Made by a program: the position numbers and the translations under genes. A DNA stretch of 38,558 nucleotides from Subtercola sp. Z020 (GTDB taxonomy: Bacteria; Actinomycetota; Actinomycetes; Actinomycetales; Microbacteriaceae). Location of the stretch: positions 1 through 38,558 of the forward strand of contig NZ_PSTT01000069.1 in the NCBI RefSeq assembly GCF_002931235.1, read 5' to 3'. Numbering within the stretch: position 1 is the first letter of the stretch; each line of letters starts with the position of its first letter. The notes under the pieces are model-generated. The model was not told where the DNA came from. It saw only the letters and a program-made list of their open reading frames with translations, and ran no database searches. Positions 1-38,558 of this stretch are shown piece after piece.

Positions 1-16
1 CTCGCGGGCGGGGGGG

Positions 17-1054
17 TCAGACGCGCCGGGTGGCGTCCTGCACCTCGCCGACGAGCTCCTCGATCACGTCTTCGAGGAAGAGCACGCCCGTCGTCTCCCC
101 CGCCCGCGAGAACGCCCGCGCGACATGGGCTCCGGTGCGGCGCATCGTCGCGAGCGCGTCTTCCAGCTCCGTGCCGTCGTAGATCGACGCCAGCAGCCGG
201 ATGCGCTTCGCCGGCACCGGCTCGTCGAACTCGTCGTCGTCGAGGTCGATCACGTCTTTCAGGTGCAGGTAGCCGATCGGGTCGCCCGCGGCATCCACCA
301 TCACATAGCGCGAGAAGCCGTACTTCGCGACCGCCCGCTCGATGTCGGCGGGCGTCGCCGTGCGGCCGATGGTGACGAGCCGGTCGAGCGGCAGCGCCAC
401 CGACGCGACCGTCTTCTCGGTGAACTCGAACGCGGCGTGAAGTGCCCCCGAGTTGTCGTCGAGCACACCCTCGCGCGTCGACTGGGCCACGATGTTCGAC
501 ACCTCGTCGAGGGTGAACGAGCTGGCCGCCTCGTTCTTCGGCTCGATTCCGAACAGCCGAACGGCCCCGTTCGCCGTCGCATTCAGCGCCACGATCACGA
601 ACCGGAAGATGCGCGCCACCCAGACGAGCGGCGGCGCCAGCAGCAGCACCGCACGGTCGGGCACCGAGAACGACAGGTTCTTCGGCACCATCTCGCCGAT
701 CACGACATGAAGGAACGACACCAGCACCAGGGTGATGACGAACGCCACGCCCGTGATCAGGTCTTCCGACCAGCCGGTGAGGTGCAGCGGCACCTCCAAC
801 AGGTGGTGGATCGCCGGCTCCGACACGTTCAGGATGAGCAGGGAGGCGACGGTGATTCCGAGCTGGCTGGTCGCCAGCATGAGGGTGGCGTGCTCCATCG
901 CCCAGAGCGCCGTCTTGGCGCGCTGCATCCCGCCCTCGGCGAGGGGTTCGATCTGCGAGCGGCGCGCGGAGATGACGGCGAACTCCGCCGCCACGAAGAA
1001 GGCGTTCACGAGCAGCAGCACGAACAGCCAGACGATCCCGATCCAGTCGGACAT
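17..1054 (-). CDS. CNNM/CBS-domain membrane protein (hemolysin C-like, short form)
   Basis: Encodes 345 residues. The N-terminal half is a DUF21/CNNM transmembrane domain with an AAEFAVISARRSQIE motif after the first helix and the IGEMVPKNLSF motif typical of the family. The second half carries a CBS pair (about residues 215-335). Family members are linked to Mg2+/Co2+ efflux or homeostasis; 'hemolysin' is a historical name. Unlike its neighbour it stops right after the CBS pair and lacks the C-terminal CorC_HlyC domain. Its ATG overlaps the upstream gene's stop codon by one base (TGATG), so the two are probably translationally coupled and may form a hetero-oligomer. The transported ion cannot be read from the sequence. 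Confidence 0.9.
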   Translation of the reverse strand: MSDWIGIVWLFVLLLVNAFFVAAEFAVISARRSQIEPLAEGGMQRAKTALWAMEHATLMLATSQLGITVASLLILNVSEPAIHHLLEVPLHLTGWSEDLITGVAFVITLVLVSFLHVVIGEMVPKNLSFSVPDRAVLLLAPPLVWVARIFRFVIVALNATANGAVRLFGIEPKNEAASSFTLDEVSNIVAQSTREGVLDDNSGALHAAFEFTEKTVASVALPLDRLVTIGRTATPADIERAVAKYGFSRYVMVDAAGDPIGYLHLKDVIDLDDDEFDEPVPAKRIRLLASIYDGTELEDALATMRRTGAHVARAFSRAGETTGVLFLEDVIEELVGEVQDATRRV

Positions 1055-2520
1055 CAGCGCTCACCCCCGTCACGGAGGCCGGCGGGCGACGAGGCGTCGA
1101 GCACGGCCGCGGCCTCGTCGGCCACCGACCCCCGGCCGGTTCCGGTCAGCTCGTCGACCGACTCGGTGCGCAGCAGCTCGGCGTTCAGTGTCTCTGCTCC
1201 CCCGGCCGACCCCTCGAGGGGTTCGCTGGGAGTGGGGGTGAACCGGATGCGGTCGATGCGCCGGCCGTCCATCCGTTCGACCCGCAGCACGCCGTCGGGC
1301 AGCTGCACCGTGTCGTCGATGACGGGCAGCCGACCGAGTTCGCTCATCACGAAACCGGCCACGGTCTCGTAGGGGCCGTCTTCGGGCACGTGCACTCCGG
1401 CTCTGTCGAGGAGTTCGTCGGGGCGCAGCTGCCCCGGGAACGAGATGGTGTTGCGGCTCCGGATGACGCCCGCACGGGTGCGGTCGTGCTCGTCGTCGAG
1501 CTCGCCGACGAGTTCTTCGACGAGGTCTTCGAGGGTGACGACGCCGGCGGTTCCGCCGTACTCGTCCATCACGATCGCCATCTGGTAGCCCTTGCCGCGC
1601 AGCTCACCGAGCAGCAGGTCGAGCTTCATCGTCTCGGGCACCCGGAGCGGTTCGCTCAGCAGCGCGACGACAGGCACGTCGGCGCGCTTGCTGCGCGGAA
1701 CGGAGACGGCCTGCTTGACGTGCGCGACGCCGACGACATCGTCGATCGACTCGTCGACGATCGGGAAGCGGCTGTATCCCGTCGACTTCGCCAGGTCGAC
1801 GAGGTGCTGCGCGGAGTCCGTGCGCTTCAGAGCCGCGATGCGCGGCCGCGGCGTCATCACGTCGGAGGCGTCGTGACCGGAGAAGAGCAGCGTGCGGTTC
1901 AGCAGCGTGGCCGTGTCGACGTCGAGGCTGCCCTCGAGGGCCGAGCGGCGCACGAGCGACGAGAGCTCCTCGGCGGTGCGGGCACCCGACAGCTCCTCCT
2001 TCGGCTCGATGCCGAACCCGCGGATGATCGCGTTCGCCGAGTTGTTCAGCAGCAGCACCGCCGGGCGGAAGACCGTCGTGAACAACCGCTGGAACGGGAT
2101 GACGAGCTTCGCGGTCTGGATCGGCAGGGCGAGCGCGAAGTTCTTCGGCACGAGCTCGCCGACGATCATCGAGAGCAGGGTCGCGATCACGACAGCGACG
2201 ATCGACGAGATGACGGTCGAGACACCGCCGTCGATGCCGACCGCATCGAACAGGGGCCGCAGGAGACCCGCGAAGGCCGGCTCCATCGTGTAACCGGTGA
2301 GCAGGGTGGTGAGCGTGATGCCGAGCTGCGCACTCGAGAGATGTGTCGACGTGATCTTCAGCGCCGAGATGGTCTGGCCGAGACCCTTCTCGCCGCGCTC
2401 CTGCCGGCCTTCGAGGTCGGAGCGGTCGAGGTTGACCAGCGAGAACTCGCTCGCCACGAAGAATCCCGTTCCGACCGTGAGAACCAGGCCGACGGCGAGC
2501 AGGATGAGCTCAGAGCCCAT
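1054..2520 (-). CDS. CNNM/CBS/CorC_HlyC membrane protein (hemolysin C-like, full form)
   Basis: About 488 residues in full family order: N-terminal membrane domain ([26 protein letters not shown]), a CBS pair at roughly 205-330 including [23 protein letters not shown], and a CorC_HlyC domain at the C terminus. Such proteins are implicated in Mg2+/Co2+ export or regulation at the cytoplasmic membrane. I chose the ATG at 2520 because GGTGAG lies four bases before it; a GTG at 2529 would add three residues. It is the first gene of a two-gene unit with the shorter paralogue. A TATGAT box at 2605-2610 is a candidate promoter. Confidence 0.9.
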
Positions 2521-2604
2521 GCTTCTCACCCCGCGATACGAGAACGACGGGAGCCGAGACGGTCAGGACAGAGGGTGAGGGAGGGTCATCCATGAGTACC
2601 CACA

Positions 2605-2610
2605 ATCATA
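2605..2610 (-). promoter_or_regulatory. Candidate -10 box for the CNNM gene pair
   Basis: On the minus strand TATGAT (five of six to TATAAT) lies in the 119-base gap between guaB1 and the CNNM pair, about 85 bases before the start at 2520. No convincing -35 hexamer is present at 16-18 bases. It suggests the pair can be transcribed separately from guaB1. Confidence 0.4.
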
Positions 2611-2639
2611 CCGGTGACCCACCGACGTTCCTGAGAGAT

Positions 2640-4079
2640 CTACCAAGAAACGGGGAGGGCCTTGCCCTCCTCGTACCCGGCCGCCGACTGGATGCCCACC
2701 CGCGCCCGATCGTGGAACTCCTCCACCGAGCGCGCCCCCGCATACGTGAACGAACTGCGCACCCCCGAGGTGATCATGTCGAGCAGATCCTCCACAGACG
2801 GGCGCAGCGGATCGAGGTAGATCATGCTCGATGAAATCCCCTCGGCGAACAGCTGCTTGCGGGCGAGGTCGTAGGCCCCGAGCCGCCCGAACCGGTCGGT
2901 GACCGCCTTCGCCGACGCCATGCCGTAGTTTTCCTTGTAGAGCCGGCCCGCGGCATCCCGTCGCAGCACGCCGGGCGCCTCGATCGTGCCGGCGAACCAC
3001 GAGCCGATCATCACGGATGCCGCCCCCGCCGCGAGCGCGAGCGCGACGTCACGCGGGTAGCGCACTCCCCCGTCGGCCCAGACGTGGGCGCCGTAGAGCG
3101 TCGCGGCGGCGGCCGTCTCGAGCACCGCGGAGAACTGCGGGCGCCCGACGGCGGTCATCATGCGCGTCGTGCACATGGCTCCGGGGCCGACGCCCACCTT
3201 GATGATGTCCGCGCCCGCCTGCGCCAGGTCGCGAACGCCCTCGACCGTCACCACGTTGCCCGCCACGATCGGCAGCGCGAGGCCGGCCGCCCGCACGGCC
3301 CGGATCGCGGCGACCATCCCGTCCTGGTGCCCGTGCGCCGTGTCGAGCACGAGCACGTCGACGCCGGCCGCGGCCAGCGCCTTCGCCTTCGCCGCGACGT
3401 CGCCGTTGATGCCCACCGCAGCGGCCACGCGCAGCCGGCCGTGGGCATCCATCGCCGGCGTGTAGATCGTCGAACGCAGCGCGCCGGTGCGACTCAGCGT
3501 GCCGATGACGCGCCCGTGCCTCGTCACCGGGGCGAAGTCGAGCTCGGCCGCGACCATGGCGTCGAACGCCTCCCGGGGTGTCGAGAAGTCGTCGGCTGCG
3601 AGCGAGGTCAGCGGCCCGTGCAGCAGGTCGCCGAGCTTCGCATCCGGCAGGGCGGAAGCGAGCCGCAGGGCAGGGATGCAGCCGAGGTACTCGCCGCGCT
3701 CGTCGTGCACCACGATGCCCTGGCCGGCGACGGCGGGCAGCACCGTCAGCGCCTCCTCGACCGTCGCCGAGGGCGCGAAGTCGAAGGGGGTGTCGAACTC
3801 GACCGACTGGGCTTTGACCCAGCGGATCGCGGCGTCGAGATCCTGCAGGTGCATGTCCTGGGGCAGCACGCCGAGGCCGCCGCGCCGGGCGAGCGTGGCG
3901 GCCAGGCGAGGGCCCGTCACCGAGTTCATGTTGGCGGCGACGAGAGGGATGGTCGCCCCCGTTCCGTCTCCGGGCGCCAGCGAGACGTCGAGCCGGCTGG
4001 TGACGCTCGACCTGCGCGGAACGAGAAAGACGTCAGAGTAGGTGAGGTCGGTGTGCGAGGGGGCGCTGAGGAACTCCAT
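2640..4079 (-). CDS. guaB1: GuaB1 family protein (IMP dehydrogenase-related, GMP reductase)
   Basis: About 479 residues with the IMPDH/GMPR barrel. Seen: [10 protein letters not shown] near the N terminus, a CBS pair inserted at about 95-215, [10 protein letters not shown], and the catalytic loop [20 protein letters not shown] whose Cys forms the covalent purine intermediate. The actinobacterial GuaB1 branch is distinct from true IMP dehydrogenase (GuaB2), and the mycobacterial member has been shown to be a GMP reductase (GMP + NADPH to IMP + NH3), so it is expected to act in purine salvage. I place the start at the ATG at 4079, seven bases after a TACCGT box (leaderless); a GTG at 4088 is the alternative. 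It is divergent from the 2-oxoglutarate gene. Confidence 0.9.
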
Positions 4080-4086
4080 GGCCCCC

Positions 4087-4092
4087 ACGGTA
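4087..4092 (-). promoter_or_regulatory. Candidate -10 box of guaB1 (leaderless start)
   Basis: TACCGT on the minus strand ends seven bases before the ATG at 4079. This spacing puts the transcription start at or next to the start codon. The same hexamer is six bases before the ppc start. Confidence 0.4.
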
Positions 4093-4128
4093 GACCCGTT
4101 GGGTGACCGAACTCCCGGCCGGAGGGTT

Positions 4129-4134
4129 TAAGCT
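4129..4134 (+). promoter_or_regulatory. Candidate -10 box of the 2-oxoglutarate decarboxylase/dehydrogenase gene
   Basis: TAAGCT within the 142-base divergent region between guaB1 and the fused E2-E1 gene. It would give a leader of about 80 bases to the GTG at 4222. The -35 match is poor. Confidence 0.35.
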
Positions 4135-4221
4135 GGATGAGCACGTGTCGGCGCGTGACTAACGCTGCGCAGCTGTCAGGCACGTCATCCATACGTGACA
4201 ACGGAGAGTGGGCGATCGGCT

Positions 4222-7200
4222 GTGTCAAGCCAGTTGACCGGAACGGGAACTGACGACGGTTCGTCGGGCGAATTCGGAGCGAACGAGTGGCTCGTCGATG
4301 AGCTGTATGAGCAATACCTCGTCGACAAGAACTCTGTCGACGAGTCGTGGTGGTCGATTCTCGAGAACTACAGGCCGAGCGGTTCGGGCGAGGCCGGGCA
4401 GGGCGACCAGGCTTCGCAGGGTGACTCGCAGGCCGAGCAGGCTTCGCAGGCCGAGCCCACAGCAGCAGCCGTGAACGACGCCGGCGCACCCAGCGATGCG
4501 TCGACCGGCGAGGCGCAGATCCCCGACGAGATCCCGGCTCAGGATGCCGCGGCCCCCGCTGCCCCGACCGAGACGTCCACGGTCGCCGCCCAGCCCGCCG
4601 CTCCCGCCACCCAGCCCGTCGCCCGCACCACCTCGCGCGAGCCGAGCCCCCAGCCGATCCCGGCAGAGGCCACCGTGCGTGCCCAGTCCGACGACGATGC
4701 CGCCGAGCAGGACAAGGTCACCCCGCTCCGCGGCCCGGCCAAGTCGCTCGCCACGAACATGGATGCGAGCCTGTCGATGCCGACGGCCACCAGCGTCCGC
4801 AGCATCCCCGCGAAGCTCCTCATCGACAACCGCATCGTCATCAACTCGAACCTCAAGCGCGCCCGCGGCGGCAAGGTCTCGTTCACCCACCTCATCGGCT
4901 GGGCCCTCGTGCAGGTGCTGAAGGAGTTCCCGAGCCAGAACGTCTACTACGACGTGCAGAACGACAAGCCGGTCGTCGTCTCCCCGGCACACATCGGGCT
5001 CGGCATCGCCATCGACATGCCGAAGCCCGACGGCACCCGGTCGCTGGTCGTGCCGGCCATCAAGCGCGCCGACACGATGCACTTCGGCGAGTTCCTCGCC
5101 GCCTACGACGAGCTCGTCGCGAAAGCCCGCGGCGGCAAGCTGACCGCGGCCGACTTCCAGGGTGCGACCATCTCGCTCACCAACCCGGGCGGCATCGGAA
5201 CGGTGCACTCGATCCCACGGCTCATGAAGGGTTCCGGCGCCATCATCGGTGCCGGCGCCCTCGAGTACCCGGCCGAGTTCTCGGGCGCCTCGACGAAGAC
5301 GCTGACCGACCTCGGTATCGGCAAGATCATCACCCTCACGAGCACCTACGACCACCGCGTCATCCAGGGCGCCGGATCCGGTGAGTTCCTCAAGAAGGTG
5401 CACGAGCTGCTCATCGGTGAGCGCAACTTCTACGAGAACATCTTCGCCGAGCTGCGCATCCCGTACGTGCCGATCCACTGGCACTCCGACATCAGCGTCG
5501 ACGTGAGCGATGCGGTCAACAAGACCGCCCGCGTGCAGGAGCTGATCAACTCGTTCCGCGTGCGCGGCCACCTGATGGCCGACATCGACCCGCTCGAGTA
5601 CAAGCAGCGCACTCACCCCGACCTCGACATCGAGAGCCACGGCCTGACCCTGTGGGACCTCGACAGGGAGTTCGTCACGGGTGGGCTCGGCGGCAAGCCG
5701 ACGCTTCTGCTCCGCGACATCCTCGGCATCCTGCGCGACGCCTACTGCCGGAAGACCGGCATCGAGTACATGCACATCCAGGATCCCGAGCAGCGCAAGT
5801 GGATCCAGGAGAAGATCGAGCGCCCATACGCGAAGCCCACGCACGACGAGCAGATGCGCATCCTGTCGAAGCTCAACGAGTCCGAAGCGTTCGAGACCTT
5901 CCTGCAGACCAAGTACGTCGGCCAGAAGCGCTTCAGCCTCGAGGGCGGCGAGTCGACGATCGCGCTGCTCGACGCCGTGCTGCAGGCCTCTGCAGACGAG
6001 GGCCTCGACGAGGTGGCCATCGGCATGGCGCACCGCGGCCGCCTGAACGTGCTGACGAACATCGCCGGCAAGACCTACGGCCAGATCTTCCGTGAGTTCG
6101 AGGGCACCCAGGACCCGCGCACCGTGCAGGGCTCGGGTGACGTCAAGTACCACCTCGGCACAGAGGGCACCTTCACCGGCACCGGCGGCGAGGAGATCCC
6201 CGTCTACATCGCCGCGAACCCCTCGCACCTCGAGGCCGTCGACGGTGTGCTCGAAGGCATCGTGCGCGCGAAGCAGGACAGGAAGCCGAAGGGCACCTAC
6301 TCCACGCTGCCGATCCTCGTGCACGGCGACGCGGCGATGGCCGGCCAGGGAATCGTCTACGAGACCTTCCAGATGGAGAAGCTCCGCGGGTACAAGATCG
6401 GCGGAACGATCCACGTCAACATCAACAACCAGGTCGGCTTCACGACCCGGCCGAGCGACTCCCGCTCGTCGGTCTACTCGACCGACGTGGCCAAGTCGAT
6501 CCAGGCGCCGATCTTCCACGTGAACGGCGACGACCCCGAGTCGGTCGTGCGTGTCGCGCAGCTGGCGTTCGAGTACCGCCAGCGCTTCCACGCCGACGTC
6601 GTGATCGACCTGATCTGCTACCGCCGCCGCGGGCACAACGAGGGCGACGACCCCTCGATGACCCAGCCGCTGATGTACAACCTGATCGAGGCCAAGCGCT
6701 CGGTGCGAAAGCTCTACACCGAGTCGCTGATCGGCCGCGGCGACATCAGCCAGGAGGAGTACGAAGCCGCGCACCGCGACTTCCAGGACCGCCTCGAGCG
6801 CGCGTTCGCCGAGACGCACGCGGCGCAGACCTCCTCCATCCCGATCATCACCGACGACATGAACGCGGTCAGCGACCTCGAGCGCCCCGAGGCGCAGCAG
6901 GCCGACGACAGCGGTGCAGGTGAGCCGGAGACCACCGGCGTGCCGGCCTCGACCGTCGCCCTCATCGGCGACGCGTTCAACAACCCGCCCGCCGGCTTCA
7001 CCGTGCACCCGAAACTGCAGCAGCTGCTGCAGAAGCGGGTCGAGATGAGCCGCGCAGGCGGTATCGACTGGGCGTTCGGCGAACTCCTGGCGCTCGGCTC
7101 GCTGCTGCTCGAGGGCACCCCGGTGCGTTTCTCCGGGCAGGACACCAGGCGCGGCACCTTCGTGCAGCGCCACGCCGTGCTGCACGACCGCGACAACGGC

Positions 7201-8097
7201 CAGGAGTGGTTGCCGCTCGTCAACCTCAGCGACAGCCAGGCCCGCTTCTGGATCTACGACTCGCTGCTGAGCGAATACGCGGCCATGGGCTTCGAGTACG
7301 GCTACTCGGTCGAGCGCCCCGACGCGCTCGTGCTCTGGGAGGCCCAGTTCGGCGACTTCGCCAACGGCGCCCAGATCATCATCGACGAGTTCATCTCGTC
7401 GGCCGAGCAGAAGTGGGGCCAGCGCTCGTCGCTGGTGCTGCTGCTGCCGCACGGCTACGAAGGCCAGGGCCCCGACCACTCGTCGGCCCGCATCGAGCGC
7501 TACCTGCAGCTCTGTGCCGAGAACAACATGACCGTCGCGCGGCCGTCGACGCCCGCGTCGTACTTCCACCTGCTGCGTCGCCAGGCCTACGCCCGCCCGC
7601 GCCGGCCGCTGGTCGTCTTCACCCCGAAGGCGATGCTGCGACTGCGTGGTGCGACGAGTTCGGTCGACGAACTGACGGCGGGCCGGTTCGAGCCGGTTCT
7701 GGATGATCCCCGAACCACGGGCGGCATCGACAAGTCGGGCGTGAAGCGCGTTCTGCTGATGGCGGGCAAGATCTACTACGACCTGCTCAACGAGCTTCAG
7801 AAGGCGCCCAATGACGAGATCGCGCTGGTGCGGCTGGAGCAGTACTACCCGCTCCCCGCAGCCGAACTCAACGAGGTCATCGCGTCGTACCCGAACGCCG
7901 AGATCGTCTGGGTGCAGGACGAACCGCAGAACCAGGGCGCATGGCCCTTCGTGTGCCTCGAGCTGGCCTCGCGCCTGCCCGCGGGTCGCACGGTGCGGGT
8001 CACCTCCCGGGCGGCGGCGGCCTCCCCCGCCGCCGGCTCCGCGAAGCGTCACGCCCGCGAGCAGGCAGAACTGCTGCAGCGCGCGCTCACCCTGTAG
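4222..8097 (+). CDS. kgd: Multifunctional 2-oxoglutarate decarboxylase/dehydrogenase E1 with fused E2 succinyltransferase domain
   Basis: A fusion protein of about 1291 residues (also called SucA or OdhA in actinobacteria). Order: an E1 N-terminal helix (NEWLVDELYEQYLVDKN), a Pro/Ala/Glu-rich linker to about residue 170, an E2 acyltransferase core ending in TYDHRVIQGAGSGEFL with the catalytic His, then the thiamine-diphosphate E1 region (GMAHRGRLNVL, INNQVGFTT, RRGHNEGDDPSMTQP, and a C-terminal transketolase-like part). There is no lipoyl domain, as expected for this family, which borrows lipoyl groups from the pyruvate dehydrogenase E2. It links 2-oxoglutarate to succinyl-CoA or succinic semialdehyde in the TCA cycle, and relatives are inhibited by the FHA protein GarA/OdhI. 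I prefer the GTG at 4222 (MSSQLTG); a GTG at 4195 adds nine residues. The spacing from GGAG at 4203 is poor for either start. Confidence 0.95.
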   Translation: MSSQLTGTGTDDGSSGEFGANEWLVDELYEQYLVDKNSVDESWWSILENYRPSGSGEAGQGDQASQGDSQAEQASQAEPTAAAVNDAGAPSDASTGEAQIPDEIPAQDAAAPAAPTETSTVAAQPAAPATQPVARTTSREPSPQPIPAEATVRAQSDDDAAEQDKVTPLRGPAKSLATNMDASLSMPTATSVRSIPAKLLIDNRIVINSNLKRARGGKVSFTHLIGWALVQVLKEFPSQNVYYDVQNDKPVVVSPAHIGLGIAIDMPKPDGTRSLVVPAIKRADTMHFGEFLAAYDELVAKARGGKLTAADFQGATISLTNPGGIGTVHSIPRLMKGSGAIIGAGALEYPAEFSGASTKTLTDLGIGKIITLTSTYDHRVIQGAGSGEFLKKVHELLIGERNFYENIFAELRIPYVPIHWHSDISVDVSDAVNKTARVQELINSFRVRGHLMADIDPLEYKQRTHPDLDIESHGLTLWDLDREFVTGGLGGKPTLLLRDILGILRDAYCRKTGIEYMHIQDPEQRKWIQEKIERPYAKPTHDEQMRILSKLNESEAFETFLQTKYVGQKRFSLEGGESTIALLDAVLQASADEGLDEVAIGMAHRGRLNVLTNIAGKTYGQIFREFEGTQDPRTVQGSGDVKYHLGTEGTFTGTGGEEIPVYIAANPSHLEAVDGVLEGIVRAKQDRKPKGTYSTLPILVHGDAAMAGQGIVYETFQMEKLRGYKIGGTIHVNINNQVGFTTRPSDSRSSVYSTDVAKSIQAPIFHVNGDDPESVVRVAQLAFEYRQRFHADVVIDLICYRRRGHNEGDDPSMTQPLMYNLIEAKRSVRKLYTESLIGRGDISQEEYEAAHRDFQDRLERAFAETHAAQTSSIPIITDDMNAVSDLERPEAQQADDSGAGEPETTGVPASTVALIGDAFNNPPAGFTVHPKLQQLLQKRVEMSRAGGIDWAFGELLALGSLLLEGTPVRFSGQDTRRGTFVQRHAVLHDRDNGQEWLPLVNLSDSQARFWIYDSLLSEYAAMGFEYGYSVERPDALVLWEAQFGDFANGAQIIIDEFISSAEQKWGQRSSLVLLLPHGYEGQGPDHSSARIERYLQLCAENNMTVARPSTPASYFHLLRRQAYARPRRPLVVFTPKAMLRLRGATSSVDELTAGRFEPVLDDPRTTGGIDKSGVKRVLLMAGKIYYDLLNELQKAPNDEIALVRLEQYYPLPAAELNEVIASYPNAEIVWVQDEPQNQGAWPFVCLELASRLPAGRTVRVTSRAAAASPAAGSAKRHAREQAELLQRALTL

Positions 8098-8137
8098 CCC
8101 GGCCCGCCGGCTCCCCCCGGAGCCCGCGCGAACGCGA

Positions 8138-8175
8138 AGAGGCCCCGCCCACCCTCGAGGTGGTGCGGGGCCTCT
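8138..8175 (+). terminator. Hairpin terminator after the 2-oxoglutarate enzyme gene
   Basis: AGAGGCCCCGC (8138-8148) pairs perfectly with GCGGGGCCTCT (8165-8175), and the stem continues with CACC/GGTG after a small internal mismatch. It begins about 40 bases past the stop codon and is followed by CTTGTGTG, with no long T run. It may work in both directions. Confidence 0.75.
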
Positions 8176-8213
8176 CTTGTGTGCGGCCCTCTCGGGCGCG
8201 GCATGGCGCTCGT

Positions 8214-8275
8214 AGCCGAGGATGAGCCGGTCAATGCCCGTCCCAGCCGGCCCATCTGCCGCGTCATCCTCGGTT
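8214..8275. repeat. Nested inverted repeat between kgd and rsrA
   Basis: CCGAGGATGA (8216-8225) is repeated inverted as TCATCCTCGG (8264-8273), and an inner pair GCCGG/CCGGC sits at 8226-8230 and 8247-8251. The structure is separate from the terminators on either side. It could be an extra terminator, a processing site or a small structured RNA; the sequence alone does not decide. Confidence 0.45.
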
Positions 8276-8313
8276 GCTAGGGGCGGAGAGGTGCGTAACG
8301 GGGCGGCGGGTGC

Positions 8314-8336
8314 CGGGCCGCCGGCGCGGCGGCCCG
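8314..8336 (-). terminator. Hairpin after rsrA
   Basis: CGGGCCGCC (8314-8322) pairs with GGCGGCCCG (8328-8336) with a five-base loop. It starts eight bases past the rsrA stop codon on the minus strand. A very GC-rich stem without a T run is common for actinobacterial terminators. Confidence 0.6.
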
Positions 8337-8343
8337 CAGCGCG

Positions 8344-8586
8344 CTAGTGCGTGCTCTGGATCTGGCGGATGCTGAAGAGCACCTGGTCGCGCAGCTGCTC
8401 GGGCGCGACCTCCTTGCAGGCGCGCTGCACGGCCTCCGTCAGCACGACGCCGATGTGCAGCTCCGACGAGCAGTCGCTGCAGTTCGCGATGTGCTCGCGG
8501 ATGTCGGCGGCGTCGTGGCTCTCGAGTTCGTTGTGCAGGAACTCCTCGAGCTCTGCCTTCGCTTTGGTGCAGCCGCAGTCAGTCAT
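8344..8586 (-). CDS. rsrA: Mycothiol-system anti-sigma factor RsrA (zinc-binding anti-sigma)
   Basis: An 80-residue protein with the ZAS signature His32-x3-Cys36-x2-Cys39 plus Cys4 and Cys6 near the N terminus and Cys57. In the Streptomyces homologue, oxidation of such cysteines forms a disulfide, releases zinc and frees SigR. Its ATG overlaps the sigR stop codon (ATGA), so the two are translated together and in balance. The stop is followed by a hairpin. Identification rests on the ZAS motif, the size and its place directly after a SigR-type sigma factor. The Cys-x-Cys at positions 4 and 6 is a compact variant of the N-terminal cysteine site. Confidence 0.92.
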
Positions 8587-9260
8587 TTCGTGCGTCCCTT
8601 CGGTGCGTCTGTGGCGGCGACCGGGATGCCCCGGCCCTCCGCGTATTCGGTCAGCAGACCGCGGAGGAGTCGTCGGCCACGGTGCAGGCGACTCATCACG
8701 GTTCCGACCGGGGTCTTCATGATGTCGGCGATCTCCTGGTAGGAGAAACCCTCGACGTCGGCCAGGTAGACGGCCAGACGGAAGTCTTCGGGAATGCTCT
8801 GCAGGGCATCCTTCACCGCGCTGTCGGGCAGGTGGTCGATCGCCTCGGCCTCGGCCGAGCGGGATGAGGTGCCCGTCGCTGTGGCCGACTCGGCGTTGCC
8901 CAGCTGCCAGTCCTCGAGGTCGCTCGTGGTGCCTTGGTAGGGGTCGCGCTGCTTCTTGCGGTACACGTTGATGAACGTGTTGGTGAGGATGCGGTAGAGC
9001 CACGCCTTCAGGTTCGTGCCCTGCTCGAACTGCGCGAAGGCGGCATACGCCTTCACGAACGTCTCCTGCACCAGGTCTTGGGCGTCGGCCGGGTTACGGG
9101 TCATGCGGAGCGCTGCACCGTACAGCTGGTCGAGGAACGGGATCGCCTGTTCCTCGAAGAGCGCGCGCGGGTCGGTGTTCCCTCGGTGGTCAGTAACAGA
9201 TGTCATCACCGGCAAGTCTACGATGCGGGGCCGTTCGATCAGTGTTGCTGCACTTCCCAT
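8583..9260 (-). CDS. sigR: ECF sigma factor SigR/SigH (thiol-oxidative stress)
   Basis: 225 residues. Region 2 spans about 40-105 ([44 protein letters not shown]) and region 4 about 150-205 ([33 protein letters not shown]). In actinobacteria this sigma factor directs thioredoxin, mycothiol and proteolysis genes after disulfide stress and is held by RsrA. The ATG at 9260 has a strong GGAGG eight bases upstream. A second in-frame ATG at 9206 (residue 19) is preceded by TAGACT eight bases away and could start a shorter isoform. Upstream lies GGAAT-N18-GTT, the SigR recognition pattern, so the gene is probably autoregulated. It is divergent from aroA. Confidence 0.95.
9215..9220 (-). promoter_or_regulatory. 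Internal -10 box before the second sigR ATG
   Basis: TAGACT on the minus strand, eight bases before the in-frame ATG at 9206 (residue 19 of SigR). It is spelled by the codons GTA GAC TTG; GTA and TTG are uncommon choices in this GC-rich sequence. It fits a constitutive leaderless transcript for a short SigR. Confidence 0.45.
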
Positions 9261-9305
9261 CACACGGCCTCCTTCTCGAATGTGTTCAATCGCCGATACT
9301 CTGGA

Positions 9306-9332
9306 CAACTGATGCTGATCTCGAGATATTCC
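9306..9332 (-). promoter_or_regulatory. SigR-type autoregulatory promoter of sigR-rsrA
   Basis: On the minus strand GGAAT (9332-9328) is followed after exactly 18 bases by GTTG (9309-9306). This matches the published actinobacterial SigR/SigH consensus GGAAT-N18-GTT. It is placed to start transcription near 9299, about 25 bases before the GGAGG ribosome site. The element overlaps the first codons of aroA on the other strand. Confidence 0.8.
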
Positions 9333-10733
9333 GCCCCCGACTTCAACCCGTACGGCGATTCCGCCCCCGTCGAACCGAACCGCGACTGGGCTGCTCCCCG
9401 GGCCCGCGGCCCGCTGGCCGCCACCGTGTCGCTCCCGGGTTCGAAGAGCCTCACGAACCGCGAGCTCGTTCTGGCAGCCCTCGCCGACGGCCCCTCGCGC
9501 CTCAGCGCCCCCCTGCATTCCCGCGACACCACGCTGATGGCCGACGCACTGCGCTCGTTCGGCGTCACCATCGACGAGGTCGAGGCCCCCGCGGCATCCC
9601 GTGCCACCGGCTCCGCGGGCCGCTTCGGCGCCGACTGGCTCGTCACCCCCGCACCCGAACTGCTCGGCAGCACCACGGTCGACTGCGGCCTCGCCGGCAC
9701 CGTCATGCGCTTCCTGCCCCCGGTCGCCGCCCTGGCGCTCGGCCCCGTCGTCTTCGACGGTGACGAGGGCGCCCGCCGCCGCCCGATGGCGACCACCATC
9801 TCGTCGCTCGGCGCACTCGGCGTCGACATCAGCGCAGACGGCCGCCAGAACCTCCCCTTCACCGTCTACGGCACGGGCAGCGTCGCGGGCGGCGAGATCA
9901 CGATCGACGCCTCGTCGTCGTCGCAGTTCGTCTCGGGCCTGCTGCTCGCCGCCGCCCGCTTCGAGAACGGCCTGACCCTCCGCCACGAGGGCGAGCGCCT
10001 GCCGAGCCTGCCGCACATCGAGATGACGATCGAGACCCTGGCTGCCCGGGGGGTCACCGTCACGTCGCCCGAACCGGGTGTGTGGGAGGTGTCGCCCGGC
10101 CCGATCCGCGCCCTCGATGTGGCGATCGAGCCCGACCTCTCGAACGCTGCACCGTTCCTCGCCGCCGCCCTCGTCGCGGGCGGCTCCGTCACGTTCGCAG
10201 GCTGGCCCGCCCGCACCACCCAGGTGGGAGCGCACCTGGCCGAGCTGCTGCCGCTGTTCGGCGCCAGCGTCAGCCGGGAGGGCGACCGACTGACCGTGAC
10301 CGGTGGGCCGAGCATCCACGGCGTCGATCTCGACCTGTCGGCGGGCGGCGAACTGGCCCCGGCCATCGTGGCCATCGCGGCTCTCGCCGACTCGCCCAGC
10401 ACCATCACGGGCATCGGGCACATCCGGCACCACGAGACCGACCGCCTCGCAGCCCTCGCGGCCGAGATCAACGGCCTCGGCGGCGCGGTCACCGAACTCG
10501 ACGACGGCCTGCGCATCGAGCCCCGACCGCTCAGCGGCGGCGTCTGGCACACCTACGACGATCACCGCATGGCGCACGCCGGCGCGATCATCGGGCTCGC
10601 CGTCGACAGCGTGGTCGTCGAGAACATCGCCACGACCGCCAAGACGCTGCCCGAGTTCGCCGAGCTGTGGGAGGGCCTGGTGCACGGCGAGCCCGGGCAA
10701 CGCGCGGTCACGAGCGTGGAGCTGCCCGCGTGA
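9312..10733 (+). CDS. aroA: 3-phosphoshikimate 1-carboxyvinyltransferase (EPSP synthase)
   Basis: 473 residues. Joins shikimate-3-phosphate and PEP in the sixth step of the shikimate pathway. Motifs: [19 protein letters not shown] with the substrate-binding Lys/Ser, [23 protein letters not shown], and the C-terminal [18 protein letters not shown]. The start is the ATG at 9312 ([11 protein letters not shown]), with no clear Shine-Dalgarno sequence; a GATACT box at 9295-9300 suggests a very short leader. The first seven codons overlap the opposing sigR promoter. The stop overlaps the rsgA start (GTGA). In mycobacteria too, aroA and rsgA lie near the SigH sigma-factor locus, so this is conserved context. 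Confidence 0.96.
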
Positions 10734-11788
10734 GCTGGTGGAGCGACGGCGTCGACGACGAGCCCGAGGAGTTCGACGAATTCGATGAGGCGAGCATCCG
10801 CATCCGGCCGAACCCGAAGGGCAACCGCCCGCGCACGAAACAGCGCCCGGAACACGCCGACGCCGAGCACGGGCGGGTTCTGAGCGTCGACCGGGGCCGG
10901 TTCGGCGTTCTCGTGCGGGAGAACGCGGCTGACGAAGCCGTGATCACCGCGTCGCGCGCACGCGAACTCGGCCGGCTCGGCATCGTCACCGGTGACACCG
11001 TGCACCTCGTGGGCGACACCAGCGGCGCCGAGGGTTCCCTCGCCCGCATTGTGCGGGTGGATGAGCGCACCACCCTCCTGCGGCGGAGCGCCGACGACTC
11101 CGACGCCGTCGAACGCGTCATCGTGGCGAACGCCGACCAGATGCTGATCGTCGTCGCCGCAGCGAACCCCGAGCCCCGGGCCAACCTGATCGACCGCTAC
11201 CTCATCGCCGCCTTTGACGCGGGCCTCGCCCCGATCCTCTGCATCACCAAGACCGACGTCGCCGACCCGACGGACTTCCTCGAGCAGTTCGACTGCTTCG
11301 ACCTCGAGATCATCATGGGCGCGAAAGACGACTTTCCGCTCGAGGCCCTCAAGGCGCTGCTCGTCGGGCACACGACGGTGACCGTCGGGCACTCCGGTGT
11401 CGGCAAGTCGACCCTCGTGAACGCACTGGTTCCGGGAACGGATCGGGCCGTCGGCCGCGTGAACGATGTGACGGGGCGCGGCCGCCACACCTCCTCGTCG
11501 ACCGTCTGCCTGCGCGTGCGCGACGTGAACGGTGACCCGGGCTGGATCATCGACACCCCGGGTGTGCGCTCCTTCGGCCTCGGCCACGTCGAGCCAGCCA
11601 ACATTCTGAAGTCGTTCGCGAACTACGCGATCCCGGCCGCCACCCTGCCGAAGGCCGCGGGCGGTATCGAGCTCAGCCAGGCGCACGACTGGGAGATCGT
11701 CGACCGCGTCGAAGCGGGCGAGCTCGGCGAGAGCGGCAAGGCGCGTCTCGAATCGCTGCAGAAGATCATCCAGACCCTCGAGAAGTAG
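10730..11788 (+). CDS. rsgA: Ribosome small-subunit-dependent GTPase A
   Basis: 352 residues with an acidic N-terminal stretch, an OB-like domain ([13 protein letters not shown]), and the circularly permuted GTPase order typical of RsgA: G4 TKTD first, then G1 GHSGVGKST, then G3 DTPG. The family acts late in 30S subunit maturation. The GTG start overlaps the aroA stop by four bases. Odd feature: the C-terminal domain (about 295-352) has no cysteine, whereas typical RsgA proteins carry a Cys/His zinc site there. Its TAG stop codon also forms the first three bases of a TAGGCT box in front of hisN. Confidence 0.93.
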
Positions 11789-11791
11789 GCT
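11786..11791 (+). promoter_or_regulatory. -10 box of hisN overlapping the rsgA stop codon
   Basis: TAGGCT begins with the TAG stop of rsgA and ends six bases before the hisN GTG. The geometry predicts a leaderless hisN transcript. No good -35 is visible. Confidence 0.5.
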
Positions 11792-11797
11792 GGGCGG

Positions 11798-12613
11798 GTG
11801 ACTGCACCCGCCGACGCTGCCCCCTCCTCCCCCACGCTCGCCGACGATCTGGCGCTGGCGCTGCGCCTCGCCGACGCCGCAGACGACGTCTCACTCAGCC
11901 GGTTCAGGGCGCTCGACCTGGTGGTCGAGCAGAAGCCCGACCGCACGCCGGTGACGGATGCCGACCGGGCGGTCGAACGGTCGATCCGCGACGGTCTCGC
12001 GGCGGAGCGGCCGACCGACGCGATCCTCGGCGAGGAGTACGGCACGGCGGGCGACTCGCGCCGGCAGTGGATCATCGACCCGATCGACGGAACCGCGAAC
12101 TTCCTGCGGGGGGTGCCTGTGTGGGCCACGCTGATCGCGCTGGTGGTCGATGGGGTGGCCGTGGTCGGCGTCGTCAGTTCACCGGCCCTGCAGAAGCGCT
12201 GGTGGGCATCCCGCGCAGGCGGCGCCTGGCTGAGCGAGGAGGGCGCCGCACCCCGCCGACTCAGTGTGTCGAAGGTCGCCGACCTGGCAGACGCATCGAT
12301 CAGCTACAACTCGTTGAAGGGGTGGGACGAAGCGGGCCGTCTCGATGCACTGCTCCGCCTCTCCCGCGCGGTCTGGCGCACCCGCGCGTACGGCGAGATG
12401 TGGTCGTACATGATGGTGGCGGAGGGCCTGGTCGACGTGGCCGGCGAATACGACCTGCAGCCCTACGACGTGGCCGCGCTCATCCCCATCGTCGAAGAGG
12501 CCGGCGGCCGGTTCACAGGACTCGCCGGTGAAGACGCGCTCTGGGCCGGGAGTGCGCTGGCAACCAACGGCAGCCTGCACATTCCCACCGTGGCGGTTCT
12601 CTCCGAAAGCTAG
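11798..12613 (+). CDS. hisN: Histidinol-phosphatase, inositol monophosphatase family
   Basis: 271 residues. Metal-dependent phosphatase signature: GEEYGTAGDS, then WIIDPIDGTANFLRG (the DPIDGT metal site), and a C-terminal DLQPYDVAALIPIVEEAGG. In actinobacteria this subgroup is usually HisN, which removes phosphate from L-histidinol phosphate in histidine synthesis; inositol-1-phosphatase is the main alternative. The GTG start lies nine bases after the rsgA stop with no ribosome site, but with TAGGCT six bases ahead. Its own TAG stop is reused in the -10 box of cysK. Confidence 0.87.
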   Translation: MTAPADAAPSSPTLADDLALALRLADAADDVSLSRFRALDLVVEQKPDRTPVTDADRAVERSIRDGLAAERPTDAILGEEYGTAGDSRRQWIIDPIDGTANFLRGVPVWATLIALVVDGVAVVGVVSSPALQKRWWASRAGGAWLSEEGAAPRRLSVSKVADLADASISYNSLKGWDEAGRLDALLRLSRAVWRTRAYGEMWSYMMVAEGLVDVAGEYDLQPYDVAALIPIVEEAGGRFTGLAGEDALWAGSALATNGSLHIPTVAVLSES

Positions 12614-12616
12614 GCT
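12611..12616 (+). promoter_or_regulatory. -10 box of cysK overlapping the hisN stop codon
   Basis: TAGGCT begins with the TAG stop of hisN and ends six bases before the cysK ATG. It is the same hexamer and spacing as at the rsgA/hisN junction. Confidence 0.5.
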
Positions 12617-12622
12617 TGCCGC

Positions 12623-13558
12623 ATGTCACGTATCTACGAGAACATCACCGACCTCGTCGGGCACACCCCGCTCGTTCGCGTCAACCGCCTCACAGAGGGT
12701 GTCGACGCCACCATCCTCGCCAAGCTCGAGTTCTACAATCCCGCCAACAGCGTGAAAGACCGCATCGGCGTCGCCATCATCGATGCCGCTGAGAAGGCCG
12801 GCGCGCTGAAACCCGGCGGAACCATCGTCGAGGGCACGAGCGGCAACACCGGCATCGCGCTCGCAATGGTGGGCGCCGCCCGCGGGTACCGCGTCATCCT
12901 CACCATGCCCGAGACGATGAGCATGGAGCGCCGCGTGCTGCTGCGCGCCTACGGAGCAGAGCTGGTGCTGACCCCCGGCCCCGACGGCATGCGCGGCGCG
13001 GTCGAGACCGCCGTGCAGATCGCCGCAGAGACCGAGGGCGCCATCCTCGCCCGCCAGTTCGAGAACGAGGCCAACCCCGCGATCCACTTCGCGACCACCG
13101 GCCCCGAAGTGTGGGAGGACACCGACGGCGCCGTCGACATCTTCATCGCAGGCATCGGCACCGGCGGCACGATCACGGGCGTCGGGCACTACCTGCGGGA
13201 GAAGAACCCCGACATCCAGATCATCGGCGTCGAACCCAAAGACAGCCCGATCCTGAACGGTGGGGCCCCCGGACCGCACAAGATCCAGGGCATCGGTGCG
13301 AACTTCGTGCCCGCCCTGCTCGACACGGAGGTCTACGACGAGGTCATCGATGTGACGCTCGACGACTCCATCCGCCTCTCCCGGCAGATGGCCACCGACG
13401 AGGGCATCCTGGCCGGCATCTCCTCCGGCGCGATCATGTGGGCCGCACTCGAGGTCGCGAAGCGCCCCGAGAACGCCGGCAAGACGATCGTGGTCATCGT
13501 CTGCGACTTCGGCGAGCGCTACGTGTCGTCGGTGCTGTACGACGACATTCGCGGCTGA
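12623..13558 (+). CDS. cysK: Cysteine synthase A (O-acetylserine sulfhydrylase)
   Basis: 311 residues, the normal CysK length. PLP-dependent beta-replacement enzyme that makes cysteine from O-acetylserine and sulfide. Seen: [11 protein letters not shown] with the PLP-binding Lys, [12 protein letters not shown] (substrate loop), [10 protein letters not shown] (phosphate cradle) and GISSGA. The next gene encodes serine acetyltransferase six bases away, so the two form the usual cysteine synthesis unit. Cysteine also feeds mycothiol, which links it functionally to the nearby SigR/RsrA thiol-stress system. Confidence 0.96.
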
Positions 13559-13564
13559 CGGCCG

Positions 13565-14107
13565 TTGGGCTTCTTCTCCCGCCTCGACGAAGACCTGCGG
13601 AACGCCCAGAGTCGCGACCCGGCGGCCAGGTCGAAGCTCGACGTTCTGCTCGCCTACTCGGGCCTCCATGCGGTGTGGATGCATCGCCTGAGCCATGCGC
13701 TGTGGCTCCGGCCCGGGCTGGCGTTGCCCGCCCGGCTGGTGTCGCAGCTGGCGCGCTTCCTGACGGGCGTCGAGATCCATCCCGGGGCCGTCATCGGCCG
13801 GCGTGTGTTCATCGACCACGGCATGGGCGTCGTCATCGGCGAGACGGCCCGGGTGGGTGACGACGTGCTGATCTACCACGGCGTCACCCTGGGCGGGCTC
13901 GGGCCGGTGAGGGGTCACCGGCATCCGACCATCGGCGACGGCGTGCTCCTGGGGGCCGGGGCCAAGCTGCTCGGGCCCATCATCATCGGCGAGGGTTCTG
14001 CTGTCGGCGCCAACGCCGTCGTGCTGCAGGATGCTCCGCCGAACTCGCTCGTGACCGGAGTGCCGGCGACCCACCGGCCCCGGGTGCCGGTGCGACGCGA
14101 ACCCTGA
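13565..14107 (+). CDS. cysE: Serine O-acetyltransferase
   Basis: 180 residues. Makes O-acetylserine from serine and acetyl-CoA for the cysK product upstream. It has an N-terminal helical part and a left-handed beta-helix of hexapeptide repeats: [44 protein letters not shown] shows the catalytic DH and the conserved HGVTLGG. It is short, like other actinobacterial CysE proteins. The only start consistent with the family is a TTG six bases after the cysK stop, with no ribosome site; it probably depends on translational re-initiation. A strong hairpin follows. Confidence 0.93.
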
Positions 14108-14148
14108 CGACCGCTGCGCGGAAAGCCGGTGCCTGCCCCGGACGACGA

Positions 14149-14179
14149 AACCCCTCCCCGCTGTCGCGTGGGAGGGGTT
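14149..14179. terminator. Bidirectional hairpin between cysE and the small membrane gene
   Basis: AACCCCTCCC (14149-14158) pairs perfectly with GGGAGGGGTT (14170-14179) over an 11-base loop. It lies 42 bases past the cysE stop and 18 bases past the stop of the converging minus-strand gene, so it can end both. The AA/TT ends give short U runs both ways. Confidence 0.75.
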
Positions 14180-14197
14180 CGTTCGTCAGAAGACGGG

Positions 14198-14359
14198 TCA
14201 GACCTTGCGCCCGGTGATGAAGCGCAGCAGGAAGACGATCAGCGCGATGACCAGAAGCACCACGCCGACCCAGATGAGGAAGCTGAGCGACTGAGTCACT
14301 CCGCCGGTGATGAGCAAGACAACCGCGATGATCGCGATGATCGCTACCAGAATGTTCAT
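14198..14359 (-). CDS. Small two-helix membrane protein, uncharacterised
   Basis: 53 residues that are almost entirely two hydrophobic helices (about 2-24 and 27-46) followed by RFITGRKV, a short basic tail probably in the cytoplasm. No Cys, His or recognisable family motif. The gene is real by context: AGGAGG sits ten bases before the ATG, a good TTGACG-N17-TAGCCT promoter lies upstream, and a terminator follows. Such mini-proteins often modulate a larger membrane complex or respond to envelope stress, but no function can be assigned here. A 9-bp hairpin directly abuts the ribosome site. Confidence 0.75.
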   Translation of the reverse strand: MNILVAIIAIIAVVLLITGGVTQSLSFLIWVGVVLLVIALIVFLLRFITGRKV

Positions 14360-14373
14360 GAGAAGTACCCCTC

Positions 14374-14405
14374 CTGAGTGTGTGCGTGGCAGTGGCCACA
14401 CTCAG
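14374..14405 (-). promoter_or_regulatory. 5'-leader hairpin overlapping the ribosome site of the small membrane gene
   Basis: In the minus-strand mRNA CTGAGTGTG pairs with CACACTCAG (9 bp, 14-base loop). The last two stem bases are also the first two of the AGGAGG ribosome site (14375-14370). The stem could modulate ribosome access. Confidence 0.45.
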
Positions 14406-14526
14406 ATGGTAGCGCCGCGGGGCGCCACCCCTGCGGGTCTTGCGGCCGGCGAGCCTTCTGCGGTAGCGCGGGTCGCTCTGCATCGTCCGTAAGAGCTCCG
14501 GAGCCTCCCGGTGCGCGGAACGAATC

Positions 14527-14555
14527 AGGCTAAGTGACTGGCCGCGGGTCGTCAA
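14527..14555 (-). promoter_or_regulatory. Housekeeping promoter for the small membrane gene
   Basis: Minus-strand TTGACG (14555-14550), a 17-base spacer, then TAGCCT (14532-14527). This is the best sigma-70-type promoter seen in the window. It predicts a transcription start near 14520 and a leader of about 160 bases. Between this leader and the AraC-type gene I see no coding sequence; 14589-14596 and 14616-14623 form one more short inverted repeat (AGAGGCGG/CCGCCTCT). Confidence 0.65.
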
Positions 14556-14702
14556 GGGTACTCTTTTGCGTCTTGTCAGACCCCGCGAAGAGGCGGATAG
14601 TTCATGGTGACCCCGCCGCCTCTCCCCCACGAAGTCGGCGCGGGCGGAGTTCCGGTCTGTGCACGGGCGAGTTCTGACGCCTCCTGCCCACCGTGAATCT
14701 CT

Positions 14703-14745
14703 GTGGTTCGGTTTCCGGCAATCGGGTAGCCGGAAGCCGGACCAC
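14703..14745 (-). terminator. Long hairpin terminator of the AraC-type regulator gene
   Basis: Stem 14703-14719 with 14729-14745: 17 paired positions, two of them G-T, and a nine-base loop. It begins one base past the regulator's stop codon on the minus strand. Confidence 0.75.
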
Positions 14746-14746
14746 C

Positions 14747-15721
14747 TCACCTCAGAACGTCGAGCGACGCCTCCTCGATCTCGACCAGCGGATGACCCGC
14801 CAGCAGTTCCCGGGGGGTCACACCGTAGGTCGAGCGGAGCGCGTAACGCAGCTCTTTCACGCTCGAGAAGCCGGCCTGCAGGGCGATCTCGGCGACGGAA
14901 CGCGGGGCCTTCGATGCCGCCCGGAGCGCCGCCAGCGCCGTGTCGAGCCGCCGCGCCCTGATCGACTCCGCCGGCCCCGCACCGTGGGCGCTGAAGGAGC
15001 GCTGCAGGTGCCTGAGAGAGACGTTCAGGCTCTCGGCGAGCACCTGCGGGGAGAACTCCGGGTCGGCGGAGTGCCGCGCGATGAGCGCCTCTGCGCGGGT
15101 GCGGAGGGTCTCGGAGAATGCCTCGGCCTCGGAGCGGGACCCCGTGTTCTCGAGGAACAGCCCCGCCATCATCTGCACCAGAACCGTCGAGGCCGGCTCG
15201 ACCGCGACGCGGGCGTCGCCGGCCGCCGCCAGTTCCTCGATCAGGGCGAGAACGAACGACAGGGCCGGCCGCTTCAGCCGGGAGGAATCGGAGAACGCCC
15301 CGATCGCGTGCCGCACGGTCACCCCGTAGGTCGCGAGCCTGTCCCGGTGGATCGAGAGCATGACCACCCGTGACTTCACCGGGTTGATGGCCTCGACCTG
15401 GTCCCACCCCGCCATGTAGCCCGCCTGGCCGGCCTCGAAACGGAAGGTCCGCCCGCCGTCGTACAGTTCGAAGAGGCCGTGCCGCACGAAGACCACGCTG
15501 ACGTATTCGAGCTGGCCGGGGTCGCGCCCCGACGGGGAGATCTGCAACGGCGTCTGTGCGACGTCGGAGACGACGACCCCCGAGAGCGACCAGCGCCTCC
15601 CCCGGGAGTGGAACTCCTCCGGGTCGTCGGCGACGAGATGCGGCCCGAGGGCGCGCAGCCCGTCTCTCCCGTTCAGGCTCCACTGTTCTGGTTTCGGGTG
15701 CGCCAAACTGAGCTCACTCAT
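14747..15721 (-). CDS. AraC-family transcriptional regulator
   Basis: 324 residues. The N-terminal half resembles the cupin-like AraC sensing domain (VVFVRHGLFELYDGGRTFRFEAGQAGYMAG). The C-terminal ~100 residues are an AraC/XylS double helix-turn-helix: LAESLNVSLRHLQRSFSAHGAGPAESIRARRLDTAL, then SVAEIALQAGFSSVKELRYALRSTYGVTPRELL. The ATG at 15721 has AGGA eight bases upstream; an ATG at 15745 would extend it. It is divergent from a LuxR-type gene across a 207-base region holding two TACCCC direct repeats 20 bases apart, which suit AraC-type binding. Ligand and targets are unknown; no enzyme or transporter gene is directly attached. Confidence 0.88.
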   Translation of the reverse strand: MSELSLAHPKPEQWSLNGRDGLRALGPHLVADDPEEFHSRGRRWSLSGVVVSDVAQTPLQISPSGRDPGQLEYVSVVFVRHGLFELYDGGRTFRFEAGQAGYMAGWDQVEAINPVKSRVVMLSIHRDRLATYGVTVRHAIGAFSDSSRLKRPALSFVLALIEELAAAGDARVAVEPASTVLVQMMAGLFLENTGSRSEAEAFSETLRTRAEALIARHSADPEFSPQVLAESLNVSLRHLQRSFSAHGAGPAESIRARRLDTALAALRAASKAPRSVAEIALQAGFSSVKELRYALRSTYGVTPRELLAGHPLVEIEEASLDVLR

Positions 15722-15758
15722 CTTGTTCCTGCTTTCGCCCCACACGAAGTCGGCACTG

Positions 15759-15806
15759 CCTGAATACCCCTCAGGACTTCAGGTTACCCCCAGCGCCATG
15801 TATATG
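15759..15806. promoter_or_regulatory. Divergent control region of the AraC/LuxR pair
   Basis: Contains direct repeats TACCCC at 15765-15770 and 15785-15790 (20 bases apart, two helical turns) and the inverted pair CCTGAA/TTCAGG at 15759-15764 and 15778-15783. TATATG at 15801-15806 is a plus-strand -10 candidate with TTCAGG 17 bases ahead. The layout resembles an AraC-type binding site next to a promoter. Confidence 0.45.
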
Positions 15807-15928
15807 ACCACTCGCGACGCCTGTTCGACGGCTTCCGGCGGCACTGCTCTGTTCGGGTGAGAATCGGATGCACGCCGACCCGGGGGGTACCACGAGGGGC
15901 CGGCGACGAGAGGAATGTGGGGTTCCGA

Positions 15929-16705
15929 ATGAAAACGAAACGGTCACTGGTCGTGCTCGACGACCGCGCCGTGCTGGTCGACGGCATCGTCACCGTCGCG
16001 CAGTACAGCTTTCCCGAACTGCGGGTCACCGCCAGCGCCGAGACGCTGGCGAGGGTGTCAGCCGTGGCGCGACCCGGGCGCGCGGGAGGCCCCTCCGACG
16101 AACAGCACGTGCTCGTCGTCGGTGGCAGCTGGCTGGGCGAACTGCCGACGTGCCGGCCGATCCAGGCCGCGCTCACCTCCGGCGCCTCGGTCGTCGCGCT
16201 GGTCGATGCACACTCACCGTGCGACCTGTACGCGCTCCGGGCATCCGGTGTCAGCGTCTTCGTCTGCACGTCGGAGGGCATGAACGAACTGCTGCGCGGC
16301 ATCGAACGCGCCTTCGACCGGCAGGCGTACCTGTCGCCCGACTCCGAGAACCTCTTCTCGAAGCCGGCGCGCATCGCCCCGCGGATCAGCCCGCGCGAAC
16401 GCCAGATCGCCTTGCTGTACCTCTCGGAGAACGACTTCACGGTCGACGACGTCGCCGGCATGCTGCGCATCAGCTCCCAGACGGTGCGCTCGCACCTCGC
16501 CCGGCTGCGCAGTCACTTCACGGCGGCGGGCTTCAGTGTGCGCAACCGCCTGGAGCTCCGCCAGGCGCTGGTCGAGATCGGCATGCTCGATTCCGCCCAG
16601 GGTGCCCCGACAGCGGCGGTGCACCACCAGCCGCCCGCTCTGCAGGGTGAACCGCGGTTCCGCTACGCCGGCGAGAGCGCGCTGCACTCCTCGAAGGTCG
16701 GCTAG
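15929..16705 (+). CDS. LuxR-type regulator with a degenerate receiver domain
   Basis: 258 residues. Residues 152-215 form a LuxR/NarL helix-turn-helix: ISPRERQIALLYLSENDFTVDD, then MLRISSQTVRSHLARLRSHF. The N-terminal 130 residues follow a response-regulator fold (VVLDDRAVLVDGIV keeps the acidic pair), but the phosphorylated Asp position reads VLVVGGSW and the conserved Lys is replaced in VFVCTSEG. Phosphorylation is therefore unlikely. No histidine kinase is nearby. Start chosen at ATG 15929; in-frame GTGs at 15917 and 15857 are alternatives. AGAGGA ends 14 bases before the ATG and two before the GTG at 15917. Targets are unknown; the AraC-type gene opposite is one candidate. Confidence 0.85.
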   Translation: MKTKRSLVVLDDRAVLVDGIVTVAQYSFPELRVTASAETLARVSAVARPGRAGGPSDEQHVLVVGGSWLGELPTCRPIQAALTSGASVVALVDAHSPCDLYALRASGVSVFVCTSEGMNELLRGIERAFDRQAYLSPDSENLFSKPARIAPRISPRERQIALLYLSENDFTVDDVAGMLRISSQTVRSHLARLRSHFTAAGFSVRNRLELRQALVEIGMLDSAQGAPTAAVHHQPPALQGEPRFRYAGESALHSSKVG

Positions 16706-16751
16706 GCGCCCGCTGCGGCTCCGCGAGAGCGCCGCGCTCCCGGGCCTCGGC

Positions 16752-18440
16752 TCAGGCGCGCGGCCCGAGCGCGGCGTGCACCGAGCGCACGGCGCTGGCC
16801 CCTTCACCCACCGCCGCAGCCACCCGCTTCATCGAACCGTGGCGCACGTCGCCGGCGGCGAAGACCCCGGGGATGCTCGTCTCGAACGGCAGCGGGGCCC
16901 GGCCGAGCACGGTCCACTCCTCGGGAAGCTCCGCGGCGGGCAGGTCGCTGTCGGTGAGCACGAAGCCGTCGGCGTCGAGCAGCACGCGGTCGGTGAGCAA
17001 TTGGCCCCTGCGGGCGTCGAGCCACTGTGTCGCCGGGTCGGCGCCGATGAAACAGAACAGGCCGCTGCACTCACGCTGTTCGGTCTCGCCGGTCACTGTG
17101 TCGGTGAGCGTGATGCCCGAAAGCGAGGCCTCGCCCGCCAGCGCCGTCACCTGCGACGACGTGCGGATCTCGACGTTGGGGTGGGCACGCAGCCTGTCGA
17201 CGAGGTAGGCCGACATCGTGCTCTCGATGTCGGGCCGCCGAACGACCACGGTCACCCTCGCTCCACGCGAGGCGAGGAACAGGGCCGCCTGGCCCGACGA
17301 GTTCGCGCCGCCGATCACCGTGGTGGCGTTCTGGCCGCAGGCCCGCGCCTCGATCTCGGTGGCCGCGTAGTAGATGCCGGCGCCCTCGAAGTGCGACCAC
17401 CGGGGCAGGGGAAGCGACCGGTACCGGGCACCCGAGGCGATGATGACTGCCCGGGACTGGATGACGGTGCCGTCGTCGAGCTGCACCCGCAGTTGCCCGC
17501 CGAGAGTGTCGACGCCCTGCACCCGGCACGGGCTGTACAGCTTCGCCCCGAACTTCTCGGCCTGCACCATGGCCCGTGCGGTCAGCTCGCCGCCGCTCAG
17601 CCCCGAGGGAAAGCCGAGGTAGTTCTCGATCCGGGAGCTCGACGCCGCCTGTCCGCCGGTGCCCACCGCGTCGAGTAGAACGGTCTCGAGCCCTTCGCTC
17701 GCACCGTACATCGCCGCTGCGAGCCCGGCCGGGCCGGCACCGACCACCGCGAGGTCGACCCTGCCCCCCGGCGTGTTCCGGTACGACAGGCCGAGGTGCT
17801 CGGCCAGTTCGCCGGGTGTGGCGTTCCGCAACACGGCGTCGGGCAGAATGACCGCGGGCAGGTCGCCCGGCTGCAGCCGGGTGACGCCGAGCAGGGCCTG
17901 CCCCGCCACGCTGTCGGAGTCGAACCAGAGGTGCGCCAGCTGCTGCCGGGCCGCGTAGGTGCGAAGGGCGAGCGACTCGGCCGAGAACGCCGGCCCGATG
18001 ATCTCGATGCTGCGCGCGCCGACACCCTCCCGCAGGCTGGCCCGCCGGGCCACGAAGGCCCGCAGCAGAAGATCGCTGAGATCGGGCTCGTCGGCCATCA
18101 GCCGCCGGAACCGGGGCGGCGAGATGTGGTGCAGGATGCCCGGCTGCAGCACGCGCGCCGTGAGGTAGAGCGTCTGCCCGGTCAGCAGGTTGAGCTCACC
18201 GGTGAAGTGGCCCGGGCCGTACAGCCGCACCCGCTCCTCCGTGGAGTCGACCGTGGCGACCTGCACGATCTCCACCTCGCCGCTCTCGATGACGATCAGA
18301 TCGAGGTCGGTGTCGCCGGCGCGGAACAGCACGTCGCCCGCCCCGACCGATCTCCGCTCGCCGTACTGGGCGAGTCGTTTCAGCTGATCGGCACTGAGGG
18401 TCGGCGAGACATCCTGGGGTGACGCGTACGGAGCGGTCAT
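16752..18440 (-). CDS. Cyclic-nucleotide-domain flavoprotein (thioredoxin reductase-like, lacks CxxC)
   Basis: 562 residues in three parts. Residues ~15-140: cyclic-nucleotide-binding domain (GDVLFRAGDTDLDLIVIESGEVEI, FTGELNLLTGQ). Residues ~155-240: a thioredoxin-like fold segment without active-site Cys. Residues ~245-562: FAD/NADPH reductase with VVGAGPAGLAAAMYGASEG, the second nucleotide site VIGGANSSGQAALFLASRG, and GVFAAGDVRHGSMKRVAAAVGEG. At the position of the thioredoxin reductase CATC pair the sequence reads IYYAATEIEARAC, so the dithiol is missing and ordinary disulfide reduction is unlikely. It is separated by 17 bases from a divergent zinc-finger gene. Predicted: an NAD(P)H-dependent flavoenzyme gated by a nucleotide or membrane cue; the substrate is unknown. 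Confidence 0.88.
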   Translation of the reverse strand: MTAPYASPQDVSPTLSADQLKRLAQYGERRSVGAGDVLFRAGDTDLDLIVIESGEVEIVQVATVDSTEERVRLYGPGHFTGELNLLTGQTLYLTARVLQPGILHHISPPRFRRLMADEPDLSDLLLRAFVARRASLREGVGARSIEIIGPAFSAESLALRTYAARQQLAHLWFDSDSVAGQALLGVTRLQPGDLPAVILPDAVLRNATPGELAEHLGLSYRNTPGGRVDLAVVGAGPAGLAAAMYGASEGLETVLLDAVGTGGQAASSSRIENYLGFPSGLSGGELTARAMVQAEKFGAKLYSPCRVQGVDTLGGQLRVQLDDGTVIQSRAVIIASGARYRSLPLPRWSHFEGAGIYYAATEIEARACGQNATTVIGGANSSGQAALFLASRGARVTVVVRRPDIESTMSAYLVDRLRAHPNVEIRTSSQVTALAGEASLSGITLTDTVTGETEQRECSGLFCFIGADPATQWLDARRGQLLTDRVLLDADGFVLTDSDLPAAELPEEWTVLGRAPLPFETSIPGVFAAGDVRHGSMKRVAAAVGEGASAVRSVHAALGPRA

Positions 18441-18444
18441 GGTC

Positions 18445-18454
18445 TAGCATCCTA
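18445..18454. promoter_or_regulatory. Overlapping divergent leaderless -10 boxes
   Basis: Plus strand TAGCAT (18445-18450) ends seven bases before the GTG at 18458. Minus strand TAGGAT (18454-18449) ends eight bases before the ATG at 18440. The boxes overlap by two bases inside the near-palindrome CTAGCATCCTAG, so polymerase probably cannot occupy both at once. Confidence 0.5.
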
Positions 18455-18457
18455 GTT

Positions 18458-18805
18458 GTGAGCGCAGAAGACGGCATCGATCCCGACGTTCCCCCGAGTG
18501 GCACAGACTGCGTCGAGTGCGACGCAGAGGGTCTGTGGTGGCTCCACCTGCGGCGCTGCGCCGAGTGCGGGCACGTCGGCTGCTGCGACGACTCGCTGGC
18601 CAAGCACGCGACGGCCCACTTCCGCCAGACCGGTCACCGCGTCATCCAGAGCTTCGAACCCGGCGAGACGTGGATGTTCGACTACGTGACCAACGACTTC
18701 GTCGACGGGCCGCCGCTGGCCGCCCCGACCCACCACCCGCTGTCGCAGACGACGCCCGGCCCCGCCGAGCGGGTGCCGGCCGACTGGCAGAGCCAGCTCG
18801 GGTGA
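18458..18805 (+). CDS. UBP-type zinc finger protein
   Basis: 115 residues. A complete ZnF-UBP pattern: TDCVECDAEG, RRCAECGHVGCCDDS, KHATAHFRQTGHRVIQSFEPGETWMF. The Cys/His ligands fit a zinc-bound fold; in eukaryotes this domain binds the free C terminus of ubiquitin, and bacterial versions have no settled role. The GTG start at 18458 has no ribosome site and a -10 box seven bases ahead. The stop overlaps the monooxygenase start (GTGA). From memory, this finger often neighbours cyclic-nucleotide flavoproteins in actinobacteria, which suggests a partnership; this needs checking by neighbourhood counts. Confidence 0.88.
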   Translation: MSAEDGIDPDVPPSGTDCVECDAEGLWWLHLRRCAECGHVGCCDDSLAKHATAHFRQTGHRVIQSFEPGETWMFDYVTNDFVDGPPLAAPTHHPLSQTTPGPAERVPADWQSQLG

Positions 18806-20259
18806 GCGCGAAGCAGCTCGTTCTCGGTGCGTTCGAAGAACTGACCCCGAGCTTCATCAGCAACGGCTGGCCGCACGAACGCAGCGACCCGGCCGGTTTC
18901 GCCGGCCTCCCCTACTGGCAGGAGCTGAGCCGGCAGCTGGATGCCGCGGGCTTCGACTTTCTCTTCTTCGCCGACGCCCTCGGCTACCCGATGCACGAAC
19001 AGGTCTCACCCTCCGGCGAGGTCACGTTCGAGATCCCCGACGTCGTGGTGCGGGAGGCCGTGCAGTTCCCGGTGCACGACCCCCTCACGATCGTCAGCGG
19101 GCTGGCGGCCACGGTCGAGCGCCTCGGCTTCGTGGTCACCGCTTCGACGACAGCCGAGCATCCGTTCCTCCTCGCCCGCCGCTTCGCGAGCCTCGACCAC
19201 CTGACCGCGGGCCGCATCGGCTGGAACGTCGTCACGAGCGACATGCAGACCGCGCTGGTGCGACTGCTCGGCCAGACCGATGTGACACCGCACGACGAAC
19301 GCTACGCCCGGGCGGACGAATTCGTCGACCTCACGCTGAAGCTCTGGGAGGGCGGCTGGTCAGACGACGCTGCCGTCGTCGACAAGGCCACGCGGGTGTT
19401 CACCGACCCCTCGAAGGTGCACCGCATCACGCACGAGGGCCGCTACTTCTCGCTCGACGGGCTCTTCCCCGTGAGCCCGTCGCTGCAGCGCACGCCGACC
19501 CTGTTCCAGGCGGGCTCCTCGGCGAGCGGCCGGGAGTTCGCGAGCCGCATCGCCGAGTGCGTCTTCATCCAGGAACGCGATCCCGCCCAGGCCGCGCGCA
19601 CGGTGCGCGACATCCGCGACAGGGTCGAACGACGTGGCCGCGACCGCGACTCGGTGAAGATCATCAACAGCATCTCCGTGGTCGTGGGCGCGACGGATGA
19701 AGAGGCCCAGGCGGCCAGGCGCGCCCTCACCGCCGCGCCGAGCCGCGACGCGATGGCCGCGCTCTTTCTCGGCTGGAGCGGGGTCAACCTGCTCGGCCTC
19801 GACCCCGCGACACCGATCGACGAGCTCTCGACCGAGGTCGGGCAGACCACCCTCGCCATGTACCAGGGGCAGGGGGCGACGGTCGGCAGCGTGCTCGACC
19901 GGCTCGCCGAAACGCTCGGCGGAACCAAGATCACCGGAACAGCCGAACACGCGGCCGACGAGATCGAGACGCTCGCCCGCGAGACCGACGTCGACGGGTT
20001 CCTCATCGAGCACAGCTACGGCGGGCTCGCGACCTACCGGGAGTTCATCGACGGCGTGATGCCGCTGCTCCGGGAGCGCGGCCTGCTGCCGGCTGAGCCG
20101 CGGGGCGGCACGCTCCGCGAACGCCTCACGGGCACGCCGACGCCGCGGCTCGGCCCGGCGCACCCGGGAGCCGGGTTCCGGCCCGGTGCAGGTACCGCTG
20201 CCTATCCCGGTGGCGCTGCCGACCCCGCTGCGCCGCCCGCGAGCGCGGCCGCCGGCTGA
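18802..20259 (+). CDS. LLM-class flavin-dependent monooxygenase (NtaA/SnaA/DszA family)
   Basis: 485 residues with a luciferase-like barrel. Typical of the NtaA/SnaA/SoxA group: the start LVLGAFEEL, the segment AGRIGWNVVTSD, RYARADEFVDLTLKLWEGG, and LFQAGSSASGREFASRIAECVF. Such enzymes use FMNH2 supplied by a separate reductase to oxidise C-S, C-N or other substrates, often in sulfur or nitrogen scavenging. The GTG overlaps the zinc-finger stop by four bases, so the two are co-translated. The last ~45 residues are Pro/Ala/Gly-rich and probably disordered. The true substrate cannot be told. The flavoprotein gene opposite is a speculative source of electrons. Confidence 0.88.
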   Translation: MSAKQLVLGAFEELTPSFISNGWPHERSDPAGFAGLPYWQELSRQLDAAGFDFLFFADALGYPMHEQVSPSGEVTFEIPDVVVREAVQFPVHDPLTIVSGLAATVERLGFVVTASTTAEHPFLLARRFASLDHLTAGRIGWNVVTSDMQTALVRLLGQTDVTPHDERYARADEFVDLTLKLWEGGWSDDAAVVDKATRVFTDPSKVHRITHEGRYFSLDGLFPVSPSLQRTPTLFQAGSSASGREFASRIAECVFIQERDPAQAARTVRDIRDRVERRGRDRDSVKIINSISVVVGATDEEAQAARRALTAAPSRDAMAALFLGWSGVNLLGLDPATPIDELSTEVGQTTLAMYQGQGATVGSVLDRLAETLGGTKITGTAEHAADEIETLARETDVDGFLIEHSYGGLATYREFIDGVMPLLRERGLLPAEPRGGTLRERLTGTPTPRLGPAHPGAGFRPGAGTAAYPGGAADPAAPPASAAAG

Positions 20260-20276
20260 GACCCGCCGCTAGCCGG
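20252..20276. terminator. Short hairpin spanning both converging stop codons
   Basis: CCGGCT (20252-20257) pairs with AGCCGG (20271-20276). The stem touches the TGA of the monooxygenase gene and the TAG of ppc, which converge with nine bases between them. At 6 bp it is a weak candidate. Confidence 0.3.
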
Positions 20277-22941
20277 TGTTCTGCAGCCCGGCGGCGACCC
20301 CGTTCACGGCGAGCAGCAGCAACTGGTGCGGCTCATCGAGCGGGTCGGTGCTGCCGGAGGCGCGGATCTGCCGCAGTGCCCTCAGCTGCAGCAGCGACAG
20401 CGCGTCGACGTACGGACTCCGCAGGTGCACCGCCCGGCGGAGCACCGGGCGCGCCTCGAGCAGCTCGGCGTGACCGGTGGTGCGGGCGACCCATTCGCGG
20501 GTGAGCTCCATCTCCTCGAGCACCAGGGCGGCGAGGTCGTCGCGGTCACCGAGCGCCAGGTACCGCTTCGCCAGGCGCAGGTCGGTCTTCGCCAGTGACA
20601 TCTCGACATTGTCGATCATGGCGGTGAAGAGCGGCCAGCGGGAGTAGGCATCCTGCAGCACGTCGACGTCGCCGACGGCGGCGAGCGCGGAACCGAGGCC
20701 GAACCAGCCGGTCAGGTTGATGCGCGCCTGCGTCCACGCGAACACCCACGGAATGGCCCGCAGGTCTTCGAGAGACTCGATCGAGAGCCCGCGGCGTGCC
20801 GGGCGGGAGCCGAGCGCGAGCAGCCCGACCTCTTCGAGCGGCGTCACCTGCGCGAACCACTGGGGGAAGCCCTCGCGCTTGATGAGGTCGTAGAAGCGTT
20901 CGCGGGAGCGGGCATCCATCGTCTCTGCCACGCCCGCGAAGTCTTCGGTCGCCGAGCGGTTCGCCTCTTCGTTCGAGGGGCTGGAGGCCAGCAGGGTCGC
21001 GGCGGCCATCTGCTCGATGTGCCGGGCGGCGATCGTCTTGTCGCCGTACTGCGCGAAGATCACCTCGCCCTGCTCGGTGAGCTTGAAGCGGCCCTCCACC
21101 GACCCGGGCGGCTGGGCGAGCACGGCTTCGTTGGCTGGCCCACCGCCGCGCCCGAGGGCTCCCCCGCGGCCGTGGAACAGCGTCAGCACGATGTCGTTCT
21201 GCTCGGCCCACTCGGAGATGCGCTGCTGGGCCGAGTAGAGCGCGAGCGTGGCCGACACGGGTCCCACGTCTTTCGACGAGTCGGAGTAACCGAGCATGAC
21301 CTCGAGCCGCCGCCCTGTGGCTTCGAGCCTCGCCTTCACGGCAGGCAACTCGATCATCTCGGCGAGGATCGTCGTGCTCGCGGCGAGGTCGTCGAACGTC
21401 TCGAACAGCGGCACGGCATCGAGCACCGGAGCCGCCTCGGGCGAACCCATCGCCGCCTCGGCCAGTTCGTAGACCGTGGCGAGGTCTGCGGAGGACTGCG
21501 TGAACGAGACGATGTAGCGCCGGGCGGCCTGCTGGCCGTAGCGGCGTTGCAGGAACGCGATCGTGCGGTAGACGTCGAGCACCTCGAGGGTCATCTCGCC
21601 GAGCGGCCCGCCCGCCCTCACCTCGTCGAGGGCCTGGCGGTGCACCTTCGAGTGCTGGCGCACCTCGAGTTCGGCGAGGTGGAAGCCGAACGTCTCGACC
21701 TGCCAGATCAGCCCCTGCAGCTCGCCGTTCGCGCTGCGGAGCGCGCCGGCCGCGGCGAGGGACTGCTGGATGACGCGCAGGTCGCTGAGCAGCTCGTCGG
21801 GGTTCTGGTAGCCGAGGTCGGCGTCGCGGCGGCGCGTGGCGGCGATGCGCTCGGCCACCACCAGCAGCACCCTGCGGTGGGGTTCGTTCGGAGCGCGGGT
21901 GCCGATCTGCGACGTGACGTCGCCCGCGAAACTGCGCTGCGTCTCCCAGAGGCCGGTGAGGGCACGGCTCGCCGGAGTGTCGGCCTCTGTGAGGGTGAGC
22001 GTGCGGCCGATGCGGGTGGCGACATGCTCGAGGCCGAGCAGGATGTGCTCCGACGCGATCGCGGCCGCCGCCTTCGTCACGGCGGCCGTCACGAACGGGT
22101 TGCCGTCGCGGTCGGCGGCGATCCAGCTGCCGAGACGGAGGAACGCGGGCGCCTCGGTCGGCCGCGAACCGGCGGCGCTTCCGAGCAGCCAGTCGTCGAG
22201 CATCCGGTAGACCCTCGGAACCACCTCGAACAGTGTCTGGTCGAAGATGCTCATCGCCGTGCGCACCTCGTCGAGAGGGGTCGGCCGCGTCGTGCGGAGC
22301 GGGGAGGTGCGCCAGAGCACGTCGATCTCCTCGAGCAGGCGCCTGTCGTTCTCGTCTGCTGTCAGGGTGTCGGGCAGCAGGTGGTCGCGGGCCTCGAGGA
22401 GCTCGCTGATGCGGCGGATTCCGGATGCGACGGCCCGCCGCCGCGCTTCAGTCGGGTGTGCGGTCAGCACCGGGTGGAACCGCAGGTTCTCGAGCCGCCT
22501 CTTCGTCTCGGCTTCGCCCACCTCAAAGACGAGCTGCTCGATCGCTCCCGGGAGCGAATCGGCCGGAACGGCGTCGGCCGTGGCATCCCGCGCGCGAAGC
22601 ACACGCACGCGGTGGTGCTCCTCGGCCAGGTTCGAGAGGTGGAAGTAGCAGGTGAAGGCGCGAGCCACCTGTTCGGCACGCTCGGGGGTGAACGAGTCGA
22701 CGAGACGCTCGGCGTCTTCGATCGAGACGGAGCCCGAGTCGGCACCAGCCCCGGCGCTCTCGCCCTCGTAGGCCGCGATGGTGAGGGCCCGCAGCTGCTC
22801 GACGTCGTGCAGCAGAGCCTCACCGCCCGCCTCGGCCAGCACCCGGCCGAGCAGTGCGCCCAGCAGTCGAACATCGTTCCGGAGGTCTTCGTCTACCTCG
22901 TCGCGGATTCCTTGACGGGTGGGATCGGGGAATGTGCTCAC
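20269..22941 (-). CDS. ppc: Phosphoenolpyruvate carboxylase
   Basis: 890 residues. Converts PEP and bicarbonate to oxaloacetate to refill the TCA cycle, which also drains through the 2-oxoglutarate enzyme in this window. Catalytic motifs: VLTAHPTEARRRA (active-site His), GYSDSSKDVGP (Lys) and LFHGRGGALGRGGGP (Arg/Gly loop). It ends in the conserved QNTG. The GTG start at 22941 lies six bases after a TACCGT box, so the transcript is probably leaderless; an ATG at 22974 would add eleven residues of unlikely sequence. It is divergent from the MarP-type gene and convergent with the monooxygenase. Confidence 0.96.
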   Translation of the reverse strand: MSTFPDPTRQGIRDEVDEDLRNDVRLLGALLGRVLAEAGGEALLHDVEQLRALTIAAYEGESAGAGADSGSVSIEDAERLVDSFTPERAEQVARAFTCYFHLSNLAEEHHRVRVLRARDATADAVPADSLPGAIEQLVFEVGEAETKRRLENLRFHPVLTAHPTEARRRAVASGIRRISELLEARDHLLPDTLTADENDRRLLEEIDVLWRTSPLRTTRPTPLDEVRTAMSIFDQTLFEVVPRVYRMLDDWLLGSAAGSRPTEAPAFLRLGSWIAADRDGNPFVTAAVTKAAAAIASEHILLGLEHVATRIGRTLTLTEADTPASRALTGLWETQRSFAGDVTSQIGTRAPNEPHRRVLLVVAERIAATRRRDADLGYQNPDELLSDLRVIQQSLAAAGALRSANGELQGLIWQVETFGFHLAELEVRQHSKVHRQALDEVRAGGPLGEMTLEVLDVYRTIAFLQRRYGQQAARRYIVSFTQSSADLATVYELAEAAMGSPEAAPVLDAVPLFETFDDLAASTTILAEMIELPAVKARLEATGRRLEVMLGYSDSSKDVGPVSATLALYSAQQRISEWAEQNDIVLTLFHGRGGALGRGGGPANEAVLAQPPGSVEGRFKLTEQGEVIFAQYGDKTIAARHIEQMAAATLLASSPSNEEANRSATEDFAGVAETMDARSRERFYDLIKREGFPQWFAQVTPLEEVGLLALGSRPARRGLSIESLEDLRAIPWVFAWTQARINLTGWFGLGSALAAVGDVDVLQDAYSRWPLFTAMIDNVEMSLAKTDLRLAKRYLALGDRDDLAALVLEEMELTREWVARTTGHAELLEARPVLRRAVHLRSPYVDALSLLQLRALRQIRASGSTDPLDEPHQLLLLAVNGVAAGLQNTG

Positions 22942-22947
22942 TCCTGT

Positions 22948-22953
22948 ACGGTA
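22948..22953 (-). promoter_or_regulatory. -10 box of ppc (leaderless start)
   Basis: TACCGT on the minus strand ends six bases before the GTG at 22941. It has the same hexamer as the guaB1 box and the same spacing class as hisN and cysK. Confidence 0.45.
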
Positions 22954-23027
22954 CCGCCCCGAGATGAGCAGCATGTTTCGTGGGCGGCGCAGGTACTGTC
23001 CAGCTTCATCCGACAGATTGGTCGTCT

Positions 23028-24227
23028 ATGGAAATCGCCGTCGACCTCGTGCTCGCCATCGCCGGCCTCCTCGCCATCGTCGCGGGCTGGGGTCGCGGCG
23101 CCCTGGTGATGGCCGCATCCCTGGCGGGCATCGCCGCGGGCGCGTGGATCGCGACCATCGTCGCTCCGCTGGCGGTCACCGAGCTCGCCGAGCACGGTTG
23201 GACGAGCTCGCTGCAGCGCTCGATCGCCGCGGGCGTCGTGTTCGTGCTGTGCATCGTCATTGCGTCGTGGCTGCTCGGAACACTCGCCCTGCTCGTTCGT
23301 CGCGCGATCGGCCGCGTCAAGGTCGTTCGGGGCATCGACTCGCTCGGCGGGGCGCTCATGGGCGCTGTGGCCTGGGCGGTCGTCGTCTGGCTCGCAGGCG
23401 GGTTCCTGCTCTCGACCGGGCAGTTGCAGGCCACCCAGCTCGTCAACTCGTCGAAGATCGTCTCGACGATGAACGTGCTCGCCCCTGTGCCCGCCACGAC
23501 GGCCCTCGGAACGCTCGACGGCGCGCTCGGCAGCGCGGGATTCCCCACGGTCTTCGCCGACGGCGCCGAGATCATCGCCGGAGCGCAGGCACCCGACGAC
23601 GGCATACCCGGGGCCGTCGACGACGCCTCGGGCAGCGTGGTGAAGATCTTCTCCTCCGCTCCCAACTGCAACACCGATGCCGAGGGCAGCGGGTGGGTGG
23701 TCGCCGACGACCGCGTCATCACGAACGCGCACGTCGTCGCCGGCAGCAGCGAGATCTATGCGCAGGTGCGCGGGTCGGGGGCCCTGCTGCCGGCCCGCCT
23801 CGTCGTGTACGACCCCGAGCGCGACCTGGCGGTGCTCGACGTCTCCGACCTGTCTGTGTCCCCGCTCGCGCTCGGCACCGACCTCGGCGCCTCCGACCCG
23901 GCGGTCGTCGCCGGGTACCCGGAGAACGGCCCCTTCGTCACGGCGAACGCCCGGGTGCGCCAGGTGGTGCAGGCGACCGGCCTCGACATCTACGGCGAGC
24001 AGAACGTCACGCGGGAGATCTACTCGCTGCGGGGCACGGTGCTGCCGGGCAACTCGGGTGGCCCGCTGCTCGACACCAGCGGCGACGTGGTGGGCGTCGT
24101 GTTCGCCCGCTCGACGACCGACGCCGACACGGGGTACGCGATGACGCTGGCCGAGATCGAGCCCGTCACCTCGGCGGCTGCCGCGGCATCCACCGCCGTC
24201 AGCTCAGGAGCCTGCCAGTCCGACTGA
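23028..24227 (+). CDS. marP: MarP-type membrane serine protease (CvpA + trypsin-like)
   Basis: 399 residues, close to the ~397 of mycobacterial MarP. N-terminal four-helix CvpA-like membrane domain (about 1-135), then an extracytoplasmic chymotrypsin-fold protease. The triad is visible: His in VITNAHVVAG, Asp in ERDLAVLDV, Ser in LPGNSGGPLLD. Two cysteines, in APNCNTDAEG and in the C-terminal GACQSD, match the positions of the disulfide reported for the mycobacterial enzyme. MarP in mycobacteria supports acid and oxidative stress survival by cutting a peptidoglycan hydrolase. Start taken at ATG 23028; an upstream ATG at 22980 adds 16 non-typical residues. It is divergent from ppc. Confidence 0.9.
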   Translation: MEIAVDLVLAIAGLLAIVAGWGRGALVMAASLAGIAAGAWIATIVAPLAVTELAEHGWTSSLQRSIAAGVVFVLCIVIASWLLGTLALLVRRAIGRVKVVRGIDSLGGALMGAVAWAVVVWLAGGFLLSTGQLQATQLVNSSKIVSTMNVLAPVPATTALGTLDGALGSAGFPTVFADGAEIIAGAQAPDDGIPGAVDDASGSVVKIFSSAPNCNTDAEGSGWVVADDRVITNAHVVAGSSEIYAQVRGSGALLPARLVVYDPERDLAVLDVSDLSVSPLALGTDLGASDPAVVAGYPENGPFVTANARVRQVVQATGLDIYGEQNVTREIYSLRGTVLPGNSGGPLLDTSGDVVGVVFARSTTDADTGYAMTLAEIEPVTSAAAAASTAVSSGACQSD

Positions 24228-24246
24228 GCCGGTCTGCCACGCCCGA

Positions 24247-24741
24247 TCAGCGCGCGCGGCCCTCGCATTCGGTCAGCACGCCGCGGAGGGTCGTCTCGAG
24301 AGCTGCGGCCTGGGCCGCGCTGAGCCCGCCCGTGAGGGCGCGCTCGAGGTCGAGTTGCGCAGGAAGTGCGCCGTCGATGCGTTCGACGCCGAGCGCGGTG
24401 GCGACCACCGTGACGACCCGGCGGTCGGCACTGGTGTGTTCGCGCCGGGCCAGCCCCGCGCGCTCGAGAGCGACGAGGCGCTTCGTGATCGAGGCATTCG
24501 AGGCCGCCAGCAACTTCGCCAGCTGCGACGGTGTCAGGGCGACGGATGATCGACGCACCGCCGAGAGCACGTCGAACTCGCCGCGGCTGAGCCCGTGCGC
24601 CGCCAGGAGCTGATCGCTGAACAGCGTCGCGAGGCGCGCGATCCGCAGGATGCGGCCCATGGTCGCCATCGGGGCCGTGTCGAGGTGCGGGTGGAGCCTC
24701 TGCCAGGAGGCTCTGGTCTCGTCGATCAGGTCGGTGGTCAT
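24247..24741 (-). CDS. MarR-family transcriptional regulator
   Basis: 164 residues. Winged helix at about 55-115: LSRGEFDVLSAVRRS, LTPSQLAKLLAASNASITKRLVALERAGLARREHTSADRRVVTV. The ASITKRL recognition helix and the DRR wing are family hallmarks. Divergent from a FUSC membrane protein across 90 bases that hold a perfect 16-bp palindrome (24748-24763). The palindrome overlaps its own TAAAAT box, six bases before the ATG. This predicts a repressor of itself and of the transporter, released by an aromatic or lipophilic compound. It converges with marP with only 19 bases between. Confidence 0.92.
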   Translation of the reverse strand: MTTDLIDETRASWQRLHPHLDTAPMATMGRILRIARLATLFSDQLLAAHGLSRGEFDVLSAVRRSSVALTPSQLAKLLAASNASITKRLVALERAGLARREHTSADRRVVTVVATALGVERIDGALPAQLDLERALTGGLSAAQAAALETTLRGVLTECEGRAR

Positions 24742-24747
24742 TCTGGT

Positions 24748-24763
24748 ATTTTACTAGTAAAAT
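24748..24763. promoter_or_regulatory. MarR operator: perfect 16-bp palindrome
   Basis: ATTTTACTAGTAAAAT is self-complementary over all 16 bases and stands out as AT-rich in a GC-rich region. By symmetry it contains TAAAAT on each strand: one ends six bases before the marR-type ATG, the other faces the FUSC gene. A dimer bound here would block both promoters. Confidence 0.8.
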
Positions 24764-24831
24764 GGTTTTCGGCGACGTGGCCTGTCTTCTCTCTCCCCTT
24801 CCCTCTTCCACCCTTCCCGGACAGGATCCCG

Positions 24832-25950
24832 ATGTCGACCAGCAGCACCCTCCGCCCCTACGCGCGCTCCCTCGTGAGCGTCGGCGAACACGACGGGTCG
24901 CATCGCGCCGCGATCCGCGCGGGGCTCACGGTGCTCATCCCGCTTCTCGCGGTGTACGCCCTGGGGCACGTCGAATGGTCGATCTACGCGGCGTTCGGGG
25001 CCTTCACGGCGGTCTATGCACGGCACGACGGGTACCGGGCCCGGCTCCGCATGCAGTCGGCGGCGGCTGCGGTGATGGTGCTCTCGGTCACCCTCGGCTG
25101 CCTCGTCGCCCTGCTGCCCGGGCGGGAGTGGGCCGTCGTGGCAGTCGCGAGCGTCTGGGCGATGGTGGTGGCGCGGGTCTCCGACGTGTTCCGGTTCGGG
25201 CCGCCCGGGCCGCTGTTCGCGGTGTTCGGTCTCTGCGCGGTGGCCTCGGTTCCGGCCACCGCCTGGTCGCTGCCGATCGCGGTGGCGGTGAGTGCGGCGT
25301 CTGCGCTGCTCGCGCTGGCGATCGGGCAGGCGGGCCGGGTGCGGCGGCGGTCGGCGGCATCCGGTGCCCCACGGCCTGCGGCCCAGCCGGCGACCGTGTC
25401 GTCAACCGTGTCGGTGCCCCTGTCGGAGCCCGTGTCGGCGCCCGTGTCGGCGCCCGTGCGCCCGCCGTTCCGTGCCCTGCACATTGTTCGCTACGGCATC
25501 GCTGCGGCCGTCGCGGGTTCGCTGTCGACGGGGCTCGGTATCGGGCATCCGTACTGGGCCATCGTCGCCGCGATCGTTCCGCTGGTCGCGGTGGAACTGC
25601 CGCACGCCCTCGTTCGCGGAACGCACCGCGTTCTCGGAACCGTAATCGGCCTCGGCGTGACGTGGCTGCTGCTGCTCGCCGGCCCGACCGGCCTTGTGGC
25701 CATCGTCGTGGTGGTCGCGCTGCAGATGCTCGCCGAACTCTTCATCCTGCGCAACTACGGTCTCGCGCTGCTGTTCGTGACACCGCTCGCGCTGCTCATG
25801 ATCGACCTCGTGCACCCGTCGGACCCGTCGGCGCTGATCGTCGACCGCGGCGTGGAGACGCTTCTCGGAACGGTGGTGGCACTCGTCGTCGCCTGTGCAT
25901 CGGTGCTGATTTCGCGGAAGCGGTTCACGAGCATCGGTGCCCGCGCCTAG
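24832..25950 (+). CDS. FUSC family membrane protein (aromatic compound exporter-like)
   Basis: 372 residues with two blocks of membrane helices joined by a cytoplasmic linker. Each block resembles FUSC/aromatic acid exporter repeats: AYGAFTAVYARHDGYRARL-like sequence in the first (AFGAFTAVYARHDGY) and HPYWAIVAAIVPLVAVELPHALVRGTHRVLGTVIGLGVTWLL in the second. The linker carries four VSAP-type repeats. The ATG at 24832 has AGGA five bases upstream, which separates it from the leaderless genes around it. It is divergent from a MarR regulator and shares its operator, so it is probably an inducible efflux component for a toxic small molecule. Substrate unknown. Confidence 0.87.
   Translation: MSTSSTLRPYARSLVSVGEHDGSHRAAIRAGLTVLIPLLAVYALGHVEWSIYAAFGAFTAVYARHDGYRARLRMQSAAAAVMVLSVTLGCLVALLPGREWAVVAVASVWAMVVARVSDVFRFGPPGPLFAVFGLCAVASVPATAWSLPIAVAVSAASALLALAIGQAGRVRRRSAASGAPRPAAQPATVSSTVSVPLSEPVSAPVSAPVRPPFRALHIVRYGIAAAVAGSLSTGLGIGHPYWAIVAAIVPLVAVELPHALVRGTHRVLGTVIGLGVTWLLLLAGPTGLVAIVVVVALQMLAELFILRNYGLALLFVTPLALLMIDLVHPSDPSALIVDRGVETLLGTVVALVVACASVLISRKRFTSIGARA
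25408..25455 (+). repeat. 12-bp tandem repeat in the FUSC linker
   Basis: Four units of 12 bases, the last two identical (GTGTCGGCGCCC). They encode VSVP, LSEP, VSAP, VSAP in the loop between the two membrane halves. Copy number may vary among strains. Confidence 0.7.
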
Positions 25951-25953
25951 TCT
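25948..25953 (+). promoter_or_regulatory. -10 box overlapping the FUSC stop codon
   Basis: TAGTCT starts with the FUSC TAG stop and ends six bases before the ATG at 25960. This is the third case in the window of a stop codon forming half of a -10 box. Confidence 0.5.
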
Positions 25954-25959
25954 GGATGA

Positions 25960-26562
25960 ATGGCAAAACGTTCGCGCGCACGAACTCCGTGGATCATCGG
26001 AGGCCTCATCGTCTTCGTCCTCGCCGATCTGGCCCTCGTCGGTTTCGCTCTGCGGGGCCCTGCCGACGACTCGTCGGTGAGCGCCGTCGCACCCGACTTC
26101 ACGTTCACCCCGACGCCCTCTGAGAGCGCGGCGACGCCGTCTGCGGCCCCGTCCGCAGCCCCGTCCAGCGCTCCGTCGACGGCCCCGGCGACCTCGGCGC
26201 CGAGCACCCCCGCTCCCAGCGGGACGCCGACCCCGGGGGCGACATCGGCGGCACCGGCCGCCGCCCTCACCGGTATGGCCTCGGCGACCGTGGGCTACCG
26301 CGCCACCGCCGGCACCTGCAGCGGCAACAGCACCAGCACCGACTCGGTCATCGAGCTCACCACTGACGGCGGTGCGACCTGGACGAAGGTGAACCCCACC
26401 GACATCCGCATCCGCGCCGTGGAGAAGATCAATGTGGTCGACGCCTCACACGTCGACGTGCTCGCCCGCTACGGTGACAACTGCACCCGCTCCGACGTCA
26501 CCACCTACACCCAGGGCGAGTTCTGGCAGGTATATCCCGACCGCACCGCCCTCTTCGACTGA
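25960..26562 (+). CDS. Membrane-anchored extracytoplasmic protein with an Asp-box motif
   Basis: 200 residues, family not recognised. Basic N terminus, one membrane helix at about 11-31, then a 60-residue Pro/Ser/Thr/Ala-rich stalk, then an exported domain of about 95 residues. That domain contains LTTDGGATWTKV, which fits the Asp-box pattern of sialidase and photosystem-assembly type beta-propellers, and two cysteines (GTCSG and DNCTR) that could form a disulfide. One Asp-box is too few for a propeller, so it may be a single-blade or unrelated small fold. The ATG is six bases after TAGTCT. Function unknown; a cell-wall or surface role is a guess. Confidence 0.8.
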   Translation: MAKRSRARTPWIIGGLIVFVLADLALVGFALRGPADDSSVSAVAPDFTFTPTPSESAATPSAAPSAAPSSAPSTAPATSAPSTPAPSGTPTPGATSAAPAAALTGMASATVGYRATAGTCSGNSTSTDSVIELTTDGGATWTKVNPTDIRIRAVEKINVVDASHVDVLARYGDNCTRSDVTTYTQGEFWQVYPDRTALFD

Positions 26563-26627
26563 CCCGCCCCGCCCCGCTACGCCCCGATAGCGCGACCGAC
26601 AGGGCCGTGGGGAAGGCGCTCGGCAGA

Positions 26628-26667
26628 CGACGAAGGCCCACGCTCGGGAGAGTGCGGGCCTTCGTCG
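26628..26667. terminator. Bidirectional hairpin between the Asp-box gene and ssrA
   Basis: CGACGAAGGCCC (26628-26639) pairs perfectly with GGGCCTTCGTCG (26656-26667), 12 bp. It lies 33 bases past the tmRNA 3' end and about 65 bases past the converging gene's stop, so it can serve both. Confidence 0.75.
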
Positions 26668-26699
26668 CGACAGCGGGTGCAGCGCGCAACAGGGGTCGG

Positions 26700-27098
26700 T
26701 GGTGGAGATGGGGGGAATTGAACCCCCGTCCACTGCTGTGGTCATGTGCCTTCTACGGGTGTAGCCAGTAAGGCGTTCTGCTCGGCTCCGGAAGTCGTCA
26801 CTGGCACCTGTTCCGACGAGCCCAGCCTGAGTGCAAGTCCCCGTGCGCCCTCAGGCGTAGCACACGAGCAATCCCTCTAGATAACGCCAGGGGCCGGGTA
26901 GAGGGCATTCCCGGTCTGACGGTTCCTTAAGCGGCTAGCAGAAGATGCTTAGGCTGCGAGAGCGAAAGCGGCCTGCTTGGCCGGAACAGTGCTGTTTTGA
27001 TTGGCACTTATTGTTTGCACGGATCGTTTACGAGATAACCGTGCGTCCTCGGCCCGCTTCTCACACTCACTCAGGCAATGTCGAAACCGATCATCCCC
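26700..27098 (-). ncRNA. ssrA: tmRNA
   Basis: About 399 bases. The 5' end GGGGATGATCGGTTTCGACA and the 3' end with GGTTCAATTCC and CATCTCCACCA form the tRNA-Ala-like half: seven acceptor pairs (one G-U) and an encoded CCA. The tag frame reads ANQNSTVPAKQAAFALAA then TAA (27005-26949), ending in the ALAA degron. Rescues ribosomes stalled on broken mRNA together with SmpB, encoded 3 kb away. A TTGACA -35 lies upstream. The mature ends are inferred from base pairing. Confidence 0.96.
26949..27005 (-). other. tmRNA proteolysis tag reading frame
   Basis: Eighteen codons plus TAA, starting with a GCC resume codon after AATAAGT. The encoded tag is ANQNSTVPAKQAAFALAA. The C-terminal LAA is the ClpXP recognition signal. 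Confidence 0.88.
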
Positions 27099-27118
27099 GC
27101 GAGCAGCTGAAGAGCTGG

Positions 27119-27147
27119 ACCACTGTTGCGCGCTGTTGAGTTGTCAA
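27119..27147 (-). promoter_or_regulatory. Candidate ssrA promoter
   Basis: A perfect TTGACA (27147-27142) is followed after 17 bases by a weak -10 AGTGGT (27124-27119). Transcription would start about 14 bases before the mature 5' end, which RNase P then trims. Confidence 0.5.
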
Positions 27148-27185
27148 GATCGCTACCCTCTCAGGCAGCCCTCTATTCTATCAGC

Positions 27186-27191
27186 TAATCT
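27186..27191 (+). promoter_or_regulatory. -10 box of the SDR gene (leaderless start)
   Basis: TAATCT ends six bases before the ATG at 27198. There is no ribosome site between. Confidence 0.5.
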
Positions 27192-27197
27192 CACAGC

Positions 27198-28121
27198 ATG
27201 ACGACTCCCCGTTGGACGCCGGCCCATCTCCCCCCGCTCACCGGAAAGACCTTCGTCGTCACCGGCGGCAATGCGGGCCTCGGCTACTACACCAGCGAGT
27301 TCCTCGCCCGTCGCGGCGCCTCCGTCGTCATCGCCGCCCGAAGCCAGCAGAAGGCTGGTGCGGCGATCGCGTCGATCCGCTCGCGCGCCCCGCAGGCCTC
27401 GGTGCGGAGCGTCACGCTCGACCTCGCCGACCTGGGCTCCGTCGAGGCCGCGGCCTCCGAGCTCTCTGCCGGGCCGATCGACGGCCTCATTCTGAACGCC
27501 GGCGTCACCGGCCAGCCCGAACGCGGGGTCACCGCCGACGGTTTCGAGCTGATGTTCGGCACGAACCTGCTCGGTCACTTCGCGCTGACTGCCCGTCTCG
27601 CCCCGACGCTGCTCGCGACATCCGGTTCCCGCGTCGTCTCGCTCGGCAGCATCAGCCACGAATTCTTCGACCTCGATCTGGATGATCTGCAGAACGACGA
27701 CTACTCGAGCTTTCGCGCCTACGGTCGCTCCAAACTCGCGGCCATGCTGTTCGCGTTCGAACTCGACCGTCGGCTGCGGAAGGCCGGTCACAGCACCCGG
27801 AGCCTCGTCGCCCACCCCGGTTTCGCTCTCGACAGTCTCAGCGCCGCCCGCCCGCGCATCGGGATGAAGCGATCGAACCCGTTCGTGCGCACCGCGCTGC
27901 AGACGTTCGCGCAGGGGAAGGACGCCGGGGCCCTGCCCATCGTGCGCGCCGCAGCCGACCCTGTCGCGCAGGGCGGGGACTACTGGGGCCCCGACGGATG
28001 GCGCCAGCTGAAGGGGGCGCCGAGCGTCGTCGGAGCGCGCACCCGCGCCCGCGACATCCGCACCGCGTCGACGCTCTGGAGCGTCGCGGAGACCCTGACG
28101 GGCGTACCCTTCGTCATCTGA
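27198..28121 (+). CDS. Short-chain dehydrogenase/reductase
   Basis: 307 residues, Rossmann fold. Cofactor motif VVTGGNAGLGYYTSEFLARRGASVVIAARS; the Arg after the second strand suggests NADP(H). LILNAGVTG is the NAG motif, VVSLGSISHEF gives the catalytic Ser, and YGRSKLAAM supplies Tyr-x3-Lys. Length and layout match the retinol dehydrogenase/protochlorophyllide reductase-like SDRs, which in actinobacteria mostly lack an assigned substrate. It stands alone between ssrA and the ABC exporter, converging on the latter. It starts with a leaderless-type ATG. Confidence 0.9.
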   Translation: MTTPRWTPAHLPPLTGKTFVVTGGNAGLGYYTSEFLARRGASVVIAARSQQKAGAAIASIRSRAPQASVRSVTLDLADLGSVEAAASELSAGPIDGLILNAGVTGQPERGVTADGFELMFGTNLLGHFALTARLAPTLLATSGSRVVSLGSISHEFFDLDLDDLQNDDYSSFRAYGRSKLAAMLFAFELDRRLRKAGHSTRSLVAHPGFALDSLSAARPRIGMKRSNPFVRTALQTFAQGKDAGALPIVRAAADPVAQGGDYWGPDGWRQLKGAPSVVGARTRARDIRTASTLWSVAETLTGVPFVI

Positions 28122-28174
28122 GCTGCTGGGCACCGGGCGGCGCGCACTGAGCACCGCGACCGCTACCGCGACTG

Positions 28175-29017
28175 CTACCGAGAACTCACCGAGGTGAACT
28201 TGCGCACGCTCAACGGCACGAAGATCACGAGCAGCAACACGATGCCGATCAGCACCGTGATCACCGGGTGCTGCTGCGTCCACACGTCGGCGACCGGCGT
28301 TCCCGGTGGCACATTGCCGAACAGCGTGCGGGCGGCCTGAACCAGCGCCGAGACCGGGTTGTACTCCGCGAAGATGCGCAGGGGCGTCGGCAGCGTGTCG
28401 CTCGGCACGAACGCGTTCGAGATGAACGTGATCGGGAACAGCACGAGGAACGACACGTTGTTGATCACCTCGGGGCTCCGCACGCTCATGCCGAGGAAGG
28501 CCATCACCCACGACAGCGCGTACGCGAAGAAGAGCAGCAGAAGCACCGCGGCCGCCGCCTCGAGGAAGCTCGACCGGATGCGCCAGCCCACGATGAACCC
28601 GGTCGTCATCATGACCGCCATGGAGATCGTGTTGATCAGCAGGTCGCCGTTCGTGCGCCCGATGAGCACCGAGGCCTGGTTCATCGGCAGCGTGCGGAAG
28701 CGGTCGATGATGCCGTCTTTCAGATCCTGCGCCATCGCCGAACCCGAATACGTCGACCCGAACACCACGGTCTGGGCGAAGATGCCCGCCATGATGAACT
28801 CCGTGTAGCTGCTGCCGGGAATGTCGATGACCCCGGCGTAGACGTAGCTGAACAGCAGCACGAACATGATCGGCTGCAGCAGCGTGAACACCAGGATGTC
28901 GGGCACCCGCTTGATCTTGATGAGGTTGCGCCGCGTCGTGATCCAGCCGTCGTTCAGCAGGTTGCCGAGTCGGGAGGTGGATGCCGTCGCCTGAGCCCGC
29001 GTGCCCGTGGCGGTCAT
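28175..29017 (-). CDS. ABC-2 type exporter permease (DrrB-like)
   Basis: 280 residues with six predicted membrane helices. It shows ABC-2 features: PDILVFTLLQPIMFVLLFSYVYAGVIDIPG at the N terminus and a central VFGSTYSGSAMAQDLKDGIIDRFRTLPM, the conserved ABC-2 signature. Pairs with the ATPase encoded upstream; their reading frames overlap by four bases (ATGA). The best-known relatives, DrrAB, export daunorubicin-like drugs, and others export lipids. The substrate here is unknown. The last helix is followed by LSVRKFTSVSSR. Confidence 0.92.
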   Translation of the reverse strand: MTATGTRAQATASTSRLGNLLNDGWITTRRNLIKIKRVPDILVFTLLQPIMFVLLFSYVYAGVIDIPGSSYTEFIMAGIFAQTVVFGSTYSGSAMAQDLKDGIIDRFRTLPMNQASVLIGRTNGDLLINTISMAVMMTTGFIVGWRIRSSFLEAAAAVLLLLFFAYALSWVMAFLGMSVRSPEVINNVSFLVLFPITFISNAFVPSDTLPTPLRIFAEYNPVSALVQAARTLFGNVPPGTPVADVWTQQHPVITVLIGIVLLLVIFVPLSVRKFTSVSSR

Positions 29018-29985
29018 GCTGCAGCCTCCTCTTCGGTCGCCATGTGCCCGGTGAGGCGGAGGAACACGTCGTCGAGGGTGGGCCGGCGCATGCCCGCGTC
29101 GTAGAGCTCGATCCCCCGCTCGCCGAACTCGCCGAGCACCTCCCGGAGGGCCGCCGGGGCATGCGCCGCATTCACCGTGAGCTCGCGGCCGTCACCCGAG
29201 ACCGTCGGCTCCGAACTGCCCACCCGCCTCAGGATGCCCGCCGCAACCTCGGCGTCTGCGGCGCTCACGAGGCTGATCTCGAGCCGCTGCCCGCCGATCG
29301 ATGCCTTGAGTTCGTCGGAGGTGCCCTCGGCGATCACCTTCCCGTCATCGATCACCGAGATGCTGTCGGCCAACTGGTCGGCCTCTTCGAGGTACTGCGT
29401 CGTGAGCAGCACGGTCGTGCCCTGCCCGACGAGGTTCGTGATGATGTCCCACATGCCGAGCCGGGAGCGCGGGTCGAGGCCGGTCGTCGGCTCGTCGAGG
29501 AAGAGCACCTGCGGGCTCGACACGAGAGCCCCGGCGAGGTCGATGCGCCGCCGCATTCCGCCCGAGAACCCCTTGACGGGCCGGTTCTGCGCCTCGGTCA
29601 GGTCGAACAGCTCGATGAGTTCGGTCGCACGCGCCCGCGACGCCTTCGCCCCCAAGTGGTAGAGCCGCCCGACCATGTCGAGGTTCTCGAAGCCCGTCAG
29701 GTTCTCGTCGACCGCGGCGTACTGGCCGGAAACCCCGATGATCGGCCTGATGCGATCGGGGTGCTTCGCCACATCGACCCCGCCGATCGTCGCCGTGCCC
29801 CTGTCGGGCCGGGTGAGCGTTGTGAGCACCTTCACCGTGGTGGTCTTGCCCGCGCCGTTCGGGCCGAGCAGTGCGGTGATCGTGCCCTTCGGCACCTCGA
29901 GGTTCAGCCCGTCGAGGGCGTGCACGGGCGGGGCCCCGCGCGGCGAGTAGGTCTTGGCGAGATCGGTCGCGGTGATGAAACTCAT
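29014..29985 (-). CDS. ABC transporter ATP-binding protein (DrrA-like)
   Basis: 323 residues. Walker A LLGPNGAGKTTTVKVL, Q-loop VSGQYAAVDENLTG, signature GFSGGMRRRIDLAGAL, Walker B VLFLDEPTTGLDPRSR, H-loop VLLTTQYLEEADQLAD. The C-terminal ~90 residues (LVSAADAEVAAGILRRVG to the end) match the DrrA-type extension. The ATG at 29985 is six bases after TACTCT, so it is likely leaderless; a longer frame from 30030 would run through a palindromic operator and is rejected. It forms an operon with the permease and is probably controlled by a TetR-type repressor encoded elsewhere. Confidence 0.93.
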   Translation of the reverse strand: MSFITATDLAKTYSPRGAPPVHALDGLNLEVPKGTITALLGPNGAGKTTTVKVLTTLTRPDRGTATIGGVDVAKHPDRIRPIIGVSGQYAAVDENLTGFENLDMVGRLYHLGAKASRARATELIELFDLTEAQNRPVKGFSGGMRRRIDLAGALVSSPQVLFLDEPTTGLDPRSRLGMWDIITNLVGQGTTVLLTTQYLEEADQLADSISVIDDGKVIAEGTSDELKASIGGQRLEISLVSAADAEVAAGILRRVGSSEPTVSGDGRELTVNAAHAPAALREVLGEFGERGIELYDAGMRRPTLDDVFLRLTGHMATEEEAAA

Positions 29986-29991
29986 GCCGCG

Positions 29992-29997
29992 AGAGTA
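29992..29997 (-). promoter_or_regulatory. -10 box of the ABC exporter operon
   Basis: TACTCT on the minus strand ends six bases before the ATG at 29985, predicting a leaderless transcript. Confidence 0.5.
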
Positions 29998-30022
29998 GCG
30001 AGCACCCCCGACATGCACAACG

Positions 30023-30037
30023 GTGGACACTGTTCAC
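30023..30037. promoter_or_regulatory. TetR-type operator candidate for the ABC exporter
   Basis: GTGGACACTGTTCAC is a 15-bp palindrome with one mismatched pair. It lies around the expected -35 region of the exporter promoter. Sites of this form are typical of TetR/AcrR repressors; none is encoded in the window. Confidence 0.55.
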
Positions 30038-30040
30038 ATC

Positions 30041-30067
30041 GTAACGAGTTGATCACGACTCAGTTAC
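30041..30067 (-). terminator. Hairpin after smpB
   Basis: GTAACGAGT pairs with ACTCAGTTAC with one bulged base and an eight-base loop. It lies 39 bases past the smpB stop. There is no T run, so the terminator call is tentative. Confidence 0.4.
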
Positions 30068-30105
30068 CAGAGGTCAACGAACCCGTCGAGGGGAGCGGGG
30101 CGAAG

Positions 30106-30582
30106 TCAGTCGCCGAGGTTGCGCTGGGCACCCATCGCGCGGTCGGCCTCGCGCTTGTCCTGACGTTCACGGAGCGTCTGGCGCTTGTCGTATTCGCGCT
30201 TGCCCTTGGCGACGGCGAGCTCCACCTTGGCGCGGCCGTCGCTGAAGTAGAGCCGCAGGGGCACGAGGGTGTAGCCGCCCTCTTTCACCTTGTTGTGGAT
30301 CTTCAGGATCTGCGCCTTGTGCAGCAGCATCTTGCGCTTGCGCCTCGGCGGGTGGTTGTTCCACGAGCCCTGGTTGAACTCCGGGATGTGCACGGCGTCG
30401 AGCCACGCCTCTCCCCCGTCGATGTAGCCGTAGCCGTCGACCAGCGATGCCCGACCGGCTCGAAGCGACTTCACCTCGGTGCCGGTCAGCACGAGGCCGG
30501 CCTCGAAGGTGTCTTCGATCGTGTAGTCGTGGCGGGCCTTGCGGTTGGTCGCGACGACCTTCTCTCCGCGTTCGCGTGGCAC
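30106..30582 (-). CDS. smpB: SsrA-binding protein SmpB
   Basis: 158 residues, standard size. Binds the tRNA-like part of tmRNA and carries it to stalled ribosomes. Seen: [31 protein letters not shown], a beta-barrel region, and a basic C-terminal tail ([24 protein letters not shown]) that enters the mRNA channel. The GTG start has AGGAG five bases upstream. It follows ftsX by 58 bases on the same strand, the usual prfB-ftsEX-smpB order. Confidence 0.97.
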
Positions 30583-30640
30583 GGTGACTCCTGGATGACT
30601 CGGGGGTGTGGTGCCGGGAAGCGCCCGGCAGCCCTCCAGT

Positions 30641-31558
30641 CTAGACCTTCAGGTACCGGGTGATGGCGAACTTGGCCGAGAGCGCGGCGAGCACGACCGC
30701 CAGCACGATCAGCACCGGAACCACGATGGCCAGCGCATCCTTGTCGGTCACGAACGCCGTGAACGGAAGCGCCTGCTGCAGGTATCCCTGCACGAAGAAG
30801 TGCACCACGCCCCAGACGGCGGCGCCCGCCAGAACCGATCCGATGAGCGCGGCGATCACACCCTCGAGAATGAACGGCGTCTGGATGAACCGGTTGGATG
30901 CCCCGACCAGCCTCATGATGCCGATCTCCCTTCGGCGCGAGAACGCCGACAATCGAATCGTGGTGGCGATCAGCAGCACCGCCGCCACCAGCATCAGCAC
31001 CGCGATGCCGATGGCCGTGTAGCTCGCGGCGTTGAGGATCGAGAATATCTGCTCGAGGTAGCTGCGCTGGTCGACCACGCTGTCCACCCCCGGCTGGCTC
31101 GAGAGGCTCTCGACAAGCACGTTCGACTGCTGCGGGTCGACCATGTTGATCCAGAACGTCTGGTTCAGCAGGTCGGGCGTCACGTACTGCGCGACATCGT
31201 TCCCGGCGAACTGCTGCTTGAACTTCTCGTAGGCCTCTTCGTGGGTCTCGAAGTAGTACTGCTGGATGAACGGTGACAGTGTCGGCGACTTCAGCTGGGC
31301 ATCCACCGCAGCGATCTGCTCGTCGGTGGCCTCGCCGTTCGCGCAGTTGTCGCCCCCGGAGGTGGCGGTGCACATGTAGACGGCGACCTGCGCCTTGTCG
31401 TACCAGTAGCTCTTCATCTGGCCGATCTGCATCTGCAGAAGAATGGCCGCACCGACGAAGGTGAGCGAGATGAAGGTCACGAGAACGACAGAGACGACCA
31501 TCGACATGTTGCGGCGGAGGCCGGTGCCGACCTCGCCGAGAATGAGTGCGAATCTCAC
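30641..31558 (-). CDS. ftsX: Cell division protein FtsX (permease-like)
   Basis: 305 residues: one N-terminal membrane helix (about 21-43), an extracytoplasmic domain of about 130 residues, then three helices. The external domain holds [11 protein letters not shown], a likely disulfide pair. With FtsE it forms a non-transporting ABC complex that activates peptidoglycan hydrolases of the NlpC/P60 type (RipC in mycobacteria) during division. The GTG start overlaps the ftsE stop by four bases (GTGA). Confidence 0.95.
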
Positions 31559-32697
31559 GACGTGGGCCCTACGTTCTGGTCTGCGGTCGGGTCGTGGCGC
31601 TCACCGCGCGCACGCAGCCCGAGCGTCTCGGCGAGGCTGATCTGCCCCGTCATCAGTGGGTCGACCGGCTCGGCCGGTTCTGTGGGTTCTGCGGCCTCTG
31701 CCGGCTGGGAGTGCGGTTGCGGTTCGGCCGTCGGCTCCGGATGCTCGGCGGCGGCAGGAGCGGCCTCGGCGCGGGGTGCGGCGATCGTCTCTGCGTCGGA
31801 GGGGAAGAAGAACGGCTGGTCGTCGGAGACGTCGTCGATCACGGCGGTGGCCGTGGGCGGCGCGCCGACCGGCTGCACGAGAACCTGCTGGCCGGTCTCG
31901 GTCGTCGCGAACACCGGGCGTTCGATGGCACCGGTCGCCTGCATGCGCAGGGAGAGCGGGTCGGGGCGCGTGATCTCCGCGGTCATGCCGCTGTCCTGCA
32001 GGCTGATCTCGGTCGCTGCGCCGTAGCCGCCCTCGCGGTCGTCGCGGATGACCTGGCCGCTGACGAGCTCGACGACCCGCCGCTGCATCTGGTCGACGAT
32101 CGCATTGTCGTGCGTGGCCATGATGATGGTGGTGCCGCCGGCATTGATGCGGTCGAGCACGTTCATGATGCCGGCGCTCGTGACGGGGTCGAGGTTGCCC
32201 GTCGGCTCGTCGGCCAGCAGGATGGCGGGCTTGTTCACGACGGCGCGGGCGATGGCCACGCGCTGCTGCTCGCCACCGGAGAGTTCGTGCGGCAGTCGCC
32301 CGGCCTTCTCGGCGAGGCCGACCATGGCGAGCACGTCGGGCACGGCCTCCTGGATGAAGCCTCGCGACTTGCCGATCACCTGCAGCGTGAAGGCGACGTT
32401 GTCGAAGACGTTCTTGTTCGGCAGCAGCCGGAAGTCCTGGAAGACGACGCCGAGGTTGCGACGGAAGTACGGCACCTTGCGGGAGGAGATCGAACCGAGA
32501 TCCTGCCCCAGCACGTGGATGTTGCCGCTCGTCGGCCGATCCTCCTTCAGCACCAGGCGGAGGAAGCTGGACTTGCCGGAACCGGAGGCACCGACGAGGA
32601 AGACGAACTCACCCCGCAGTATCTCGAGGTCGATCGTGTTGAGCGCCGGCTTGGCCGTGCCCTTGTACATCTTGCTTACCTGGTCAAATCGAATCAT
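31555..32697 (-). CDS. ftsE: Cell division ATP-binding protein FtsE with a long C-terminal extension
   Basis: 380 residues, against about 229 for ordinary FtsE. The first ~225 residues are a complete ATPase: Walker [10 protein letters not shown], signature [14 protein letters not shown], Walker [15 protein letters not shown]-loop MATHD. The remaining ~155 residues are acidic and rich in Pro/Ala/Glu (repeats such as [15 protein letters not shown]), so probably disordered; they end in a short more ordered-looking [11 protein letters not shown] segment. The tail may recruit other division proteins. A TAGGCT box lies nine bases before the ATG. Operon with ftsX and probably smpB. Confidence 0.95.
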
Positions 32698-32706
32698 GGC
32701 GAGGTC

Positions 32707-32712
32707 AGCCTA
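32707..32712 (-). promoter_or_regulatory. -10 box of ftsEX
   Basis: TAGGCT on the minus strand, nine bases before the ftsE ATG. It gives a leader of only two or three bases and lets ftsEX be expressed apart from prfB. Confidence 0.45.
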
Positions 32713-32802
32713 AGCAGCACTCCCGGGCATTGCGCCGAGCGACTCGCCCATTGGCCAAGCGTGCCGCCGAAGCTGGGAAGTGCCTCGGTGAACCGTGAGC
32801 GA

Positions 32803-33912
32803 TCAGTCTTCGATCTTGCGCTTGCGCCAGCGGATGCCCGCCGAGATGAATCCGTCGAGGTCGCCGTCGAAGACGTTGTTGGGGTTGTTGACCTCGTAGT
32901 CGGTGCGCAGGTCTTTGACCATCTGGTACGGCGCGAGCACGTAGCTGCGCATCTGGTCGCCCCAGCTCGCCGTGATGGTGCCGGCCAGCTCCTTCTTCTT
33001 GGCGTTCTCCTCTTCGCGCTGTGCGAGCAGCAGGCGGGACTGCAGCACGCGCATCGCGGCCGCGCGGTTCTGGATCTGGCTCTTCTCGTTCTGACAGCTC
33101 ACCACGATGCCGGTGGGGATGTGCGTGATGCGCACCGCGGAGTCGGTCGTGTTGACCGACTGCCCGCCGGGGCCGCTCGACCGGAAGACGTCGACGCGGA
33201 TGTCGCTCTCGGGAACCTCCACGACATCCGTCGTCTCGATCAACGGAACCACCTCGACGGCCGCGAAGCTCGTCTGGCGCTTGCCGGCCGAGTTGAACGG
33301 GCTCATGCGCACCAGGCGGTGCGTGCCCGCCTCGACCGAGAGCGTGCCGAAGGCGTAGGGCGAGTCGATCTCGATGGTGGCGCTCTTGATGCCCGCCTCC
33401 TCGGCGTAGCTGGTGTCGAGCACGGTCGACTTGTGCCCGTGCTGCTCGGCCCAGCGGAGGTACATGCGCAGCAGCATCTCGGCGAAGTCGGAGGCGTCGA
33501 CGCCGCCGGCGCCCGCCCGGATCGTGACGACGGCCGGCCGCGGGTCGTACTCGCCGTTCAGCAGCGTCTGCACCTCGAGCTCGCCGAGCAGCTTCGTCAG
33601 GCTGGTGAGTTCGGCCTGCGCTTCGGTCACCGCCTCTTCGTCGGATTCGTCGTTGGCGAGTTCGACCATGATCTCGAGGTCGTCGAGCCGCGAGTCGATG
33701 CTGACGATCTTGGCGAGCTCGGCCTGGCGGTGCGAGAGCGCACTCGTGACCTTCTGCGCCTTCTCGGTGTCGTTCCAGAGGTCGGGAACGCCGGCCTGCT
33801 CGCTCAGGTCGGCGATCTGGGCCCGCAGGCTCTCGACGTCGACCACCGACTGGATGTCGGCGAAGGTCGAACGGAGGGCGCTGATCTGCTCAGAGAGGTC
33901 GAGTTCTAACAC
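32803..33912 (-). CDS. prfB: Peptide chain release factor 2
   Basis: 369 residues. Recognises UGA and UAA stop codons. Codon-reading tripeptide SPF in [13 protein letters not shown] marks it as RF2 rather than RF1, and the peptidyl-tRNA hydrolysis motif GGQ is in [12 protein letters not shown]. The start is the GTG at 33912, eight bases after TAGGCT; longer frames add unlike sequence. No programmed +1 frameshift is needed: the frame is open throughout, unlike in E. coli. Most annotated stops around it are TGA or TAG. Its promoter is divergent from an MFS gene. Confidence 0.96.
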
Positions 33913-33920
33913 GATCCCCC

Positions 33921-33926
33921 AGCCTA
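33921..33926 (-). promoter_or_regulatory. -10 box of prfB (leaderless start)
   Basis: TAGGCT on the minus strand ends eight bases before the GTG at 33912. Confidence 0.5.
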
Positions 33927-33965
33927 CCCGCTCCGCCCGTGCGGAGGCCGGGCCGCCCGGCGTTC

Positions 33966-33971
33966 TAAACT
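33966..33971 (+). promoter_or_regulatory. -10 box of the MFS gene
   Basis: TAAACT ends nine bases before the ATG at 33981. It is about 40 bases from the opposing prfB box, so the two promoters overlap upstream. Confidence 0.4.
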
Positions 33972-33980
33972 TGTTGCCTG

Positions 33981-35258
33981 ATGAGTAGTTCTGAGCCCGC
34001 AGCCGAGACACCCCCGGCGACCTTCCGGTTCGGTTCCATCGCTCTCTCTGCGCTGCTTCCCGCGCTGCTCTTCGCCATCGGCGAGGGAGCGATCATCCCG
34101 ATCATCCCCGCCGTCGCCGGCAGCCTGGGTGCGACCCTCGCCGTCGCCGGAGTGATCTCGGGTATGACGATGATCGGCGAGCTGGTCGGCGACATCCCGA
34201 GCGGCTGGCTGGTGTCCAGGCTCGGCGAGCGGCGGTCGATGATCTACGCCGCCGGCCTCTCGATGCTGTCGATCATCCTGTGCCTGCTGGCACCGAACGC
34301 GCTGGTCTTCGGGATCGGCATCTTTCTGCTCGGACTGTCGGCGGCCGTGTTCGCGCTGGCCCGCCATGCGTTCATGACGAGTTTCGTGCCCGTCGCGTAC
34401 CGGGCGCGGGCCCTGTCGACGCTCGGCGGCACCTTCCGGGCGGGCTGGTTCATCGGGCCGTTCCTCGGCGCCGGCGTGATCGCCCTGACCGGTACGGCCC
34501 AGTCGGTCTTCTGGGTGATGGGGGTCTGCGCCGTCGCGATCGTCGTTCTGCTGCTGATCGTCGACGACCCCACAGAGAAGCTGGCGAAACCGGATGCCGG
34601 CGAGCGACTGCTCGCCGGGGAGTCGAACGGACTGTTCGCCACCATCTGGACCCATCGCCGGGTGCTGACCCGCATCGGTCTCGGCGTCGCGATCGTCAGC
34701 GCCCTCCGCGCCAGCCGCACCGTGGTGCTCCCGCTCTGGGCCGTGAGCCTCGGCATCGGCGAGAGCAACACGGCCCTGATCGTCGGGGTCGGCGCCGCTC
34801 TCGACTTCGCGCTGTTCTACACCAGTGGCCAGATCATGGACCGGTTCGGCCGGCTCTGGAGCGCCCTGCCGTCGATGATCGGCATGGGGGTGTGCCTCGT
34901 GGTTCTCTCGGTGACCCACGACCTCGCCCACGCCGCCGGCTGGTTCATCGTGCTCACCATTCTGCTCGGCGTCTCGAACGGCATCTCGAGCGGCATCGTC
35001 ATGACGCTCGGCGCAGACCTCGCGCCGAAGAGCTCACCCGCCCCGTTCCTCGGTGCATTCCGCTTCACCGGTGACCTCGGATCGGCCCTCGCGCCCCTGC
35101 TGGTGGCGGGCATCCTGGCCGTCGCGGGCCTGCCGTTCGCGGTCGGAACCGTCGGCGTCATCGGGTTCTTCGGGGCCGGAGTCATGCTGCGCTACATCCC
35201 GCGATTCGTACCGCGGAGTCTCGCTCACAAATCGCTGAGATTCAAACCAGACGCGTAA
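33981..35258 (+). CDS. Major facilitator superfamily transporter
   Basis: 425 residues, twelve predicted helices. The loop after helix 2 reads [18 protein letters not shown], the MFS motif A form (G-x3-D/S-R-x-G-x-R), repeated more weakly in the second half as [12 protein letters not shown]. The layout fits the drug:H+ antiporter-type subset but no substrate can be assigned. A cytoplasmic loop of about 45 residues lies between the halves. It is divergent from prfB and ends 30 bases before a tRNA gene. Confidence 0.9.
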
Positions 35259-35269
35259 TACCGACCCAT

Positions 35270-35275
35270 TACACT
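35270..35275 (+). promoter_or_regulatory. Candidate -10 box of tRNA-Leu
   Basis: TACACT, 13 bases before the tRNA 5' end. The -35 is not evident. Confidence 0.4.
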
Positions 35276-35288
35276 GAGGGTGTTCTCC

Positions 35289-35370
35289 GCGGGAGTGGTG
35301 AAATTGGTATACACGCAGGTTTTAGGTACCTGTGCTTTCGAGCGTGAGGGTTCAAGTCCCTTCTCCCGCA
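35289..35370 (+). tRNA. tRNA-Leu (anticodon UAG)
   Basis: 82 bases. Acceptor GCGGGAG (35289-35295) pairs with CTCCCGC (35363-35369), discriminator A. Anticodon stem CAGGT/ACCTG encloses the seven-base loop TTTAGGT with TAG at 35323-35325, so it reads CUA and probably other CUN codons. It has the long variable arm of class II tRNAs and the GGTTCAAGTCC T-arm. CCA is not encoded. Confidence 0.95.
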
Positions 35371-35429
35371 CGCGAAGCCGATTTCTTCCGGCCGGCCGCT
35401 GAAGACCCACGACGACTGGAGCCCCACCC

Positions 35430-36185
35430 ATGCACGCAGCGCTCATCCCCTGGCTCGACCCGAACACTCTGATCAACGGGTTCGGTCCGTTTGCGCTGCT
35501 GGGCATCTGCTTCATCGTCTTCGCCGAGACCGGCCTGCTCATCGGGTTCGTGCTGCCGGGTGACACGCTCCTCTTCTTCACCGGCCTGCTCACCTTCACG
35601 GGCACCATCGGCCTGCCCATCTACCTTGTCGCCCCGGCCATCGCGCTCTCTGCCTTCATCGGCGGGGAGGTCGGCTACCTGATCGGGCGGAAGGCCGGCC
35701 CCCGCATCTTCGAACGCAAGGAGTCGGGCTTCTTCAGCATCAAGAACGTCGAGCGCACGAACGCCTTCTTCGAGCGCTTCGGCGGCTTCGCCGTGATCGT
35801 CGCGCGCTTCGTTCCCGTGGTTCGAACCTTCGCCCCGATCGCGGCGGGCGTCGGCAAGATGGACTCGCGCCGGTACAGCTTCTACAACGCCGTCGGCGCG
35901 CTGATCTGGGGCGGCGGCATCGTCATGCTCGGCTTCTTCCTCGGGCAGATCCCGATGGTGAAGGACTTCACGGAGAAGTACATCGACGTCGTTCTGCTCG
36001 CCGTCGTGGTGCTGACGCTCGTGCCCACCGTGTTCCACACCATCCAGTCCTCGCGCAAGGCGAAGAAGGCCGCGCGGGCCGGCGAGGCCGAGCCCGTCGA
36101 GGCGACGGGTGCTGCCGAAGAGCTGCTGCTCGACCCGTCGGCCTTCACGCACCGCCCCGGCCAGAAGCACGACGGCGCCGTCTGA
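35430..36185 (+). CDS. DedA family (VTT-domain) membrane protein
   Basis: 251 residues. DedA features: ETGLLIGFVLPGDTLLFFTG near the N terminus (acidic residue in a re-entrant loop) and ARFVPVVRTFAPIAAGVGKM with the conserved Arg pair. Members move phospholipids such as undecaprenyl phosphate or phosphatidylethanolamine across membranes, depending on the proton motive force. A charged Ala/Glu-rich cytoplasmic tail follows the last helix from about residue 205. GGAG precedes the ATG by nine bases. It lies 59 bases after the tRNA and converges on the CDF gene with seven bases between. Confidence 0.93.
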   Translation: MHAALIPWLDPNTLINGFGPFALLGICFIVFAETGLLIGFVLPGDTLLFFTGLLTFTGTIGLPIYLVAPAIALSAFIGGEVGYLIGRKAGPRIFERKESGFFSIKNVERTNAFFERFGGFAVIVARFVPVVRTFAPIAAGVGKMDSRRYSFYNAVGALIWGGGIVMLGFFLGQIPMVKDFTEKYIDVVLLAVVVLTLVPTVFHTIQSSRKAKKAARAGEAEPVEATGAAEELLLDPSAFTHRPGQKHDGAV

Positions 36186-36192
36186 GAACGCG

Positions 36193-37113
36193 TCAGCGGT
36201 GCTGCTCGTGCTCGTGACCGGCGTGTTCGGCCGGCTCGAGCTGGAAGGTCGAGTGCTCGACGTCGAAATGCGCCGTGAGGCACCCCGACAGACGATCGAG
36301 TAGTTCACCCGTGGCGCCGTCGGCGAAGATCTTCGGCTCGACGACGACGTGTGCCGAGAAGACGGGTTCGCCCGACGTGATGGCCCAGACGTGCACATCG
36401 TGCACCTCGAGTACACCGGGCGTCTCGATGATGTGCCGGCGAATCTGCTGCACGTCGGTCTCTTTCGGCGCCGACTGGATGAGCACGCCCACCACGTCTC
36501 GAAGCAGCACGAAGGCTCGCGGCACGATCATCACCGCAATGGCCAGCGAGGCGATGGCGTCGGCGGCGACCAGGCCCGTGGTGATGATGACGATGCCGGC
36601 GACGATGACCGCGATCGAACCCAGGGTGTCGCCGAAGACCTCCAGGTAGGCACCGCGCATGTTGAACGACTGCCGATCGCCGCCCCGCAGCACCAGGAGT
36701 GCGGCAACGTTGGCCACGAGACCGATCGAGGCGATCACCAGCATGGGCACGCCCTGCACATGGTCGGTCTCGGGCGAGATGAGCCTCGAGATGCCCTCAC
36801 TGCCGACGAAGGCCGCCACGACGAGCAGGATCACGCCGTTGGCCAGCGCGGCGAGAACCTCGGCGCGCTGAAAGCCGAAGGTGTGCCGGTCGGAGGCCGG
36901 GCGCAGCGCGATGATCGACGCGACCAGCGCGATGATCAGCCCCAGCAGGTCGGAGAGCATGTGGCCGGCATCGGCGAGGAGGGCGAGCGAGCCGCTGAGA
37001 ACAGCACCGGCGGCCTCGACGACCAGCACGGCCGTGACGATGCCGATCGCGATGAGGAGCCGCGCACGGTTCGTCGACCGTGATGCGTGACTGTGGTGCT
37101 CGTGGCTGCTCAT
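36193..37113 (-). CDS. Cation diffusion facilitator (Zn2+/Co2+/Cd2+ exporter)
   Basis: 306 residues, six helices plus a C-terminal cytoplasmic domain. The His-rich start SHEHHSHASRS and end EHAGHEHEQHR suit metal handling. The helix-2 metal site reads ADAGHMLSDLLGL (His/Asp); the helix-5 partner is AADAIASLAIA. The cytoplasmic part is the ferredoxin-like ZT dimer domain (VHDVHVWAITSGEPVFSAHVV). These proteins export zinc-type ions in exchange for protons. The ATG is seven bases after TAGTCT, so it is likely transcribed on its own although rdgB ends 46 bases upstream. Confidence 0.93.
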   Translation of the reverse strand: MSSHEHHSHASRSTNRARLLIAIGIVTAVLVVEAAGAVLSGSLALLADAGHMLSDLLGLIIALVASIIALRPASDRHTFGFQRAEVLAALANGVILLVVAAFVGSEGISRLISPETDHVQGVPMLVIASIGLVANVAALLVLRGGDRQSFNMRGAYLEVFGDTLGSIAVIVAGIVIITTGLVAADAIASLAIAVMIVPRAFVLLRDVVGVLIQSAPKETDVQQIRRHIIETPGVLEVHDVHVWAITSGEPVFSAHVVVEPKIFADGATGELLDRLSGCLTAHFDVEHSTFQLEPAEHAGHEHEQHR

Positions 37114-37120
37114 CGCTTAC

Positions 37121-37126
37121 AGACTA
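37121..37126 (-). promoter_or_regulatory. -10 box of the CDF gene (leaderless start)
   Basis: TAGTCT on the minus strand ends seven bases before the ATG at 37113. Confidence 0.5.
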
Positions 37127-37159
37127 GGAGAGGAACGAGGCCCCGCCCTCCCCGCGGTA

Positions 37160-37786
37160 CTACTTGGGAATGACGTTCATTCTCAGCAGCGGAATCACAT
37201 TCTCGAAGGCCAGGGCACGATGGCTGATGGCGTTCTTCTCGTCGGGGCTCAACTCCGCCGCCGTGACGCTGAGGCCGGAGGGAACGAAGACGGGGTCGTA
37301 CCCGAAACCGTTCGCACCGCGCGACTCGCGGATGAGGGCGCCCCGCCAGAAGCCGGCCGCGACGTCTTCGAAGGCCACGGCATCCGGAACCTCATCGGCA
37401 GCGGGAACGACGACGGCGATGTGGCAGACGAAGGCGGCGCCACGCTGGTCGTCGTGGATGTCGGCGAGCTGGTCGAGCAGCAGCTCCCGGTTCGCGAGGT
37501 CGCCCTTGCCGTGGCCGGCCCAGCGCGCGGAGAAGATGCCGGGCGCGCCGCCCAGAATGTCGACGGCGATGCCGGAGTCATCGGCCAGAGCGGGAAGCCC
37601 GGTGTGCAGGGCGGCGGCCCGGGCCTTGATCAGCGCATTCTCGGCGAAGGTCACCCCGTCTTCGACAGGCTCCGGTCCGTCGTACTTCACGATGTCGAGT
37701 TCGGGCAGGCGGGCGCCGAGGATCTTCTGGAACTCGTCGACCTTGTGCTGGTTGTGCGTGGCGAGCACCACGCGCACGCGGTTCAC
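37160..37786 (-). CDS. rdgB: Non-canonical purine NTP pyrophosphatase (dITP/XTP)
   Basis: 208 residues, Ham1/RdgB family. Hydrolyses ITP, dITP and XTP to monophosphates and keeps deaminated purines out of DNA and RNA. Motifs: [12 protein letters not shown] at the start, [41 protein letters not shown] with the catalytic Asp pair, and [10 protein letters not shown], then SHRALAFE. The GTG start overlaps the rph stop by four bases (GTGA), the standard actinobacterial rph-rdgB pair. Confidence 0.96.
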
Positions 37787-38541
37787 GCGAGGGCCGCCGT
37801 CTGCAGGGCGGTGAGCTCGCCGGTACCGACGAGCGCCAGGTCGAGCAGTGCGTTCAGCTCGGAGCGGTCGAAGGGCGCGCCCTCGGCGGCTCCCTGCACC
37901 TCGACGAAGAGCCCGCGGCCGGTGACGACCACGTTCATGTCGGTCTCGGCACGCACGTCTTCGGTATATGCCAGATCGAGCATGGGAGTCTGGTCGATGA
38001 TGCCGACGGAGACCGCGGCGACGCTGTCGATGAGGGGCTGGGCCTTCTGGCCGATGAACTTACGACCGCGCGCCCACTCGATGGCGTCGACCATGGCGAC
38101 GTAGGCGCCGGTGATCGCTGCGGTTCGGGTTCCGCCGTCGGCCTGCAGAACGTCGCAGTCGATCACGATGGTGTTCTCGCCGAGGGCCTTCATGTCGACG
38201 ACCGCCCGCAAGGAGCGGCCGATCAGCCTCGAGATCTCGTGAGTGCGACCACCGATCTTGCCCTTCACGGCCTCTCGGTCCATGCGGCTGTTCGTCGCCC
38301 GGGGCAGCATCGCGTACTCGGCAGTGACCCAGCCCTTGCCCTTGCCCGACATCCAGCGCGGCACGCCGTTCGTGAAGGAGGCGGTGCAGAGCACTCTGGT
38401 GTTGCCGAAGGAGATGAGGGCCGAGCCCTCCGCCTGGGTGCTCCAGCCGCGCTCGATCGTCACCTCGCGCAGGTCGTCGACCGAGCGGCCGTCGGCGCGC
38501 ACGAGGGCGGACGGGGTGGGGGCGGGTGTGGGGTCGGTCAT
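37783..38541 (-). CDS. rph: Ribonuclease PH
   Basis: 252 residues. Phosphate-dependent 3'-5' exonuclease that trims tRNA precursors; it could act on tRNA-Leu of this window, whose CCA end is not encoded. Seen: [65 protein letters not shown]. Length is normal. The ATG at 38541 has GAGGAG five bases upstream (38552-38547). It is coupled to rdgB downstream. The window ends 17 bases past its start, so its promoter and any upstream partner such as murI are not visible. Confidence 0.97.
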
Positions 38542-38558
38542 CGGTTCTCCTCGAAGAC

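Follow-up and report, generated by a model that had tools for sequence, protein, structure and literature searches.

Does the sigR gene of Subtercola sp. Z020 encode one sigma factor or two? The window, which is the whole stretch of 38,558 nucleotides (38.6 kb) analysed here from a 3.5-Mb genome, carries sigR on its minus strand with two in-frame start codons, each with a promoter-like element upstream. The locus looks like a variant of the known SigR/SigR′ switch with a short form predicted to be leaderless. From the sequence, it is highly probable that two promoter-start units are nested in sigR, P1 for a leaderless short form and P2 for a leadered long form. The features concerned are as follows.

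8344..8586, minus strand: rsrA anti-sigma gene (TIGR03988 profile, score below its cut-off), its start overlapping the sigR stop as ATGA
8583..9206, minus strand: sigR short form, 207 aa, predicted leaderless, with a putative transcript start at about 9206-9208
8583..9260, minus strand, stop included: sigR long form, 225 aa, scoring 301.1 bits against TIGR02947 (SigH_actino, the SigR/SigH ECF sigma family), above the cut-off of 251.55
9207..9260, minus strand: N-terminal extension of 18 codons, from Met1 to the codon before Met19
9215..9220, minus strand: internal -10 box TAGACT of P1, 8 nt 5′ of the in-frame ATG 9206 (Met19)
9268..9274, minus strand: Shine-Dalgarno sequence AAGGAGG of the long form, 7 nt 5′ of ATG 9260
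9297..9299, minus strand: putative P2 transcript start, 33-35 nt from the first G of GGAAT
9297..9302, plus strand: predicted aroA -10 box TACTCT, 9 nt 5′ of the aroA ATG
9306..9332, minus strand: SigR-type promoter P2, GGAAT at 9332-9328, N18 and GTTG at 9309-9306
9312..10733, plus strand: divergent aroA, its start codon within the SigR promoter

The downstream neighbour of sigR scores 58.9 bits against TIGR03988, just below the cut-off of 62.5, with positions 2-76 of 77 aligned. Its ATG overlaps the sigR stop codon (ATGA, window 8583-8586), as in 159/167 loci. The initial annotation had assigned a consensus SigR promoter and a strong Shine-Dalgarno sequence to ATG 9260, the box TAGACT to ATG 9206 and an 18-residue extension to the longer product. 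All of these read directly from the sequence as it had described them, Met19 lying 18 codons after Met1.

ATG 9206 has the layout of a leaderless gene, with a -10 hexamer just 5′ of it and, by direct reading, no Shine-Dalgarno sequence before it. The centre of TAGACT lies 11.5 nt upstream of A9206, and the -10 hexamers of Mycobacterium tuberculosis leaderless genes are reported to lie 7-12 bp from the start site (PMC3898074). The pattern TANNNT occurs at 54 sites on both strands of the window (0.0007 per position). As had been claimed, the leaderless layout is widespread here, TANNNT lying 5-9 nt before the ATG/GTG of ORFs with 80 aa or more in 19 rows; the sigR box accounts for two rows, and one ORF contributes two starts. 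The commonest gaps are 6 (7 rows) and 7 (4 rows).

In a 406,673-nt sample of the same genome, TANNNT at gap 8 precedes 0/1096 interior in-frame ATGs. Among near-start ATGs it stands at gap 6 or 7 in 18/211 and at gap 8 in none, by a rough start call that missed the gap-8 start at 18440. To call gap 8 exclusive to sigR would be too strong, as the window starts 18440 and 33912 also have it and the divergent gene has gaps of 7-9. Leaderless starts in this genome usually have a gap of 6-7 and not 8, so the 5′ end of the short form may carry 1-2 extra nucleotides. Moreover, TAGACT is spelled with GTA and TTG, rightly noted before as unusual codons. GTA makes up 0.8% of 931 Val codons, TTG 1.9% of 1129 Leu codons and CTA 0.4% in the ab initio ORFs of the window, counted with the first 30 codons of each omitted and sigR excluded.

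The box is conserved among relatives. The family search gave 236 matches in 249 genomes, and 112 Microbacteriaceae loci from 111 genomes (G240 twice) were used, representing 80 of the 82 genera with a match (g29 and g40 were left out). TANNNT stands exactly 8 nt before an in-frame ATG/GTG in 111/112 loci; 110 are TANNNT-N8-ATG, one is TANNNT-N8-GTG and one has gap 7. Gap 8 with ATG is also found in 80/80 loci of the best 80 of 549 matches, a set biased to close relatives (Subtercola is closest, then other Microbacteriaceae) that may share loci with the 112.

Beyond the family, the order and class sets were automatic top loci completed by hand-picked stretches, without families f4, f11, f13, f17, f20, f24, f33 and f42. 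Within the order, 14 further families contributed 36 loci, 35 with gap 8 and one with gap 7. In other orders, 67 loci representing 32 families were compared: 34 have gap 8 (31 ATG, 3 GTG), one has gap 7, two have a gap-5 GTG and 30 are boxless, including L321 with almost no upstream sequence. The gap-8 box is thus missing in 33/67 loci outside the order, and 16/32 of these families have it in at least one locus. By eye, several boxless families look leadered, with TANNNT about 30-45 nt upstream and a stretch rich in G preceding GTG or TTG. These counts are of genera and loci that share ancestry and are not independent events, and many of the relatives' stretches cover only the first part of sigR. 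In one relative (L161, genus g68) the box is visible only if the scan exceeds 110 codons; a very long acidic repetitive stretch lies there between the predicted leaderless ATG and the sigma core.

The predicted arrangement is hence shared by nearly every family genus sampled and by much of the class. The internal box, its spacing and Met19, whose lack of conservation the initial annotation had named as evidence against its proposal, are all kept among relatives. Its two-form reading stands at the sequence level in that two promoters and two in-frame starts are present and conserved. What does not stand is the view of an independent, more compact version of the Streptomyces system, since the layout occurs in 15 sampled families of the order besides those 16 of other orders, with extensions of 9 to 52 codons among relatives (long starts picked by score).

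Over the 79 gap-8 genera, the T, A and final T of the box are 100% conserved, position -2 is a pyrimidine in 93% and position -1 is G in 82%, and the maximum identity at any position from -50 to -15 is 59%. The pyrimidine-G before the ATG and the gap of 8 may be compatible with a transcript start at G9207 or A9206. No conserved -35 element was found, TTG at spacers of 15-21 upstream of the box occurring in 0/79 genera. As a control, TANNNT was sought in the 60 nt before the rsrA start and occurs there in only 1/167 loci, so that such a promoter close to rsrA is rejected.

P1 may be real and yet not constitutive, being driven by another regulator or sigma factor. There is a precedent in S. coelicolor, where WblC is reported to drive sigRp1 under ribosome-targeting antibiotics (PMC4921905). 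A WblC/WhiB7-type site is ruled out here because the upstream region has no AT-rich stretch; the five intervals compared between -70 and -15 have an A+T of 0.26-0.38. Regulation of P1 in general is, in our view, unlikely. We prefer P1 as a putatively constitutive, housekeeping-type promoter.

The long form has its own support. Its promoter is an exact GGAAT-N18-GTT, and the published SigR consensus is GGAAT-N18-19-GTT (PMC9205884). GGAA[TC]-N18/19-GTT lies upstream of sigR in 64/79 family genera, versus 0.79 expected from shuffles; the other 15 have GGAAT-N17-GTT in 13 and neither in two. The strict SigR promoter is also present in 93 of 103 loci outside the family. In the Subtercola genome, GGAAT-N18-GTTG has 15 copies, the sigR one included, and the reversed control none. 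Another of the 15, at G000:C101:42661-42687, precedes by about 60 nt the single trxB match that scores above its cut-off; trxB is a reported SigR target in Streptomyces (PMC9205884).

In 67/79 genera, an ATG/GTG led by a Shine-Dalgarno sequence lies 12 or more codons upstream with an open frame into sigR; the other two frames give 7 and 7. The box itself was omitted from the stop check of this test because its TAG/TAA (73/79 genera) closes one frame. The extensions also share an N-terminal motif, [VLIMTA]L[EDT][RAKP] within residues 3-12, in 35/77 genera, whereas 1000 shuffles gave a mean of 2.94 and at most 11; g27 and g46 had no candidate start. The motif test relies on long starts scored for Shine-Dalgarno sequence and promoter, whereas the frame test does not. 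The codons of the motif vary synonymously.

In 46/103 loci outside the family, an open start codon in the sigR frame is positioned 34-36 nt from the leading G of GGAAT, versus four out-of-frame matches. The long form itself looks leaderless in these 46 loci, and both isoforms may come from leaderless mRNAs there. Starts at this distance are found throughout the sampled loci of families f15 (9/9), f9 (5/5), f51 (4/4) and f32 (3/3), L133, L135 and L267 being among the examples.

The spacing of the internal box bears on the long form as well. In 153/180 gap-8 loci the box starts with TAG or TAA, placed outside the frame in which it would stop sigR. A gap of 8 gives the frame xTA Gxx Txx, and a gap of 6 or 9 would put TAG/TAA in frame and cut the long form. 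Loss of the long form at those gaps would account for the spacing found, 8 and rarely 7. Gap 8 is retained also in the 27/180 loci where the box is not TAG/TAA and this stop-codon argument does not apply. Five lines that are not fully independent thus argue for a real long form, namely P2, the Shine-Dalgarno-led start, the motif, the starts at 34-36 nt and the frame of the box.

These lines weigh on the alternative of a short form alone, in which the P2 mRNA too would be read from the internal ATG and the upstream frame would be an untranslated leader. The internal ATG is near-invariant while the extensions diverge strongly in length and sequence, and 12/79 genera lack a Shine-Dalgarno-led in-frame start at least 12 codons upstream, the criterion used. 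However, ATG 9206 has no Shine-Dalgarno sequence for such a leadered mRNA, the upstream starts prefer the sigR frame, the N-terminal motif is enriched and the starts at a fixed distance from GGAAT outside the family are mostly in frame. We regard a short form alone as improbable and keep the reading with two forms.

That only the long form matters and TAGACT is kept for the peptide VDLPVM is most improbable, since VDLPVM or VDWPVM is common in close relatives but the residues spanning the box differ between genera (VDLPVM, VDSSVM, LESAVM, LSLAAM, LDWPLM), with T, A and T fixed through codons as rare as GTA/CTA and the spacing constant at 8 although the remainder of the extension differs in length. 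We reject a protein motif as the explanation of the box. As residues and lengths vary while T, A and T are fixed, selection seems to act on the DNA, as for a -10 element, and this selection, not one on the peptide, seems to keep the internal box.

On the preferred reading of two nested units, SigR seems to be made in two versions, the long one from a promoter that SigR itself activates and the short one from a gene-internal promoter. P1 would be a housekeeping-type promoter with its TAGACT within the coding region, and its transcript would begin at ATG 9206 or 1-2 nt before. The short form would be translated without a ribosome-binding site and kept in reserve by RsrA. Thiol stress would oxidize RsrA and free SigR, which would then transcribe its own gene from P2. 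The leadered P2 mRNA would be read from ATG 9260 to yield the form with 18 extra residues. By analogy with Streptomyces, where the extended form is reported to have a half-life of about 10 min and the short form to be stable (PMC4921905), these residues probably make the induced form short-lived. Because distant relatives retain this layout, it probably contributes to the stress response.

The divergent side of the locus shows a feature of its own. The TACTCT box of aroA (9297-9302, plus strand) overlaps the predicted P2 transcript start. A divergent ORF starting within the strict SigR promoter, with TANNNT at gap 7-9, is found in 83 of the 92 family loci that have this promoter, where it was scored as an open frame, the identification as aroA being by profile in the window only. 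SigR induction may interfere with aroA transcription.

The closest known system is SigR/SigR′ of Streptomyces coelicolor, in which a SigR-dependent upstream promoter is reported to give the extended form and a downstream promoter the short one (PMC4921905, PMC5472188). Two differences stand out. The Streptomyces extension is given as 55 aa (PMC4921905) or 58 aa (PMC5472188) and is 18 aa in the Subtercola window. The Streptomyces short form is described as leadered with the ribosome-binding site AGGAGGTG and a GTC start, whereas the one in the window would use an ATG without a Shine-Dalgarno sequence. The gap-8 box is absent in 3/3 loci of family f37, taken as Streptomyces because L278 has the published mature N terminus TGTDAGTEH.

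Other systems share single elements. For Shigella VirF30/VirF21, a gene-internal promoter is reported to yield a leaderless mRNA starting 1-2 nt before an internal ATG and hence a shorter form, but VirF is an unrelated AraC-type regulator and VirF21 represses virF (PMC5101355). The M. tuberculosis ECF sigma gene sigE, with P1/P2/P3, likewise has an internal promoter giving shorter forms and one leaderless transcript, although the roles are reversed, stress induction through SigH acting there on the internal promoter (PMC10027907). The SigR orthologue gene sigH of M. tuberculosis is described with a downstream promoter and an upstream SigH-recognised one (p1/p2), while the accessible text of that source mentions neither isoforms nor a leaderless short form (PMC4921905). 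The orthologous sigH-rshA operon of Corynebacterium glutamicum has SigA-type TANANT promoters upstream but differs in having four housekeeping promoters and a SigH-dependent one that drives rshA only (PMC3489674).

A leaderless SigR short form is not described in the accessible text of the open-licence literature searched. A 2009 study on the unstable isoform 'in actinomycetes' is said to have included a mycobacterium, so that isoforms outside Streptomyces may already be in print.

How efficiently would the short form be initiated? In mycobacteria, leaderless initiation is reported to need an RTG at the very 5′ end, an RTG a few nucleotides inside being probably weaker, and in E. coli initiation factor 3 inhibits leaderless initiation (PMC4633059). 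In Streptomyces, the same factor is reported to repress the GTC start (PMC5472188). A joint reading is possible, although doubtful as a whole. Nested SigR starts would be ancestral to much of the class and both leaderless in some families. The short form would be initiated weakly, at an AUG set back 1-2 nt from the 5′ end and discriminated against by initiation factor 3, as an equivalent of the Streptomyces GTC that holds SigR below RsrA. The A-V-L-E-R-P-like motif would be a degradation signal.

Annotation with a single start per gene misses nested leaderless isoforms of this kind. The spacing that places the box out of the stop frame offers a simple genomic signature for others. The locus also makes two questions accessible: does the extension shorten the life of the protein in organisms other than Streptomyces, and is inefficient initiation of the short form a common means of holding SigR below RsrA? 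If the two nested units are true, the SigR/SigR′ switch extends from Streptomyces to much of the class, and its short form would often come from a leaderless mRNA whose promoter lies within the gene's own coding sequence.
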